In this document: in pieces, positions 1-64,000 of the stretch
How positions within the stretch are numbered: position 1 is the stretch's first letter
Layout of the letters: each line of letters starts with the position of its first letter
Assembly: GCF_001570785.1 (NCBI RefSeq)
Contig: NZ_BCSI01000001.1
Coordinates: forward strand, 248,001-312,000
Reading direction: 5' to 3'
Source of the DNA: Dermabacter hominis NBRC 106157
GTDB lineage: Bacteria; Actinomycetota; Actinomycetes; Actinomycetales; Dermabacteraceae
Length of the DNA stretch: 64,000 nucleotides
Program-made: the position numbers and the translations under genes
Notes under the pieces: model-generated
The model's input: only the letters and a program-made list of their open reading frames with translations
What the model was told of the DNA's origin: nothing
Databases searched by the model: none

Positions 1-90
<90 letters not shown>

Positions 91-167
91 GCGGCAGTTA
101 CTCCACGGGCAGTGTTCGGCACTGACCCGTATCGATCACCTTTCACGAACTCAAGGAGTTTTGGCAC

Positions 168-575
168 ATGCCTCCCAAGTCACGTCAGGCCGCCGCGGCG
201 CGTAAGCCTCGCCGCAAGGACAAGAAGAACGTCGTCAACGGCCAAGCACACATCAAGAGCACCTTCAACAACACCATCGTGTCGATCACTGACCCGAGCG
301 GTGCTGTGATCTCGTGGGCTTCCTCGGGCCAGGTCGGCTTCAAGGGCTCGCGTAAGTCCACCCCGTATGCTGCGCAGATGGCCGCCGAGGCCGCCGCGCG
401 CCGCGCCCAGGAGCACGGCCTCAAGAAGGTCGACGTCTTCGTTAAGGGACCGGGTTCGGGCCGCGAAACCGCGATCCGTTCGCTCACCGCAGCGGGCCTC
501 GAGGTCGGTTCTATCCAGGACGTTACCCCCCAGCCGCACAACGGCGTTCGCCCGCCGAAGCGTCGCCGCAACTGA
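168..575 (+). CDS. rpsK: 30S ribosomal protein S11
   Basis: This 135-residue protein is a full-length S11, a component of the 30S platform near the mRNA exit site. The basic N-terminus, the central [11 protein letters not shown]-like stretch (here [14 protein letters not shown]) and the C-terminal [17 protein letters not shown] are family hallmarks. The ATG is preceded by the ribosome-binding sequence AAGGAG about 9 bases upstream. It sits between rpsM and rpoA; rpsD is not between them, as is usual for many high-GC actinobacteria. Co-transcription with its neighbours is inferred from the short gaps. Confidence 0.97.
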
Positions 576-671
576 GCATTGCTCGGGTGCGCGAAACGAT
601 AACCGTCATCCATCAGTGTCGTACCGCCACCGCGAACGTCATATAGCGGACGTTCCAAGAAAGGACACAAC

Positions 672-1673
672 GTGCTCATTGCACAGCGCCCCACGCTGAC
701 CGAAGAGGTCGTTTCTGACTACCGCTCACGGTTCGTCATCGAGCCGCTCGAGCCGGGCTTCGGCTACACGCTCGGCAACTCGCTGCGCCGCACACTGCTC
801 TCGTCCATCCCGGGCGCGGCAGTGACGTCGATCCGCATCGACGGCGTCCTCCACGAATTCTCGACTGTTCCGGGTGTGAAGGAAGATGTCACCGAGCTCA
901 TCCTGAACATCAAGAACCTCGTGGTGTCGTCGGAAAACGACGAGCCGGTCGTAATGTACCTGCGTAAGGAGGGTGAGGGCGTCGTGACCGCCGCCGACAT
1001 CACCCCGCCGGCAGGCGTCGAAATCCACAACCCCGACCTGCACATCGCGACCCTCAACTCGAAGGGTCGCCTCGAGGTCGAGCTGATCGTTGAGCGTGGC
1101 CGCGGCTACGTTTCGGCCCAGCAGAACAAGGGCGCCGAGAGCGAGATTGGCCGCATTCCGGTCGACTCGATCTACTCGCCTGTTCTCAAGGTGACGTACA
1201 AGGTTGAAGCCACTCGTGTCGAGCAGCGCACGGACTTCGATCGACTCATCATCGATGTCGAAACGAAGCCGGCGATCGCCCCGCGCGATGCCATTGCTTC
1301 GGCTGGCAAGACCCTCGTGGAGCTCTTCGGTCTCGCACAGGAGCTCAACAACGAGGCAGAAGGTATTGAGATTGGTCCTTCGCCGACCGACCAGGCCCTT
1401 GCCGCCGACCTTGCGCTTCCGATCAACGACCTCAACCTCACGGTTCGTTCGTACAACTGCCTTATGCGCGAGGGTGTGTACACCGTTGGTGAACTCACCA
1501 ATCGCTCCGAGGCGGACCTGCTCGACATCCGCAACTTCGGCCAGAAGTCCATCGACGAAGTTAAGGCGAAGCTCGCTGAGCTCGGCCTCTCGCTCAAGGA
1601 TTCCCCGGCCGGTTTCGATCCTTCCACTGTTCTTGACTCGTACGGCGACGACGAGTTCGGCGAGCAGTTCTGA
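672..1673 (+). CDS. rpoA: DNA-directed RNA polymerase subunit alpha
   Basis: The 333-residue product is RNA polymerase alpha. Residues 1 to about 230 form the assembly domain, with the family motif [16 protein letters not shown] near residue 31. Residues about 250-315 form the DNA-binding C-terminal domain, including [20 protein letters not shown] and [17 protein letters not shown]. The start is a GTG preceded by GAAAGGA, giving [12 protein letters not shown]. The acidic tail ([12 protein letters not shown]) is typical of actinobacteria. It is third in the rpsM-rpsK-rpoA-rplQ cluster, 96 bases after rpsK. Confidence 0.98.
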
Positions 1674-1703
1674 TTTCCATCTTTTTCTTCGAGGAGAAAC
1701 AAC

Positions 1704-2213
1704 ATGCCTGCACCCACTAAGGGCGCTCGACTCGGCTCGTCCCCGGCTCACGAGAAGGCTATTCTCGCGAACCTCGCGACTGCCCTTTTCGAGCACGGTG
1801 CCATCACCACGACGCAGACCCGCGCAAAGCGCGTTCAGCCTCTCGCTGAGCGCCTCATCACCCAGGCGAAGAAGGGCGACCTTGCCAATCGCCGCCGTGT
1901 GATGCAGACGCTCAAGACGAAGACTGCCGCGCACGTTCTCATGACTGAGATCGCTCCGAAGTTCTCGGACCGCCCCGGCGGCTACACCCGCATCACGAAG
2001 CTCGAGAACCGCAAGGGCGACAACGCCCCCATGGCCCTTCTTGAGCTCGTGGAGGAAGAGTACTCGCCGAAGCAGGCCGTCGTGAAGGAAGCCGAAGGCG
2101 CTGCCAAGGCATCCGCAAAGGCCGACGAAGCTCCCGCTGAGGAGACGAAGGTCGAAGAGACCGCGGCTGAGGAAACGCCCGCAGAGGAGACTACGGAGAA
2201 CACCGAGGCCTGA
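1704..2213 (+). CDS. rplQ: 50S ribosomal protein L17
   Basis: Residues 1 to about 118 are a standard L17 core, with [17 protein letters not shown] near the start and [22 protein letters not shown] in the middle. The remaining 50 residues are an alanine- and glutamate-rich tail (repeats such as PAEET and VEETAAEE), a low-complexity extension often seen in actinobacterial L17. The ATG follows GAGGAGA. It is the last gene of the ribosomal/RNA polymerase cluster and is followed by a strong hairpin terminator. Confidence 0.97.
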
Positions 2214-2244
2214 TTCACGCGTAACCGGCTCTTAGAGCAATAAG

Positions 2245-2278
2245 GAAGGCCCGCCCCGATCCGTCGGGGCGGGCCTTC
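2245..2278 (+). terminator. Hairpin terminator after rplQ
   Basis: A perfect 14-bp inverted repeat (GAAGGCCCGCCCCG and its complement) encloses a 6-base loop, 31 bases after the rplQ stop. There is no long T-tract, as is common in high-GC actinobacteria. It lies between convergent genes and could serve both strands. Confidence 0.85.
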
Positions 2279-2339
2279 TCGCATCGCTGCAACGTTGCTG
2301 CGCACTAGCCGCGCAACTACCTCGCATCGGTGTGGCGTC

Positions 2340-3506
2340 TTAGCTCCCGTAGAGGGACTCTGCTTCGGCGCGCTTGCGCGCATACGCCTTATCGAACCCG
2401 CTTTGCCCGCGAGTATCCGCGACAGAAGGAACGTTGTGGCCTGGACGCGCGGAAAGCCACCCTGATCCCAGCTCGATGAGCGACTCGTGCTTGGTCGTGT
2501 AGTACTGGCCGGGATCCACGAGTGCAAAGCCGCGGGCCCCGCGCGAGGCGGCTACGAGATGGTGGTGGAATCTGGTGCTGATCCAGAACTGTCCGGGCGA
2601 AATTCTGAACGGTTCGGTCCAGAAGTCGCTGAACGGGACGAAGCGCGAGAATTCGATCCCGCGGGCAGTGAGGGCCTCGATGCCTCGGTAGTCAACGCCC
2701 GGAAGCGCTTCCACATAGGTGAGTCGGGCATGCGCGAGGGCCGCATCGTGAAGGGCTGATTCAACCGTGTCGAGGAATGCTTCGAAGCTACCGTCGCCGA
2801 TCGCATCCGACTGTACGCACACCACCACCTCGTTGACGTCCCCAAGTGGCGCACCCAGCTGCGCGAGCCCGAGGAAAGCATCATCGAGCCCAGTGGTAGT
2901 GGCGGCGAGCTCAGCGCTTTCGTCGTCACGAACACTCACGTGCGCGAAGCCCTCGAAGCTCGCTCCGGCGTCGGGTATCAGGCCCTGTCCGGTCGCGATG
3001 AGGCGTGCCCCCGAGACCGCGGCTGAGGCGCGCATGCCTTCGAGGAGCCCAAGGTTCTTCGGCCAGCGGCTATTGAGGAAGCCCCCGCCGAGCAAGTGAA
3101 GTGTCGTCGCGCGGTTCATTTCGGCGATTTGGAGATCGAATAGGGGGCTGCCCCTGTGCGTGACGATCTCTGCGATGCTGCGCGGTTCCCACTCCTGGTC
3201 CGCGAGCTCTAGCACGCGGTAGAGCGTGTCAGTCGTGGTGAGGTTCGGGTGGTCGCCGCGGAACAGCACACTGGCAGCACCCGGGTGACGGCAATCGAGC
3301 CACACCTGAGCCTCGGGCTTGGTTTCGGCGAGGAAGCGAAGCCAAGTGCGGGCGATGAGTTCGTCCCCGTAGTTGGGGTAGCCGGCCATCGAGACGAGGT
3401 AGATGCGCTCGCCTGCCCCTCGGGAGCTTTCGCTCGACACATCGTGATTCGCGGTGGTGGTGCCGGCCTGCGGCTTTTTCCGCTCGAGAAATCTAGAGAA
3501 GGCCAC
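2340..3506 (-). CDS. Polysaccharide pyruvyl transferase family protein (CsaB-like)
   Basis: The protein has the polysaccharide pyruvyl transferase fold: an N-terminal nucleotide-binding-like segment with GYPNYGDELIARTWLRFL, a central LHLLGGGFLNSRWPKN, a G-Q-G-L-I-P segment, and a C-terminal ISTRFHHHLVAASRG with the conserved histidines. In bacteria with SLH surface proteins, CsaB enzymes of this family add pyruvate ketals to the secondary wall polymer that SLH domains bind. The upstream gene encodes an SLH-domain amidase and overlaps this gene by 14 bases, which supports that role here by inference. I chose the GTG at 3506 because GGAG lies 4 bases upstream. A GTG at 3440 is also possible, and a longer frame opens at 3548. 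Confidence 0.8.
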   Translation of the reverse strand: MAFSRFLERKKPQAGTTTANHDVSSESSRGAGERIYLVSMAGYPNYGDELIARTWLRFLAETKPEAQVWLDCRHPGAASVLFRGDHPNLTTTDTLYRVLELADQEWEPRSIAEIVTHRGSPLFDLQIAEMNRATTLHLLGGGFLNSRWPKNLGLLEGMRASAAVSGARLIATGQGLIPDAGASFEGFAHVSVRDDESAELAATTTGLDDAFLGLAQLGAPLGDVNEVVVCVQSDAIGDGSFEAFLDTVESALHDAALAHARLTYVEALPGVDYRGIEALTARGIEFSRFVPFSDFWTEPFRISPGQFWISTRFHHHLVAASRGARGFALVDPGQYYTTKHESLIELGSGWLSARPGHNVPSVADTRGQSGFDKAYARKRAEAESLYGS

Positions 3507-5523
3507 GGTGCTCCATATAGCGGTAGAGGAAGGCCGCCAGTTCGGCACGTGTGGTCTGGTTGAAGGGGCGATAGGTGCCGTCGTCCCATCCGCGTGAGAT
3601 GCCGGTCGATCCCATCCATTTGATTTCCTTCTCGAACACGAGCGAGGAATTCACATCTTTGAAGCCGCCGAATTTCACCCCCGAGAGGCTTTCCCCCGAG
3701 GCGCGGAAGAGGAACGCTGCCATCGCGTCGCGGAGAATCGGCTGGTAGGGGCGGAACTCCCATCCTCCGCGGACCTTCCAACCCGTTGTGAGGCCCGTGG
3801 AGTGTGCCCAGCAGATTTCCTTGTAGAAGGGCTGGCTCCGGTCGACGTCGAGGAAGGGGGAGGTTCGCGGAGCGGTGTATGAGGGTTCTTTGGCGATTCG
3901 GTACATGTAGGCGATAACCGCGTCTCGCCACACAGAAATTTGAGGGCGGAATGTGCGGTCAGGCCAGCCCCGAATCACGCCGAGATCGGCGAGGGTATTG
4001 ATTTCGTGCGCAAAGATCAGGTTGTCGGGAACGTCGACGAAGTGCTTCGTGCGCGTTCCGCCCGGAGTAAACGACACCTTTCCGTTGACCTTGGTGGCAG
4101 TGCCGTTCTCGAAGCGCTGGGTGGTGCCCGTCGTGCTTTCGAGGGGGCGTCCCCAGGCGGGCGTCCAGTCGGCGCCGAAGGCACTCTTGTGAGCGCTCGT
4201 GCGTCCACCTGCCGTGAGAATAAGCCCATCCGTGAGGCGAGTGACGTCGTAGGTCCCTTCTGCCCGGCGAACGTGCGTGACGGTTCCGAACGCGCCACGC
4301 CCGCCGCCGTTGACGTAGGCAACGAGGTGCTCGGGGTAGCTCTCCTTGAATCCGTTGAGCTTTTGCTGCACGAGACTACGCAGGTTCGGAAGCTGGCCGT
4401 AGTAGGTGTCTCCCGGGCAATCCGTGTAGTTCACGTCGCGGTGCGCGAAAAGGTGGGGCATGGAGAAGGTGCCGCTGCGTTTCACGTTCGAGGTGGTGAC
4501 GGTCCAGGTCTCGGTGCCGTACACGTCCTGAGTGAAGGTGCTGGCGAGCTTCCACGCGGCCACGGTTGCGATGGCGTTGAGCGCCGCGGTGGGCACGGGA
4601 ATGTCCATGTAGTCACCCATGACGGAGATGCCGCATGAGCCCGTGTTGAAGCCGCGGGCGTGGGCGCCGGCAACGTTGCGGTGCAGGCCACCCGCGCGCC
4701 CTTCAAAGATTTGCCCGTATTTGTCGACGACGACGTTGTAGCCGAGGTCGGCCCAGCCGAGGGTTTTGGTGTGGTAGGTGAACATACCGCGCACGACCTG
4801 AGGGCTTTGCGCCGCCGTGTAGGTGTTGGAGCCGCCCGTGTGGTGGATGCAGATCGCCTTGAGTTCCTTCGCGTAGCTCAAGCGCGAGGTGTCAACCGTG
4901 TCTGCGTTCCACTCCTCACGGGTGATGAACGTTGGTGCGCCGGTGCCGGGCGTCACGGTAGCGGGCAAAATACGGGTGACGCCGGTACCGCCGCCGCTTG
5001 AGGCGAGGCGCACGTCGCTGCGTGATTCCGACGTGGTGATGAGGTGCGCGGTGAGCTGCTCGGAAATGTCGATGCCATCGCGGAAGGCGCGCACGTTGAC
5101 CGCGCTCGAGGGCCCGACCCACACGGCTTCGCTCGCGTTCTCATCGATGTCGGTCATGAGTTCGGCGCTCAGCCAGTCGCCCCATTCTCCGGTATTGAGG
5201 TCTTTGCCCTGGAACTCCACCACGTCGGGGGAGTCAACGTCGGAGGGCCAGCTTGCGGCGGCCATGGTGATGTACCCGGTGACGTGCTTCGCGGGGGTGC
5301 CGTCGAGTTCGGGGTTTTTATCCGTGGCGCCGTGAGTGTGGACGGTGTCGGTGTGCTTGAGGTCGCGTTCGACGACGGCGGTGTCGCCGTCACTGGGGGC
5401 GGGGGAGCCGTCGGCAAGGGCAAGGCCCATTCCGAGAGCGCCCACTCCAGCTGCGGCGAAGGGGGTGACGGCACCGACTTTGAGTAGGGTGCGGCGATTG
5501 ACGGGGGATTCTTTGAAGCTCAT
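3493..5523 (-). CDS. Tat-exported N-acetylmuramoyl-L-alanine amidase with three SLH domains
   Basis: The 676-residue protein starts with a twin-arginine signal (NRRTLLKVG at residues 9-17, then a hydrophobic stretch to about 37). Residues about 198-380 form a PGRP/amidase-2 domain: ICIHHTGGSN holds the zinc-ligand histidine (H227/H228), and HRDVNYTDCPG holds H351 and C359. This fold cleaves the bond between N-acetylmuramic acid and L-alanine in peptidoglycan. Residues about 484-534, 547-598 and 610-666 are three SLH repeats; the last has the TRAE motif (TTRAELAAFLYR). SLH domains bind pyruvylated wall polymer, so the enzyme is probably held non-covalently at the cell wall. The gene overlaps a CsaB-like pyruvyl transferase, probably as a two-gene operon. 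Confidence 0.9.
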   Translation of the reverse strand: MSFKESPVNRRTLLKVGAVTPFAAAGVGALGMGLALADGSPAPSDGDTAVVERDLKHTDTVHTHGATDKNPELDGTPAKHVTGYITMAAASWPSDVDSPDVVEFQGKDLNTGEWGDWLSAELMTDIDENASEAVWVGPSSAVNVRAFRDGIDISEQLTAHLITTSESRSDVRLASSGGGTGVTRILPATVTPGTGAPTFITREEWNADTVDTSRLSYAKELKAICIHHTGGSNTYTAAQSPQVVRGMFTYHTKTLGWADLGYNVVVDKYGQIFEGRAGGLHRNVAGAHARGFNTGSCGISVMGDYMDIPVPTAALNAIATVAAWKLASTFTQDVYGTETWTVTTSNVKRSGTFSMPHLFAHRDVNYTDCPGDTYYGQLPNLRSLVQQKLNGFKESYPEHLVAYVNGGGRGAFGTVTHVRRAEGTYDVTRLTDGLILTAGGRTSAHKSAFGADWTPAWGRPLESTTGTTQRFENGTATKVNGKVSFTPGGTRTKHFVDVPDNLIFAHEINTLADLGVIRGWPDRTFRPQISVWRDAVIAYMYRIAKEPSYTAPRTSPFLDVDRSQPFYKEICWAHSTGLTTGWKVRGGWEFRPYQPILRDAMAAFLFRASGESLSGVKFGGFKDVNSSLVFEKEIKWMGSTGISRGWDDGTYRPFNQTTRAELAAFLYRYMEHRGLL

Positions 5524-5565
5524 GGGGAAGTGCTTTCTTGTGAGGGGAAGTCGGCCTTACCATAG

Positions 5566-5600
5566 CGCACGCGGGCCTTCGCTGGGAAGGCCCGCGTGCG
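5566..5600 (-). terminator. Hairpin terminator after purL
   Basis: A perfect 15-bp stem (CGCACGCGGGCCTTC paired with its complement) with a 5-base loop lies just beyond the purL stop on the minus strand. It separates purL from the SLH amidase gene that follows on the same strand. No T-tract follows. Confidence 0.75.
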
Positions 5601-5613
5601 TCATCTGACCGGG

Positions 5614-7908
5614 TTAAGCGAGGTGCTCGGGGAGCGTTTGGGCACGGCGCTCGTGAAGCTCCGCGAGGGGGAACGTTCCGACGCCAGCCAGCTCCAGGCC
5701 GTCGCCACCACTTGTGCCGATGCGAGCCGCGGGGACCGACGCGCTGCGTGCGAGTTCCTCGAGGGCTGGGGCATCGTCAGGGCGCACCGCGACGATCGCT
5801 CGCGCGTGCGACTCTGAGACGAGGGCTGTGAACGAATCGATGCCGTCACGGTCGATCACGGTCGTGAGGTCGATCGATGCGCCCGTGTCGAATCGAGTGG
5901 TGGATTCGACGAGTGACTGGAAGAGGCCGCCTTCGCTGAGGTCGTGGCTTGCACGTGCGATTCCCTGGTCGGCCGCACCGATGAGTACGGTAGCGAGGGC
6001 TTTTTCGTGTGCGAGCGACACGCGCGGGGGTGTGCCGCCGAGGTGAGCGTGGGTGGCGTCGGCCCACGCGGAGCCCGAAAGCTCCTCGCGAGTTTCACCG
6101 AGAAGGTAGATGGCAAGCCCTTCTTCGTGCCATCCGGAGGGCACCCTCGTCGCGACGTTGTCAAACACGCCGAGGACGCCTACGACGGGGGTCGGGTGGA
6201 TTGCAGAGTTGAGGCGGCCGGGCTCGCCCGTGGAGTTGTACAGGGAGACGTTGCCGCCGGTCACGGGAACTTCGAGCTCCTGGCAGGCGTCGGCGAGCCC
6301 CGTGATTGCTTCGACGAACTGCCACATGCGGTCGGGATCTTCGGGGGAGCCGAAGTTGAGGCAGTCGGTCACGGCGAGGGGACGCGCGCCTGTCGTGGCG
6401 ACGTTGCGGTAGGCCTCCGCGAGCGCGGCGCGTGCGCCTTCTTTCGGGTTCAGCATCGCGAAGCGACCGTTGCCGTCGGTGGCGATGGCGATGCCGCGGC
6501 CCGTTTCTTCGTCGATGCGGAGCACACCTGCGTCGTCGGGCATCGCGAGCGCGGTGTTGCCGCCGACGTAGCGGTCGTATTGGTCGGTGACCCATGCGGT
6601 GCTCGCGAGGTTTGGGGAGGTCGTGAGTGCCCACAGCTGCGCAACGAGCTCGTCGGTGCTTGCGGGGCGGGGGAGGTCTTCGGCGCGGTCGGCCTCGAGG
6701 GCGTCCTGCCATGCCGGGCGCGCGTAGGGGCGGTCGTAGGTGGGGCCCTCGTGCGCGACGGTCGTGGGATCGACGTCAACGATGCGCTTGCCGTAGTGGT
6801 CGATCGTGAGCCGTCCCTCGCCCGTGACTTCGCCGATGACGGCGGCTTCAACACCCCACTTGTCGGTGATGGCGAGGAATTCCTCGAGGTTGTCGGGGGT
6901 GACGACGGCCATCATGCGCTCTTGCGATTCGCTCATGAGGATCTCGCCCGCGGTGAGCGTCGGGTCGCGGAGGAGCACGTTTTCGAGGTCGATGTGCATG
7001 CCGGAACCGCCGTTGGATGCGAGTTCGCTCGTTGCGCACGAGATGCCCGCGGCGCCGAGGTCCTGGATGCCTTCGACGGTGCCCTTCGCGAAGAGCTCAA
7101 GGCAGCACTCGATGAGCAGCTTCTCCATGAACGGGTCGCCGACCTGGACGCTCGGGCGTTTCGCCGGGCCCTCGTCCTCGAAGGTTTCGGAGGCGAGGAT
7201 CGACGCGCCGCCGATTCCGTCGCCACCTGTGCGTGCACCGAACAGCACGACCTTGTTGCCGGCGCCTGTCGCGGAGGCCAGGTGGATGTCCTCGTGGCGA
7301 AGCACGCCCACGGCGAGGGCGTTGACGAGGGGATTGGTTTGGTAGGCGGGGTCGAACACGGTTTCACCGCCGATGTTGGGCAAACCGAGGCAGTTGCCGT
7401 ATCCGCCGATACCGGCGACGACGCCGGTGGCGACTCGCGCGGTATCCGGGTGGTCGATCGCGCCGAATCGGAGCTGATCCATGACGGCGACTGGGCGGGC
7501 CCCCATCGAGATGATGTCGCGGACGATGCCGCCAACGCCGGTCGCAGCCCCCTGGTAAGGCTCGACGTAGCTCGGGTGGTTGTGCGATTCTACCTTGAAC
7601 GTCACGGCCCAGCCGTCGCCGATGTCAACGACGCCAGCGTTCTCGCCGATACCCACGAGGAGGTTTTCCTTCATCGCGGGGGTCTGTTTCTGGCCGAACT
7701 GTTTGAGGTGGATCTTGGAGGACTTGTACGAGCAGTGCTCAGACCACATAACGGAGTACATGGCGAGCTCGGCGTTCGTGGGGCGGCGGCCGAGGAGCTC
7801 GCGGATCTTCGCGTATTCCTCTTCCTTGAGGCCCAGATCGGCCCACGGCTGCTGTTCGTTCGGGGTTTCACGCGCCCGCTCGATCGTGTCTGGCTCGTGC
7901 GTGTTCAT
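5614..7908 (-). CDS. purL: Phosphoribosylformylglycinamidine synthase subunit PurL
   Basis: This 764-residue protein is the small-type PurL that works with separate PurS and PurQ to convert FGAR to FGAM in purine synthesis, using ATP and glutamine-derived ammonia. Family motifs include [54 protein letters not shown] and [13 protein letters not shown], and a C-terminal SHDLSEGGL region. Length fits the family (about 720-770). The ATG follows GGAGGA at 11 bases. purS and purQ are about 4 kb away on the same strand, and purC-purD about 10 kb away, so the pathway is grouped but not one operon. Confidence 0.97.
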
Positions 7909-7950
7909 GCTCGCGGCTGTCCTCCGTGTCGGTTGTTCTCAGCACCTCGT

Positions 7951-7956
7951 ATTTTA
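7951..7956 (-). promoter_or_regulatory. Putative -10 element of purL
   Basis: On the minus strand the hexamer TAAAAT lies about 43 bases before the purL ATG, which would give a leader of roughly 36 nt with a ribosome-binding site. I see no convincing -35. Confidence 0.4.
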
Positions 7957-7996
7957 CGACGTCGCGCACGGTAACGCGGAATGGCAGAGTAGAGAC

Positions 7997-8932
7997 ATGT
8001 CGCCTTCCACGAAGACTCTTGCGCGCGTGCCGAACGCCGCCGCCGCGTGGGCAGCGATTCTCACCCGTGCGCCCGTCGCGCGCGCCGAGGACGTTCCCGA
8101 CCGCCGCTATAGCGTGCGCGGTGTTGCCATTGAGGAGCGGCGCGCCCTGCGCTATTCGCGCGTCGTTGCGCCTCATGGAAGGGACGCGTGGGCTGATGCG
8201 CATCTCGCCCACCCCGGTTTCTTGCATGCCCTCGCGCATCCGCTCGGGCTCGCACTCATGGCGCGCCCGCGTTTTCCGCTTCCCGCGCTCGGGCTTGTGC
8301 ACGTCAAGAATTCGCTCTTGTTGCACCGGCCAGTGTGCATAGGCGAGAGAGTCGACATTGAGACACGCATTGGGAGCCTCGTACGCGCTTCACGGGGGAG
8401 CACGTGCGAAGTGGTCTCGGTGTTGTCGAGCGGGGGTGACATCGTCGCGACCGACGTCTCGACGTACCTGCTGCGTGGCTCCGGTAATTCTGCGAAGCGT
8501 GCAAAGTCTCTCCAGACCGAGGCGGCTCCTTTCGCCTCGACGGCGTCTCCGTCGCGCTGGAAGCTCTCCGCGGGTGTGGGGCGCGAGTTCGCACGAGTGA
8601 GCGGCGATGTCCACCCGATTCACGTGAGCGCGCTGAGCGCACGTGCGCTTGGCGCCCCTTCTCCGCTTGCCCACGGCATGTTCCTGGGATCGCGTGCGCT
8701 CAGCGAAGTCGAAGTAGGGGCGCACTCTCCGCTTTTGTGGGAACTCGAGTTCCCGTCGCTTCCGTCTTTGCCTGCAACGGTGTGGGTGCGGTACGGGCGA
8801 GAGGAGCCGAAGGAAGGGACGGAGCGCGGTTCGGTCGCGTTCTCAGGGTTCAGCCTTCGGGGTCCGACGCCTGCCGATCGCACGGCGCACCTTGCCTTTT
8901 CTGGCCGCGTAACGGTCCTTGGAGGCGCATGA
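7997..8932 (+). CDS. MaoC-like hotdog-fold dehydratase/hydratase domain protein
   Basis: The 311-residue product has a double-hotdog arrangement. The C-terminal half carries the hydratase-2 motif SGDVHPIHVSALSARALG followed by PLAHGMFLG, the MaoC family's Asp/His active-site region; MaoC enzymes hydrate enoyl-CoA-type thioesters. The substrate cannot be told from sequence. The start chosen gives MSPSTKTLARVPN; the upstream bases CAGAGT-AGAGAC-ATG resemble a weak leaderless start, the same arrangement as at xseA. It is divergent from purL and upstream of fmdB-fmdA with a 130-base gap, so it may be a separate unit. Confidence 0.8.
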   Translation: MSPSTKTLARVPNAAAAWAAILTRAPVARAEDVPDRRYSVRGVAIEERRALRYSRVVAPHGRDAWADAHLAHPGFLHALAHPLGLALMARPRFPLPALGLVHVKNSLLLHRPVCIGERVDIETRIGSLVRASRGSTCEVVSVLSSGGDIVATDVSTYLLRGSGNSAKRAKSLQTEAAPFASTASPSRWKLSAGVGREFARVSGDVHPIHVSALSARALGAPSPLAHGMFLGSRALSEVEVGAHSPLLWELEFPSLPSLPATVWVRYGREEPKEGTERGSVAFSGFSLRGPTPADRTAHLAFSGRVTVLGGA

Positions 8933-9062
8933 GAGCCCCGCGTGGCCTCAGTAAACTCAAGAAGATTTCAGGAACCTCGATGCGGTGGGCGTTAGCGTGA
9001 TTTAAGCAAAGACGAAGGTGGCGCGGGAATTGCGTCGCCGAAGGTGCGGACGAAGGAGTGCC

Positions 9063-9350
9063 ATGCCCCTGTACGAGTTTCGGTGCGGTGAAGGTCACCT
9101 CAGCGAAGCACTGCTGCCGATGAGCAGCACGACTCGAGAACGCCAGTGCCCCGAGTGCGACACCACCGCGAAGCGCCTCGTGAGCGCACCCGCTGTGCGG
9201 TCGCTCGATCCAGCACTGACAAACGCGATCGATTCAGCGAAGCGCAGCGCCTATGAGCCCCAGGTTCATTCGTCGCTTCCCTCTTCGCGAGGCGCCAAGC
9301 CCACCCCTGTATCGCACGATCCGCGCCATCGTGCACTTCCGCGTCCCTGA
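9063..9350 (+). CDS. fmdB: FmdB-type zinc ribbon protein
   Basis: The 95-residue protein starts MPLYEFRCGEGHL and has ECDTTAKRLVSAPAV, matching FmdB (CxxCG_CxxC_SSSS family). The typical four-cysteine knuckle is partly degenerate: C8 and the CPEC pair are visible, but a glycine occupies another usual cysteine position (CGEGH). In methylotrophs fmdB is a proposed regulator of amidase genes and lies next to fmdA, as here. AAGGAG sits 5 bases before the ATG. fmdA begins 36 bases after its stop, so the two are probably co-transcribed. Confidence 0.85.
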   Translation: MPLYEFRCGEGHLSEALLPMSSTTRERQCPECDTTAKRLVSAPAVRSLDPALTNAIDSAKRSAYEPQVHSSLPSSRGAKPTPVSHDPRHRALPRP

Positions 9351-9386
9351 CGCCCCGAGTAGGCAAGCAAAGGAGCACACAGAGCC

Positions 9387-10643
9387 ATGCCTAAGAATCT
9401 TTTCCCGCTTGATTCCACGAAGTCGTTCAAAGACCAGGACATCGTTGGCCACAACCGTTGGCACCCGGACATTCCAGCGGCCGTCACGGTAAACCCCGGC
9501 GACACGTTCCGCATCGACTGCCGCGAGTGGTTCGACGGCGACATCAAGAACGATGACAGCGCCCAGGACATCCTCGAAGCCCCCGTGAGCAAGGTCCACG
9601 CACTTTCGGGCCCGTTCCACATTAAGGGTGCGAAGCCGGGCGACCTGTTGATCGTGGACATCCTCGACGTTGGCCCGATTCCGCAGGAAGATGAGGGCCC
9701 CCTCGCGGGTCAGGGCTGGGGCTACACCGGCATCTTCGCGAAGAACAATGGCGGCAGCTTCCTCGTGGATCAGTTCCCGGATGCCTACAAGGCTGTGTGG
9801 GACTTCAACGGCCAGACCGCGACCTCGCGCCACGTGCCCGGAGTGTCGTTTACGGGCCTCATCCACCCGGGTCTCATGGGCACGGCGCCCTCGCACGAGC
9901 TTCTCAAGAAGTGGAATGACCGCGAGGCCGCGCTGATCGCCACGGACCCGAACCGCCTGCCCCCGCTCGCGCTCCCGCCCGAGCCGAAGGATGCGGTTCT
10001 TGGCACGCTTACCGGCGACGACTTCGATCGCGTCGCAGCCGAGGGGGCACGCACCGCTCCGCCGCGCGAAAACGGCGGTAACCAGGACATCAAGAACCTC
10101 TCGAAGGGCACGCGCGTGTTCTACCCCGTCTACGTGGATGGCGCGCACTTCTCGGTAGGCGACCTGCACTTCTCGCAGGGCGATGGCGAGATCACCTTCT
10201 GTGGCGGCATCGAGATGTCGGGCTTCATCGACGTGCACGTCGATGTCATCCCAGGCGGTATGGACAAGTACAACGTCAAGGAAAACGCGATCTTCATGCC
10301 CGGCAATGTCGAGCCGCGCTACAGCGAGTGGATTTCCTTCTCGGGCACGTCCGTGACGCTCGACGGCGAGCAGCGCTACCTCGATTCGCAGCTTGCCTAC
10401 CAGCGTGCCTGCCTCCACGCGATCGACTACCTCACGACCTTCGGCTGGACGCCGGAGCAGGTCTTCCTCCTGCTCGGCGCCGCGCCGATCGAGGGCCGCT
10501 TCTCGGGCGTCGTTGACATCCCGAACTCGTGCGCGACCGTGTACATCCCGACCGCCATCTTCGACATCGACGTGCGCCCCGGCGCAGGCGACGTGCCGAA
10601 GATCGATCCGGGCATCGGGGCGCCGCGCGCCGCGAACGCGTAA
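9387..10643 (+). CDS. fmdA: Acetamidase/formamidase
   Basis: The 418-residue protein belongs to the FmdA/AmdA family that hydrolyses formamide or acetamide to ammonia and the acid. Visible family features are the N-terminal GHNRWHPDIPAAVTVNPGD, the DGAHFSVGDLHFSQGDGEI metal-site region, GGIEMSGFIDV and a C-terminal VVDIPNSCATVYIPTAIFD. Length agrees with the roughly 407-residue Methylophilus enzyme. It follows fmdB closely and ends before a strong hairpin, so fmdBA forms a self-contained unit. It probably releases nitrogen from short amides; formate from formamide could meet pyruvate formate-lyase metabolism, but that is speculation. Confidence 0.92.
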   Translation: MPKNLFPLDSTKSFKDQDIVGHNRWHPDIPAAVTVNPGDTFRIDCREWFDGDIKNDDSAQDILEAPVSKVHALSGPFHIKGAKPGDLLIVDILDVGPIPQEDEGPLAGQGWGYTGIFAKNNGGSFLVDQFPDAYKAVWDFNGQTATSRHVPGVSFTGLIHPGLMGTAPSHELLKKWNDREAALIATDPNRLPPLALPPEPKDAVLGTLTGDDFDRVAAEGARTAPPRENGGNQDIKNLSKGTRVFYPVYVDGAHFSVGDLHFSQGDGEITFCGGIEMSGFIDVHVDVIPGGMDKYNVKENAIFMPGNVEPRYSEWISFSGTSVTLDGEQRYLDSQLAYQRACLHAIDYLTTFGWTPEQVFLLLGAAPIEGRFSGVVDIPNSCATVYIPTAIFDIDVRPGAGDVPKIDPGIGAPRAANA

Positions 10644-10683
10644 GGCAAAGAAGCGTTCATACCCGCGAACGCTCCTTGCACCT

Positions 10684-10724
10684 GAGGGGGCGCGCCAACC
10701 CAGTGGAGGTTGGCGCGCCCCCTC
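10684..10724 (+). terminator. Hairpin terminator after fmdA
   Basis: A perfect 17-bp stem (GAGGGGGCGCGCCAACC and complement) encloses the 7-base loop CAGTGGA. It ends the fmdB-fmdA unit and lies just before the -10 of the next gene. Confidence 0.88.
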
Positions 10725-10735
10725 GTCACGTGCCG

Positions 10736-10741
10736 TAGGCT
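10736..10741 (+). promoter_or_regulatory. -10 element of a leaderless methyltransferase gene
   Basis: TAGGCT ends exactly 7 bases before the ATG at 10749, so transcription should begin at or next to the start codon. There is no ribosome-binding site. This fixes the start against an earlier in-frame ATG at 10710 that lies inside the terminator stem. Confidence 0.65.
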
Positions 10742-10748
10742 CGTGAGC

Positions 10749-11924
10749 ATGACATTTCCCGACGCACGTGCCGACGCCCTCGACCGCCTCATCATGCACG
10801 ATGCGAGCGCGCACGTCGCACAGCCCGGTAGCGACGACGGAGACATCCTCGTTCTCGATGACCGCTCCGGCGCACTGACTCAATGGGCACTCGCGCACGT
10901 GGGGCCGCATTCGCGGGTGTTCGTGCGCACGGTGTCGCGCGCTCATGCGTTGACCGTGCAAGCGGCGGCGCACGAGGCCGCCGCGACGTTGGGTCAGGCG
11001 GATCGAAATCGAGTGCTCATCGCGGGTCTCGACGGAAGCGAGCTCGATCTCGAGTCCTTCCTTGCCGCCCACGGATTCGCGGGGAGGCTCGCGCTCGGGC
11101 GCCTGCCAAAATCACTCGCCGCGCTAGAAGAGAACGCGCGGATGCTCGCGAGGCACGCGCGTCGAAGCGGCACGGACATGATCGTGGTGCTCGGTGGCGC
11201 CACGAAGCACATGACGCGCTCGATGAACGATGCGCTCGCGACCGGCTTCACCGAAGTCCGGGGTCTTCTGGGCAAGGGAAAATCTAGGTGCCTCGAGGCG
11301 TCCACGCCGCGCGAATCCGTGACGGTAATGCCCCCGCGCACGAAGCGGTGGGGCGGCGGGACGCTTACCGCCTTCGGCGGCGTGTTCTCGGGCGCTAAGC
11401 CTGACCGCGGGGGAGAGGCGCTCGCGAATGCAGCGGCCTCATGGCTCGCGGCCCGCCCACAGCATGCGGCGCCGACCGCGCGCGTCCTCGACCTTGGCTG
11501 CGGCAACGGCATGCTCTCGCTCGCGGTATGCGAGGCTTCGGCGCGAACAGGTTGTGCCCTCACGCTCGCCGCGACGGATATTGACCTCGATGCGATTCGC
11601 TCGACGCGCGCCACGCTAGAGCCCTACCGGACGCAACCCGGCGCCACCCCAACTCTCACGTGGGACGATGCCGCTGCGCAGCACCCCGACTCCTCGGCCG
11701 ACCTCGTGCTCCTCAACCCGCCGTTCCACGACGGCACGCGTATCGATGCGACGCTCGTTGAGCCGCTCATCGAGGCGTCGTACCGCATTCTCGAGCCGGG
11801 CGGAGAACTGCTCCTCGTGCATAACTCGCACCTGCGCTACCGGCCCCTCCTTAAGCGGCGATTTGCCGCCACCCGAGAGGTGAGCCGGGACCGCACGTTC
11901 ACCGTGCTCAGCGCGAAAAAATAA
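10749..11924 (+). CDS. RsmC/RlmG-like class I SAM-dependent RNA methyltransferase
   Basis: The 391-residue protein has two halves. The C-terminal half is a Rossmann methyltransferase with SAM motif I VLDLGCGNGMLSLAV and motif IV LLNPPFHDG, the NPPF form used for exocyclic amino groups of guanine in rRNA. The N-terminal half is a degenerate duplicate, as in RsmC and RlmG. RsmC methylates G1207 of 16S rRNA and RlmG G1835 of 23S; sequence alone does not decide between them. It stands alone between a terminator and the convergent purQ. Confidence 0.8.
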   Translation: MTFPDARADALDRLIMHDASAHVAQPGSDDGDILVLDDRSGALTQWALAHVGPHSRVFVRTVSRAHALTVQAAAHEAAATLGQADRNRVLIAGLDGSELDLESFLAAHGFAGRLALGRLPKSLAALEENARMLARHARRSGTDMIVVLGGATKHMTRSMNDALATGFTEVRGLLGKGKSRCLEASTPRESVTVMPPRTKRWGGGTLTAFGGVFSGAKPDRGGEALANAAASWLAARPQHAAPTARVLDLGCGNGMLSLAVCEASARTGCALTLAATDIDLDAIRSTRATLEPYRTQPGATPTLTWDDAAAQHPDSSADLVLLNPPFHDGTRIDATLVEPLIEASYRILEPGGELLLVHNSHLRYRPLLKRRFAATREVSRDRTFTVLSAKK

Positions 11925-11942
11925 GGTTCGCCGGGGAGTTCC

Positions 11943-12671
11943 TTAGGCGAGGATCGACTTCATGACCGAGGTGAAAAAGCCGAGGCCATCCACGCCCGTG
12001 CGGGTACCTTCTCCCGGCATGTCCGGGCCGAAGCCTGCCTCGACAGCGTGCTCGGGGTGCGGCATAAGCCCCACGACGTTGCCGTACTTGTTCGTGATTC
12101 CGGCAATCCCGCGATAGGAGCCGTTCGGGTTGTCCTCGAAACCAGCGGGGCCGCCCACGGCGCCCTCGGCGTAACGGAACACCACGCGATTATCAGCCTC
12201 GAGCTCGTCGAGAGTCTTCTCATCAGCGACGTAGAGGCCGTCCTGATTCTTCAGAGGGATCCGGATGATCTGGCCCTCGGCGTATGCGGTTGTCCAAGCC
12301 GTTCGCGTGTTCTCAACGCGAAGCGGCTGATCGCGGCACACGAACGTCCGGTGCGCATTCTTGATCATCGAACCGGGAAGCAGGTGCGTCTCGGTGAGGA
12401 TCTGGAAGCCGTTGCAGATCCCGAGCACGGGCATGCCGCCCTTGGCCGCATCGACCACGCGTTCCATGATCGGCGCGAAACGGGAAATAGCGCCCGCCCG
12501 CAGATAATCCCCGTAGCTGAAGCCGCCCGGAAGAATCACCGCATCGACGTCGCGCAGATCGTCGTCCGCGTGCCACAGCGCAATCGGCTCACCGCCGGCG
12601 ATTGTGACGGCGCGGAGCGCGTCGCGATCGTCGAGGGTCCCCGGAAAGGTCACCACACCGATTGCGGGCAT
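11943..12671 (-). CDS. purQ: Phosphoribosylformylglycinamidine synthase subunit PurQ
   Basis: The 242-residue protein is the class I glutaminase subunit of FGAM synthase. The nucleophile is C86 in LGICNGFQ, and the His-Glu pair lies in [10 protein letters not shown] near the C-terminus. It supplies ammonia to PurL. Its ATG overlaps the purS stop (ATGA), so the two are translationally coupled. Length is normal to slightly long for the family (about 225). Confidence 0.97.
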
Positions 12672-12928
12672 CAGGCCTGCTCCTCCTCGACGCGCACCGA
12701 CACGACATCTTCGATAACGGGGTTCGAGAGCAGCTCGGTTGCCGCCTCGCGCACGCGCTCGAGCACGTCGTCGGTCACGTCGCCCTCAACCTCGAGCTCA
12801 AAACGCTTGCCTTGACGGACCGAGGTGATGTTCTCGAAATCGAGTCGTCCAAGAGCGCCGAGAACGGCCTTTCCCTGTGGGTCAAGAATCTCGGGTTTCG
12901 GCATTACGTCGACGATGAGGCGGGGCAT
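12671..12928 (-). CDS. purS: Phosphoribosylformylglycinamidine synthase subunit PurS
   Basis: An 85-residue PurS, the small structural subunit that bridges PurQ and PurL. It reads [20 protein letters not shown], then [10 protein letters not shown] and a C-terminal [13 protein letters not shown]. The ATG is preceded by CTGGAGATGAC, giving a ribosome-binding site at normal distance. It overlaps purQ by 4 bases. A longer upstream open frame exists but lacks family similarity. Confidence 0.95.
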
Positions 12929-12942
12929 GTCATCTCCAGAAA

Positions 12943-12948
12943 ACAGTA
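12943..12948 (-). promoter_or_regulatory. Putative -10 element of purS-purQ
   Basis: On the minus strand TACTGT lies 14 bases before the purS ATG, so the leader would be only about 7 nt. The purS ribosome-binding site would then be only partly transcribed, so an alternative upstream promoter is possible. Confidence 0.4.
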
Positions 12949-13033
12949 GGCACGAAAGTGTCGTCGAAAACTGCGCGCGTCGCGCACACGATGATTCTAC
13001 CGGCCAGTGCGGCCTGTCCTCATCTTTTGCCCC

Positions 13034-13039
13034 TACTGT
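13034..13039 (+). promoter_or_regulatory. -10 element of a leaderless hydrolase gene
   Basis: TACTGT ends 6 bases before the ATG at 13046 and no Shine-Dalgarno sequence is present, which supports that start over an ATG at 13007. Confidence 0.6.
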
Positions 13040-13045
13040 GGCGGC

Positions 13046-13795
13046 ATGGACATTACACACTTTGGCCATTCCGCTCTGCTCGTTTCGCACCGCGGCGGCA
13101 CCGGAGCGCGCGCGGGGGAGGGAGGGGCGGGAGAGTCCGACACCACCCGGATCCTCATCGACCCCGGCAATTTGAGCGATCCTTCGCTCACGCACCTTAC
13201 CGATCTTGACGCGATTGCGATCAGCCACCAGCACCCCGATCACGCGCACCCGCCATACCTTGCGGAGCTTTTCGCGCACAACCCCGAGGCAGCAATCCTT
13301 CTCGAGCCTCAAACCGCGCAAGCTCTAAGCGACAACCCCGAGACCTCACGCTTTCGGGAGCGCTTCACGCCTCTCGCGCCAGGTCAGCGAGCGAGCGTCG
13401 GGCCCTTCCCCGTCACAGTCACCGCAGCCGGGGGAGCCCACGCGACCATCCACCCGTCTATCCCGCCCGTGGGAAACGTGGCGCTTATCGTCGAAGCGGC
13501 TAGCGAGAAAACACTTGTGCACACCGGTGACTCGCTCGTCCCGCACCCCGAAATCGTCGGGGCTGACGTTCTGTCGTTTCCTCTCGTCGCGCCGTGGTCA
13601 AAAATGCACGAAACGATCGATTTCCTCAGAATTGTGAAACCTGCCGTGGCGATCCCCGTGCACGATCGCGTGGCCTCCGCCGAGGGGCGAGCGATCTATC
13701 TGAAGCAGTCGCGCGCCTTCTCTCCCGAGGAATGCGAAGTGCGAGATTGGCCCGCGGACACCGAACCCGGGCAGGGGCGTACCCTCAGTTTTTAG
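13046..13795 (+). CDS. Metallo-beta-lactamase-fold hydrolase (UlaG-like)
   Basis: The 249-residue protein begins MDITHFGHSALLV and carries the metal-binding signature ISHQHPDHAHP (H-x-H-x-D-H), a later VHTGDSLV, and a C-terminal IPVHDR. This is the compact Zn-dependent hydrolase layout of UlaG-like and UPF0173-like proteins. The substrate is unknown. It is divergent from purS-purQ and convergent with pflA, with no operon partner, so context gives no function. Confidence 0.8.
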   Translation: MDITHFGHSALLVSHRGGTGARAGEGGAGESDTTRILIDPGNLSDPSLTHLTDLDAIAISHQHPDHAHPPYLAELFAHNPEAAILLEPQTAQALSDNPETSRFRERFTPLAPGQRASVGPFPVTVTAAGGAHATIHPSIPPVGNVALIVEAASEKTLVHTGDSLVPHPEIVGADVLSFPLVAPWSKMHETIDFLRIVKPAVAIPVHDRVASAEGRAIYLKQSRAFSPEECEVRDWPADTEPGQGRTLSF

Positions 13796-13816
13796 CGGCG
13801 AAGCGGCGCGGCGGAA

Positions 13817-14683
13817 TTAATGAACCTCGAAACCCCCGCGCGCGCGGAACTGCTCACGCACGCGCTCGACGAGTTCCTTCTCCGGCGGCCGGGTATCACG
13901 CAGCTTGTAGTCGAGGCCGAGTGAATCCCATTTGTCGGTACCCATCTGGTGGAACGGCAAAACCTCGATTCGGCTGACGTTCGTGCGCCACCGCTCGACG
14001 ATGTCGGCGACTTTCTCGACGTTGTCATAGTCGTCGGTGAGGCCAGGCACGAGCACGAAACGCGCCCACACCTCGATTCCCTTCGCGTTCAAGCGGTCGC
14101 CAAAATCGATCGTCGGCTGCAGGTCGCGGCCGGTCGTGCGCTTATACACGTCGGGATCGCCGCTCTTGACGTCGAGAAGCACGAGATCGACCGACTCAAG
14201 CAGGTCGTCTGAGGCATTGCGGCCGAGAAAACCCGACGTGTCGATCGCGGTGTGGACACCCATGTCCTTCGCGGCCTCGAGAATTCGCTTAGCAAAGGCA
14301 GGCTGCTGGAGCACCTCGCCGCCCGAGAGCGTAATGCCACCGCCCGAGGCCTTGAAAATGCGGCGATAGCGGCGGATCTTCCCAATGATCTCGTCAGCGG
14401 TCACGTCCTGACCGTTCTTCGCCTCGAACGTGTCGGGGTTGTGGCAGTACAGGCAACGAAGCGGGCAGCCGCTGAAGAAGATCGTGAGGCGCGTGCCGGG
14501 GCCGTCGACTGCCGTCACAAGCTCCCACGAGTGAATCGAGGCGAGTTCGCCTTCGCGTACCGCCTGGAGTCGATCAGGGCGCTCCAGGTGCGTTTCCTCG
14601 AGCCCCTCAATGCCGGCGCCCTGGCGCCTCTTATGAAGCGGAAGGTCAACCTGGCTGATGCTCTTGGCCTCGGACTCGGTCAT
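13817..14683 (-). CDS. pflA: Pyruvate formate-lyase activating enzyme
   Basis: This 288-residue radical-SAM protein activates pyruvate formate-lyase by abstracting a hydrogen from its glycine. The 4Fe-4S cluster motif is SGCPLRCLYCHNP (C73, C77, C80), preceded by AVDGPGTRLTIFF and followed by GGGITLSGGEVLQQ. The protein is about 40 residues longer than E. coli PflA because of an N-terminal extension (residues 1 to about 48) with no recognisable domain. It lies downstream of pflB and the separate glycyl-radical gene on the same strand, after a probable terminator, so it may have its own promoter. Confidence 0.95.
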   Translation of the reverse strand: MTESEAKSISQVDLPLHKRRQGAGIEGLEETHLERPDRLQAVREGELASIHSWELVTAVDGPGTRLTIFFSGCPLRCLYCHNPDTFEAKNGQDVTADEIIGKIRRYRRIFKASGGGITLSGGEVLQQPAFAKRILEAAKDMGVHTAIDTSGFLGRNASDDLLESVDLVLLDVKSGDPDVYKRTTGRDLQPTIDFGDRLNAKGIEVWARFVLVPGLTDDYDNVEKVADIVERWRTNVSRIEVLPFHQMGTDKWDSLGLDYKLRDTRPPEKELVERVREQFRARGGFEVH

Positions 14684-14750
14684 GAAACGCCTCTCGTGAA
14701 AATCGCGGTGGGCACACGTGCCGCCGATCGGGGGGCATGCGCCCTAAAGA

Positions 14751-14784
14751 GTTGGGCCCGGAAACCGGAGCTTCCAGGCCCAAC
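14751..14784 (-). terminator. Hairpin terminator after the split pyruvate formate-lyase genes
   Basis: On the minus strand a 12-bp stem (TTGGGCCTGGAA with TTTCCGGGCCCAA, one G-U pair) is followed by ACTCTTTA. It lies 55 bases after the glycyl-radical gene and before pflA, and may reduce read-through into pflA. Confidence 0.6.
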
Positions 14785-14839
14785 AGGTGAACGCTTCGAT
14801 GCGTCAATTATTGCGCATCATGCGTGTAAAGGGGATGTC

Positions 14840-15091
14840 TCAGGCGCCCTGGTGGAAGGTGCGGTTGAGAACGTCGAGCTGCTGCTCGCGCGTGAGCTTC
14901 ACGAAGTTCACGGCGTAGCCCGACACGCGAACCGTGAGGTTCGGGTACTTCTCCGGGTTCTCCATCGCGTCGACAAGGGTCTCCTTGTTGAGCACGTTGA
15001 TGTTCGCGTGGTAGAGGCCCGACTCCATGTTGTTTGCTGCGCGGTTGGTCTTCATGGACTCAAGGCGCTCGTCGAAAGTCTTGACTGCCAT
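14840..15091 (-). CDS. grcA: Stand-alone glycyl-radical domain of pyruvate formate-lyase (GrcA/YfiD-like)
   Basis: The 83-residue protein is essentially the missing C-terminus of pyruvate formate-lyase: [19 protein letters not shown] is followed by [12 protein letters not shown], where G58 is the radical glycine, and then [15 protein letters not shown]. coli PflB has the same sequence at its own C-terminus, and E. coli GrcA is a repair copy of it. Here the large subunit upstream (15191-17308) lacks this domain, so this small protein should be required rather than a spare. The ATG follows GAGGAGAG. It starts 99 bases after the pflB stop; residues 1-25 are a charged lead without homology to E. 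coli GrcA's N-terminal domain. Confidence 0.93.
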
Positions 15092-15139
15092 TGTTCTCTC
15101 CTCAATCAGAGTGATGGAAATGTGGGGGTGAAAACCGGC

Positions 15140-15156
15140 CGAGCCCGAGGGGCTCG
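15140..15156 (-). other. Short hairpin between pflB and the glycyl-radical gene
   Basis: The sequence CGAGCCC-GAG-GGGCTCG forms a 7-bp stem with a 3-base loop in the 99-base gap. It could adjust the relative amounts of the two subunits by pausing or RNA processing, which is inference only. Confidence 0.35.
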
Positions 15157-15190
15157 CGCCCGACCGATTCACATTTAGGGGTTCAGACGA

Positions 15191-17308
15191 TCAGTCTTCG
15201 TCGTCCATGATGAAGCCGGAGTCGAGAATGCCGACCAGGTTCTTGACCTGCTCGTCCTTCGTGCGACCGAGGCCCTGCGGGGTGATCGTGTTGGTCAGCG
15301 AGATGCCGTCCAGCGCGTCGTTGTAGTCGAGCTTGCCAACGGAAAGCATCGAGGCCACCATGCCGTGGCTATCCATGCCGTTTTCCGGGTTAGCGCCCGG
15401 GGCGAAGGGCGTGCCCTTCTCGTGGCCCGAGGGGAACGAGCCGGTCGCCTTGCCGTACACGACGTTCGACGTAATCGTGAGTACCGACTGCGTCGGGATC
15501 GCGTCACGGTACATCGGGATTGCCTTGATCTTCGACATGATCGTGTGCACAACGGTCGCGGCGATGTCGTCGGCGCGATCGTCGTCGTTACCGTAGATCG
15601 GGAAGTCACCCTCGGTGCGGTAGTCGACAACGAGGCCGGACTCGTCGCGGATCGGGTACACCTTGGCGTACTTGATCGCGGAGAGCGAGTCCGCGACGAT
15701 CGACAGGCCGGCAATGCCGCAGCCCATCGTGCGCGTGATATCCGAATCGTGCAGCGCCATCTCGACTGCCTCGTAGGCGTACTTGTCGTGGCAGTAGTGG
15801 ATGATGTTGAGCGCTTCAACGTAGGTGCCCACAACCCAGTCCAGCATCTCTTCGTACTTCTGCCAGACCTCGTCGAAGTCGAGCGGGCCCTCGCCCTGGA
15901 TGGGCTCGAACAGGCCGGCTTCGGTGACCTGCTTGCCGCTCATCTCATCGCGGCCGCCGTTGATCGCGTACAGAAGCGCCTTAGCGGAGTTCACGCGAGC
16001 GCCGAAGAACTGCATCTGCTTGCCGACCTTCATCGGGGACACGCAGCACGCGATGGCCGCGTCGTCGCCCCAGCGGTTGCGGATCTGCTCATCGGACTCG
16101 TACTGCACCGAGCTCGTCTCGATCGAGATTGCCGAGCAGAAGTCCTTGTAGCCCTGCGGGAGGCTCGGATCCCAGAAGATCGTGATGTTCGGCTCGGGAG
16201 CCGGGCCGAGGTTACGAAGCGTCTGGAGGAGACGGAACGAGGTCTTCGTGACGAGCGTGCGGCCGTCCTCGCCGATGCCGGCGTCGGACCAGGTTGCCCA
16301 GTAGGGGTCGCCCGAGAAGATCTGGTCGTAGTCGATCGTGCGGAGGAAGCGCACGATGCGGAGCTTGATCACGAGAGCGTCGATGAGCTCCTGCGCGTCG
16401 GTCTCCGTGATGCGGCCTTCGTCGAGGTCGCGCTGGATGTACGCGTCGAGGAACGGCGACAGGCGGCCGATCGACATGGCGGCGCCGTCCTGGCTCTTGA
16501 CCGAGGCGAGGTAGGCCATGTAGACCCACTGCACGGCTTCCTGAGCGGTAGCGGCGGGACGACGAAGGTCGAGGCCGTAGGAGTCGCCGAGGGTGACGAG
16601 CTTGTTGAGAGCCTTGATCTGCTCGGCGTGCTCCTCGCGGAAGCGTGCCCAGTGCTCGCTGAACGGCTGATCCGATACCGCGTCTTTCGCGGCCTTCTTC
16701 TCGGCGATCAGGAAGTCCGCGCCGTAGAGCGCGAGGCGACGGTAGTCGCCAATAATGCGGCCGCGGCCGTAGGCATCGGGAAGACCGGTGATGATATGCG
16801 AGCTACGTGCTGCGCGGATGCGCGGGGTGTAGATGTCGAACACACCATCGTTGTGGGTCTTGCGGTACCTGGTGAAGATCTTCTTGATCTCCGGATCCGG
16901 TTCCTTGCCGGCTTCCTTGATCGCGGTCTCCACCATGCGCCAGCCACCGAAGGGCATCATCGCGCGCTTGAGGGGAACGTCGGTCTGAAGGCCGACGATG
17001 ACGTCATCGTCTTCGCTGATGTAGCCAGCGGGGAAGGCGTCGATGTCGGCGGGGGTCTTCGTATCCACGTCGTAGACGCGGCGGCGGCGCTCCTCCGAGA
17101 GGTACTTCTTCTCGAGGGTGTCCCACACGCGAAGAGTCTTGTCGGTCGCACCCGCGAGGAACTCGGCATCGCCCTCGTACGGGGTGTAGTTGAGCTGGAT
17201 GAACTCGCGAACGTTGATGTTCTCGTTCCAGTCGCCGGCCTTAAAACCGCGCCACGGGTCGAGCTGTTCGCCCTGGGATCCGGCGTTCTTTTCTTCCACA
17301 GCAGTCAT
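15191..17308 (-). CDS. pflB: Formate C-acetyltransferase catalytic subunit lacking the glycyl-radical domain
   Basis: The 705-residue protein aligns with pyruvate formate-lyase, which converts pyruvate and CoA to acetyl-CoA and formate. The catalytic cysteine pair is C421-C422 in AIACCVSPMKVGKQMQFFGA. Other family segments are GLPDAYGRGRIIGDYRR and a late SVLTITSNVVYGKATG and NPENGMDSHGMVASMLS. The chain ends LVGILDSGFIMDDED followed by TGA, at the point where E. coli PflB continues into DGYFHHEAS and its RVSGYAV radical loop. That loop is encoded separately downstream (14840-15091). I chose the ATG giving MTAVEEKNAG; an ATG 63 bases earlier exists. Upstream on the same strand is purC. Confidence 0.95.
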   Translation of the reverse strand: MTAVEEKNAGSQGEQLDPWRGFKAGDWNENINVREFIQLNYTPYEGDAEFLAGATDKTLRVWDTLEKKYLSEERRRRVYDVDTKTPADIDAFPAGYISEDDDVIVGLQTDVPLKRAMMPFGGWRMVETAIKEAGKEPDPEIKKIFTRYRKTHNDGVFDIYTPRIRAARSSHIITGLPDAYGRGRIIGDYRRLALYGADFLIAEKKAAKDAVSDQPFSEHWARFREEHAEQIKALNKLVTLGDSYGLDLRRPAATAQEAVQWVYMAYLASVKSQDGAAMSIGRLSPFLDAYIQRDLDEGRITETDAQELIDALVIKLRIVRFLRTIDYDQIFSGDPYWATWSDAGIGEDGRTLVTKTSFRLLQTLRNLGPAPEPNITIFWDPSLPQGYKDFCSAISIETSSVQYESDEQIRNRWGDDAAIACCVSPMKVGKQMQFFGARVNSAKALLYAINGGRDEMSGKQVTEAGLFEPIQGEGPLDFDEVWQKYEEMLDWVVGTYVEALNIIHYCHDKYAYEAVEMALHDSDITRTMGCGIAGLSIVADSLSAIKYAKVYPIRDESGLVVDYRTEGDFPIYGNDDDRADDIAATVVHTIMSKIKAIPMYRDAIPTQSVLTITSNVVYGKATGSFPSGHEKGTPFAPGANPENGMDSHGMVASMLSVGKLDYNDALDGISLTNTITPQGLGRTKDEQVKNLVGILDSGFIMDDED

Positions 17309-17467
17309 GTGAGCCTTCCTTCCATGGCGGGGGCTATGCCGCTTGCTCGTGAGGTGTGCTGGTAGTTCCACCGTAGGAGTGAGGCCTATATGTGTAGGGG
17401 ACTTTGAGCCTGCTCCGTGGCGGCGGTCACATGGTATCGCCGGGGTCTGGAAGGGTGGTGGGGAGGG

Positions 17468-18382
17468 CTAGAATTTCTCGCCCGAAAGGCGCTCGTAGGC
17501 CTCGATATATTTCTCGCGAGTCGCCTCGACGATGCTTGCGGGGAGTACAGGCGGTGCGACCTGGGTGTTCTTGTTCCAGCCACTCTCGTTCGTGAGCCAA
17601 TCGCGCACAAACTGCTTGTCGAAACTGGCCTGTGCGCGCCCGGGTTCGTACTGGTCAGCGGCCCAAAATCGCGAGGAATCCGGAGTGAGAACTTCGTCAC
17701 CCAGCACGATGTTATCGGTGTGTCGCGAGCGGCCGAACTCGAGCTTCGTATCGGCAAGAATGATGCCCCGCTCTCGCGCGAATTGCTCCGCTGCGCGGTA
17801 GACGGTGACAGTGCGCTCCTCGAGCTCGTCGACGAGGTCTTTCCCAAGCCTCGCGCGAGCCTCGCGAACGGTGATGTTCTCGTCATGCTCTCCCTGCTCG
17901 GCCTTGGTCGAGGGGGTGAACAGCGGGGACGGGAGACGGGAGCCGTCGACGAGTCCCTCGGGAAGGACGTGACCGCCCACCGCGCCGTCGCGACGGTAGT
18001 CCGCGAGCCCCGAGCCGGTCAGGTAGCCGCGCACGACGCATTCGAGCGGAACCATGTCGAGGGCCTCGCAGCGCAGGGCGCGCCCCCGAACCGCATCGGG
18101 AACGTCGACGGCGCTTTTCACGTGGTTGTCCGTGACGTCCCTGAGATGGTCGAACCACAAAAGCGACATCGCCGTCAAAATCCGCCCCTTATCGGGAATT
18201 CCCGGAGTTAGCGAGTAATCGAACGCGCTGATTCGATCGGTCGCGACGACGAGCACCTCGTTCGCGTCGGCAAGGGTGCTCCCGTGGGGAACGTACAGCT
18301 CGCGCACTTTTCCACTCAAGACGTGGTCCCAGCCTTCGAGAGTGGGGGCCTCGATCAGCGCGCCATTGACGTTCGTGTTCAC
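17468..18382 (-). CDS. purC: Phosphoribosylaminoimidazole-succinocarboxamide synthase
   Basis: This 304-residue SAICAR synthase joins aspartate to CAIR in purine synthesis. The ATP-binding SGKVRELYVP near residue 23, ATDRISAFDYSLTPGIPDKG, LECVVRGYLTGSG and IILADTKLEFG are diagnostic. The start is a GTG overlapping the purD stop (GTGA), so the two genes are coupled. The gap to pflB downstream is about 160 bases; it has no clear terminator and no -10 that I would trust. Confidence 0.96.
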   Translation of the reverse strand: MNTNVNGALIEAPTLEGWDHVLSGKVRELYVPHGSTLADANEVLVVATDRISAFDYSLTPGIPDKGRILTAMSLLWFDHLRDVTDNHVKSAVDVPDAVRGRALRCEALDMVPLECVVRGYLTGSGLADYRRDGAVGGHVLPEGLVDGSRLPSPLFTPSTKAEQGEHDENITVREARARLGKDLVDELEERTVTVYRAAEQFARERGIILADTKLEFGRSRHTDNIVLGDEVLTPDSSRFWAADQYEPGRAQASFDKQFVRDWLTNESGWNKNTQVAPPVLPASIVEATREKYIEAYERLSGEKF

Positions 18383-19683
18383 AGCTGGGTCACCCTTTCG
18401 ATAGCGCCGAGAGCTGCCCGCTCGGCGATGTCGGTTCGGTAGTGGGAGCCTTCGAGCAAGACGCGCGCGATGGCTGACTGTGCGCGAACGCGCGCATCCT
18501 CGAGGGTTTTTTCGCGAGCCACGACGCTGAGAACGCGGCCGCCGCTCGAGCGCACGGTGCCGTCGGAATCCCGCTTGGTGCCAGCGTGGATCACCGTGCA
18601 GCCTTCCTCTCCTACCTCGTCAAGGCCCGTGATTTCCCGCCCGGTCTGGGCGGCGAGTGGATAACCCTCGCTCGCGAGCACGACGGCGACCGCGCTCTCG
18701 TCGCGCCACGCGAGGTCAGGTGTGCCCGCGAGATCCCCGGTCGCGGCGGCGTGCAGGAACTCGCCGAGGTCGCTCCCGAGGCGCTCGAGGACCACGAGGG
18801 TTTCGGGATCGCCGAAGCGAACGTTGAACTCGATGACCTTGAGTCCCTCGCTGGTGGCCGCGAGGCCGCAGAAAAGGAGACCTGTGAACGGAGTGCCGCG
18901 CTCACGCATGGCGCGTACGACGGGTTCGGCGATCGTCTCGACGGTCGCGTTCATCGCGGCGTGTTCGTCGAGCCACGGCAGCGGTGAATAGGCACCCATG
19001 CCGCCCGTATTCGGGCCCTCGTCTCCCTTAAATGCGCGCTTGAAGTCCTGAGCTGGAACGAGCGGAACGGCCCTCTCACCGTCGCACACGCAGAACACCG
19101 AAAGCTCGGGCCCGTCGAGATACTCCTCGAGAACAACGCGCGAGCCGTGTGCTCCGCTTGCGAGGCAGTCGCGGGCGTGTGCGAGTGCCTCCTCGCGCGG
19201 GGACGTAACGACGACGCCCTTGCCGGCGGCGAGACCGTCGGCCTTGACGACGTAGGGGACGTTCCCTCCCGGGTTGATGTCGTCGAGCGCCGCTTCGAGC
19301 AGCGCGGGATCCGTCACCGTCGTCGAGCGCGCGGTCGCCACCCCCGCTTCGCTCATGATGCGCTTCGCGAAATCCTTCGAGCCCTCGAGCTCCGCCGCGG
19401 CCTTCGAGGGGCCGAACACGGTGAGGCCCGCCTCGCGCATGTCGTCGGCAAGACCCGCAACGAGTGGCGCCTCGGGGCCGATGACGACGAGCTCGATGCC
19501 GAGCTCGAGCGCAAGCGCGGTAAGGGCCGCGCTATCACCGAGAGAAACGTCGTGGGTGGCCGCGTGGGCCTCCATGCCCGGGTTGCCGGGGGCGGCGTGG
19601 AGATCGTGAGGGATGGAATCTTGGCTGAGACGTCGCACGAGGGCGTGCTCGCGCGCGCCGGTGCCCACTACGAGAATTTTCAC
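18379..19683 (-). CDS. purD: Phosphoribosylamine-glycine ligase
   Basis: This 434-residue ATP-grasp enzyme makes GAR from phosphoribosylamine and glycine. It begins [16 protein letters not shown], then has [18 protein letters not shown], the ATP-grasp [15 protein letters not shown], and the metal-site [12 protein letters not shown]. Length is typical. The GTG start is preceded at 6 bases by TAGGGT, so the mRNA is probably leaderless. It heads the purD-purC pair and is divergent from truA with only 35 bases between the two starts. Confidence 0.96.
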
Positions 19684-19689
19684 GCCTTA

Positions 19690-19695
19690 ACCCTA
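19690..19695 (-). promoter_or_regulatory. -10 element of leaderless purD
   Basis: On the minus strand TAGGGT ends 6 bases before the purD GTG at 19683. There is no ribosome-binding site, and the element sits back-to-back with the truA promoter. Confidence 0.6.
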
Positions 19696-19706
19696 GCGGT
19701 TCCAGC

Positions 19707-19712
19707 TAGGCT
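19707..19712 (+). promoter_or_regulatory. -10 element of leaderless truA
   Basis: TAGGCT ends 6 bases before the truA GTG at 19719. Together with the purD element it forms a compact divergent promoter in a 35-base gap, so the two polymerase footprints must overlap. Confidence 0.6.
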
Positions 19713-19718
19713 TCTGGG

Positions 19719-20624
19719 GTGAACACCGAGCCCACAGCCCCCAACTCCTCGCTCGAGCCAGCGCCGCGGCTGCGAGTGCGCCTCGACCTCGCTTACGACG
19801 GTACCGACTTTAAGGGGTGGGGAATTCAGCCGGCGCTACGCACGGTCCAGGGGGAACTCGAGGCGGGGCTCGCAAAAATCGTTCGTGAGGATATTCGGGT
19901 CACGGTCGCCGGTCGCACCGACGCGGGTGTCCACGCGAGCGGCCAGGTCGTGCACGTCGACATTCCCCACGAGCGGTGGCAGCGAATGCCGGGCAGGAGT
20001 GATCGCTCCAGCGAGGACTCAATCGTCCAGCGCCTCGCCGCAGTTTTGCCCCGCGACATCGCCGTTCGGCGCGCGAGCGTCGTCAGCGGCGATTTTGATG
20101 CCCGCTTCAGCGCGCTTGCGCGCACCTACCGCTATCGCATTTGTGACGAGCGTGCGCGGCGCGACCCCCTGCGCCGCGACGTCGCCTTCCACAAGCGCTC
20201 GCTCGACGCAGAGGCGATGAACACTGCCGCGCGCGCCCTCGTCGGCGAACACGACTTCCTGTCCTTCTGCAAACCCCGCGAGGACGCGACGACAATCCGC
20301 ACTCTTCACGAGATCACGTGGGAGCGCCCCAAAACAGGCAAAGACGAGGGGCTCGTCGTCGCAACCGTCACCGCCGACGCGTTCTGCCATCACATGGTCC
20401 GTTCGATCGTCGGCGCGAGCGTCGCGGTCGGCGAGCATCACCTCGACGCCGAGTGGATGGCTGCGCTCATCACAATCCCCAGGCGCGATGAAGCCGGCAG
20501 CGCCCCCATGTTCGCCCCCTCCGGCCTTACACTCGAGCGGATCGACTACCCGGAAGAAGCCGAATGGGCGGCACGGGCCCGGCAAACGCGCGGCAAGCGC
20601 GGTGCGCCGTTTGAACGTCGTTAA
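19719..20624 (+). CDS. truA: tRNA pseudouridine(38-40) synthase
   Basis: The 301-residue protein converts uridines 38-40 of the tRNA anticodon arm to pseudouridine. The catalytic aspartate is D68 in AGRTDAGVHASGQV. Other family stretches are LAYDGTDFKGWG, SFCKPREDATTIR and FCHHMVRSIVGA. Length is typical with a 15-residue proline-rich lead. In many actinobacteria truA lies before rplM-rpsI at the end of the ribosomal cluster, as here. Confidence 0.95.
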   Translation: MNTEPTAPNSSLEPAPRLRVRLDLAYDGTDFKGWGIQPALRTVQGELEAGLAKIVREDIRVTVAGRTDAGVHASGQVVHVDIPHERWQRMPGRSDRSSEDSIVQRLAAVLPRDIAVRRASVVSGDFDARFSALARTYRYRICDERARRDPLRRDVAFHKRSLDAEAMNTAARALVGEHDFLSFCKPREDATTIRTLHEITWERPKTGKDEGLVVATVTADAFCHHMVRSIVGASVAVGEHHLDAEWMAALITIPRRDEAGSAPMFAPSGLTLERIDYPEEAEWAARARQTRGKRGAPFERR

Positions 20625-20975
20625 AGTCCGACGGTTGCCGAACACCGGCGAACCCTCGCCCTGCAAATGTGAGGGAAAACAAGAGGCGAGCAGCCGTCGG
20701 CCCGTTGCCCTCGCTGCGGATCCGCACTAGAGTAGAGGGCTGTTGTGCCATAGATGCGCGCTTTGCCGCTGCCGCTTTCTCACGCTCGGCGCGAAAGAGC
20801 TCCTCACACGCATCTGAACCCCACGCCCGCCCCTAAACCCGGGCAGCCGGTTCAGCACGACATTTCTTGGTCATGCTTTAAACCAAAGGAAGCGTGTCCA
20901 CGGTCCATTCGAACCGTGTTCTTGCGCGCCCACAAGGGGCGTCGCGAGGCACTTAAACGAGAGAAGAAGGCACGA
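20625..20975 (+). other. Non-coding spacer and probable long leader of rplM-rpsI
   Basis: This 351-base gap holds a recognisable promoter near 20705-20733 and then about 235 bases of leader before the rplM GTG. An open frame runs in from 20754 in phase with rplM, but its first 74 codons have no L13 similarity, so I treat them as untranslated. I recognise no named riboswitch. Confidence 0.5.
20705..20733 (+). promoter_or_regulatory. Sigma-70-type promoter of rplM-rpsI
   Basis: TTGCCC and TAGAGT are separated by exactly 17 bases, a good housekeeping promoter. Predicted transcription start is near 20740, giving a leader of about 235 nt. Confidence 0.55.
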
Positions 20976-21419
20976 GTGCGTACGTTCACCCCGAAGCACG
21001 ACGACGTCGAGCGTTCCTGGTACGTCATTGACGCAACTGATGTCGTCCTCGGCCGGCTCGCTTCCCACGCCGCTCAGCTCCTGCGCGGCAAGCACAAGCC
21101 GGTCTTCGCACCCCACGTGGATGCGGGCGACTTCGTCATCATCATCAACGCTGAGAAGGTTGCCCTCACGGGCAAGAAGCTCGAGCAGAAGCTCGCATAC
21201 CGCCACTCGGGTTACCCGGGCGGCCTGCGCGCGACTCGGTACGCCGAGCTGCTCGAGAAGAACCCCGAGCGCGCGATCGAGAAGGCTGTCAAGGGCATGC
21301 TCCCGAAGAACAAGCTTGCCACCCAGCAGCTCAAGAAGCTCAAGGTGTACGCGGGTCCCGAGCACCCGCACCAGGCTCAGAAGCCGGTCCCGTTCACCAT
21401 CGACCAGGTGGCGCAGTAA
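20976..21419 (+). CDS. rplM: 50S ribosomal protein L13
   Basis: The 147-residue L13 starts at a GTG preceded by AGAAGG, giving [19 protein letters not shown]. Family stretches are [24 protein letters not shown] and [10 protein letters not shown], and [13 protein letters not shown] at the end. L13 is an early 23S rRNA-binding assembly protein. In E. coli L13 represses its own operon by binding the leader; whether the long leader here is used that way is open. rpsI follows after 44 bases. Confidence 0.97.
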
Positions 21420-21463
21420 CGGGCCCCGCCCGGCTACGCCTATACGAGATCTGAGGAAATCAA

Positions 21464-21955
21464 GTGGCAGAAACCACCCCCGAAGTTGAGGAGTTCGAAG
21501 GCGACGCCTCGAACTACACCACCGAATCTACGAACGACGCGCCCGTCGGCAAGGGCTCGTCGATCTCCGCTCCCGGCTACGGCACCGGCCGCCGCAAGCA
21601 GGCTGTCGCCCGCGTGCGCCTCGTGCCCGGCACCGGCGAGTGGAAGGTCAATGGCCGCACCCTCGAGGAGTACTTCCCGAACAAGGTGCACCAGCAGGAA
21701 GTGAACGATCCGTTCAAGCTTCTCGACCTCCAGGGCCGCTTCGACGTGATCGCCCGCATCTCCGGCGGTGGCCCCTCGGGCCAGGCCGGTGCGCTGCGCC
21801 TCGGCGTGTCGCGTGCGCTCAACGAGATCGACACCGAAGCGAACCGCCCCGCGCTCAAGAAGGCGGGCTTCCTCACGCGCGATGCCCGCGTCATCGAGCG
21901 TAAGAAGGCCGGCCTCAAGAAGGCCCGTAAGGCTCCGCAGTTCTCGAAGCGCTGA
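21464..21955 (+). CDS. rpsI: 30S ribosomal protein S9
   Basis: The 163-residue S9 has a normal core from about residue 38 ([36 protein letters not shown]) and the basic C-terminal tail RKAPQFSKR that reaches the P-site tRNA. The first 37 residues are an acidic, Ser/Thr-rich extension often found in actinobacterial S9. The GTG start follows GAGGAAA. It ends the rplM-rpsI operon. Confidence 0.97.
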
Positions 21956-21977
21956 TCGCCAGCACTTTGCACTGCAT

Positions 21978-22008
21978 CGAAGGCGTCACCTCACCGGTGG
22001 CGCCTTCG
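21978..22008 (+). terminator. Hairpin terminator after rpsI
   Basis: A 13-bp stem (CGAAGGCGTCACC with GGTGGCGCCTTCG, one G-U pair) and a 5-base loop, 22 bases beyond the rpsI stop. Confidence 0.8.
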
Positions 22009-22029
22009 GTCGTTAACGGTGTGAAGGCC

Positions 22030-22035
22030 TAAGGT
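22030..22035 (+). promoter_or_regulatory. -10 element of a leaderless transporter gene
   Basis: TAAGGT ends 7 bases before the GTG at 22043 and there is no ribosome-binding site. Confidence 0.6.
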
Positions 22036-22042
22036 TGTAAAC

Positions 22043-23635
22043 GTGGTCGTCCTCGATATTCTCACCGAGCAGCCACTGCTAGCGCTGTTTCTCGTGATGG
22101 CGCTCGGCACGCTCCTCGGTCGCATGCGCTTTGGCCCCGTCCAGTTTGGTGCGGCGGGTGCCCTCTTCGTGGGTCTCATCGTCGGCGCGCTCGATCCGCG
22201 CCTTGGCGAAAACTTTGGCGTGTATCAAACGTTCGGGCTTGCCCTCTTCGTCTACATGATCGGGCTCAGTGCCGGTAATGGTTTCTTCCGCGACATGCGA
22301 AAGCAGTACCGGCTCATGCTGGCTGCCGTCGGACTCTTCGCCATCTATGCCGTGGGCGTCAGTATTCTCGGCTCCGTCGCTGGGCTCGGGAAGGAACTGA
22401 CCGCGGGCACATTCACGGGCACGCTCACCTCGACTCCGGCCCTCGCAGCTGCGAGCAGGGCGACCGGCGGCTCGACGATCCCCGCCGTGGGCTACGCGAT
22501 CGCATACCCGTTTGGCGTCATCATTCCCATGATCCTCGTGTCGATCATGATGTCGAGTACGTGGGTGCGCTCAAAGTTCGTGTCTCGAAGGGATCCCGGC
22601 CGACCCCGCGGCTCCCAGATCCGTGACATGAGTGTGCGCGTGACCTCGACAATCGCCCTCATGGATGTGCCAGGGGTGCGCGAGGGGACCGTATCGGCGT
22701 CGTACCTGCTCAGGCGCGGCATGATGACGATCGTGCGCACCGACACCGTATTGCACGAAGGCGATGAGGTCGTGCTCGTGGGCTTTCCAGAATCGCTCGA
22801 TCAGGCACTCGAGGTCATCGGCGAGCGTGCCGAACACCGGCTCCTCGATGACCGCAGCGCCGTGGACTACCGTCGCATCCTCGTCTCCAACCCGAGACTC
22901 GAAGGGCGACTCCTTCGCGAAACCCGAATCGCCTCGCGCTATGGCGCAATCGTCACACGCCTGCGTCGTGGGGATGAAGACATGGTCGCGTCGCCGTGGA
23001 CCCGCCTCGAACTCGGCGACCGCGTTCGGGTCGTTGCGCCCCGCGAACAAATCGCTCGCATCACCGAGTACCTCGGGGACAGCGAAAAGCGCATCAACAG
23101 CGTGGACTTTCTCGCGCTCGGCCTCGGGATCTCCTTCGGGCTGCTCCTCGGGCTCGTCAGCATACCCATCGGCGGGGGAGCGTCGTTCGCGCTCGGCAGT
23201 GCAGCGGGACCGCTCGTCGTTGGCCTCATCCTCGGCCGGTGGGAGCACACGGGGCCCATCCTATGGACCCTTCCAAGGCCCGTGAATCTCACCATTCGCC
23301 AACTCGGTCTATCGGTCTTTCTTGCGGCGGTGGGGGTGATCTCTGGACCCTCGTTCGCGGAGAATGCCTTCACCCTCGACGGGCTCAAGGTTGCTCTTGT
23401 CGCGGCTGCCTCCCTCATGCTCATGCTTCCCCTCGTTCCCGTGGCGGGAGCGCTGCTCGGCGTGAGCCTCGAGCGGTCGGCAGGTGCCGTCGCGGCCTTC
23501 GTCGGTCAATCGGTCGTTCTCGAGCACGCACTCAACCTCGGCCACGACGATGAACGCACCGCCTCCGGCTACGCCGCGGTCTACGCGCTCGGCATCGTGG
23601 TGCAGCTCCTACTCGTGCAATTCATGGTCACCTAA
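22043..23635 (+). CDS. AspT/YidE-type (AAEx family) transporter with two TrkA-C domains
   Basis: The 530-residue membrane protein has the aspartate:alanine exchanger family layout: about five hydrophobic segments in residues 5-175 ([33 protein letters not shown]), a cytoplasmic region of about residues 190-350 with two RCK/TrkA-C modules ([21 protein letters not shown] is typical), then five more hydrophobic segments to the end. The gate-like [13 protein letters not shown] repeat is visible. Substrate is not predictable; AspT exchanges aspartate for alanine, while YidE homologues are uncharacterised. It stands alone between the rpsI terminator and glmM. Confidence 0.85.
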
Positions 23636-23646
23636 AGCACCCCCGT

Positions 23647-23652
23647 TACACT
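23647..23652 (+). promoter_or_regulatory. Putative -10 element of glmM
   Basis: TACACT lies 50 bases before the glmM ATG, leaving a leader of about 44 nt that includes a good ribosome-binding site (GAAGGAAG). Confidence 0.4.
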
Positions 23653-23702
23653 CGAAGAGTTTTCGTGCACGCCTCGTGCACCCTAATGAAGGAAGACACC
23701 AC

Positions 23703-25076
23703 ATGGCACGTTTGTTTGGAACCGACGGCGTTCGCGGGGTGGCGAACAAAGACATCACCGCGGAGCTCGCGGTGGAACTTGCCGTCGCAGCTGCCCACGT
23801 CCTCGGGCAGTTCGGCGCATTCGAACCGAGTGAAAGCGGCGAGGGCCGGGCGAAGCCCCGCGCGATCGTCGCCCACGATCCGCGCCCCTCAGGCGACTTC
23901 ATCTCCGCGGCGATCTGCGCCGGCCTCGCTTCCGCTGGCGTCGACGTGCTCGATGCAGGCGTGCTGCCCACCCCGGGCCTCGCCTACCTCGTGAAAGAGT
24001 CCGAAGCCGATCTTGGCGTCATGATCTCCGCGAGCCACAACCCGCACCCCGATAACGGCATCAAATTCTTCGCGCGCGGCGGAGTGAAACTTCCCGACGA
24101 AGTCGAGGATGCGATCGAAGCGCGCCTTCACGAAGAGTGGTCGCGGCCGCTCGGCGCAGAGGTCGGCTCGATCACCCCCTACGACAACGCGATCGACAGC
24201 TACGTCGATCACCTCCTCTCGACCCTCGACGCCTCCCTTGACGGACTGAGCGTCGTCGTCGATTGCGCGAACGGCGCCTCCTTCGAGACCGGCCCCAAGG
24301 CCCTCGAGCGCGCAGGCGCACGAATCCACGTGCTCGGCGACCGAACCGACGGCCGCCAGATCAACGAGGACTGCGGCTCGACCCATCTCGAGCAGCTGCA
24401 AGCCGCCGTGGTCGAGCACGGCGCCGATATTGGCGTCGCCTTCGACGGCGACGCCGATCGCTGCCTTGCGGTCGATGCCGACGGCGCCGTCATCGACGGC
24501 GATCAGATCATGGCGATCCTCGCCCTCGCCCTCAAGGAAAAAGGCAAGCTCGCCGACGACACCCTCGTCGTGACCGTCATGAGCAACCTCGGCCTCAAAC
24601 TCGCCATGCGTGAGCACGGTATTCAGCTCGGGCAGACCTCCGTTGGTGACCGCTACGTCCTCGAGGAAATGACTCTCGGCGGCTACTCTCTCGGCGGCGA
24701 ACAGTCCGGCCACGTCATCCTCCTCGAGCACGCGTCGACGGGCGACGGCGAACTCACGGCTCTCCACCTTCTCCAGCGCATGAAGGAAACCGGCAAGAGC
24801 GCCCGCGAGCTCGCGAGCGTCATGACCCGCATGCCGCAGGCCCTCATCAACGTCAAGGGCGTCGACAAGAACCGCGCCCAGATCGACGCAATCGTGACAA
24901 AGGCAGTCGAGGACGCCGAAGCCGAACTCGGTGATACCGGCCGCGTGCTTCTTCGCCCGTCGGGCACCGAGCCCGTCGTGCGCGTCATGGTCGAAGCGGC
25001 CGATGACGACCAAGCCCACAGCATCGCCGAGCGGCTCGCGGGTATCGTGCGCGATCGCCTCGCGCTCGAGGGCTGA
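23703..25076 (+). CDS. glmM: Phosphoglucosamine mutase
   Basis: The 457-residue enzyme interconverts glucosamine-6-P and glucosamine-1-P on the way to UDP-GlcNAc. It begins [15 protein letters not shown]. The phosphorylated serine is S111 in [14 protein letters not shown], the metal loop is [12 protein letters not shown], and the sugar loop is GGEQSGHV. Length is normal. The ATG lies 8 bases after GAAGGAAG. glmS, the previous step of the pathway, lies 1.4 kb downstream past coaA. The last 14 coding bases are part of a tandem duplication that also carries the terminator. Confidence 0.97.
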
Positions 25077-25121
25077 GGGTCCTTATTCTTCGCTGAGAGC
25101 GTTTCAGTTTGTGAAGATTTG

Positions 25122-25161
25122 GGGTCCGACGGTGGTTAGGGAGCCGTCGGGCCCTGATTTT
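25122..25161 (+). terminator. Rho-independent terminator of glmM, copy A
   Basis: An 11-bp stem (GGGTCCGACGG with CCGTCGGGCCC, one G-U pair) is followed by TGATTTTTT, a proper T-tract that is rare in this window. Confidence 0.88.
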
Positions 25162-25302
25162 TTCATAGAGAGAGACGGCCGTGGGGCAGCGGCCGGGGCT
25201 GCGGCCGTGGCAGTACCGGGGGCGAGCTGACGCGGGGTAGCGGGTGAACGCTCGAGGGCTGAGGGTTTGCAGCTGAGAGCGCTTCACTTTATGAAGATTT
25301 TG

Positions 25303-25342
25303 GGGTCCGACGGTGGCTGGGAGGCCGTCGGGCCCTGATTTT
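25303..25342 (+). terminator. Rho-independent terminator of glmM, copy B
   Basis: This has the same stem and T-tract as copy A, 181 bases further on, as part of the tandem duplication. It would back up copy A before the convergent coaA gene. Confidence 0.85.
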
Positions 25343-25404
25343 TTCATAGAGAGAGACGGCCGGGGGGCAGTTGCCAGGGGTGAGCTGGGGCAGTTGCCGG
25401 GGCG

Positions 25405-26412
25405 CTAGATGCGGCGTAGCAGCACCGAGTGGATCTGATGATTCGAGCCCTTGCGGAGGATGAGATCAGCACGACCGCGTGTGGGCCGTACGTTTTCTTT
25501 GAGGTTCGGTCCGTTGATCGTGTCCCACACGTGGCCTGCGCGTTCGATTGCCTCGCTGTCGCTCAGGTCGGCGTAGCTGCGGAAGTACGATTCCGGGTTC
25601 GAGAAGGCCGTTTGGCGCAGCGTGAGGAACCGGTCGATGTACCAGCGGCGGATGTCGTCCTCTTTCGCATCGACGTAAATGGAGAAGTCGAAGAAGTCGG
25701 AGACGGCGACACCGAGACGGCCATCGGCACGGGGGCGCGCCGGCTGGAGAACATTGAGACCTTCGACGATCAGCACGTCGGGGCGCTCGACGATGATGCG
25801 CTCGCCCGGAACTCGGTCGTAAGAGATGTGGGAGTACACCGGCGCTTCGACGCGATCCTTGCCGCTCTTGACGTCGGCGATGAAACGCAAAAGGGCGCGG
25901 CGGTCATAGCTTTCAGGGAAACCCTTGCGTTCGAGAATGCCGCGGCGCTTGAGCTCGGCGGTCGGGTAGAGAAAACCATCGGTCGTGATGAGCTGAGCAC
26001 GGGGAGTTTCGGGCCAACGGGCAGTCAGCAGGCGCAAAAGGCGCGCGGTTGTGGACTTACCAACCGCGACTGACCCCGCAACGCCGATCACGAAGGGCGT
26101 GCGGCGGAAGTGCTCTTGGAGGAAGCTCTGGCGGAGATTGCGCAGGTGCTGGGCGGTCATGACCTGGAGGTTCAGGAGCCTCGAAATGGGGCGGTAAATG
26201 TCGTTGACCTCGGCGTAATCGAGGGGGTCGCCCTGGCCTCGAATCTCCGTGACTTCCTCGGGAGTCATGGGCAGAGGGGTTTGGTCGCTTAGGCGGGCCC
26301 AGTCCGCTCGGCTGATCTCCGTGAACGGCGTGAGATGCGAGTCATCAATCGGTGTGCGACCTCGGTGCGGGTCGCGCTCGAAGGGAACGGAGAGGTCTTG
26401 ATGCTCGTGCAT
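25405..26412 (-). CDS. coaA: Type I pantothenate kinase
   Basis: The 335-residue kinase catalyses the first step of coenzyme A synthesis. The P-loop is GVAGSVAVGKSTTARLL, followed by LITTDGFLYPTAEL, KGFPESYDRRALLRF and VLIVEGLNVLQ, all typical of prokaryotic CoaA. The first about 25 residues are a charged lead. The ATG is preceded at 6 bases by TAAACT, a leaderless arrangement, although GAGGA also falls there. It is divergent from glmS. Confidence 0.95.
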   Translation of the reverse strand: MHEHQDLSVPFERDPHRGRTPIDDSHLTPFTEISRADWARLSDQTPLPMTPEEVTEIRGQGDPLDYAEVNDIYRPISRLLNLQVMTAQHLRNLRQSFLQEHFRRTPFVIGVAGSVAVGKSTTARLLRLLTARWPETPRAQLITTDGFLYPTAELKRRGILERKGFPESYDRRALLRFIADVKSGKDRVEAPVYSHISYDRVPGERIIVERPDVLIVEGLNVLQPARPRADGRLGVAVSDFFDFSIYVDAKEDDIRRWYIDRFLTLRQTAFSNPESYFRSYADLSDSEAIERAGHVWDTINGPNLKENVRPTRGRADLILRKGSNHQIHSVLLRRI

Positions 26413-26418
26413 TCCTCA

Positions 26419-26424
26419 AGTTTA
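26419..26424 (-). promoter_or_regulatory. -10 element of coaA
   Basis: On the minus strand TAAACT ends 6 bases before the coaA ATG at 26412, which suggests a leaderless transcript. It is back-to-back with the glmS promoter. Confidence 0.55.
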
Positions 26425-26470
26425 TGGTGACGCGCGCATGTGAAGCAGCGTTTTTTCATGCGGCGAGGAT

Positions 26471-26476
26471 TACTCT
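26471..26476 (+). promoter_or_regulatory. -10 element of leaderless glmS
   Basis: TACTCT ends 7 bases before the ATG at 26484. This and the required N-terminal Cys fix the glmS start. Confidence 0.6.
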
Positions 26477-26483
26477 CTGTTGC

Positions 26484-28352
26484 ATGTGTGGAATCGTAGG
26501 ATACGTAGGGCCCGCCGGAGCGGGCACGTCATCGCGACCGAGTGAGGTCGTTCTTGGGGGGCTGAGTCGCCTCGAATACCGCGGCTATGACTCGGCAGGG
26601 ATCGCCCGCTGCGGCGAAACAGAAATTGAGCTCTTCAAGGCGTCCGGAAAAATTCAAAACCTTCGCGACAAGCTCGAGGGCCACGAGTCCTCGAAAGCGC
26701 GCGCGGCCATCGGGCACACCCGCTGGGCGACTCACGGCGGTCCAAGCGACACGAACGCCCACCCCCACCTCGGTGGTAAAAATGGCGAAGTCGCGCTTGT
26801 CCACAACGGCATCATCGAAAACTTCGCCGCCCTCAAAAAGGAGCTTGCCGACGACGGCTACGAGTTCCTCTCGGACACCGACTCGGAGGTCGTCGCCCAC
26901 CTCCTCGCGCGCGAATGTGAGACCGCCGAGAGCCTTACGGAGGCCATGCGTGCGTGCGTCGCGCACCTCGAAGGGGCCTTTACGCTGCTCGCGATCCACG
27001 AAGACAATCCGGACGTGATCGTCGCGGCTCGCCGTAACAGCCCGCTCGTTGTCGGCCTCGGCGAGGGGGAGAACTTCCTCGGCTCCGATGTCGCCGCGTT
27101 CGTCGACCACACGAAGCGCGCTGTCGAGATCGGCCAAGACCAGATCGTCACCGTGAGTGCCGAACGCGTCGATGTGATCGAGTTCGACGGCACCCCCGTC
27201 CCCGAGCCGAAGCAGTACACGATTGAGTGGGACGCGGCTTCCGCTCAGAAATCCGGGTATCCCTCCTTCATGGCGAAGGAGATCCACGAGCAGGCGAAGG
27301 CTATCGCCGACACCCTCCTCGGGCGTCTCGACAATAACGAGATCGTTCTCGACGAAATGCGCATCGATCCCTCGCACCTGCGCTCGATAGACAAGATCAT
27401 CGTGGTCGCGTGTGGAACCGCCGCCAACGCCGGTGAGGTCGTCAAATACGCCATCGAGCACTGGTGTCGAATCCCCGTCGAGGTCGAACTCGCCCATGAG
27501 TTCCGCTACCGCGATCCGATCGTCCACGAGCGCACGCTCGTGGTTGCCATCTCGCAATCGGGCGAGACAATGGACACCCTCATGGCGGTTCGTTACGCGA
27601 AAGAACAGGGCGCGAAGGTTGTCGCGATCTGTAACACGCGAGGCGCCACCATCCCGCGCGAATCCGACGCCGCCATTTACCTTCACGTTGGTCCTGAAAT
27701 CGCGGTTGCCTCGACCAAGGCATACCTCGGGCAGATCGCGGCGTGCTACCTCCTCGGGCTGTTCCTCGCCCAGGTGCGCGGCAACCTCTACGGGGACGAG
27801 ATCGAGGCGATCATGCGCGATCTCGAGGAAATCCCCGGCAAAATCCAAGAGGTGCTCGATCGCTCCGGCCAGGTCGAGAAGCTCGCGCGCGACATGGTGG
27901 ACGCGACGAGCGTGCTGTTCCTCGGCCGTCACGTGGGCTTCCCAACCGCGCTCGAAGGCGCCCTTAAACTCAAGGAAATCGCCTATATTCACGCGGAGGG
28001 ATTCGCCGCGGGCGAGCTCAAGCACGGGCCTATCGCACTCGTCGAAGAGGGCCAGCCGGTGTTTATCGTCGTGCCGAGCCCCCGCGGGCGCGACTCCCTG
28101 CACGCGAAGGTCGTCTCGAATATTCAGGAGGTACGCGCTCGCGGCGCCTTCACGCTCGTGATCGCAGAAGAGGGCGATACCGATGTTGAGCCGTACGCCG
28201 ACGTCGTGATCCGATACCCCGAAACGCGCACCCTGTTTGCGCCGCTGCTCACGATCATCCCGCTGCAGATTTTCGCGTGCGAACTCGCGACAGCCAAGGG
28301 GCTCGACGTCGATCAGCCCCGAAACCTCGCGAAGTCCGTCACGGTCGAGTAA
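26484..28352 (+). CDS. glmS: Glutamine-fructose-6-phosphate aminotransferase (isomerizing)
   Basis: The 622-residue enzyme makes glucosamine-6-P from fructose-6-P and glutamine, the first step of amino-sugar synthesis for the wall. It begins MCGIVGYVG; removal of Met exposes the catalytic Cys. The glutaminase domain (to about residue 235) has GHTRWATHG and LVHNGIIENF. Two SIS isomerase domains follow, with VACGTAANAG and ISQSGETMDT, and the end DQPRNLAKSVTVE is canonical. No glmS ribozyme is visible; the transcript appears leaderless, which leaves no room for one. Confidence 0.97.
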   Translation: MCGIVGYVGPAGAGTSSRPSEVVLGGLSRLEYRGYDSAGIARCGETEIELFKASGKIQNLRDKLEGHESSKARAAIGHTRWATHGGPSDTNAHPHLGGKNGEVALVHNGIIENFAALKKELADDGYEFLSDTDSEVVAHLLARECETAESLTEAMRACVAHLEGAFTLLAIHEDNPDVIVAARRNSPLVVGLGEGENFLGSDVAAFVDHTKRAVEIGQDQIVTVSAERVDVIEFDGTPVPEPKQYTIEWDAASAQKSGYPSFMAKEIHEQAKAIADTLLGRLDNNEIVLDEMRIDPSHLRSIDKIIVVACGTAANAGEVVKYAIEHWCRIPVEVELAHEFRYRDPIVHERTLVVAISQSGETMDTLMAVRYAKEQGAKVVAICNTRGATIPRESDAAIYLHVGPEIAVASTKAYLGQIAACYLLGLFLAQVRGNLYGDEIEAIMRDLEEIPGKIQEVLDRSGQVEKLARDMVDATSVLFLGRHVGFPTALEGALKLKEIAYIHAEGFAAGELKHGPIALVEEGQPVFIVVPSPRGRDSLHAKVVSNIQEVRARGAFTLVIAEEGDTDVEPYADVVIRYPETRTLFAPLLTIIPLQIFACELATAKGLDVDQPRNLAKSVTVE

Positions 28353-28382
28353 CGGGCCCGGGCGGGGCTTCACGCCCCGACC

Positions 28383-28388
28383 TACAAT
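28383..28388 (+). promoter_or_regulatory. -10 element of leaderless acpS
   Basis: TACAAT ends 7 bases before the ATG at 28396. This favours that ATG over the one at 28387, which overlaps the hexamer itself. Confidence 0.6.
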
Positions 28389-28395
28389 GGAAGTC

Positions 28396-28845
28396 ATGTC
28401 GAACTCTCCGAGTGCGTGTGAGCGAAGCTTCCTGCCTTTCGGCAATGAAGCATTCGCGGGTATCGGAGTAGACATCGTTGATATCGAGCGCCTAGGGGAT
28501 CGCCTCGAGCGGTCTCCGCGCCTTCGTGAACGGCTTTTTGCCCCCGAGGAGCGCGAGTTGAGCCTTGCCTCTCTCGCTGCTCGTGTGGCCGCGAAGGAAG
28601 CGCTCGGCAAGGCGCTCGGGAATCCGGGCGACCTTTCGTGGCACGACGTGATCGTGCGCCGCACCGAGCATGGACGCCCCTACCTCGTGCTGCGCGGTGC
28701 TGCGCTTGCGACCGCGAGTGCGCAGTCCTTACGTTTTGCGCACCTGTCGCTCTCGCACGATGGCAACCTTGCGACCGCCATGGTCGTCCTGGAGGCCGGT
28801 GACTTGCGAGGTCGGGCGCGCGGGGATGAGGAGCCCCAAGCATGA
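28396..28845 (+). CDS. acpS: Holo-[acyl-carrier-protein] synthase
   Basis: The 149-residue protein transfers 4'-phosphopantetheine from CoA to acyl carrier protein. Family motifs are GIGVDIVDIERLGD near residue 24, RLFAPEERELS, and RVAAKEALGKALG with the conserved WHDVIV after it; LSLSHDGNLATAMVV lies near the end. The first about 20 residues precede the usual AcpS start. Its stop overlaps the alr start (ATGA). It heads the acpS/alr-tsaE/tsaB/rimI operon. Confidence 0.93.
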   Translation: MSNSPSACERSFLPFGNEAFAGIGVDIVDIERLGDRLERSPRLRERLFAPEERELSLASLAARVAAKEALGKALGNPGDLSWHDVIVRRTEHGRPYLVLRGAALATASAQSLRFAHLSLSHDGNLATAMVVLEAGDLRGRARGDEEPQA

Positions 28846-30605
28846 ACCTGACACCCGAAATCGATCCGCTCATGAGCCCGAACCGCGCTGAGGTTTCGCT
28901 CAAGGCAATCGCCCACAACACCGCGCAGCTTCGTGCGGCAATCCCGGACTACATCGCTCTCATGGCGGTGGTAAAGGCCGACGGCTACGGGCATGGCATG
29001 GTGGATGCGGCCCGCGCGGCGATCGCTGGCGGTGCAACGTGGCTCGGTGTCGCCCACCCCGTGACCGCTCTTGACCTTGCGCATGCCGATCTCGACGTGC
29101 CGATTCTCGCGTGGCTTCACGAGCCGGTGTCCGCGAAGAACATGCTTCCCCACGCGATCGGTGCGGGCGTTGACCTCGCCGTGAGCTCGCTCGCGCAGCT
29201 CGAGGCCGTGATCGAGGCCGCGCGCTCCATTGAGCGGCGCGTGCGTGTGCACGTCGCCCTCGAGACCGGAATGGGTCGCGAAGGTGCTTTTGCAAGCGAG
29301 GTTGAGAAGATCGGAGCGGCGATCCTCGAAAGCCCGCACGTGTCGCTCGCAGGCGCCATGAGTCATCTGTTCAATGCGGATGTCCCGGGTGATGCGAGCG
29401 TGCGAGAGCAGGCTGAGCGGTTTGAGGCAATGTGTGAGCGGCTCGAGGCTTCCGCGGGTCCCATTCCGCTTCGGCATTTGTCGGCGAGCGCGGGGGCGCT
29501 CGCGGGGGAGGAGTTCCGCTACGACATGGTGCGCCCGGGCATTACGCTGTACGGCTACTCGCCGGTCGAGACCGATCTGGACCTTCGCCCAGCGATGTCA
29601 CTGACCTCCCGCATCTCGCTCGTTAAAAGCGTCGAGGCGGGGCAAGCTGTGGGCTACGGCGCGCGGTTTGTCACCGAGCGCTCGACGACTCTCGCGCTCG
29701 TGCCGATCGGTTATGCGGATGGTCTCGATCGTCGGCTGACGAATCGGCTCCAGGTACTTGTGCAGACGACCTCTGCATCGAGGCTTGTCCCGCAGGTGGG
29801 CACAATTTCGATGGACCAGATCGTGCTGGACCTCGGCCCCGACAGTGATGCGAAGCCCGGCGACCGCGTCGTGATTTTCGGCGATCCGCAGCGATACCCG
29901 GGCGTGTGGACCGCGCAGGATCTCGCGCGAGAGGCCGGAACGATCTCGTACGAGATTCTGACGTCGGTGTCCTCGCGCGTTCCGCGCATCGTGCTCCCGC
30001 TGGCGTCGGACCCAACCGAACGCACGTGGAGCGTTGAGGGGGAGCGGCCAGCGCCGCGCACCTTTACGGTGCGCACGTCGGGGGCGGAGGACACGCGAAG
30101 GGCCGCTCGCGCCATTGCGCATCATGCGAAGGCAGGCGACCTGTTCGTGCTTGATGGCCCGCTCGGCGCTGGGAAGACAACATTCACGCAGGGGTTTGCG
30201 CGGGAGCTCGATGTTCGCGGCAACGTGGCATCGCCGACTTTCGTCATCGCGCGCGTGCATCCCGCGAACGCCGAGGGCCCCAATCTCGTGCACGTCGATG
30301 CCTATCGACTCGACGAGGATTGGGACATCGAGGATCTCGACCTGGATTCGGATCTCGACACGTCGATCACCCTCGTGGAGTGGGGCCGCGATCGCGTTGA
30401 GCATCTCGCGAGCTCGTATGCGATTGTGGAGCTTCGCCGCGCGGAGAGCCTCCAGAGTGGCCCGCTTGATGACCCGGACGACACCGATGAGGAGCGCAGC
30501 CTCACCGTGACGTTCGTAGGTGAGCGATACACGCGCGAGGAGCTCGTGCGCATCGGTATTGATCTGCGCGAGGCAGGGTTTAACCCGGAGCAGGGCGGTG
30601 AGTGA
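28842..30605 (+). CDS. alr: Fused alanine racemase and tRNA threonylcarbamoyl-adenosine ATPase TsaE
   Basis: The 587-residue protein joins two enzymes. Residues 1 to about 388 are a complete alanine racemase: PLP lysine K45 in VVKADGYGHG, second catalytic tyrosine Y272 in VGYGARF, then VPIGYADGLDRR and GTISMDQIVLD. Residues about 405-587 are TsaE, the P-loop ATPase of t6A37 tRNA modification, with Walker A GPLGAGKTT at 439-447 and VASPTFVIARVH and VHVDAYRL. The racemase makes D-alanine for peptidoglycan; TsaE partners TsaB and TsaD. tsaB follows one base after the stop, which fits the TsaE half. The frame is continuous with no internal stop, so this is a real fusion. Confidence 0.95.
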   Translation: MNLTPEIDPLMSPNRAEVSLKAIAHNTAQLRAAIPDYIALMAVVKADGYGHGMVDAARAAIAGGATWLGVAHPVTALDLAHADLDVPILAWLHEPVSAKNMLPHAIGAGVDLAVSSLAQLEAVIEAARSIERRVRVHVALETGMGREGAFASEVEKIGAAILESPHVSLAGAMSHLFNADVPGDASVREQAERFEAMCERLEASAGPIPLRHLSASAGALAGEEFRYDMVRPGITLYGYSPVETDLDLRPAMSLTSRISLVKSVEAGQAVGYGARFVTERSTTLALVPIGYADGLDRRLTNRLQVLVQTTSASRLVPQVGTISMDQIVLDLGPDSDAKPGDRVVIFGDPQRYPGVWTAQDLAREAGTISYEILTSVSSRVPRIVLPLASDPTERTWSVEGERPAPRTFTVRTSGAEDTRRAARAIAHHAKAGDLFVLDGPLGAGKTTFTQGFARELDVRGNVASPTFVIARVHPANAEGPNLVHVDAYRLDEDWDIEDLDLDSDLDTSITLVEWGRDRVEHLASSYAIVELRRAESLQSGPLDDPDDTDEERSLTVTFVGERYTREELVRIGIDLREAGFNPEQGGE

Positions 30606-30606
30606 C

Positions 30607-31323
30607 ATGGCAGAGCTGACGTTGGGGATTGACACGTCTGGTGCGGTGAGTGTGGCGATTTCCGACGGTTGCCGCATTCTGTCGCGCCGCATGGATGAGC
30701 GCGCGCGCCACCACGATGAGGTGCTTCTCGAGATGATCGATGCGGCCCTTTCTGAGGCGGGCGCCTCGCGGTCCGATCTCACGTGCGTTGTTGGCGGGCG
30801 TGGCCCCGGTCCGTTCACGGGCCTTCGCGTGGGGCTCGTGACGGCTCGTTCTATCGCGACGGTCCTCGGGGCGCGACTGATTGGCGTACCGAGCCTCGAT
30901 GCGATCGCACTCGAGGCGGCGGAGGGATGCCCGGAGGCAAAAACGATTGCGGTCGCGCTCGATGCGCGTCGCCGCGAGGTGTACTGGGCGCTGTATGAGG
31001 TGAGCGGTGACGGTTCCGACGCCTCCTCGCGCCGCATTGTGCGCACGTTTGAACCGGGTGTTGCGGCGCCGGCAGATGTCGCGTCGAGTTTGACCGCTGC
31101 CGATGTGCTCGTGGGAAGCGGTGCGCATCTGTATCCGGAGATTCTGCCGCCGACGGGCGAGGTACGTCACGCGGATGCGGGCTTCTTGATTCGCGCGGCA
31201 CTCAGCGCCGAAGCCCGGGGGGAGGATCTCACGTCGACCGAGCCTCTCTATTTGCGCGAGGCTGATGCGGCAAAGCCGAAGCGCCGTAAGTCAGCGCTCG
31301 GCCTTGGCGATCGCCCGCTCTAG
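30607..31323 (+). CDS. tsaB: tRNA threonylcarbamoyladenosine biosynthesis protein TsaB
   Basis: The 238-residue protein begins MAELTLGIDTSGAVSVAI and has RHHDEVLLEMIDAAL and GGRGPGPFTGLRVGLVTARS, all typical of TsaB, an actin-like partner of TsaD and TsaE in t6A synthesis on ANN-decoding tRNAs. The ATG is one base after the alr-tsaE stop. rimI follows two bases after its own stop. The usual next gene, tsaD, is not in the window. Confidence 0.94.
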   Translation: MAELTLGIDTSGAVSVAISDGCRILSRRMDERARHHDEVLLEMIDAALSEAGASRSDLTCVVGGRGPGPFTGLRVGLVTARSIATVLGARLIGVPSLDAIALEAAEGCPEAKTIAVALDARRREVYWALYEVSGDGSDASSRRIVRTFEPGVAAPADVASSLTAADVLVGSGAHLYPEILPPTGEVRHADAGFLIRAALSAEARGEDLTSTEPLYLREADAAKPKRRKSALGLGDRPL

Positions 31324-31325
31324 CC

Positions 31326-31829
31326 GTGCCCGCGATCGGTAGGCCTTTGGAGCCTTCGCGCGCGCGGCCCGGTTCGGGACCCTGGAGTCTTCGTCCCGTC
31401 ACGCGCGGGGATGCGCCCGCGCTCGCACGTCTCGAGCGAGAGCTCTTTCCCGATGAGGCGTGGAGCCTCGAAATGGTCCTCGAGGAGATCACGCACCCCA
31501 GTCGCGCCTATGTCGCGGCTGTGGACGAGCACGGTGGCGTACTCGGTTATGCGGGGATTTTCGTTGGTGGCGAGGCCGCTGATGTGCAGACGATCGGCAC
31601 CGTGCGCGAAGGCGTGGGAATCGGTCGCGCCTTGCTCGCGTGGTGCGAGGAGCGCGCGCGCGAGGAGGGCGCGGAGAGTCTGTTTCTTGAGGTGCGGCGC
31701 GACAACACTCGCGCGCGTGAGCTCTACGAGCGCGCGGGTTTTGCCGAGATTGGCGTGCGACGTGGGTATTACCGAACGCCCGCGGGGCCGGTCGACGCTT
31801 TCGTCATGCACAAGCCCCTCCCCACCTGA
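31326..31829 (+). CDS. rimI: Ribosomal-protein-S18-alanine N-acetyltransferase family protein
   Basis: The 167-residue GNAT protein has WSLRPVTRGDAPALARLERELFPDEAWS at the start, an acetyl-CoA loop near TVREGVGIGRALLAW (the usual Q/RxxGxG/A pattern) and LFLEVRRDNTRARELYERAGFAEIGVRRGYY, which is characteristic of RimI. RimI acetylates the N-terminus of ribosomal protein S18. Its position right after tsaB is the common tsaE-tsaB-rimI order. The start is a GTG 5 bases after the tsaB stop codon begins. Confidence 0.92.
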   Translation: MPAIGRPLEPSRARPGSGPWSLRPVTRGDAPALARLERELFPDEAWSLEMVLEEITHPSRAYVAAVDEHGGVLGYAGIFVGGEAADVQTIGTVREGVGIGRALLAWCEERAREEGAESLFLEVRRDNTRARELYERAGFAEIGVRRGYYRTPAGPVDAFVMHKPLPT

Positions 31830-32196
31830 ATTCCATAGGGGTTGTGGGGGTTTGAAGCCGTACCCGCTCGTCCTTTCCTCGCCCCTCCCCGGATTGCATA
31901 GGGGTTGTGGGGGGGGAAACGCCTGATTTTCCGTGTCGCAATAGACCGTGCCCTGATCGATCAAGCTCTAATCGACCGTGCTGTCGACCGTTCTCGATGC
32001 GCCACGTGGCCGCAATGTGAGGCGAGTAAGCGTCGGAATCCTTCTCCGCTTCCCAAACGGAAGCTTGACCCGCCACCGCACCCCAGCCAACCCGTTTACC
32101 CAATCGCACGAGGGGACGTGACGCTGCACTGTGCCAGGGCAAGGGAGAAGGTGCGCCAATTCCAGGTACTAAACCCCCACAAACCCTATGCAATCC
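31825..32196 (+). repeat. Intergenic spacer bounded by inverted copies of a 25-30 base GT-rich repeat
   Basis: This gap has no convincing gene. Copy 1 (31825-31853, ACCTGAATTCCATAGGGG then TTGTGGGGGTTT) overlaps the rimI stop. Copy 2 (31891-31914, GGATTGCATAGGGG then TTGTGGGGG) is a direct repeat. Copy 3 (32171-32196) is inverted: its complement reads CCTGGATTGCATAGGG then TTTGTGGGGGTTT. Copies 1 and 3 therefore form an imperfect inverted repeat about 320 bases apart, bounding the spacer. The interior contains TCGACCGTGC-like short repeats near 31970-31990 and nothing else I recognise. Confidence 0.7.
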
Positions 32197-32205
32197 AGGT
32201 AGGGG

Positions 32206-33984
32206 CTAGTTGGTGAAACGCCTGATCTTCTGGAACTCATCCGCGTAGTGAGCGTCGAGGTGCTTCACCGCGAACTTTTGGCCGAGATAAAGCGTGACAA
32301 CGCCGATGACGAGCGCAAGCGCAGCTCCCGCGTACTCAAGCCCCGGGATCAGCTTGAGACCCACGACCATGAGGATGCTGCTCGGAGCGAGGGGGAGCCA
32401 CGTGCCAAAAAACGTCGCGAGGAAAGTCATCCACATGTTGCCGTTGCCGCCACCGCTACTGGAATTCTTCATCGTCCCCGGCTTTGGTGCGGGAGAAGGA
32501 AGGAACGCCGTCGTGAGAAGTGAAACACCCCACGAACTTGCCACGAACCCGAGCGAGGCCGGAATCGTGAGCGCGATGAACTGAGGCTGAGACTGGAGGA
32601 GTGGGGCCGCGATCGCGACGATCACCACGAGCGGAAGCATGAGAATGCCAAGAGCGACATACCTGCCGAGCAAATTGGCGCGGTTATCCATCCCCGCGAC
32701 GATGTTGACCCACGAGGAGGGGCCGTCGAAGCCGATCTCGTTGCTGATCGTGATGCCGGCTAGCCACGCTACGAGTGCCACAGCGAAATACGCCATGAAA
32801 GCGTTACCGTCCCCAATGACGCTCATTGCGAGCATGAAAATCGCGAGGATCGGCGCGATGATGAGCGCCGTCGAATAACGAGTATCGCGGCGCCAATACT
32901 TGAGCGAACGCCCCGCCGAAGCTCCGAGCGGGCCCGGCTTGAGGAACCTCGGTACGAGAGGTTTGATCTTGGCATCTTGCTCCTGGCTTGCGCCCTTGAG
33001 CGCCTGGAGCTGGCCTTCGGCAAAGCTCAGGCCCCACCACTGCCACAACAGCCAAATGGTGGCGATTGTGAGAACAAAACGGATGAGCGCGGCGAGCCAC
33101 AGTCCTTCGGCGAGGTCCATGGGTACTGCGAAGGGCGCGCCGAAAGGCGTCCATAGGAGGAATTCGTACACGGGCCCTGCGAGGCGAGCAAGACCGTCCA
33201 TGATCCTACCGCCCGAGTTGAGAAGGAGGTTTGCGCCGTAGGCGATGACGAGGACGGCGATGAGCAGGAATGCCTGAAGTCGTTCCTTCTTACGCTTCGC
33301 GATGCGGATCGTCGAGGTCCACGCGAAAATCGCGCGAGGAATGAGCACGCAAAGGAGAAGCCCGAGCGAGGTCATGGGAACAAGCGAGACAAGGGCAACG
33401 ATGGCCCCCGGCGTCGAGATTGCGGCGCCGTTGTTCGAGACCAGTGCACCAATGAGCCAAATCGCCTCGAACACGACCGCCACGAGCGCCGCGAGCGACG
33501 TGAAAAGAAAACCGACCGAAATGAACGAGCCCACGAGAATCGGCTTCAAGAGATCCTTCGGTCCTCGCCCAAACTGCGCGAAGCGAGCGGGGGAAAGCGT
33601 GTCGTCCACGCCGAACAGGAAGAGTGACTGGAGGGTCCACACAACCACGGCGCCGAGGCCCACCGCGCGAATCACGAGGGCAAAAAGGCCCGAGTCGGCG
33701 GGAACAAACAACATGCCCGACATGACGGTCGAAAAGAGCACGAGTGCGCCGACGCCGTACAAAAGCGCAAATCCGAGTCCGATGATCTTAGGCCAGTTCT
33801 TGTGGAAGCTGCGCTTGAGCAGTGTCCATTGAAGCCGTGGGAGCAATCGCATGAGGCTCGGGGTCGTCTTAGGCGCTGCCGTCGGTCCATTGTCGGCGGC
33901 CCTCGAACTTTCTCGGTCGAGGTTTTCGAAAAACTCTTTGGTTCCGACGGTTGCCGGGGCCTGATCGTCTACTGGTTCAACCAC
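32206..33984 (-). CDS. ABC transporter integral membrane subunit
   Basis: The 592-residue protein has about a dozen hydrophobic segments in two blocks, one at about residues 65-330 (IIGLGFALLYGVGALVLFS, SLAALVAVVFEAIWLIGALV) and one at about 375-575. A 45-residue charged cytoplasmic N-terminus comes first. No periplasmic binding-protein or EAA motif is seen. It overlaps the ATPase gene upstream by 16 bases, so it is almost certainly the permease of that ABC pair. The layout resembles actinobacterial ABC exporters; the cargo is unknown. The start is a GTG. Confidence 0.75.
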   Translation of the reverse strand: MVEPVDDQAPATVGTKEFFENLDRESSRAADNGPTAAPKTTPSLMRLLPRLQWTLLKRSFHKNWPKIIGLGFALLYGVGALVLFSTVMSGMLFVPADSGLFALVIRAVGLGAVVVWTLQSLFLFGVDDTLSPARFAQFGRGPKDLLKPILVGSFISVGFLFTSLAALVAVVFEAIWLIGALVSNNGAAISTPGAIVALVSLVPMTSLGLLLCVLIPRAIFAWTSTIRIAKRKKERLQAFLLIAVLVIAYGANLLLNSGGRIMDGLARLAGPVYEFLLWTPFGAPFAVPMDLAEGLWLAALIRFVLTIATIWLLWQWWGLSFAEGQLQALKGASQEQDAKIKPLVPRFLKPGPLGASAGRSLKYWRRDTRYSTALIIAPILAIFMLAMSVIGDGNAFMAYFAVALVAWLAGITISNEIGFDGPSSWVNIVAGMDNRANLLGRYVALGILMLPLVVIVAIAAPLLQSQPQFIALTIPASLGFVASSWGVSLLTTAFLPSPAPKPGTMKNSSSGGGNGNMWMTFLATFFGTWLPLAPSSILMVVGLKLIPGLEYAGAALALVIGVVTLYLGQKFAVKHLDAHYADEFQKIRRFTN

Positions 33985-34757
33985 GAAAGATCCCCCTGTG
34001 CTTCGTCGACACCGGCGATTTCAATGAAGCGATCCGTGAGGCTGCCGCCGCGGCGAACTTCGTCGATCGTGCCCTCGGCGCGCACTTCGCCATCGGCGAT
34101 GATCGCAACGTGCGTGCACAGGCCCTCGACGAGCTCCATAACGTGGCTCGAGATCACGACGGTGCCGCCGCCTTCAACGTACGAGGTCAGGAAGGTGCGG
34201 ATGCCGTGGGCTGAGACCGGGTCGACGGCTTCGAGTGGCTCGTCGAGCACGAGCAGTCGCGGCGCGTGAATGAGTGCGCACGCGAGCAGGATCTTCTTCG
34301 TCATGCCGGCTGAGTAGTCGGTGACGAGTTTGCCTTCGCTATCGGCGAGACCGAGCGCATCGAGGAGTGACTGCGCGCGAGTGTTCACTGTGTCGATATC
34401 CATGCCCCGGATGAGGCCGACGTACGTCAGGAGTTCGCGTCCCGTGAGGCGGTCAAACGTCGGAAGGCCGTCGGCGAGAACGCCCATGTGGGCTTTGGCT
34501 TCGTTGGGGTGTGTCCAGACGTCGGTCCCGAGCACCTCGGCGCTGCCGTCGTCGGGGCGGAGCAAGCCTGTCGCGATCGACAGGGCCGTTGTTTTGCCCG
34601 CGCCGTTGGGGCCGACGATTGCGTAGAATGAACCGCGCGGAACTTCGAGTGAGACGCCGTGGAGGACCTCGGTGCCGTCGAAGGATTTGCGCAGGCCACG
34701 CATGGACAATGCTGATGTTACGGCCGAGTTATCGACCGATGGGTCAATCACAGTCAT
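33969..34757 (-). CDS. ABC transporter ATP-binding protein
   Basis: The 262-residue ATPase has Walker A GPNGAGKTT (residues 49-57), a Q/D-loop region around MGVLADGLPTFDRLTG, Walker B LLVLDEPLEAVDP and the switch histidine in VVISSHVMELVE. The signature is YSAGMTKK rather than LSGGQ, a variant seen in exporter-type ATPases. It is co-transcribed with the overlapping permease gene. Export of a peptide, lipid or drug is likely, but the substrate cannot be named. Confidence 0.9.
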   Translation of the reverse strand: MTVIDPSVDNSAVTSALSMRGLRKSFDGTEVLHGVSLEVPRGSFYAIVGPNGAGKTTALSIATGLLRPDDGSAEVLGTDVWTHPNEAKAHMGVLADGLPTFDRLTGRELLTYVGLIRGMDIDTVNTRAQSLLDALGLADSEGKLVTDYSAGMTKKILLACALIHAPRLLVLDEPLEAVDPVSAHGIRTFLTSYVEGGGTVVISSHVMELVEGLCTHVAIIADGEVRAEGTIDEVRRGGSLTDRFIEIAGVDEAQGDLSWLNQ

Positions 34758-34763
34758 GACTCA

Positions 34764-34769
34764 AACCTA
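34764..34769 (-). promoter_or_regulatory. -10 element of a leaderless ABC transporter operon
   Basis: On the minus strand TAGGTT ends 6 bases before the ATG at 34757. No ribosome-binding site is present. Confidence 0.55.
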
Positions 34770-35007
34770 ACAGGTGTCTTCGCAGAGTATTTTCAGTATC
34801 GGCGTAGAGATTGCGGGCGACCGTGCCAGGGTTCCCGGCGCCCACGACCGTGCGAGCAATGTGCGGTGAAGAGGCGGGAAGCGTCTTCAACCGTCACGTT
34901 CGGCACCTCACTTTTGCGAGGGAACCGGGTGGGCCGTTCGGTACGATACGCTGTGGACCTTCCGTCTCGGCTGCCGTGAGCGCCGGACCCCACCTCTTGG
35001 AGTGCAT

Positions 35008-36282
35008 ATGCAAATGCCTAGGCGCGTAAATCTTCCCCTCGACAAGCCCACCGGACGAAAGGGGCAGAGCCTCACGCTCCCTCGTGAAGTCGAAGAGCTG
35101 CCCATGGGCCTTCGCCGGGCAGCGTCGTGGAGCTGGCGCTTCATGGTCGTGATCGGGGCGCTTTGGCTCATCTTCAAGGGCCTCGGGACGGTGTCAACCC
35201 TGTTTATCAGCGTGCTTGTGGCAATCCTTCTCGCCTCGATGCTGCAGCCGTTCGTCAAACTGCTCACGAAGCATACGTTCCTTCCGCGCATGGCCTCGGC
35301 GGCGATTGCACTCGTGGGGCTCATCGTGGTTGTCGTCGGCATGTTTGTGCTGGCGGGGAGGCAACTCGTGGACTCGTGGGACGCGATTTCGAAAGCTGCC
35401 GTTTCGGGTTTCACGCAGCTGTGGAACGACATCACGGCCTACTTCAAGATTGACGTCGGCAGCCTCGGAAATCTGGGGCAGATCCAGAAAGAAGCCATCG
35501 AGCAGCTTCAAAAGAACTCCTCGAGCATTATCTCGGGGGCCTCGAGTGCTGCGAGCACCGTCGGCGACCTCGGCACGGGCTTGCTCGTGTGCCTCTTTGC
35601 CCTGTTCTTCTTCCTTGCCGATGGCGGGAATATTTGGCGTTGGTTCCTCGGCTTTGTTCCGGCACACTCCCGCCCCGTGACGCACGAGGCATTCCGCCGC
35701 GGCTGGAAGGCACTGTCGTCGTACTGCCGCACGCAGATCCTCGTCGCGGCCGTTGACGCGACGGGCATTGCGCTCGGCATGGTTGGTATCGATGTCGTGA
35801 GCGGCATGATGGGGCGCAGCGCGATTGCACTTTCCCCCTACTCAGTCCCGATCTGGCTTATCGTGTTCCTCTTTAGCTTCATTCCGCTTGTGGGCGCGAT
35901 CGTGTCGGGTGCGATCGCGATGCTTCTTGTCTTCGTGCTCCAGGGGTGGATCCCCGCGCTCATCATGCTCGGCATCGTGATCCTCGTGCAGCAGCTTGAA
36001 TCGAACATCCTGCAGCCGATCCTCATGGGGAAGGCGGTGGAGCTTCACCCGCTCGCGATTTTCCTCGGTGTCTCTGCGGGCGCAGTCGTTGCGGGGATCC
36101 CGGGTGCGCTTTTCTCGATTCCGCTCCTGGCCTTCCTCAACGCCCTGTACTGCTACCTCGATGGGCGCGATCCCGATCCCTCGCTTGGCGTAGACACCAA
36201 GACAATGGCGTACTTCGAGGCACGCGAACGCGAGCAGAAGAAGACCTTCGCCCAGCGCGAGCGCCTTTTGTCGAAAAAGTAG
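35008..36282 (+). CDS. AI-2E family transporter
   Basis: The 424-residue protein has about eight hydrophobic segments in the AI-2 exporter/TqsA family pattern: FMVVIGALWLIFKGLGTVST early, a long amphipathic stretch at about 125-180, and the conserved C-terminal block FLFSFIPLVGAIVSGAIAML and LVQQLESNILQPILMGKAV. Members include TqsA (AI-2 export) and Na+/H+ antiporters, so the substrate stays open. I chose the ATG at 35008 because TTGGAG lies 5 bases upstream; a GTG at 35002 and an ATG at 35014 are alternatives. It is a single-gene unit ending in a bidirectional terminator. Confidence 0.85.
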   Translation: MQMPRRVNLPLDKPTGRKGQSLTLPREVEELPMGLRRAASWSWRFMVVIGALWLIFKGLGTVSTLFISVLVAILLASMLQPFVKLLTKHTFLPRMASAAIALVGLIVVVVGMFVLAGRQLVDSWDAISKAAVSGFTQLWNDITAYFKIDVGSLGNLGQIQKEAIEQLQKNSSSIISGASSAASTVGDLGTGLLVCLFALFFFLADGGNIWRWFLGFVPAHSRPVTHEAFRRGWKALSSYCRTQILVAAVDATGIALGMVGIDVVSGMMGRSAIALSPYSVPIWLIVFLFSFIPLVGAIVSGAIAMLLVFVLQGWIPALIMLGIVILVQQLESNILQPILMGKAVELHPLAIFLGVSAGAVVAGIPGALFSIPLLAFLNALYCYLDGRDPDPSLGVDTKTMAYFEAREREQKKTFAQRERLLSKK

Positions 36283-36331
36283 CTAGTTGCCCCGCGGCCA
36301 GGACAGCTGCCGCGCAAACTGGGGTATAGAG

Positions 36332-36376
36332 AAAGGGCGTGGAGTGCGCTCCCGAGAGGGAGGCTCCACGCCCTTT
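36332..36376 (+). terminator. Bidirectional terminator between the AI-2E transporter gene and greA
   Basis: A 13-bp outer stem (AAAGGGCGTGGAG and complement) encloses an inner CTCCC-GAGA-GGGAG hairpin. TTTCTTG follows on the plus strand and TTTCTCTAT on the minus strand, so it can end both convergent transcripts. Confidence 0.88.
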
Positions 36377-36398
36377 TCTTGCTTATCGAGCTTGAGGC

Positions 36399-36887
36399 TC
36401 ACACCGTGTACGGCTTTGCAGCCTTGATCACGATCGGGATTGCCTTCCCGTTAGGGGCGGTGTAATCGACCGTGTCGCCGGCCTTCGCGTTCACGATGGC
36501 GGCGCCGAGCGGGGACTCGGGCGAGTACACCTCGATGTCCTTGCCTTCGGCGATTTCACGGTTGCCGAGCACGAACGTGCGTTCCTTGCCGGCCATGGTG
36601 ATGGTGACGAGCATGCCTGGCTCGACGATGCCGTCGTCTGCCGGGGTCTCGCCTACAACGGCGGTCTTGAGAAGGGCCTTGAGCTCGGTAATGCGAGCTT
36701 CGAGTTTGCCCTGCTCTTCGCGTGCGGCGTGATAGCCGCCGTTCTCTTTGAGGTCGCCCTCGTCGCGGGCGGCCGCGATGCGCTCAACGACCTCGCTGCG
36801 CCCGGGGCCCTCGAGGTGCTCGAGTTCCTTGACGAGGCGGTCGTAGGCGTCTTGAGTGAGCCAGGTGCCCTGGTTGGGTTCGCTCAT
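36399..36887 (-). CDS. greA: Transcription elongation factor GreA
   Basis: The 162-residue GreA rescues backtracked RNA polymerase by stimulating transcript cleavage. The N-terminal coiled coil contains LTQDAYDRLVKELEHLEGP and the tip acidic residues in ARDEGDLKENGGYHAAREEQG. The C-terminal domain has YSPESPLGAAIVNAKAGDTVDY. The ATG follows AAGGAGAACC. It is divergent from nothing but shares its strand with DUF4307; the order greA, DUF4307, mca matches mycobacteria. Confidence 0.96.
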   Translation of the reverse strand: MSEPNQGTWLTQDAYDRLVKELEHLEGPGRSEVVERIAAARDEGDLKENGGYHAAREEQGKLEARITELKALLKTAVVGETPADDGIVEPGMLVTITMAGKERTFVLGNREIAEGKDIEVYSPESPLGAAIVNAKAGDTVDYTAPNGKAIPIVIKAAKPYTV

Positions 36888-36963
36888 GGTTCTCCTTGGA
36901 ATCAAAAAAAATGCGGACCCCATGGCTCCATGGGCTCCGAATCCACGTCTGAGTGGTCATAAG

Positions 36964-36969
36964 AGTATA
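36964..36969 (-). promoter_or_regulatory. Putative -10 element of greA
   Basis: On the minus strand TATACT lies about 76 bases before the greA ATG, in an AT-richer patch. The predicted leader is about 70 nt and contains a run of eight T (minus strand) close to the ribosome-binding site. Confidence 0.45.
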
Positions 36970-37026
36970 ACGCGAGCGCGAGTAAAAAGGGGTGAGGCAC
37001 GCGCCACAAGTCGACGGTATCCCCGC

Positions 37027-37431
37027 CTACTGCGCGGCCTCGCACCTCCTTACGATCGCGCTCACAGCCTTCCCTTGCGTCGTGATTTCGGCCCGATGGG
37101 TCGTGAGCCTTTCCGCTTGAGCAGGAATATGGACGACCGTATAGCCCACCTGTGCACGGACGGAGTTGAGGGCCTCGAGCGAGCAGTCGAGCGCGGTGCC
37201 GGGAGAGGCGTTGACCGAGAAGCTCACAGAAATTCGTGAGTCGTCGATGTGGGTGTAGGAAAGCGTATTGGCCTTGATCGGCTGTGAAGAGATGAATGCG
37301 AAGGCGACCCAAATGACCGTTGCGATGAATCCGACGGCGATTACGATCGTGCCCACAAGCGCAAAACGGTGTTTCTGAGGGGAATTTCTCACGCCGTAGC
37401 GTTCTTGAAGTGTGCGCTCGCGGGTACTCAT
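37027..37431 (-). CDS. DUF4307 family membrane protein
   Basis: The 134-residue protein begins MSTRERTLQERYGVR, has one membrane helix (FALVGTIVIAVGFIATVIWVAF, about residues 23-46) and an extracytoplasmic domain with one buried cysteine pair (LDCSLEALN and VRRCEAAQ). This matches DUF4307, an actinobacterial family found between greA and mca (Rv1081c in M. tuberculosis). Function is unknown. Its start is 34 bases from the divergent mca start. Confidence 0.85.
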   Translation of the reverse strand: MSTRERTLQERYGVRNSPQKHRFALVGTIVIAVGFIATVIWVAFAFISSQPIKANTLSYTHIDDSRISVSFSVNASPGTALDCSLEALNSVRAQVGYTVVHIPAQAERLTTHRAEITTQGKAVSAIVRRCEAAQ

Positions 37432-37465
37432 GCCTACATTGTTTCACGTGTGTGAACTTTGCGTA

Positions 37466-38464
37466 ATGACGACGGGGCGCTACCGCGCAGGCGTGGCGCC
37501 CGAGGATACGGGGGTGCCAAAGGCGGCGCTTGCACCGAGCGATGAGACCTTCAAGGCGCTCCTGAATCACGGTGGACACCCCGAAGCGGAAGTCGAGAAG
37601 AATCCCTGCCGCTTGCGGCTCATGGCTGTTCACGCCCACCCGGACGACGAGTCGTCGAAGGGGGCTGGGACGATGGCCCGCTATGTCGACGAGGGTGCCG
37701 AGGTGACCGTCGTGACCTGCACGGGTGGAGAGCGCGGAGACATCCTTAACCCGCGGCTGAAGGACGATCCCGAGGCAAATGCGGATCTGAGCGCGGTGCG
37801 TCATCGTGAAATGGATCGCGCACGCGAGATTCTCGGCATCAACCAGGTGTGGCTTGGCTACGTCGACTCGGGGCTCCCCGAAGGGGATCCGCTGCCCGCA
37901 CTTCCCGACGGCTGCTTCGCCCTCATCGATCCCGAAGAGGCGGCGCGCCCCCTCGTGAAGCTCGTTCGTGAGCTGCGACCACACGTCATGCTCACATACG
38001 ACGAAAACGGTGGCTACCCCCACCCCGACCACATTCACTCGCACAGGATCAGCATGCTCGCCTATGAACTTGCAGCTGATCCGAACTACATGCCTGAGCT
38101 CGGTGAGCCGTGGGCGGTCGCAAAGATTTACTACCAGCTTCTGTTCCCGCCGGCCCAGATGATCGCGTACGCGCGCTACATGCGTGAGCATGGGCTCGAC
38201 AACCCGTTCGAGGCGCAAATGGAGTATTTCGAGGGCCTCGACCAGCGACCGATCACGACGCGAGTGAATGTTTCGAGGTATCTTGACGTGCGTGATGCCG
38301 CGCTTCTCGCGCATGCGACTCAGGTCGATCCGGACGGTTTCTTCTTCGCTGTCTCCAACGAAATTAAGCGCGAGGCGTGGCCCACCGAGGATTTTCAGTT
38401 GCGTCATTCGCGTATCGGCGTGACGCTTCCGGAATCCGACCTGTTCGAAGGGATCCGACAATGA
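37466..38464 (+). CDS. mca: Mycothiol S-conjugate amidase
   Basis: The 332-residue zinc amidase cleaves mycothiol S-conjugates to a mercapturic acid, which is exported, and GlcN-Ins, which is recycled; this is the main detoxification route of mycothiol-using actinobacteria. Zinc-site motifs are VHAHPDDESSKGAGTMA and GGYPHPDHIHSHRI. The region VTCTGGERGDILNP is typical of Mca and MshB; the length and the neighbours point to Mca. It is about 35 residues longer at the N-terminus than M. tuberculosis Mca. The stop overlaps the next gene (ATGA). Confidence 0.93.
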   Translation: MTTGRYRAGVAPEDTGVPKAALAPSDETFKALLNHGGHPEAEVEKNPCRLRLMAVHAHPDDESSKGAGTMARYVDEGAEVTVVTCTGGERGDILNPRLKDDPEANADLSAVRHREMDRAREILGINQVWLGYVDSGLPEGDPLPALPDGCFALIDPEEAARPLVKLVRELRPHVMLTYDENGGYPHPDHIHSHRISMLAYELAADPNYMPELGEPWAVAKIYYQLLFPPAQMIAYARYMREHGLDNPFEAQMEYFEGLDQRPITTRVNVSRYLDVRDAALLAHATQVDPDGFFFAVSNEIKREAWPTEDFQLRHSRIGVTLPESDLFEGIRQ

Positions 38465-38730
38465 CTCTCGCGAATCTTTCAGCCGTGGCTATTCTCGCTG
38501 ATGGTGCTCCGACGACGCCTCCTGGCTCGGGAGACATGACGACGGCGACGGTGACGCCGGGTCTGCCGGGCTTTGTCGTGTTTTTCGTGATGGCGATTGC
38601 GCTTGTGCTTCTTGCGCTCGATTTGTCGAGGCGCGTGCGGCGCTCGAGCGCCCGCGAAAACGTGCGTATTCGCATGGAGGAGGCTGAGCGTGCGGAACGC
38701 GAGGCCGCGGAGCCTCACGAAGAGGCGTAG
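38461..38730 (+). CDS. Small single-pass membrane protein coupled to mca
   Basis: The 89-residue protein has one strong membrane helix (PGFVVFFVMAIALVLLALDLS, about residues 35-56) followed by an RRVRR stop-transfer and a charged Arg/Glu-rich tail predicted to be helical. Its ATG overlaps the mca stop. A small membrane protein sits in the same place in mycobacteria (Rv1083). Function is unknown; a link to export of Mca products is only a guess. Confidence 0.8.
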   Translation: MTLANLSAVAILADGAPTTPPGSGDMTTATVTPGLPGFVVFFVMAIALVLLALDLSRRVRRSSARENVRIRMEEAERAEREAAEPHEEA

Positions 38731-38734
38731 CGCT

Positions 38735-39505
38735 TTAAACGACGGCGAGCCACACCGCGATCAGGTGGCACACGAAACCCACGACGGTGAAGGAATGGAA
38801 GATTTCGTGGAAGCCGAACCACGCCGGTGAGGGATTTGGTTTCTTAGTGCCGTAGACGATGGCACCGAGTGTGTAGGCAATACCGCCCGCGATGATGAGG
38901 GCGATGACGGCCGCGCCGCCACCTGCGTAAAGCTGAGGCATGTAGAAGATGGCAACCCAGCCGAGGGCGACGTAGGCGGGTACGTAGAGCCATCGCGGCG
39001 CGTTCGTCCACAGGAGCCTGAATGCTACGCCGATGAGCGCGCCGATCCAGCAGACCGTGAGTAGCACGGTCGCGTCGTGGGGGTTGAGCAGCGCGACTGC
39101 GAGAGGCGTGTATGTGCCAGCGATGATGAGGAAGATGTTCGCGTGGTCGAAACGTCTCAGCGCGAGAGTCCCCTGTACCGACCAGGTTCCGCGGTGGTAG
39201 GTCGCTGAGACGCCAAAGAGCATCCCCGCGGTGACGATGAAGACGACGGTTGCGAGACGCACCGCGAGCGACGAGCCGGTCGCGATCAGTAGCATGCCCG
39301 CGATCAGTGCGGAGGGGAAAGCCACGAGGTGGATAATTCCGCGCAGCTTCGGCTTTTTAGGGAGCGTGGGCAGGTGAATTCCGTACGCGCCAAGGAGCTC
39401 AGGAACGCTCGCCCCGTTGGCGGCGGTGGGCACCGCTTCGCCATTGGTGGGAGAGGTTCCGACGCTCGCTACGCTCTGCTGCGTGTTTCGCTGATCGGTG
39501 CTCAT
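38735..39505 (-). CDS. Hemolysin III / PAQR family membrane protein
   Basis: The 256-residue protein has seven hydrophobic segments and the PAQR metal-site motifs: VSATYHRGTW, RRFDHANIFLIIAGTYTP and GFHEIFHSFTVVGFVCH, with the conserved histidines and aspartate. Family members are putative hydrolases of lipid substrates; haemolysis is a historical name. The start giving MSTDQRNTQQ is supported by TACGCT 6 bases upstream; a longer open frame exists. In mycobacteria the same gene also lies between mca and a Z-prenyl synthase. Confidence 0.9.
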   Translation of the reverse strand: MSTDQRNTQQSVASVGTSPTNGEAVPTAANGASVPELLGAYGIHLPTLPKKPKLRGIIHLVAFPSALIAGMLLIATGSSLAVRLATVVFIVTAGMLFGVSATYHRGTWSVQGTLALRRFDHANIFLIIAGTYTPLAVALLNPHDATVLLTVCWIGALIGVAFRLLWTNAPRWLYVPAYVALGWVAIFYMPQLYAGGGAAVIALIIAGGIAYTLGAIVYGTKKPNPSPAWFGFHEIFHSFTVVGFVCHLIAVWLAVV

Positions 39506-39511
39506 AACGGT

Positions 39512-39517
39512 AGCGTA
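39512..39517 (-). promoter_or_regulatory. -10 element of leaderless hemolysin III gene
   Basis: On the minus strand TACGCT ends 6 bases before the ATG at 39505. Confidence 0.55.
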
Positions 39518-39632
39518 ACTTACGGTGGCGTAGGTGTCACGGGACGTCCACTTTTTTGACTCTTCCACGAATCTTTTGTGAAGGAGTCGTGGGAAATGTC
39601 GGGCATGCGCGCGTCGGCTGGGGCGCTCCTGC

Positions 39633-39638
39633 CACAAT
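39633..39638 (+). promoter_or_regulatory. Putative -10 element of leaderless uppS
   Basis: CACAAT-GGAAGGC-GTG matches the layout of acpS (TACAAT-GGAAGTC-ATG) and ychF (TAGAAT-GAAGGGT-GTG), so the GTG at 39646 is the likely start even though the first base of the hexamer is C. Confidence 0.45.
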
Positions 39639-39645
39639 GGAAGGC

Positions 39646-40404
39646 GTGAATTCCTCGAGACCTGCCGACGCCACGCCGCACTCCGCACTTCCCGCGGGGT
39701 CCGTGCCGCGCCATGTCGGTATCATCCTCGATGGCAATCGTCGCTGGGCGAAAATGAGAGGGCTCGAGACTTACGAAGGTCATCGCGCCGGGGCAGCGAT
39801 TATTCTCGAAGCGATCGAGTGGGCGCGCGAAAGTGGAATCGAAACGCTGACGCTGTGGCTCCTGTCGACCGATAACTTCCGTAGGCCCGACACTGAACTC
39901 GCGCAGCTTTTTGACATCATCGTCGACCTCGCGCGCGCGGTGGCACACATGGGGTTTCCGCTTCGCATCCTCGGAGCCGAAAACGTGCTCCCGGACTCTC
40001 TCGCCGCGCGACTCGCCGCACTTGATGCGCCGCAGAAACCTGCTGAGGCTTCCTCCACGACGTTCGAGGTGAATCTCGCGATCGGCTACGGCGGCAGGCG
40101 CGAGATAGTCGATGCGGTTCACTCCCTCATCGACGAGGAAATTGCCCGCGGGGGAGACCTCGCGAGCCTGCGCGACGCCGTGAGTGAAGCTGCCGTCGGA
40201 AACCACCTGTATACGGCTGGGCAAAGCGCCCCCGACCTGCTCATTCGCACCTCCGGAGAACAACGCCTTTCAGGCTTCCTGCTGTGGCAGTCCGTGCACT
40301 CAGAACTCGTGTTCTGTGAGGCGCTGTGGCCCGATTTCACTCGTGCCGACTTTGATGCGGCACTTGCGGAGTTCGCTCGCCGCGAGCGGCGTTTCGGGGC
40401 TTGA
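39646..40404 (+). CDS. uppS: Isoprenyl (cis-prenyl) diphosphate synthase
   Basis: This protein of about 252 residues is a cis-prenyltransferase that extends farnesyl or geranyl diphosphate with isopentenyl diphosphate to make the lipid carrier for wall synthesis. Motifs are HVGIILDGNRRWAK (catalytic Asp about residue 29), GHRAGAAIILEAIEWA, LWLLSTDNFRRP, NLAIGYGGRREIV and DLLIRTSGEQRLSGFLLWQ. Whether it makes short (C15) or long (C50-55) products is not decidable; mycobacteria have one of each. An ATG at 39637, 9 bases upstream, is an alternative start. Confidence 0.93.
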   Translation: MNSSRPADATPHSALPAGSVPRHVGIILDGNRRWAKMRGLETYEGHRAGAAIILEAIEWARESGIETLTLWLLSTDNFRRPDTELAQLFDIIVDLARAVAHMGFPLRILGAENVLPDSLAARLAALDAPQKPAEASSTTFEVNLAIGYGGRREIVDAVHSLIDEEIARGGDLASLRDAVSEAAVGNHLYTAGQSAPDLLIRTSGEQRLSGFLLWQSVHSELVFCEALWPDFTRADFDAALAEFARRERRFGA

Positions 40405-40573
40405 TCGTCGCGGCGTCTCCCAACAAAGAGTTTCTCGGGTAACGCTTGGGTGAAGGCTAAGTGACCGTCGTGGATGAGCGGCGCGTCAGCCGATCGAAGA
40501 AGCCGAAAACGGTGCAAGGATCGAAGCGGTAGCCGGTCGTGGACGACCGGAAGGACTTCGAAAGCGAGAGACC

Positions 40574-41887
40574 ATGAATGCGCCGCTTACCTATGTTCTC
40601 GATACGTCCGTTGTGCTGGCGGACCCACACTCGATCTTTCGATTCGCGGAGCACCACGTTGTGCTCCCTATCGTCGTGATCACCGAACTCGAAGGGAAGC
40701 GGCACCACTCCGAACTCGGCTATTTCGCCCGCCAATCTCTGCGCATCCTCGACGACCTGCGCGAAAAGCACGGCACGCTCGCCGAACCGTTGCCGATCGG
40801 GGACCAGGGCGGCACGGTACGCGTCGAACTCAACCACCAAAGCCCCGAAAACCTGCCCGACGGCTTCCGCCTCGGCGATAACGACACGAGGATCCTCTCC
40901 GTCGCGAAAAACCTGCAGGTGGAGGGTGCCGAGGTCATTCTCGTCTCGAAAGACCTTCCCATGCGGATCAAGGCGAGTGCATCGGGGCTCAAGGCTGAGG
41001 AGTACCGTGCAGAACTCGCACGCGACCGCGCTTACACGGGCATCACCTCCGCCGACATCACCGAGGAGCAGATGGCGGCGCTGTGGAGTGATGAGGGCGG
41101 TGCCCGCCATACGGGTATCGAGATCCCCCAGCTCGCCGATCTCGGCGTCCACACGGGTCTCAAGCTCACGTCCCCGCGCGGCTCGGCCCTCGGGCGCGTC
41201 CTGCCAAACGGCAACGTGCGTCTCGTTCCGGGAGACGGAAACGTTTTCGGTGTGACTGGCAGAAGCGCAGAGCAGCGCATCGCCATCGACCTGCTACTCG
41301 ACGACGAACTGTCCATCGTGAGCCTCGGTGGCCGCGCCGGCACAGGCAAGTCCGCTCTCGCGCTATGCGCGGGCCTCGAAGCGGTTCTCGAAAAACGCCA
41401 CCAGCGCAAGATCATGGTGTTCAGGCCCCTGTACGCGGTAGGCGGTCAGGAACTCGGCTACCTTCCCGGGGATCACGACGACAAGATGGGGCCCTGGGCG
41501 CAAGCGGTGTTCGACACGCTCGGGTCGATGGTCTCCAACGCCGTGGTCGACGAAGTCCTCGGCCGTGGACTGCTCGAAGTGCTGCCGCTTACCCACATCC
41601 GCGGCCGCTCCCTCCACGATGCCTTCGTCATCGTTGATGAAGCGCAGTCGCTCGAGCGCAACGTCCTGCTCACGATGCTCTCGCGCATCGGCCAGAACTC
41701 CCGGGTCGTGCTCACGCACGACGTTGCGCAGCGTGACAACCTGCGCGTCGGGCGGTACGACGGAGTCGCCTCCGTGATCGAAGCCCTCAAAGGCAACGAG
41801 CTCTTCGCGCACGTGACGCTCCAACGCTCCGAACGCTCCAAGGTCGCCGAACTCGTCACGCGAGTCCTCGACGCGCCAATCGCGTAA
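40574..41887 (+). CDS. PhoH2-type protein: PIN nuclease domain fused to PhoH ATPase
   Basis: The 437-residue protein joins two domains. Residues 1 to about 150 are a PIN ribonuclease ([10 protein letters not shown] with D10, E40 in ITELEGKR, D102/D104 in GDNDTRI). Residues about 225-437 are a PhoH ATPase with Walker [14 protein letters not shown] at about 252-264, Walker [15 protein letters not shown], and [14 protein letters not shown]. PhoH2 proteins from mycobacteria are RNA helicase/RNases. No antitoxin-like gene is fused or adjacent. A perfect 8-bp inverted repeat (40533-40550) lies in its leader. Confidence 0.93.
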
Positions 41888-41896
41888 ACGGCGCCC

Positions 41897-43306
41897 CTAC
41901 TCGCCCCGAGGGGCAGGGGGAGCGGTCATCGTTAACACGTCGAGCGCGGAATCGAGCTGCTCCTTGGTGAGCTCACCGCGCTCGACGTAACCGAGTGCGA
42001 TAGCCGCTTCGCGGACTGAAACGCGGTTCGCAACCGAATACTTCGCGATCGCGGCCGCATTCTCGTAGCCGATCAGCCTATTGAGAGGCGTCACGACCGA
42101 GGGAGAGGCCTCCGCAAAGAACCGTGCTCGCTCCTCATTCGCACGGATTCCTTCGATCGTCTTCGTCGCGAGGACGCGCACGGAGTTCGATAGGAGAGAG
42201 ATCGACTCGAGAAGCGCCGTTCCCATCAGCGGGATCTGAACGTTCAGTTCGAACGCACCCTGCGCTCCGCCCCACGCGATCGCCGCATCATTGCCGACAA
42301 CGCGTGCACACACCATGAGCACCGCCTCGGGAATAACCGGATTGACCTTCCCGGGCATGATCGAACTGCCCGGCTGGAGATCGGGCAGCGCGATTTCGCC
42401 AAGTCCCGTGTTGGGGCCCGATCCCATCCATCGAAGGTCATTGCAGATCTTCGTGAGAGAGACCGCGAGTGTGCGCATCGCCCCGCTCATTTCGACGAGG
42501 GAGTCGCGCGCCGACTGCGCTTCGAAGTGATTGCGCGCCTCCGCGAGCGGGAGGCCAGTGCGCTCGCGGAGGAGCTCAATGACTCGCGAGGCGAAACCCG
42601 CGGGGGTATTAATGCCGGTTCCCACGGCAGTCCCGCCGAGGGGCAGCTCGGCGGTGCGGCCGATTGCGGCCTCGACGCGTTCAATCCCGTAGCGTACCTG
42701 CGCGGCAAAACCACCGAATTCCTGGCCGAGGGTGACGGGGGTAGCGTCCATCAGGTGCGTGCGGCCGCTCTTGACGACCCCCGCAAATTCGCGTTCTTTG
42801 CGCTCGAGCGCGCTCGCGAGCGACTCGAGGGCCGGTATGAGGAGAGTCGTGACATCGCGTGTCACGGCGAGATGCACGGCTGTGGGGAAGGTGTCGTTGC
42901 TCGATTGCGAAGCATTGACGTGGTCGTTCGGGTGCACCGGACGTTCGTCCGTGCTCGCGAGATGCGCGAGCACCTCGTTCATGTTCATGTTCGAGCTCGT
43001 GCCGGAACCCGTTTGGTACACGTCGATCGGGAACTGTGCATCGAACTCGCCTTCGCTGACGCGCTCGGCGGCCCGGGCGATGGCTCCGGCGCGCTCCTCG
43101 TCGAGAACGCCGAGTTCGGCGTTCGCAAGGGCAGCGGCGCGCTTGACCTCCGCGAGCGCGTGAATGTTCGACGGGGCGAGAGGGCGATGGGAGATGGGGA
43201 AGTTTTCCACTGCGCGCTGGGTTTGCGCACCGTAGAGCGCCGAAACGGGAACTCGCACCTCACCCATGGTGTCGTGTTCGATGCGGAAATCTTCGGTGCC
43301 AGTCAT
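41897..43306 (-). CDS. fumC: Class II fumarate hydratase
   Basis: The 469-residue enzyme interconverts fumarate and malate. It begins with [23 protein letters not shown] and has [25 protein letters not shown], the superfamily signature [15 protein letters not shown] and a typical C-terminal FumC domain. It is iron-independent, unlike class I fumarases, which fits life with little metal. Its start is 1 base from the stop of the sugar kinase gene upstream, so the two are likely co-transcribed. Confidence 0.96.
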
Positions 43307-43307
43307 G

Positions 43308-44249
43308 TCAGTCCTCCGTGGATGTAAGCGTGCAGCGATCAGCGATCTCGCGCGTCCACGGCGGATTCGCGCCCGCGCGGGACACTGTCACGGATGCGAG
43401 GAGCGCGGCGTGCGCGAGGATATCCTTGATGGCCGTACCCTCGAGCGCGCTGATCTTCTCGCGGCCTGAAGCTCCGAGGAGCCCCTTGCGCGAGAGTGCA
43501 TCGAGGAGGCCGGCCGAGAATGTGTCTCCCGCTCCAACCGTGTCGGTGACGTCGACGCGGACGCCCGGAATGTCGAATCGCCCCTGCGCCGTGAACGCCG
43601 TCGCGCCCTTCTCGCCTCGCGTAATCACCGCGAGCTTCACGCCTCTGCGAAGCCATGATTGCGCAGCCTGGTCGATCTCGGTCGTTTCATACAGCCACTC
43701 GAGGTCTTCGTCTGAGGCCTTCACGATGTCGGCGAGCGCGATGTTCTCCTCGATCGGTTCGCGCGCGATCGAGGGATCTCCCATGAGGGTGGGGCGCGCG
43801 TTCGGATCGTAGGAGATGAGGGCGCTCTCGCGAAGCGAAGCCACGACCGTGCGGAGGGTATCGGCGCCTGGCTCGAGTGTCGCGGCGATCGAGCTGGTGT
43901 GCACCGCATCGACCTTTGCGGGCAGTCCTCGTGGATCGGGGTCCCACGTGATGTCGAAGTCGTATGAAGCCGCGCCACCTTCGCCGATCGTCGCGGCCGC
44001 AGTCGAGGTGTGAGCCCCAGGCCTTACCGAACCGGGGGTGAGCGAGACGTTCGAGGATTCAACATGCTGCACAATGGCGCGCCCGCGCTCGTCATCGCCA
44101 ATGTGGGTGAGCAGGTGCGAGGTGTGGCCGAGTCGGCCGAGGGCGACGGCCACGTTCATGGGGGACCCACCCGGGAGCTCGGCCCTAGGAGCGTCGGTGC
44201 GGATTACGATGTCTGTCAGCGCTTCGCCGATCGTTAGATAGGTACTCAC
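43308..44249 (-). CDS. PfkB-family carbohydrate kinase (fructokinase-like)
   Basis: The 313-residue kinase has the N-terminal [10 protein letters not shown] and [15 protein letters not shown], the mid-region [13 protein letters not shown] and the C-terminal PfkB signature [20 protein letters not shown] with the catalytic Asp. This is closest in look to fructokinases. The GTG start has AACAAT 6 bases upstream, a weak leaderless arrangement. fumC follows directly. Confidence 0.88.
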
Positions 44250-44333
44250 GCCAGTATTGTTTCAGATCACAGCGGGGGCTGCATGGTCCTCAGTCACGGC
44301 GCGCGACGCTTCGGAATTTGGAACAATGGCGGT

Positions 44334-44945
44334 ATGGCCGAATCTCACGAGAGACCGCAGCGGAAAAAGCGCGAGCTGCCCACGAAGAAAAACACCTCGG
44401 TACGGAACCTTGTGTGGGCGATCGGGCTGAACCTCATTGTGGTGGCTATTGCCGCGGTTGTCATCGTCGGGCTCGGACGGAACGATCGTGATACGGCCGC
44501 CTCCGCGCGTTCACATGTCAATGTGGGCGAAAGCGCGGCGCGTGCGAGTGAGTCACTCGGCTTTCGCGCGGCCGACGTCGAGCCGGAAGGGTTTACGGTG
44601 CGTGAGGCGAAAATGTCGACGGCCGAGCCGGCCTACTGGGAGGTGCGCTACACCTCGCCCTCCAGTGAGCTTGCGACACTTCTGCAATCCCGTGCCGACT
44701 TCTCCTCTCTTGCGTCGCGAGTGCGCGGTACCGCAAGGCAGGCGGACTACCTAGAATTCGGCGGCACCGAGTGTGCGAAACTCGACATTGAGGTTCAATC
44801 GACCAAACCGAAGGGCAAGGAAGGTGAGGCCGTATCGGGTCTCGTCTGCTCAGCCCAGGACACAACGCTTATTGTCTACGGGGCCGGTGACGGTGCCGAG
44901 CACACAACGCTCATGCGAGCAGCCCTCGACCGTGTCAACAAGTGA
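44334..44945 (+). CDS. DUF4245 family membrane protein
   Basis: The 203-residue protein has a charged N-terminus (ESHERPQRKKRELPTKKN), one membrane helix (LVWAIGLNLIVVAIAAVVIVGL, about residues 28-48) and an extracytoplasmic domain with ADVEPEGFTVREAKMST and WEVRYTSPS. This is the actinobacterial DUF4245 layout; the family often lies near fumarase genes. Function is unknown. AACAAT lies 6 bases before the ATG. The next gene starts 6 bases after its stop. Confidence 0.85.
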   Translation: MAESHERPQRKKRELPTKKNTSVRNLVWAIGLNLIVVAIAAVVIVGLGRNDRDTAASARSHVNVGESAARASESLGFRAADVEPEGFTVREAKMSTAEPAYWEVRYTSPSSELATLLQSRADFSSLASRVRGTARQADYLEFGGTECAKLDIEVQSTKPKGKEGEAVSGLVCSAQDTTLIVYGAGDGAEHTTLMRAALDRVNK

Positions 44946-44951
44946 GGAACC

Positions 44952-45548
44952 ATGAACACCAACTCCCACCGTCCGCCGCGCGGTAGTGCCGACGCCACCG
45001 AAAAGCTCGATGCGCCGCTTGGTGCAGACCCCACCGAGGTCCTCGCGCCTGTCGCGAGTCCCGACCCAACTGCGTCAACGCCCACCGCGAGGCCCGCGCG
45101 CACGTCTGCGCCCGGGCCTGCCGCCGCCTCGACGCCGGTAGTGGCCCCGGAGAGGCAGAGCCGGCAACGCCCGCGCTCAGCAACCGCCCCCGTCGTCATC
45201 GTGCTTGGCCTCGTCGCCTCCGCGCTCCTCGCAATTTTTGCCTGGGGAGGCATTTTCTCGACCGCCCAGCTCGCGTGCGTGATCGCAGGTGCAGCGCTGT
45301 TTGCGCTCACGGGCATCGTCGCGGTGCGCACGTGCACAACAACGGGCGCCCTCGTCGCTGCGTGGATCCTCGCCTTTGTTCTCCTGTTCGCCCCGCTTCT
45401 CGTGTGGATCGTTGTGCAGGGGGGAGCGGCCGTCACGAGCACGCTCATCTTCGGGGCGATCGGCATGTGGGTTTCAGGCGTTGCCGTCGTCGCTCTCGTG
45501 GTGGCCGTTCTCGGCACGTACCTTCACGCACGCGCGGCAGCGCGGTAA
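44952..45548 (+). CDS. Hypothetical membrane protein with Pro/Ala-rich N-terminus
   Basis: I do not recognise this 198-residue protein. Residues 1 to about 78 are a disordered stretch rich in Pro, Ala, Ser and Thr. Residues about 79-195 hold four hydrophobic segments (VVIVLGLVASALLAIFAWGG, LACVIAGAALFALTGIVAV, LVAAWILAFVLLFAPLLVW and a last one ending LHARAAAR). It is 6 bases after the DUF4245 gene with GAGGAAC before the ATG, so it is in the same operon. Confidence 0.7.
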   Translation: MNTNSHRPPRGSADATEKLDAPLGADPTEVLAPVASPDPTASTPTARPARTSAPGPAAASTPVVAPERQSRQRPRSATAPVVIVLGLVASALLAIFAWGGIFSTAQLACVIAGAALFALTGIVAVRTCTTTGALVAAWILAFVLLFAPLLVWIVVQGGAAVTSTLIFGAIGMWVSGVAVVALVVAVLGTYLHARAAAR

Positions 45549-45569
45549 GAGATCCGCGCTGCCGCGATA

Positions 45570-45607
45570 CGCACTCCTATCCGTGGCGCCATAGCGCCCC
45601 GAGTGCG
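45570..45607 (+). terminator. Possible terminator between convergent genes
   Basis: A 7-bp outer stem (CGCACTC with GAGTGCG) encloses GGCG-CCATAG-CGCC. It lies between the DUF4245 operon and pcp, which converge. There is no T-tract. Confidence 0.45.
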
Positions 45608-45622
45608 GTGTGTGCGTGGGGC

Positions 45623-46267
45623 TCAGTGCGTCGTGCCCTCAACCGTGGCCACATCGCTCGCATTCTCAGCGATCGCGCGGATCGCTGCGGTGAGCCCCTT
45701 CGTGATCGTCTCCGTGGAAAGCGAGGGCTGACCAGGCTTGCCCACGGTCTGCTCGGGGATGAACGGCACGTGCACAAAGCCACCGCGGGTGCCCTTCGGG
45801 CCCTCGGTTGCGAGGTGGTGCAGAACGCCGTACATGATGTGGTTGCACACGAAGGTCCCCGCCGAGTTCGAGACCGAGGCGGGAACGCCTGCGTCGCGAA
45901 TCGCCGCGGCCATCGCCTTGATCGGCAGAGTCGCGAAGTACGCCGACGGTGCCCCGTCAACCACGGGCTCATCAATGGGCTGATTGCCGTCGTTATCGGG
46001 GATGCGCGCATCGTCGATGTTGATCGCGACGCGCTCTGGGGTGATGTCGAAGCGCCCGCCAGCCTGGCCGACACAGAGCACGGCGCTCGGCTGGTGCTTC
46101 TCGATCGCTGCCGTCGCCGTCTCGATGGCTTTGCCGAACACTGTGGGCACTTCGACCGTGATGACCTCTTCTCCCGCGATTTCGGCGGGGAGTGCCTTCA
46201 CGGCTTCGAGCGCGGGGTTGATCTTCTCCCCGCCAAACGGGTCAAATGCGGTCACAAGGATTGACAT
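45623..46267 (-). CDS. pcp: Pyroglutamyl-peptidase I
   Basis: The 214-residue cysteine peptidase removes N-terminal pyroglutamate (5-oxoproline) from peptides. The triad is visible: E78 in [14 protein letters not shown]141 in [15 protein letters not shown] and H166 in [12 protein letters not shown]. It begins [14 protein letters not shown]. It lies downstream of the DUF969-DUF979 genes, a widespread association that has led to their naming as a 5-oxoproline transporter. Confidence 0.96.
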
Positions 46268-46280
46268 GGTGTTCCTCCAA

Positions 46281-47210
46281 TTAGAACGCGAGGGTGTACA
46301 TGAGCACGATGTGCACAAGCAAAAGTAGCGTGGCAGTCACGGCTTGAGACTTGATGACCCCGTACTTGTCTTTCATCTCGAGCAAGACCGCGGGAACCAC
46401 GTTGAAGTTGGCGGCCATGGGGGTCAGGAGTGTGCCGCAGTAGCCTGCGGTCAGGCCGAGCGCTGCCACGATGATCGGGTTTCCACCCTGCGCGACGACG
46501 AACGGGATACCGATGCCGACGGTAATCACGGAGAACGCTGCGAAGCCGTTGCCCATGATCACGGTGAACAGGGCCATCCCCACGCAGTAGGCGATGACGC
46601 CGATGAGGGGATTGTGCGCAGGAATGACCTTGGCGACGGTGTTCGCGATGACCTCGCCCACACCCGCGGCGGTGAACACCGCGCCGAGCGCTGCGAGAAG
46701 TTGGGGCAGGATCCCCACCGGCCCGACGTCCATCGTGAGGCGCGCACCATCGACTGCCACGAACTTTGCGGGCGCCTTCGTGACGACGAGCCCCACGACG
46801 GTGGCGAGCACGGCGCCGGTCCCCACCGCGAGGTAGGTGGGCATCTCGAGTTTCTGGTACACGGTTGCCGCGACGAGCGCGAAAACAGCGAGGGACAGCG
46901 CAGGAATAAAGACCTTGTAGCCGAGTTTCGAAGCGCGTTCCTCAATGTGCGCGGGGTCGGGGCGATCCACCGCGGCGGGCTTTACACCCCACACGGCGGT
47001 GATCGTGGCAAGCACAATGACGCAGATGCCGATGAGCCACGCCGGTACCCAAGGACCGGCGATAAACGCGAACGCGAGAATGAACCAGAAGGATGCCGCC
47101 GGGATGCGGTTCTTGAGTGCGGCATCTTTCCCGCACAGGCCGCCTGTGATCGCGAAGATCACGCCGACGAGGATGAAGAAGAATTCGCCGATCACGATAT
47201 CGGGGGTCAT
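46281..47210 (-). CDS. DUF979 family membrane subunit (putative 5-oxoproline transporter)
   Basis: The 309-residue protein is almost entirely hydrophobic with about nine segments ([21 protein letters not shown] at the start, [19 protein letters not shown] near the end) and matches DUF979. It overlaps the DUF969 gene by 4 bases (ATGA) and precedes pcp by 13 bases. The name 5-oxoproline transporter rests on this gene association; the sequence alone shows only a membrane carrier. Confidence 0.88.
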
Positions 47211-47920
47211 GCCTTCACGCTCCCTTCAGTGCCGGCCGATGCAGTGCCGGAGGTCGATTCGGTGCGAAGGCGGCGGTCGAGAAGGAAGTTGCGCACGACG
47301 CCGAAGATCATTGTCGCGATCGCGACGGGAATCGACCACAGTGCCACCGAGAGCGGGGTGACCTGGGTGTAGCCCTGCTCCGCCATTGTCGACACGATGA
47401 GCAGAACGCCCGGTGCACCGAGGAACAGGTTCTGCGCGAAGAAGTTGCCGAAGTTATCGGCAGCGGCGGAGGCGCCCTTAATCGAGTCGCGCTGCTTCTC
47501 GGTGATCGAGCCGAACTTCGCCTCGGCAGCGCCCTCAGCCATCGGTGAAATGAGCGGGCGCACGAACTGCGGGTGGCCGCCGAGTTGAACCGAGAATGCG
47601 ATCGCGACCGCGCGAATCAGCTGGTAGAGCGAAAGGACAGTGCCGGTCGTCGCGTTCTTGACGGATCCGATGAGGTCCACGGCTTTTTGTTTGAGGCCGT
47701 AGCGCTCACAGATGCCGACGACGGGCAGGGTCAGGATAAACAACGTAGCAACGCGCTGATCGGTGAACGACTGGCCGAGAAGGGTCAGCAGTTCCATAGG
47801 GCTCAGCCCAGCCACGAGGCCAGTAACCAGACCGGCTACGACCACGACGGCAAGCGTGTCTCGTTTGAGCACGAAGCCCACCACGATAATCACGATGCCG
47901 ATGAGCTTCAGGTACTCCAT
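47207..47920 (-). CDS. DUF969 family membrane subunit (putative 5-oxoproline transporter)
   Basis: The 237-residue protein begins MEYLKLIGIVIIVVGFVLKR and has SVQLGGHPQFVRPLISPMAEGAAEAKFG and KGASAAADNFGNFFAQNLFLGAPG, typical of DUF969, plus about five membrane segments. It heads the DUF969-DUF979-pcp operon. Pyroglutamyl peptides or 5-oxoproline would be carried and then used by Pcp and an oxoprolinase elsewhere, by inference. Confidence 0.88.
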   Translation of the reverse strand: MEYLKLIGIVIIVVGFVLKRDTLAVVVVAGLVTGLVAGLSPMELLTLLGQSFTDQRVATLFILTLPVVGICERYGLKQKAVDLIGSVKNATTGTVLSLYQLIRAVAIAFSVQLGGHPQFVRPLISPMAEGAAEAKFGSITEKQRDSIKGASAAADNFGNFFAQNLFLGAPGVLLIVSTMAEQGYTQVTPLSVALWSIPVAIATMIFGVVRNFLLDRRLRTESTSGTASAGTEGSVKA

Positions 47921-48023
47921 GAGTAGCCTTTCTCATAACGGTAAGTAAGTGTGCGCAGTCACTCTAGTCGTTACAAAACGGTGACGTCGAGTCGTGCACA
48001 GGCGTGAGACGCCCACGGCGGCT

Positions 48024-48293
48024 CTACTCTCGCTCGGTAACCTCGTCATCGGTCTGCCGTTGACGGTCCGTCGCACGGTCGAGTCGTTCGCGTGCGCCGT
48101 CAAGCCACTCGTCGCATCGCCGTGCGAGAAGCTCGCTGCGCTCCCACAGCGCGATTGATTCCTCGAGCCCGCTCTGGTTGCGCTCGAGGGTCTGCACGAT
48201 CGAGAACAGTTGGTCGCGCGCTTCCTCGTAGCCGAGCGCCTGAATATCCTCGGGCAGCTGCTGCGGTTCGCTAGTGGTGTCTTCGCTTTCCAT
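48024..48293 (-). CDS. xseB: Exodeoxyribonuclease VII small subunit
   Basis: The 89-residue protein has the XseB core LGYEEARDQLFSIVQTLERNQSGLEESIALWERSELLARRC, a helical hairpin that binds XseA. The start is the ATG at 48293 because AAGGAA lies 6 bases upstream; an in-frame GTG at 48308 is an alternative. It follows xseA on the same strand. Confidence 0.92.
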   Translation of the reverse strand: MESEDTTSEPQQLPEDIQALGYEEARDQLFSIVQTLERNQSGLEESIALWERSELLARRCDEWLDGARERLDRATDRQRQTDDEVTERE

Positions 48294-48314
48294 GGCTTTT
48301 TCCTTCACAGTTCG

Positions 48315-49598
48315 TTATTCCTCGCCGAGGGAGGTCGCTGCTAGGCGGCCGCCTGCGAGCCTGATTGATACGCGAGTACCCTCGGGTGCTTCGCTCGGGT
48401 CGGTGAGCGCGGCTCCATTCGTGCTTTGCACGACCGCGTAGCCGCGCTCGAGTGTATGCAGTGGTGAGAGCGCCCGGGCTTGATCGGCGAGGGCCCGCAC
48501 GCGCTCACTGGCGCGGTCGAGGGCAATCGCAATGGTTGCGCGAGCCGAGGCAATCGCGCCATCGATCACTTGCGCGTGGCTGTCGATCATCGTGTGCGGC
48601 TGTGCGAATGCGGGGCGGGCTCGGACAGTGGCAAGTGCTTCCCGCTCCCGCTCGAGACGCGAGGAGAGCGCCGCGTGCGAGCGACGGCGTGCATCGCCCA
48701 ACTGCGCGCGTTCGAGGACCATATCGGGAACAACGCTCTTCGCGGCGTCGGTGGGGGTCGATGCGCGATAGTCGGCGACGAGGTCGAGTAGCGGCGTGTC
48801 GATCTCGTGTCCAATGGCCGACACGATAGGGGTACGAGCGGCCGCGGCGAGGCGAACGAGGGATTCATCCGAGAACGGGAGAAGATCCTCGAGTGAGCCA
48901 CCGCCGCGGGAAATGATGATGACGTCTACGTCCTCGCGCGCGTCGAGCTCACGCAGTGCTTCGCTGACTTCGCCGACGGCGCGTGTGCCCTGAACGGCGA
49001 CTTCGCGCGTCTCGAACCTCACCGCCGGCCAGCGCTTCTCGGCATTGACGATGACGTCGCGCTCCGCCGCAGATTTACGTCCGCAAATGAGCCCGATCGT
49101 GCGGGGGAGGAACGGGAGGGGTTTCTTGCGCTCCGGGGCGAAAAGCCCCTCGTCGTGGAGGGCCCTCTTGAGACGCTCGAGGCGCTGGAGCAGATCGCCG
49201 ATTCCTACCGCGCGGATATCGGCGGCTTCAAGTTGGAGCGTTCCACGCCGCCCCCAGAACGTCGGCTTGCACTGCACCACCACTTCGCTGCCCTGCTGCG
49301 GTTCGAGGGGCAGGCGCGCAAACGCGCTCGCACGCATCGATACCGAGAAGCTCGCATCCATGTCGGTATCGCGGAGAGTCATGAATACGAGTGCGCCTTT
49401 GCCCCGGCTGACCTGCACCAGTTCGCCGCGCACCCACACGACACTCATGCGGTTCACGTAATCGCGCACCTTCTGGCTGAGCAGCCCCACGGGCCAAGGG
49501 CGCTCCGCGGTCGTTTCCGCCGCCGTCGCCGGCAGCGCTGGGGGCTCTCCTCCCTCGAGTGCGTTCATGTGGTGTAGGTCCACGCCTCTTTCGTGCAT
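48315..49598 (-). CDS. xseA: Exodeoxyribonuclease VII large subunit
   Basis: This 427-residue nuclease degrades single-stranded DNA to short oligonucleotides together with XseB. An OB-fold lies at about residues 45-140 (WVRGELVQVSRGKGALVFMTLRD); the catalytic domain has LPRTIGLICGRKSAAERD, IIISRGGGSLEDLLPFSDE and IVSAIGHEIDTPLLD. A helical C-terminus follows, and LERGYAVV lies near the end. CACAGT sits 6 bases before the ATG at 49598, a weak leaderless pattern; an ATG at 49568 is possible. Confidence 0.94.
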   Translation of the reverse strand: MHERGVDLHHMNALEGGEPPALPATAAETTAERPWPVGLLSQKVRDYVNRMSVVWVRGELVQVSRGKGALVFMTLRDTDMDASFSVSMRASAFARLPLEPQQGSEVVVQCKPTFWGRRGTLQLEAADIRAVGIGDLLQRLERLKRALHDEGLFAPERKKPLPFLPRTIGLICGRKSAAERDVIVNAEKRWPAVRFETREVAVQGTRAVGEVSEALRELDAREDVDVIIISRGGGSLEDLLPFSDESLVRLAAAARTPIVSAIGHEIDTPLLDLVADYRASTPTDAAKSVVPDMVLERAQLGDARRRSHAALSSRLEREREALATVRARPAFAQPHTMIDSHAQVIDGAIASARATIAIALDRASERVRALADQARALSPLHTLERGYAVVQSTNGAALTDPSEAPEGTRVSIRLAGGRLAATSLGEE

Positions 49599-49604
49599 GT
49601 CTCT

Positions 49605-49610
49605 ACTGTG
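49605..49610 (-). promoter_or_regulatory. Weak -10-like element before xseA
   Basis: On the minus strand CACAGT-AGAGAC-ATG matches the CAGAGT-AGAGAC-ATG arrangement before the MaoC-like gene at 7997. The shared 12 bases may be a common promoter form or chance. Confidence 0.3.
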
Positions 49611-49673
49611 CCAGACCATCCTCGGCTTGCGTGGGCTCCGCCCAACGCTGTGGGTAACCAAAGCACTACAAAG

Positions 49674-49707
49674 GGCCGACGCCACCCTCTTTCGGGTAGC
49701 GCCGGCC
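49674..49707 (-). terminator. Terminator after the surface phosphoesterase gene
   Basis: Read on the minus strand, GGCCGGCGCTACCC pairs with GGGTGGCGTCGGCC through two G-U pairs and is followed by CTTTGTAGTGCTTTG. The wobble pairs are favourable only on this strand, which fixes the direction. Confidence 0.75.
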
Positions 49708-49743
49708 TTCGGGAAGCGCCCGCTCAGGCGGGGCTTATGGCGA

Positions 49744-52700
49744 TCAGCGCGAGACGCGGCGCGAGCGGAGAACCGCGGCGCCACCCGCGACGAGCGCGAG
49801 ACCCGCCGCGAGAATGCCCATCACCTCGGCACCCGTGCGGGGGAGCCCCGTCGAGTGCTCCTTAGCGCCAGTGGCGGTGGAAGCGTCGGACCCGTGCGAG
49901 CCCTCGCCCGGATGCCCCTTGCCAGAACCGGCGTTGCCGGTGTTGCCCGTGCTGCCGGTTTCAGTCTCGCCGGGCTCGCCGCCCTCGCCGGGCTTGCCGC
50001 CCTCGCCGGGCTTGCCGCCCTCGCCGGGCTTGCCGCCCTCGCCGGGCTTGACCGTGCCGTCTGGGTCGACTGTCGTGCCGTCATCCTGGCCGCACTCGGT
50101 CTTCGTCACAGAGGCGTTGCGCACCTCGCTGTAGTGCTTCGCGCCGTACGGGTCGGTCGTGAGCGTGTACCACGAGAACTCGCCCTCGGGCAGGTCGCTC
50201 GCGGGGACGCTCACGGTGTCGCCGGAGGCAACGCTGTCTTTGTGACCGAATTCCTTGGTCGTGAGAACGTCGATGCGAGCTTCGGCGGTCGTGAGGGTCT
50301 TCTTCTCGGGCGTGAGGCCAAGATCGCCGTAGCTCACCTCGAACTCCTGGTCGATCGGCTCGAAGCTCGGATCCTCTGAGTCATAGTCCTTGAGCGACGG
50401 CGAGTAGGTGCGCACGATCATGCGGCCCTTTTCGTTGTCGAAGTGCATGAGGCGGAGGTAGCCGAGGCCACCCTCGGCGAGGCCCTGGTAGTCGAACAGC
50501 ATCTGAGTTACGGTGCGGTCCGGGGTGCCGTCGCCGTTGTCATCGAATTTATCCACGCGCGTGTGAGCGTCGTGGTAGTGGCCGCTCATGACCGCGCGCA
50601 CGTTCGGGTTGGTCGCGATGACTTCGTCGTAGATCCGCTGCGGGATCGGGCCGAGGCCGCCGGTCGTGAGCATGTACTCGTGAAGCTCGATGAAGGCGAT
50701 GCGCTCCGGGTATTTCTTGAGCACCTCGTTCATCCACTCGATCTCTTCATCGCCCGGGCCCCATCCCATGTACAGGACGATGTAGTCCTGGCCCCCGGCG
50801 CTGATGAGGTCGTAGTGGCCGCGGTTGTCCTTGTAGCTACCGCCGTACCAAGGGTTGCTCTCATAGCGCTTCTCGCCGAAGTACTTGCTGTACTTCGAGT
50901 AGTCGCCCGCCTGGTGGTAAACGTCGTGGTTGCCTGCGAGCACGCCGTAGGGGAGTTTCGCGTCATCGAGAGCCTTGTAGGTCTCGTCGGCGCGCTTCCA
51001 CCCCTCATCGTTCGGGAACTTATCGACGATGTCGCCCGTGTGGAACAGGTACTGCAGGTTCATCTTCTCGCGCACGCGCAGGAGGTAGTCGTGGATCGCG
51101 CGCTGGTGGTGGTAGATCTTCGCATCGTCGTTGTAGTACTGCGTGTCGGTCTCCCACGCGAACGTGTAGTCGTAGTCCGAACGCGGGGTGTCGTCGGCGT
51201 GCTCGCCGGGCTCCGCTCCCGCACGATTGGAGAGGTCTGCACCGGCGTATCCAACACCCTGCTGAACGAGAGCTTTGATCTCGCCATCCACGTTGTGATC
51301 CTTGAGCGGGACGATCGCTTCGAGCTTCGCCTCGCCAGATTCGCTATCCGTGAGGAGCGACTGGGATTCTTCCCAGCTGTTCGTCTTGGTGTTCCACACG
51401 AGAAGACGCACGCGCTGTCCCTTGTTTGAGGCACCGGTCCAGCTCACGCGAACTTCCGAGTCTTCGCCTGCGCCCTTGGGCACGGCGGTCGAGAACTCGT
51501 GGAAGGGAAGTGCCGAACCCGCGGTCGTCATCTCACCCGCCTTGAGCGCATCGCCCTTGCGGTCTGCTTGATCGGCGTCGTGGACGCTTCCCGCAGTGCC
51601 CGCGAGCGTACCTTCGCTAAGCGAGGTCGAGTAGCCCTCACGGAAGGAGACCGAGAGGTCATCCTTGCTGGGGTCTGTCGCGGTCGCCGAGAGCGAATCG
51701 TCTACGCACACGTTCAGGCCCGCGCCATCCGCCGTATCAAGGGTGGCCGACGGTTGCTCGACGGGCGTCGTGAACGTGATCGTCTTTTTCGACTCGTTAC
51801 CGAGCTTGTCCGTCGAGACGATCGTTAGCGTGTGCGTGCCCGCCGCGAGGGTAAGCGAGGAGAACTTCGTGCCTGATGCGACCTTCTCGCCGTCAAAGGT
51901 CGCAGACGTGCTCGCGACGCCGGAACCGGCATCGGTCGCCTCGAAGTCCACGGTGAACTCGCCGCGCTGCTCGGAGCCATCCTCAATCGAGGACGTGATC
52001 GTCGGGGCAGTGTTGTCAACGATGACGGTCGTCTCAACAGTGTCGCCGGCCGCATTCCTACCGAGAACCTTGTGTTCGCCGTCAGCGACCTTGGTGGTGT
52101 CCCACTGGTAGGCGTTCGCGGTGAATGCATCGTCCGGGATCGAGAACGTCGCGTTGAGAATCTCGACCTTCCCCTTCGAATCGCCCATGTTAATGATCTG
52201 GGTGGGATCGCTGACCGGGACCGTTGTGCCTTCCGCGCCCGGGTAGTCGGCCGCGCGCAAGGTGCGCCCGTCCGGAAGGATGAGGCGTGCGTTGCGGGCA
52301 TTGAAGTCGTCGTTGTTTTCGTCCGGGTCGATGCCGGGCTTTGCCTTGGTGCCCGCCGCGACGTCAACCTGGAGTGACTCGCCCTTCGTGACGTACTTGA
52401 GCGGGATATCGGCGGTCACGGTTTCCCAGTTCTCGTAGAAACCCTTGTCGAAGATCGTGAGGATCTCGTCCTTGACGAGCACTCCGTTGCGGAAGAACGC
52501 ATCGGTTTGCGTGGCGTCGATGGCGAAGACGGGCTCCTTCTCGAGCGAGGGAATATCCGCGTTGACCTCGGTCCCGTCAACGGCAAGCGTGCGAGTGTCG
52601 TTCTCGTTATCGCTCGCAACCGAGAGGCGGGTCGTGCCGCTCACGTACTGCTTTTCCGAGACGTTAAGGCGAACCGGGCCTTGCTCGGCCCCGTCGACCG

Positions 52701-54342
52701 CAACGCGAGTCACCGGAATATTGGCGATGTTGGTGCCGTCGGAGGCCTCAACCGAGTACTCGAAGTACTTCTTCCCCGTGAGGTCCGCCTGGGGGATCGT
52801 GAGGGTGAAGGTGCCATCCTCGTTCGCGAGGAGGTCCTTGACCATCGGCTTATCGTCGGTGTTCGACTGGAGGGAGACGGTGAGGCGACGAACCTGGACG
52901 TTATCGGTCGCCTTGACCGTGATCTGGGCGTCCTTTGTCGGGTCGAGGGACTTTGCGGTCTGATCCACCAGAGCTGGCTTTTCGGTGTCCTCGTTGAGCT
53001 TCACGAGCTTCGAGGGAACCTTCGCGGGAGCCGCCTGTCCAGGCGTCGCTTTCGAGATCTCTCCGATCTCGCTCACCTGGAAGTTTTCGGGATTGACCGC
53101 GTAGTGAATGCCCTGATCTGCCTGGGTGTCGTCGCGTCCGTCCTCGTTGTAGAAGACGCGGCTTACGGTCTGGCCCGTGCGGGTCTGAATCTCCATGCCG
53201 CGAAGCGAGCCGTTGGCCATGCCGCCCACGTGGGACTCGACAAGGGTGAGGCTATTTGTGTCAACACCGTAGTGCTTGGCGAAGTCTTCGACGGTCTTGT
53301 CGTCGTTGTGGCCGTTCTTGATCCACACGACCACCGTGCCGCCGGGCTCGACGACCTTATCGGCAGGCTCCATGGGCCACACGGCCTGGTTGCCCATTTT
53401 CCGGCCCTCACCGGGGTATTGATAGGCGACCTGGTAGTCAGCGAGGCTGATCGGCTTGGTAGTGGGGTTGTAGATTTCAATGAATTCGTAGCCGTCGCCC
53501 TCGCCGGTGTTGGTGGAATCGGGAACGAGCTCGGTAATGAGGAGCTGGCCGACGGTCGTATCGGCCGCCGGGCCGGGGACGTCTTCGGTGGGGGCGGGCT
53601 CAGCCGGCTTCTCGGGCTGAGGCTCTGCACCGCGGTTCTCGAGCTGCTTCGGGTCAACCTTGCCAGCGGTGGGAGCAGCCGGGCCCTCGAGAACTTCGAG
53701 GCTCTTGGTGTTCGCGTCGGCAGGGGTACGGAACTGTGCGGACTTGCCCTCAGCGACCGAGCCTTTCGGGTAGAACGAGCGCGAGACTTCGGCGCCGTTC
53801 GAGTCGAGAACGCGAATGCCGCGGTTGCCGCCGTTCGCCATACCCGACTGGCCGGTGATGCGCTCGACGCGCGCGTTCGGATCCATGCCCCACTGTGTGC
53901 GGAACTCTTCGACGGTGTGCGCGGCCGAATCGACCTTGCCGTCATCGCTCGTGTAGCTCAGCCACAGGGTCACGGTCTCTCCGGCGGCCAGTTCGATCGG
54001 CTTCTCGGGTGCGAGGGCAACGTCCTTTGCGGTGTTAGTGCTGTCCTCGTAGATGTAGGCGAGCGAGTAGCCGCCCTTACCGATCGTGAGGGATTTGTCG
54101 GTCGTGTTCGTGACCTCGACGAATTCGTAGTGGTCGTCGCTCGCGTTGTTCGGGGCGATCTCGGTGACGACGAGCGGCCAGGTGCTCGCTGGAGCTGCCT
54201 GGGCGGCGTTCATCGTTGAGGGGGTGATGCCGGCGGGGACGATTGCGGGGCTCGCGACAAGAGTCAAGCCGAGTGCCGCTGCGGCGAGGGATTTGGAGTA
54301 AATGGCGGGAGTGCGGCGCGTGCCGCGCGACTGAGGAGTCAT
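49744..54342 (-). CDS. LPXTG-anchored surface protein with lamin-tail domains and a calcineurin-like phosphoesterase
   Basis: The 1532-residue protein has a signal peptide (residues 1 to about 48). Two lamin-tail domains follow, near residue 50 (WPLVVTEIAPNNASDDHYEFVEV) and residue 262 (LLITELVPDSTNTGEGDGYEFIEIYN), then an Ig-like region (about 455-900). A metallophosphoesterase lies at about 1055-1270: WETDTQYY, HTGDIVD, GNHD and SGHYHDAH. The tail has four exact KPGEGG repeats, then LPRTG at 1500-1504, a hydrophobic helix and RSRRVSR, a complete sortase signal. The enzyme should act outside the cell on phosphate esters, perhaps nucleotides or teichoic-type polymers; the substrate is unknown. 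The ATG after GAAGGG was chosen because it gives the signal peptide. Confidence 0.9.
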   Translation of the reverse strand: MTPQSRGTRRTPAIYSKSLAAAALGLTLVASPAIVPAGITPSTMNAAQAAPASTWPLVVTEIAPNNASDDHYEFVEVTNTTDKSLTIGKGGYSLAYIYEDSTNTAKDVALAPEKPIELAAGETVTLWLSYTSDDGKVDSAAHTVEEFRTQWGMDPNARVERITGQSGMANGGNRGIRVLDSNGAEVSRSFYPKGSVAEGKSAQFRTPADANTKSLEVLEGPAAPTAGKVDPKQLENRGAEPQPEKPAEPAPTEDVPGPAADTTVGQLLITELVPDSTNTGEGDGYEFIEIYNPTTKPISLADYQVAYQYPGEGRKMGNQAVWPMEPADKVVEPGGTVVVWIKNGHNDDKTVEDFAKHYGVDTNSLTLVESHVGGMANGSLRGMEIQTRTGQTVSRVFYNEDGRDDTQADQGIHYAVNPENFQVSEIGEISKATPGQAAPAKVPSKLVKLNEDTEKPALVDQTAKSLDPTKDAQITVKATDNVQVRRLTVSLQSNTDDKPMVKDLLANEDGTFTLTIPQADLTGKKYFEYSVEASDGTNIANIPVTRVAVDGAEQGPVRLNVSEKQYVSGTTRLSVASDNENDTRTLAVDGTEVNADIPSLEKEPVFAIDATQTDAFFRNGVLVKDEILTIFDKGFYENWETVTADIPLKYVTKGESLQVDVAAGTKAKPGIDPDENNDDFNARNARLILPDGRTLRAADYPGAEGTTVPVSDPTQIINMGDSKGKVEILNATFSIPDDAFTANAYQWDTTKVADGEHKVLGRNAAGDTVETTVIVDNTAPTITSSIEDGSEQRGEFTVDFEATDAGSGVASTSATFDGEKVASGTKFSSLTLAAGTHTLTIVSTDKLGNESKKTITFTTPVEQPSATLDTADGAGLNVCVDDSLSATATDPSKDDLSVSFREGYSTSLSEGTLAGTAGSVHDADQADRKGDALKAGEMTTAGSALPFHEFSTAVPKGAGEDSEVRVSWTGASNKGQRVRLLVWNTKTNSWEESQSLLTDSESGEAKLEAIVPLKDHNVDGEIKALVQQGVGYAGADLSNRAGAEPGEHADDTPRSDYDYTFAWETDTQYYNDDAKIYHHQRAIHDYLLRVREKMNLQYLFHTGDIVDKFPNDEGWKRADETYKALDDAKLPYGVLAGNHDVYHQAGDYSKYSKYFGEKRYESNPWYGGSYKDNRGHYDLISAGGQDYIVLYMGWGPGDEEIEWMNEVLKKYPERIAFIELHEYMLTTGGLGPIPQRIYDEVIATNPNVRAVMSGHYHDAHTRVDKFDDNGDGTPDRTVTQMLFDYQGLAEGGLGYLRLMHFDNEKGRMIVRTYSPSLKDYDSEDPSFEPIDQEFEVSYGDLGLTPEKKTLTTAEARIDVLTTKEFGHKDSVASGDTVSVPASDLPEGEFSWYTLTTDPYGAKHYSEVRNASVTKTECGQDDGTTVDPDGTVKPGEGGKPGEGGKPGEGGKPGEGGEPGETETGSTGNTGNAGSGKGHPGEGSHGSDASTATGAKEHSTGLPRTGAEVMGILAAGLALVAGGAAVLRSRRVSR
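49978..50049 (-). repeat. 18-bp tandem repeat inside the surface phosphoesterase gene
   Basis: Four identical 18-base units (GCCGCCCTCGCCGGGCTT on the plus strand) encode KPGEGG repeats in the wall-spanning segment just before the LPXTG signal. Perfect identity at the DNA level suggests recent slippage and possible length variation between strains. Confidence 0.9.
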
Positions 54343-54469
54343 GCCCTTCACTTTCGCTAAGTGCCTGTTGGGAATTTGCGGGGAAGCGCCCTCCAAATTG
54401 CTCCGGAACATTAACAAATCAGTAAAGCAACGGTTGTTATTTGCTGTACTCGCCATGTACTAGTGGAAA

Positions 54470-55669
54470 TCAGGCATTCAGGTTTGACGGATCGATATCG
54501 CGTGCGAGCTGGGTCACTGGTTCGACTCCTTCGAGGGTGCCACCGACGATGTGAAGCTCTTCCATTGAGCGTGCCGCGGGCATTACTCGCGCCTCGTACG
54601 AACCCACCGCGTTGTTGAATGCCCGCACCGACGAATCGAGCGAACGGCCGAGTTTCGCAAGGTGCCCTCCGAGAGTGCCGAGCCTCTTATGCACCTCTCG
54701 ACCTGCTTCGAGCACGCGGAGGGCGTCCTGGTTCAGTGCGTCCGTGCGCCACGTGTGGGCGACGGTACGAAGAAGCGCCATGAGGGTGGCGGGGGAGGCG
54801 ATCACAACGTCGAGCGTGAAGGCGCCATCGAGCAGCCCTGGATCCGCCTCGAGCGCGCCCGCGAGAAGACCGTCGCTCGGCACAAATAGCACCACGAATT
54901 CGGGGGAGTCGCCGAGCGAGGCCCAGTACGACTTCGAGCTGAGGTGCGTGACGTGCGAGCGCAATGCCCGCGCGTGTTCCGCGAGGTATTTCGCCCGTTC
55001 GCTCTTCTCCGTGGCCTGGGCAGCACGCAGGTACGCATCCATCGGAGCCTTTGCATCCACGACGATCGTGCGCCCGTGGCTCAAATGAACGACGAGATCG
55101 GGGCGCTGGTTCTTCTCTCCGCTCACGTTTTTCCCGCTGAGCTGCTCGGTGAAGTCCGTGTGCTCGAGCATGCCCGCAGCCTCGACGATGCGTCGCAGCT
55201 GCACCTCTCCCCACTGGCCCCGGCTCGTGGGGGCTTTGAGGGCGGTGACGAGGGCGTTCGTCTCCATGCCCAGATCGCGTGTGCGCTCCGAGAGATTCTT
55301 CAACTGCGAAGCGAGGTCACCGTCGGCCTTTTGACGGGCCGCCTCCGTGCGCGCAACCGAGCGTTCCAAACTCGTGAGGGTTTCCGAAATGGGGGAGAGC
55401 GTGCGGGCAAGCTGCTCCGAGCGTGCCGCATCGACTGCTTCGCGCCGAGCCGAATCGCGATCGAAGCGTTCCGAAGCGAGCTGCAGCAGTTGCGTGCTCG
55501 AGGCGCTAACCGCGCGTGCCGCGAGCGCTTCGATGTCGGTTCCGTTTGCCGAAGCCCTCGCCTCAGCCGCGCGAACCCGCTCGCGCATGAGGATCCACAT
55601 GACCGCGGCTCCGAGAGCAGCCCCGATGAGCAACGGAAGTAGAACGGTCACAAGAGTCGAAAAGTTCAT
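54470..55669 (-). CDS. rmuC: DNA recombination protein RmuC homologue
   Basis: The 399-residue protein has an N-terminal membrane helix (LVTVLLPLLIGAALGAAVMWIL), a coiled coil at about residues 30-130 and a nuclease-like RmuC domain with SRGQWGEVQLRRIVEAAGM and RTIVVDAKAPMDAY, which holds the conserved Asp-x-Lys. RmuC proteins limit inversions at short repeats. Length is slightly below E. coli RmuC. It is divergent from ychF. Confidence 0.92.
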   Translation of the reverse strand: MNFSTLVTVLLPLLIGAALGAAVMWILMRERVRAAEARASANGTDIEALAARAVSASSTQLLQLASERFDRDSARREAVDAARSEQLARTLSPISETLTSLERSVARTEAARQKADGDLASQLKNLSERTRDLGMETNALVTALKAPTSRGQWGEVQLRRIVEAAGMLEHTDFTEQLSGKNVSGEKNQRPDLVVHLSHGRTIVVDAKAPMDAYLRAAQATEKSERAKYLAEHARALRSHVTHLSSKSYWASLGDSPEFVVLFVPSDGLLAGALEADPGLLDGAFTLDVVIASPATLMALLRTVAHTWRTDALNQDALRVLEAGREVHKRLGTLGGHLAKLGRSLDSSVRAFNNAVGSYEARVMPAARSMEELHIVGGTLEGVEPVTQLARDIDPSNLNA

Positions 55670-55745
55670 GCTTCTACCTCACCACGGGGGTGAGACATTT
55701 AAAGTGCGGCACGCCCTGAGGAAGGCAAGCGTCGGACCCTGCCCC

Positions 55746-55751
55746 TAGAAT
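55746..55751 (+). promoter_or_regulatory. -10 element of leaderless ychF
   Basis: TAGAAT ends exactly 7 bases before the GTG at 55759. The ATG at 55750 overlaps the hexamer and would not be inside such a transcript, so the GTG is preferred. Confidence 0.65.
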
Positions 55752-55758
55752 GAAGGGT

Positions 55759-56862
55759 GTGGCTTTGACAATTGGAATCGTTGGCCTGCCCAACGTTGGT
55801 AAATCGACCCTGTTCAACGCGCTCACCCGTGCGGAGGTGCTCGCGGCGAACTACCCGTTCGCGACGATCGACCCGAACGTCGGTGTGGTGCCGCTTCCGG
55901 ACCCCCGTCTCGCGCGACTCGCCGAAATCTTTGGCAGCGAGAAGATCCTGCCCGCAACCGTGAGCTTCGTGGACATCGCCGGCATCGTGAAGGGCGCGAG
56001 CGAAGGCGAAGGCCTCGGCAACAAGTTCCTCGCAAACATCCGCGAGGCCGATGCAATCTGCCAGGTCACCCGCGCCTTCAGTGACCCCGACGTCACGCGT
56101 GTTCCCGGCTCCGAGACTCCCGCGGGTGACATGGAGACGATTTCGACCGAGCTCATCCTCGCCGACCTCCAGACGATCGATAACGCCCTTCCGCGCCTCG
56201 AGAAAGACACGAAGCGCAAGGTCATCGATGCCGCGATCCTTCCCGAGGTGCTCAAGGCCAAAGAGCTCCTCGAATCCGGGAGCACCCTCTTCCAGGGGGT
56301 CGACGGCGCCGGGATCGACGTGTCGCTCCTCAAAGAACTGCAACTCATGACCGCCAAGCCGTTCATCTACGTGTTCAACACCGATGAAGAAGGGCTCGCG
56401 GACACCGCGATGCAGGAGGAGCTGCGCAGGGCCGTCGCGCCTGCCGAAGCGATCTTCCTCGACGCCAAGTTTGAGAGCGAGCTCATTGAGCTCGAGGCCG
56501 ACGAAGCTGCGGAGATGCTCGCCTCAACGGGCCAGGAGGAATCCGGCCTCGACCAGCTTGCCCGGGTCGGCTACGACACCCTCAACCTGCAGTCCTACCT
56601 CACGGCTGGGCCCAAGGAATCGCGTGCCTGGACCATCCACAAGGGATGGACGGCGCCCCAAGCGGCAGGCGTGATCCACACGGACTTCGAGCGCGGCTTC
56701 ATCAAAGCCGAGATCGTGTCTTTCGACGAGCTCGACGACGCCGGCTCCATGCAAGAGGCGAAGGCCCGCGGCAAGGTGCGCATGGAGGGCAAGGACTACG
56801 TTATGCGCGACGGAGACGTGGTCGAGTTTCGATCAGGACTAACGTCTGGCGGTAGAAGGTGA
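55759..56862 (+). CDS. ychF: Redox-regulated P-loop ATPase/GTPase YchF (OLA1 family)
   Basis: The 367-residue protein starts MALTIGIVGLPNVGKSTLFNALT, followed by NYPFATIDPNVGVV and SFVDIAGIVKGASEGEGLGNKFL, and ends with the TGS-like AGVIHTDFERGFIKAEIV and KDYVMRDGDVVEFR. The G4 motif is the altered NTDE-type (FNTDEEG), which explains why YchF prefers ATP. It associates with ribosomes and stress responses in other bacteria. Its stop overlaps the start of the restriction-modification remnant. Confidence 0.95.
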   Translation: MALTIGIVGLPNVGKSTLFNALTRAEVLAANYPFATIDPNVGVVPLPDPRLARLAEIFGSEKILPATVSFVDIAGIVKGASEGEGLGNKFLANIREADAICQVTRAFSDPDVTRVPGSETPAGDMETISTELILADLQTIDNALPRLEKDTKRKVIDAAILPEVLKAKELLESGSTLFQGVDGAGIDVSLLKELQLMTAKPFIYVFNTDEEGLADTAMQEELRRAVAPAEAIFLDAKFESELIELEADEAAEMLASTGQEESGLDQLARVGYDTLNLQSYLTAGPKESRAWTIHKGWTAPQAAGVIHTDFERGFIKAEIVSFDELDDAGSMQEAKARGKVRMEGKDYVMRDGDVVEFRSGLTSGGRR

Positions 56863-57932
56863 GCCGCCCAGTTGTCCAGAGCGATGCGCCGCATGGCGGG
56901 TTTGCGATTGTCCCGCCCGGCAAAGTGCTCGACTTCATCGACGGCGCCACGTTGAGGCAGGACACGCCCGAGGAGTATGTCCGTCAGGAGATCCTCAAGT
57001 CGCTCGTGCGCGAGTACGGGTACGACAAACGCGACATTCGGGTCGAATTCCCGATCAAGTTCGGTAGTCGACGGGTCCGCGTCGACATCGTGGTGTTCCC
57101 GCCCGACCTTCGGGCGTCAGAGCAGACCCAATCAACTGCCTGGCTCATCATTGAGTGCAAGAGCGCCAAGGTCCGTCCCTCAATGAAGAAGGACGGTGTC
57201 GAACAGATGCTCAGCTACATGGCCGCATGTCCGAACGTCGAAGTCGGCATGTGGACCAACGGTGAGGATATGGCGAGCTACGCCTTTGAAACGGGGACGT
57301 CTGGCCAGCGGGTCTCCGTTGAGATCCCTGACATTCCCCACTGTGGTGACAGTGCTGAGGCGGGCACGCCGCGTTTCGACCAACTGCGCCCGGCTGCATC
57401 GGACTCTTTGCTGTTTGCTTTCCGGAGGGCTCACAGCTATATCGCTGGTAATCAGGGGATGCAAAAGCCGGAGGCGTTCTGGGAGCTGCTGAAGCTCATA
57501 CTTTGCAAGATCCAGGATGAACGTGATTCCAGCTCGCCGCAGTTTTACGCAACACCTAAGGAACGTCAGAACATGACTGGCCTGATGCGGTGCTCCTCGC
57601 GGATCGGGAAGCTATTCGAGAACGTCAAGACTCAGTACCCTCAGATTTTCAAACCAGTCGAGCAAATCGAACTCGACCCTAAGGTTCTGGCATACATTGT
57701 CACGCAGCTTCAGATGTTCTCGTTGCTTGACTCCGATGTGGACGTCAAGGGTAAGGCGTATGAAGAGGTCGTAGGTTCGAACCTTCGCGGGGACCGAGGA
57801 GAGTTCTTCACCCCCCGCAACGTCTGCAACATGATGGTCGAGATGCTGGACCCCAGCGACAAAGACCTCATACTTGAAACTTTCATTCCACGACGGATAC
57901 AAACGCGCGCGAGCTACGATTTGGCCGCCTGA
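56859..57932 (+). CDS. Truncated restriction-modification protein: HsdR-type N-terminal nuclease domain with start of an N6-methylase domain
   Basis: The 357-residue frame opens with an HSDR_N-like nuclease domain (RVDIVVFPPD and IIECKSAKVRPSMKKDGVEQMLSYM, the Asp...Glu-x-Lys core of PD-(D/E)xK enzymes). It then has FWELLKLILCKIQDE and the N6-methylase entry GKAYEEVVGSNLRGDRGEFFTPRNVCNMMVEM. Intact relatives continue into the SAM motif PACGTGG; here the frame turns into unrelated TFIPRRIQTRASYDLAA and stops after LILE. The methylase cannot be active, while the nuclease half may still fold. It begins at a GTG overlapping the ychF stop. Confidence 0.75.
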   Translation: MSRPVVQSDAPHGGFAIVPPGKVLDFIDGATLRQDTPEEYVRQEILKSLVREYGYDKRDIRVEFPIKFGSRRVRVDIVVFPPDLRASEQTQSTAWLIIECKSAKVRPSMKKDGVEQMLSYMAACPNVEVGMWTNGEDMASYAFETGTSGQRVSVEIPDIPHCGDSAEAGTPRFDQLRPAASDSLLFAFRRAHSYIAGNQGMQKPEAFWELLKLILCKIQDERDSSSPQFYATPKERQNMTGLMRCSSRIGKLFENVKTQYPQIFKPVEQIELDPKVLAYIVTQLQMFSLLDSDVDVKGKAYEEVVGSNLRGDRGEFFTPRNVCNMMVEMLDPSDKDLILETFIPRRIQTRASYDLAA

Positions 57933-58000
57933 CTGGTTCACTCCGCAATCCATGAGCAATTTGAGAGAATGCCATCCAACCGACGACTTAGGGGCAAGTA

Positions 58001-58162
58001 ATGACTGGCGAAAATAGGCAGCTCGATGCAAAGGAAATAAGCGTCGGCAGGCTACTTAATGATGGAGACTACGAGTTTGTCATCCCTGAATACCAACGCC
58101 CTTATGCCTGGGGCGTCGAGTGGAGTGGCCTAAGAATTAGGCCCACTCGGTTTAAGTGTTGA
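58001..58162 (+). pseudogene. DUF262 (GmrSD-like) gene cut off by the IS element
   Basis: The frame opens MTGENRQLDAKEISVGRLL and continues with GDYEFVIPEYQRPYAWGVE, the diagnostic start of DUF262/GmrS-type modification-dependent restriction proteins, normally 500 or more residues. After codon 40 (base 58120) the frame runs into the left end of the IS3 element and stops at 58162. No continuation appears beyond the element's right end, so the rest was deleted rather than just separated. Confidence 0.8.
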
Positions 58163-59009
58163 CCGTGTTTTCTTGTTTCCATTGTTCCGCGTATTTCCGT
58201 GGGCTGAGGTAGCCGAGTGAGGAATGCGGATAGAAGTTATTGTAACGTGATGACCATTGGGCCACGAGTAGGCGGGCATGCTCGAGATTCTCGATACTGT
58301 TGTCCTCCAAGAGTTCGTCTCTCATCCGGTTATGGAAAGACTCAACGAACCCGTTATGCCAGGGCTGGCCTGGTGGGATGAATGCCTGGATTGTCTCACC
58401 CTCGGCTGCCCACTCCTGGAGCGCATGAGCGATGAACTCGGGCCCGTTATCCATCCGGATCACCCGCGGGCGCCCGCCGTGCTCCAGACAAGCCACGTCA
58501 AGGAGTTCGGTCACCGAGACCGCGTTAATGTTCTTGTCGACCGTGAAGGCGAGGTGTTCGCGGGTGTATTCATCGATAATGTTACAGATTTTGATTGTCT
58601 TGCCGTGCCAGGTTGAATCGAACTGGAAGTCCAACGCCCACACGTTGTTCGGGTACTGGCCGGCAGGAACATCACGATGGGTATCGGCAGCTAGACGCTT
58701 GAGCTTCTTCCTAGGCAAGACACGCAAGCCCTCTTCACGCCAGATCCTGCGGAAAGTCTCGCGGCATATCCCGTACCCTTCGGCGAGGGCGTTTCTCCAG
58801 GCGCGCCGGTGTCCCCACCGGCGATGATCCTTAACGAAGTCGTGCATCCACGCCCGTAGGTCCGCGTACTTATCCGGCTTGTTCTCGCGGGTCCTAGCGC
58901 GCCGGTAAGCACTGCGAGAGAGCCCAACAATCTGGCAGGCAAGTCTTTGGGAGTAGCCCAGCCCGACCAGATGCCAGACGGCATCATGGCGGCGAGCTGG
59001 GCTTAGAAG
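58152..59009 (-). CDS. IS3-family transposase OrfB (DDE integrase), made by frameshift
   Basis: The frame holds a full integrase core: HTH_21-like ADLRAWMHDFVKDHRRWGHRR, first Asp in NNVWALDFQFDSTWHGK, second Asp in RVIRMDNGPEFIAHAL and Glu in PWHNGFVESFHNRMRDE. The C-terminus has NFYPHSSLGYLSPRKYAEQW. The frame has no good independent start; it is entered from orfA by a -1 shift at GGGAAAC. The start given is the first shifted codon; the open frame itself reaches back to 59150. Confidence 0.9.
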   Translation of the reverse strand, partial: LLSPARRHDAVWHLVGLGYSQRLACQIVGLSRSAYRRARTRENKPDKYADLRAWMHDFVKDHRRWGHRRAWRNALAEGYGICRETFRRIWREEGLRVLPRKKLKRLAADTHRDVPAGQYPNNVWALDFQFDSTWHGKTIKICNIIDEYTREHLAFTVDKNINAVSVTELLDVACLEHGGRPRVIRMDNGPEFIAHALQEWAAEGETIQAFIPPGQPWHNGFVESFHNRMRDELLEDNSIENLEHARLLVAQWSSRYNNFYPHSSLGYLSPRKYAEQWKQENTVNT

Positions 59010-59287
59010 TTTCCCTCCGACAATTCTTTCCACGCAGCCTTTTCCAGCTCTGCCTGACCTAGGAGGCGTTTGAGGCGCGTGTTTTCCTCGCGCAGGCGCT
59101 GGAGCTCTTTCGCCTCGCTCTTGGTCATCGCCCCATAGGTAGCCTGCCACCTGTTCAACGTGGCTTCGCTAATCCCCAACGTGGTCAGGATCTGAGCTGT
59201 AGTTGATCCCGATTCCTTCAATTCCCGCGCCCTATCGAGCTTACGAACAATCTGCTCGGGAGTATGCTTGCTGAATTTCTTCACCAT
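59003..59287 (-). CDS. IS3-family transposase OrfA (helix-turn-helix protein)
   Basis: The 94-residue protein has a helix-turn-helix (STTAQILTTLGISEATLNRWQ) and a leucine zipper (LQRLREENTRLKRLLGQAEL), ending KELSEGNF. It binds the element's ends and regulates transposition. The slippery heptamer lies 3 bases before its TAA stop, so a fraction of ribosomes make the OrfAB fusion. Confidence 0.93.
   Translation of the reverse strand: MVKKFSKHTPEQIVRKLDRARELKESGSTTAQILTTLGISEATLNRWQATYGAMTKSEAKELQRLREENTRLKRLLGQAELEKAAWKELSEGNF
59009..59015 (-). other. Programmed -1 frameshift site of the IS element
   Basis: The minus-strand heptamer G GGA AAC fits X-XXY-YYZ in the orfA frame (codons GGA AAC). 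A slip by one base re-pairs as GGG AAA and leads straight into orfB. The orfA stop TAA follows 3 bases later. Confidence 0.75.
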
Positions 59288-59430
59288 TCATCCATTCTCC
59301 CCACCCACAGGCAGGGCATCAATGGACAGCACTCAAGTCACCTGGACCTAAAAACCTAGAGCACTCCAGGTTCGGTATGACGTAGTCTGTACTTCGGCGT
59401 GTCGTAGATTTGTGAGATTATTCGTGCTAA

Positions 59431-59446
59431 CCACTATATGTGGTGC
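59431..59446 (+). promoter_or_regulatory. NrdR-box-like palindrome upstream of nrdIEF
   Basis: CCACTATATGTGGTGC matches 12 of 16 positions of the NrdR box consensus ACACTATATATAGTGT. It lies 73 bases before nrdI. NrdR is the ATP/dATP-sensing repressor of ribonucleotide reductase genes. NrdR boxes normally occur in pairs; the sequence about 32 bases upstream is only weakly similar. Confidence 0.55.
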
Positions 59447-59518
59447 CCGCAATGTGGGTCAGGACTAGATGTAGGGGTGGGATTGCTGAGGTGCAAATGC
59501 TGAGAGGAGAACATGCTG

Positions 59519-60028
59519 ATGAGTGAACGCAGGGAAGGCCGAACACGAAGCGTCGCGGAGGTGCGAGTGCTCGAGGGGCAAGATTCACCTGACCTGGTGT
59601 TTTTCTCGAGCGTTTCGGAGAACACCCTCCGCTTCGTCGAGAAGCTCGAGCGCCCGGCGGTGCGGATCCCACTCCGACCGCGCACAGAGGGAATGATCCG
59701 AGTGACCAGGCCCTACGTGCTCGTGGTTCCGACCTACGGCGGCGGAGCGCAGGCCGGGGCGGTGCCGCGGCAGGTGATTACGTTCCTGAACGATCCTGCA
59801 AACCGCGCGCTGATCCGCGGCGTGATTACCGCGGGGAACACCAACTTCGGTGAGCACTACTGCATCGCAGGACCGATCATCTCAGCCAAGTGCAAAGTTC
59901 CTGAGCTGTACCGCTTTGAACTTCTTGGCACCAACCGCGACGTTGCTCGAGTCAAGGCTGGTTTAGACGAATTTTGGGCACGACAGAACACATTAGAAGC
60001 AGAAGCAAATGAGGAGGACGTCGCATGA
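59519..60028 (+). CDS. nrdI: NrdI, flavodoxin-like activase of NrdF
   Basis: The 169-residue protein has [19 protein letters not shown], a phosphate-loop-like start of the flavodoxin fold, then VVPTYGGG and [17 protein letters not shown], all NrdI hallmarks. NrdI with reduced FMN supplies superoxide to activate NrdF. The unusual NrdF downstream would need this for DOPA formation. I chose the ATG at 59519 because AGGAG is 9 bases upstream; an ATG 6 bases earlier would be too close. The nrdE start overlaps its stop (ATGA). No nrdH precedes it; the IS element does. Confidence 0.93.
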
Positions 60029-62199
60029 CGATCGCCACACCATCAGAAACAACCACCCCCAACACTGCACGGGTTGGCGGGGTCGGCGAGCGGAAGGACT
60101 ACCACGCGCTCAACGCCCAGCTGAACCTGTTTGCGGCGGACGGGTCGATCCAGTTTGACAAGGATCACGAAGCGGCGGAGGCCTACCTGAACCAGCAGGT
60201 CATCCCGAACACGAAGCAGTTCGCTTCGGTGTGGGAACGCCTGGAGTGGCTGATCGAAAACGAGTACTACGAAGCCGAATACCTGCGCGCCTACGACAAG
60301 GACTTCGTCGAGCGCCTCCACGAACAGGCCGACGCTTTCGGGCACAAGTTCCAGACCTTCCTCGGTGCGTTTAAGTTCTTCACCTCCTACGCGCTGAAAA
60401 CCTTCGACGGCAGCCTCTTCCTCGAAAACTTCGAGCAGCGAGTTGTTGCCACGGCGCTGTTCCTCGGTCAGGGTGACGAGGAACTGGCTTCGAAGACGGT
60501 CACCGAGATCCTCTCGGGCCGTTTCCAGCCGGCAACTCCGACGTTCTTGAACGCGGGTAAGAAACAGCGCGGCGAGCTCGTGTCGTGCTTCCTGCTGCGC
60601 GTTGAAGACAATCTCGAATCGATTGGCCGCAGCGTTAACTCTGCGCTGCAGCTGTCCAAGCGCGGCGGCGGTGTGGCGCTGCTGCTGTCAAACCTCCGCG
60701 AGGCGGGTGCCCCGATTAAGCAGGTCGAGAACCAGGCTTCCGGTGTTGTTCCCGTGATGAAGATCCTCGAAGACAGCTTCAGCTACGCGAACCAGCTCGG
60801 CGCTCGCCAGGGCGCAGGCGCTGCGTACCTGCACGCGCACCACCCCGACATTATGCGGTTCCTCGACACGAAGCGTGAAAACGCTGACGAGAAGATCCGC
60901 ATTAAGACCCTGTCGGTTGGGGTTGTGATTCCGGATGTGACCTTCGAACTGGCTAAGCAGAACAAAGATATGCACCTGTTTAGCCCCTACGATGTGCTTC
61001 GCGAAACCGGTATTCCGCTTTCGGATCAGTCAATCACCGAGCGCTACGACGAGTTCGTCGCGAACCCGCGGATCCGCAAGACCACGATCAGCGCGCGCGA
61101 GTTCTTCAAGACCCTCGCTGAGCTGCAGTTCGAGTCGGGCTACCCGTACGTGCTGTTCGAAGACACTGTGAACCGTGCGAACCCGCTCGAGGGGCACATC
61201 AACATGTCGAACCTGTGCTCGGAGATTCTGCAGGTGAACACCGCCTCTGAGTACGACGCCGCAATCGGGTACGAGACGATCGGTCACGACATTTCGTGCA
61301 ACCTCGGCTCGCTGAACATTGCGCAGGCAATGGCCAGCCCGGACTTCGGCGCAACCGTTGAGATTGCGGTGCGGGCGCTGACGAGTGTGTCGGATCAGAC
61401 CGACATTCAGGCGGTGCCGTCAATTGCCGAGGGTAACCGTGCGTCACACGCCATCGGCCTCGGCCAGATGAACCTGCACGGCTACCTCGCTTCGCAGCGC
61501 ATCCACTACGGCAGCGAAGAGGGAATTGACTTCACCGACGCGTACTTCCGCACGGTGACCTACCACGCGCTGCGCGCTTCGAACCAGCTGGCGATTGACC
61601 GCGGTGCGACCTTCGCGGGCTTCGAGAAGAGCGACTACGCTGACGGCAGCTACTTCGACCGTTACACGGCCGAGGAGTGGGTGCCAGAAACCGCGCGGGT
61701 GCGTGAGCTCTTCGCCGAGGCTGGAGTTGCGCTGCCGACGGTTGCGGACTGGGAACAGCTGCGCGAGTCGATCCGCGAACACGGTATCTACAACGCGTAC
61801 CTGCAGGCGGTGCCACCGACCGGGTCGATTAGCTACGTGAACAACTCGACGGCTTCGATCCACCCGATCGCCTCGAAGATTGAGATTCGTAAAGAGGGCA
61901 AGCTCGGCCGCGTGTACTACCCGGCTCCGCACATGACAAACGACAACCTCGAGTTCTTCGAAGACGCCTACGAAATCGGCGCCGAGAAGATCATCGACAC
62001 CTACGCTGCTGCGACCAAGCACGTGGATCAGGGTCTGTCGCTCACGCTATTCTTTAAAGACGAGGCGACCACTCGCGACATCAACCGCGCGCAGATCTAC
62101 GCGTGGCGCAAGGGCATCAAGACGCTGTACTACATCCGCCTGCGCCAGCCCGCGCTCGAGGGAACCGAGATCGAAGGCTGCGTTTCCTGCGCGCTGTAG
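60025..62199 (+). CDS. nrdE: Class Ib-type ribonucleotide reductase catalytic subunit NrdE
   Basis: The 724-residue alpha subunit reduces ribonucleoside diphosphates. It has [11 protein letters not shown] (first redox Cys), [12 protein letters not shown] with the thiyl-radical Cys, [46 protein letters not shown] and the C-terminal redox pair CVSCAL. There is no ATP-cone at the N-terminus, as usual for NrdE. The ATG overlaps the nrdI stop. nrdF follows after 102 bases. The small-subunit interface tyrosines are present in the YYIRLRQ region. Confidence 0.96.
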
Positions 62200-62301
62200 T
62201 CGCGTTCGCGCCCGTGCTGCGCGCGCGGGCGCACCGCGCGCCGTCCGCGCACTCCGCGCACTGACCACCAGACACCACTAGTGAAAGAGCTTTATTGAAC
62301 T

Positions 62302-63330
62302 ATGACTGATCCGTTGAACACCGACCGCCCGCTGCAAGAGATCTCGGTCACCCCGCCGTCGTACCGCCACGACCCGGCAGCGCGGCTGCGCCCCATTAAC
62401 TGGAACCGCGTCACCGACGACAAAGACCTCGAGGTGTGGAACCGTCTGACCGCGAACTTCTGGCTGCCAGAGAAGGTGCCGCTGTCAAACGACATCCCCG
62501 CGTGGCAGAAAATGACCCAGGAAGAGCGCACCCTCACGATGCGCGTCTTCACCGGTCTGACCATGCTCGACACCGTGCAGGCAACTGTCGGTGAGATCGT
62601 GCAGATCCAAGACTCCCGCACCGAACACGAAGAGGCCGTCTACACCAACATTGCGTTCATGCAGTCGGTGCACGCCCGCTCGTACTCCTCGGTGTTCTCA
62701 ACGCTGACGAGCACCCCGGAAATCGACGACGCCTACCGCTGGGCAGTTGCCAACGATCTGCTGCAGGAACGCTGCAAGAAGGTGCTGCACCACTACTACG
62801 GCGATGATCCGCTCAAGCGTAAAGTGTCTTCGACGCTGCTGTCGTCGCTGCTGCTGTACGCAGGGTTCTACCTGCCGCTGCACTTCTCGGTGCACGCGAC
62901 ACTGACGAACACCGCAGACATGATCCGCCTGATTCTGCGTGACAAGGCAGTGCATGGTTACTACTCTGGTTACAAGTACCAGCGCGGACTCGAGACGCAG
63001 AGCAAAGAGCGTCAGGAAGAGATGCGCAAGTTCACCTTCGACCTGCTGGAAGAGCTCTACGAGCTTGAGCTGCAGTACTCGGGTGAGCTGTACGAGCCGC
63101 TCGGCCTGATGGACGACGTTGCCGTGTTCGTGCGTTACAACGCGAACAAGGCGCTGATGAACCTCGGTTACCCGTCGCGGTTTACCGCTGAAGAGACCGA
63201 AGTGAACCCTGAGATTCTCGCGGCGCTGTCACCTGGCAGCAACGAAAACCACGACTTCTTCAGTGGATCAGGATCGAGCTACATCATCGGTAAGGGCGAA
63301 GACACCACCGACGACGACTGGGACTTCTAG
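62302..63330 (+). CDS. nrdF: Ribonucleotide reductase radical subunit NrdF with QSK substitutions (metal-free class Ie type)
   Basis: The 342-residue protein aligns with E. coli NrdF along its length (INWNRVTDDKDLEVWNRLT, NFWLPEKVPLSNDIPAWQ, GSGSSY near the end). Of the six metal ligands, Asp (D90) and both His (H124, H218) remain, but the three Glu are replaced: Q121 in AFMQSVHARSY, S181 in LLSSLLLYAG and K215 in LRDKAVHGYY. This Q-S-K set defines one branch of class Ie R2 proteins, which carry no metal and use a DOPA radical on the tyrosine equivalent to Y128. NrdI, needed for that hydroxylation, is in the operon. Confidence 0.95.
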   Translation: MTDPLNTDRPLQEISVTPPSYRHDPAARLRPINWNRVTDDKDLEVWNRLTANFWLPEKVPLSNDIPAWQKMTQEERTLTMRVFTGLTMLDTVQATVGEIVQIQDSRTEHEEAVYTNIAFMQSVHARSYSSVFSTLTSTPEIDDAYRWAVANDLLQERCKKVLHHYYGDDPLKRKVSSTLLSSLLLYAGFYLPLHFSVHATLTNTADMIRLILRDKAVHGYYSGYKYQRGLETQSKERQEEMRKFTFDLLEELYELELQYSGELYEPLGLMDDVAVFVRYNANKALMNLGYPSRFTAEETEVNPEILAALSPGSNENHDFFSGSGSSYIIGKGEDTTDDDWDF

Positions 63331-63389
63331 GCTCAAGGGCTTAACGGCTCGAGGGCTCAGCGGCTCGATTCGGGCCGCACCGTCCGAAT

Positions 63390-63450
63390 AGCGCACCGCG
63401 GGTTGGACGCTGGCACACGCCGGCAACCTTCCCGCGGTGCGCTGTTTTGT
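63390..63450 (+). terminator. Terminator after nrdF
   Basis: A perfect 13-bp stem (AGCGCACCGCGGG with CCCGCGGTGCGCT) encloses a 28-base loop and is followed by GTTTTGT. It closes the nrdIEF unit. Confidence 0.85.
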
Positions 63451-63469
63451 GCCCGAGCCAGCGCGATTC

Positions 63470-63529
63470 TTGTCGACTATGATCGACAAAACCTCCGCAA
63501 AGTAGCAGCTTGTCGACTATACTCGACAA
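63470..63529 (+). promoter_or_regulatory. Two palindromic operator-like sites upstream of the AAA ATPase gene
   Basis: TTGTCGA-CTATGA-TCGACAA (63470-63489) and TTGTCGA-CTATAC-TCGACAA (63510-63529) are perfect 7-bp-arm palindromes with centres 40 bases apart. Each spacer contains a -10-like hexamer (TATGAT, TATACT). Binding of a dimer to both sites could shut off tandem promoters. Confidence 0.65.
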
Positions 63530-63544
63530 GACAGGGAGGTTTGT

Positions 63545-64000
63545 GGTGGACAGAATCATTGAACGCCCGAGATACTTTTCGCGGATCCAGCCCTTTATCG
63601 ACAAACCCCTCGTGAAGGTGCTCACCGGTGTGCGTCGCTGCGGCAAATCTACGATTCTGCAGCAGCTGCAAGAAGTGATTCGCGCGGGCAGCGCTGATCC
63701 ACAAGTGTTTGCGATGAATTTTGAGTCCGCTGACGGGCTTCACATCACAGACGCAGCGGCGCTGCTACGGCGCATCGAAGCCGAAAACCTCAACAAAAAC
63801 ACCCGCGCGTATTTCTTCTTTGACGAAATTCAGCAGGTCGCCGACTGGGAGAAAGCCATCAACGCGATCCGCGTCGACTATGACGCAGATATCTATGTCA
63901 CCGGGTCGAATTCGCGCATGCTTTCCGGTGATCTCGTCACACATCTTGCCGGTCGCTACGTTGAGTTCTTGATCCAACCGTTTTCGTTTGCGGAATTTGT
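63545..64000 (+). CDS. AAA_14/DUF4143-type ATPase (partial, runs off the window)
   Basis: The first 152 codons begin MDRIIERPRYFSRIQPFIDK and have Walker A TGVRRCGKSTIL, Walker B AYFFFDEIQQV and VTGSNSRMLSGDLVTHLAGRY, the start of the sensor region. This is the ATP-binding half of AAA_14 proteins, which usually end in a DUF4143 domain outside this window. Such proteins are common in host-associated bacteria and their role is unclear. GGGAGG lies 5 bases before the GTG at 63545. Two palindromes upstream suggest tight regulation. Confidence 0.85.

Follow-up and report, generated by a model that had tools for sequence, protein, structure and literature searches.

A polysaccharide pyruvyl transferase (PPT) gene of Dermabacter hominis overlaps the gene of a predicted zinc amidase that carries three SLH repeats, and this pairing recurs across the family. 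Taken as a whole, the evidence is best explained if the two genes form a translationally coupled anchoring module, a reading to which we give a probability of about three in four. The genes, their domains and overlap, the conserved residues, the conserved pairing and the joint replacement of amidase tail and transferase in a sister species are all observed directly, in the window (the whole stretch of 64,000 nucleotides analyzed here, from strain NBRC 106157, contig NZ_BCSI01000001.1, positions 248,001 to 312,000) or in its relatives.

The Amidase-PPT Locus

The source genome comprises 2.155 Mb across 28 contigs. The features of the locus, in window coordinates, are:

2248..2275, no strand: inverted repeat GGCCCGCCCC...GGGGCGGGCC, possible shared terminator, between the convergent rplQ and PPT genes (from the sequence)
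2340..3506, minus strand: PPT gene, 388 aa, GTG start at 3506, PF04230 over cut-off
3493..3506, minus strand: overlap of the amidase and PPT genes, 14 bases, read from the sequence
3493..5523, minus strand: SLH amidase gene, 676 aa from the ATG at 5523, with matches to Amidase_2 and SLH that exceed their Pfam cut-offs
3511..3514, minus strand: GGAG, possible ribosome-binding site of the PPT gene (from the sequence)
3535..3663, minus strand: SLH repeat 3, residues 621-663 (GISRG, TRAE)
3718..3858, minus strand: SLH repeat 2, residues 556-602 (GLTTG, LRDA)
3916..4044, minus strand: SLH repeat 1, residues 494-536 (GVIRG, WRDA)
4411..4866, minus strand: catalytic domain (Amidase_2) at residues 220-371, which contains H227, H361 and C369
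5410..5523, minus strand: probable twin-arginine (Tat) signal, residues 1-38, NRRTLLK followed by a hydrophobic stretch

The locus runs rpsK-rpoA-rplQ, then on the opposite strand PPT (3506-2340) and the amidase gene (5523-3493), then purL (5614-7908), the neighbors being genes that we take from their translations to be those named. An earlier note on this DNA had described a 14-base overlap between the two genes, and this is borne out exactly: the stop codon of the amidase lies at 3495-3493, and the PPT gene begins with the GTG at 3506. The GTG-Ala-Phe-Ser start of the transferase is also present in D. indicis.

The same note had described a zinc amidase with three SLH repeats, and the domain analysis confirms this. 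The 676-aa reading frame matches Amidase_2 at 51.3 bits (cut-off 26), and H227, H361 and C369, which occupy the zinc-ligand positions of this family, do not vary among 6 aligned sequences; the nearest solved structures are PGRPs. SLH (PF00395) matches in three stretches with 63.3 bits against a curated cut-off of 20.8. Tat export is predicted from the motif alone, because the Pfam TAT model scored 10 bits, under its cut-off of 22.7; the RR motif is retained in the amidase homologs of the genus Dermabacter. A whole-amidase AlphaFold model, built with 6 sequences, was of low confidence (mean pLDDT 60.6) and was set aside.

Pairing Across the Family

It is the recurrence of the amidase-PPT arrangement across family genomes that takes it beyond chance. 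Of the 47 genomes compared, an SLH amidase occurs in 31, and in 25 of the 47 the SLH-amidase gene adjoins a PPT gene. Adjacent pairs are co-directional except in G008, where they are convergent, and pairs on one contig show either a short overlap or a gap of up to 116 bp. Irregular pairs are those of G040, split by a contig end, and G041, in which the amidase and the SLH part lie in two frames. In G017 a tandem pair of SLH amidase genes stands ahead of the PPT gene (L084:2696-7402), and at two loci a third gene follows it (L079:5235-6959 and L080:5078-6859), the product of which has three SLH repeats together with LGFP repeats; that of L079 also contains PG_binding_1 and NlpC/P60 domains (Pfam).

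Two kinds of transferase occupy the same slot: the short PPT of the window's type, found in 11 genomes, and a PPT-GT2 fusion, found in 17, with no genome carrying both (hypergeometric p 0.003, uncorrected for kinship). The two types are only remotely related (profile probability 97.4, in an alignment that matches up their Arg and Arg-x-His motifs), and their presence in one slot is what functional equivalence would predict. Fusions adjoin SLH amidases at loci L089, L093, L094, L097 and L096, the last of these (the convergent pair of G008) having the domain order GT2-PPT. The fusion frame of G043 (L118:2082-4514) has an in-frame TAG and is either a pseudogene or an assembly error. No close stand-alone counterpart of the fusion's GT2 was found in the short-type genomes, where even the best matches did not exceed about 50 bits.

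Of the 31 genomes with an SLH amidase, 27 also carry a PPT of the short or the fusion type, as against one of the eight genomes whose amidase lacks SLH (Fisher p 1.5e-4); in the single PPT-positive genome with an SLH-less amidase (G013), both genes lie at contig edges. An independent-pair test on the phylogeny found about four of four pairs concordant (p 0.125), too few for significance, and since this kinship-corrected test is so small, the conserved adjacency is the stronger argument. Four genomes (G014, G015, G019 and G035) have an SLH amidase and neither PPT type that could be found, which counts against the anchoring-module explanation.

In the structure of SpaA, Gly29 and Arg43 of SLH touch the pyruvate (PMC6081394). 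Both are retained in all three repeats of the window's amidase, and Trp13 in two of the three. They are intact in every repeat of the PPT-linked amidases (69/69), and each of them in 10 of the 12 repeats of the four SLH-amidase genomes that have neither PPT type. In G014 and G015, Pro replaces Gly29 and His replaces Arg43; these genomes are sisters on the amidase tree, so that this was probably one event.

An SLH-Linked Clade of Transferases

In a tree of 80 short-type PPTs, the window's transferase belongs to a 25-member clade (SH-aLRT 99) drawn from Dermabacteraceae, Kocuria and Rothia, with one row labeled Curtobacterium. An SLH gene lies within 1.5 kb of 21 of the 25 clade members and of 0 of the 55 PPTs outside the clade. 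The four clade members without an SLH gene at this distance count against the anchoring-module explanation. The SLH neighbors are amidases in Dermabacter and Brachybacterium, a GDSL lipase in Rothia and a subtilase at the Kocuria locus that was scanned, other Kocuria loci encoding SLH proteins similar in size and place. The catalytic domains of these proteins are unrelated, so that SLH is their common feature. Beyond the tree's clade set, a more distant short-type PPT (G081) adjoins the gene of an SLH protein with a GH25 domain, and a PPT of G085 lies near an SLH deacetylase gene. A Pseudarthrobacter locus in which an SLH subtilase gene overlaps a split PPT frame (L210) was excluded from the tree because its PPT lies in two short frames.

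The window's PPT matches PS_pyruv_trans (PF04230) with 40.3 bits against a cut-off of 25.3 (Pfam, scanned from a longer in-frame start at 3548). Among 30 relatives R312, H314 and K339 are invariant and R193 is conserved in at least 90%; by motif rather than by superposition, these four correspond to the PEP-site residues of CsaB, R148, R306, H308 and K328 (PMC10435577). The NCBIfam CsaB model (TIGR03609, cut-off 213.1 bits) gives the other SLH-adjacent PPTs of this study 35-81 bits and the window's PPT 13.3 bits, a score that rules out identity as a CsaB equivalog. The "CsaB-like" of the earlier note thus holds only for membership in the Pfam family, and neither as an equivalog nor, as set out below, for the pathway. 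Structure prediction gave a confident model (pLDDT 88.8) with a GT-B-like fold, and a fold search with it (Z up to 18 to epimerases) gave UDP-GlcNAc 2-epimerases and glycosyltransferases as the closest among the matches listed. Pvg1p (5ax7) was not among the matches listed, which were all GT-B relatives, so that this search is uninformative on pyruvyl transfer; when the PPT profile was run against the sequences of the PDB, nothing matched.

Joint Exchange With LGFP Repeats

G001, a single-contig genome of the genus Dermabacter, has an orthologous amidase at the same locus, 81% identical over residues 1-489, in which LGFP repeats stand where the SLH trimer would be, and its genome has no PF04230 match. 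By blastn the window and G001 align at 1-2191 and 4097-10647 only, leaving one block:

2192..4096, minus strand: SLH tail, PPT gene and spacer, no DNA match in G001 (blastn)

Compared with D. indicis, the DNA of G001 is 91% identical as far as the rplQ-amidase spacer and 88% identical once the amidase body is reached, and the sole differing block is 1.77 kb of SLH tail and PPT in the one and 0.9 kb of LGFP in the other. The amidase tree places G001 as sister to D. indicis, nested among species with SLH and PPT, which makes joint loss the shorter reading.

LGFP amidases also occur in two further genomes, G002 and G029, in which no PPT could be found. In G002 (L108:7314-10049) the gene of this amidase has the opposite orientation, with respect to its neighbors rplQ and purL, to that in the other Dermabacter. 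The amidases of G012, G021 and G034 have no recognized anchor, and these genomes have neither PPT type, other PF04230 genes being present. A second SLH-like protein is encoded in the window's genome (G000:C5:95.5-96.3 kb; L109:5508-6332), with 274 aa, no catalytic domain and an RR near its N-terminus. Its repeats are partly degenerate. All four Dermabacter have this protein, even the two that lack a PPT, and its persistence in those two counts against the anchoring-module explanation.

Proposed Mechanism and Predicted Acceptor Sugar

We infer the steps of pyruvyl transfer, export and wall binding, and the identity of the sugar, from the genes. In the cytoplasm, the PPT would take pyruvate from PEP and add it to a sugar in the precursor of a wall glycopolymer, and the pyruvylated polymer would be exported and then attached to the wall. 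The folded amidase would leave by the Tat route and would stay on the wall through the grip of its SLH trimer on the pyruvylated sugar, with Arg43 forming a salt bridge and Gly29 contributing its backbone.

The pathway around the transferase appears to differ from that of CsaB. Searches of the four Dermabacter for the TagA family (PF03808) found no member. The ManNAc epimerase (PF02350) has a match in the window's genome and in that of G002, but none was detected in G001 or in D. indicis, although the latter has the pair. The UDP-GlcNAc 2-epimerase gene of the window's genome lies at G000:C6:37191-38174 (L255). In the known pyruvylated wall polymers of actinobacteria the pyruvate is carried on Gal, GalNAc, GlcA, Kdn or polyols (PMC6801904), which together with these negative searches makes a sugar other than ManNAc likely. 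The predicted acceptor is thus probably not the ManNAc of the Bacillus type, and an unrelated transferase or epimerase could serve as a stand-in for TagA or MnaA.

Alternative Explanations

The PPT may instead pyruvylate a capsule, an exopolysaccharide or a teichoic acid that serves a role of its own, with the SLH gene a mere neighbor that recombination carries along. The SLH tail and the PPT gene are contiguous, so one recombination could swap both without any functional need, and a single crossover accounts for the joint replacement in G001; PPTs outside the clade have no SLH neighbors, so that this type of enzyme also has other uses. This explanation does not sit well with a pairing that recurs with two remotely related transferase types and with SLH partners that have unrelated catalytic domains, in other genera and in other gene orders, and we consider it unlikely. 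That the PPT alters the wall so as to regulate the amidase rather than to anchor it (for example, by shielding or marking peptidoglycan-linked glycans at cut sites) would fit the fact that its closest partner within the family is a wall hydrolase, but the partners found in Kocuria and Rothia, subtilases or GDSL lipases, have only SLH in common with it, which makes such regulation very improbable.

The fold matches listed, closest to UDP-GlcNAc 2-epimerases and glycosyltransferases, and the very low CsaB score would also suit a glycosyltransferase or other GT-B enzyme that adds no pyruvate, with the SLH trimer binding a non-pyruvylated polymer. We consider this very improbable, however, since the PF04230 match is over its cut-off, the motif residues corresponding to the CsaB PEP site are conserved and the SLH residues that contact pyruvate are intact. 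The anchoring module thus remains our preferred reading. The earlier note saw the pair as an enzyme together with the producer of the anchor that holds it. Apart from the CsaB label, this interpretation finds strong comparative-genomic support in the conserved adjacency, the joint replacement, the SLH-linked PPT clade and the intact SLH ligand residues.

Relation to Known Anchoring Systems

That SLH domains grip CsaB-made pyruvate is already known in principle, and reviews have inferred a functional coupling of SLH proteins and adjacent pyruvyl transferases (PMC6801904, PMC6081394, PMC6030368, PMC10435577). The locus resembles this Bacillus/Paenibacillus system in its SLH trimer, with Gly29 and Arg43 in every repeat, and in the PF04230 pyruvyl transferase encoded next to the SLH gene. 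It departs from it in that the Dermabacter PPT is not a CsaB equivalog and belongs to a genus where PF03808 was not found; in that csaB of P. alvei is co-transcribed with tagA and tagO (PMC6030368), while the Dermabacter PPT is coupled to the gene of an SLH hydrolase; and in the exchange of the anchor with LGFP repeats in a sister species. The LGFP-repeat amidases of G001, G002 and G029, likewise Amidase_2 (PGRP-type) enzymes, share with it, in G001, an orthologous catalytic part at the same locus, but they carry LGFP in place of SLH in genomes in which no pyruvyl transferase was found.

The wall glycopolymers of Promicromonospora, Nocardiopsis and Brevibacterium show that actinobacterial walls can bear pyruvate ketals; SLH proteins are common in Actinobacteria, and a 2019 review knew of no function, such as protein anchoring, associated with these pyruvylated polymers (PMC6801904). 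A literature search, with most subscription journals beyond reach, found no paper that treats SLH anchoring for Brachybacterium, Kocuria or Dermabacter, nor any wall chemistry of the strains concerned; in the literature searched, neither this actinobacterial form of the system, nor its separate transferases, nor the exchange of cassettes with LGFP appears to have been described. We would give even odds to the fuller proposal that Dermabacteraceae and Micrococcaceae use SLH anchoring with a PPT clade of their own acting on a sugar other than ManNAc, that the maker of the ligand is gene-coupled to the SLH protein, and that the whole anchor is exchanged as a cassette with an LGFP anchor.

Relatives keep, swap or lose the pair jointly, and this makes the proposed actinobacterial anchoring system directly testable. 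The locus offers both a concrete candidate function for the pyruvylated polymers of actinobacteria and a natural experiment, in the form of Dermabacter with and without the module. With two transferase types, one of them fused to GT2, the acceptor sugars could be identified. The findings suggest that SLH domains may recognize pyruvylated sugars besides ManNAc, and that a wall hydrolase can switch its address label by a joint swap of the gripping domain and the maker of its ligand.
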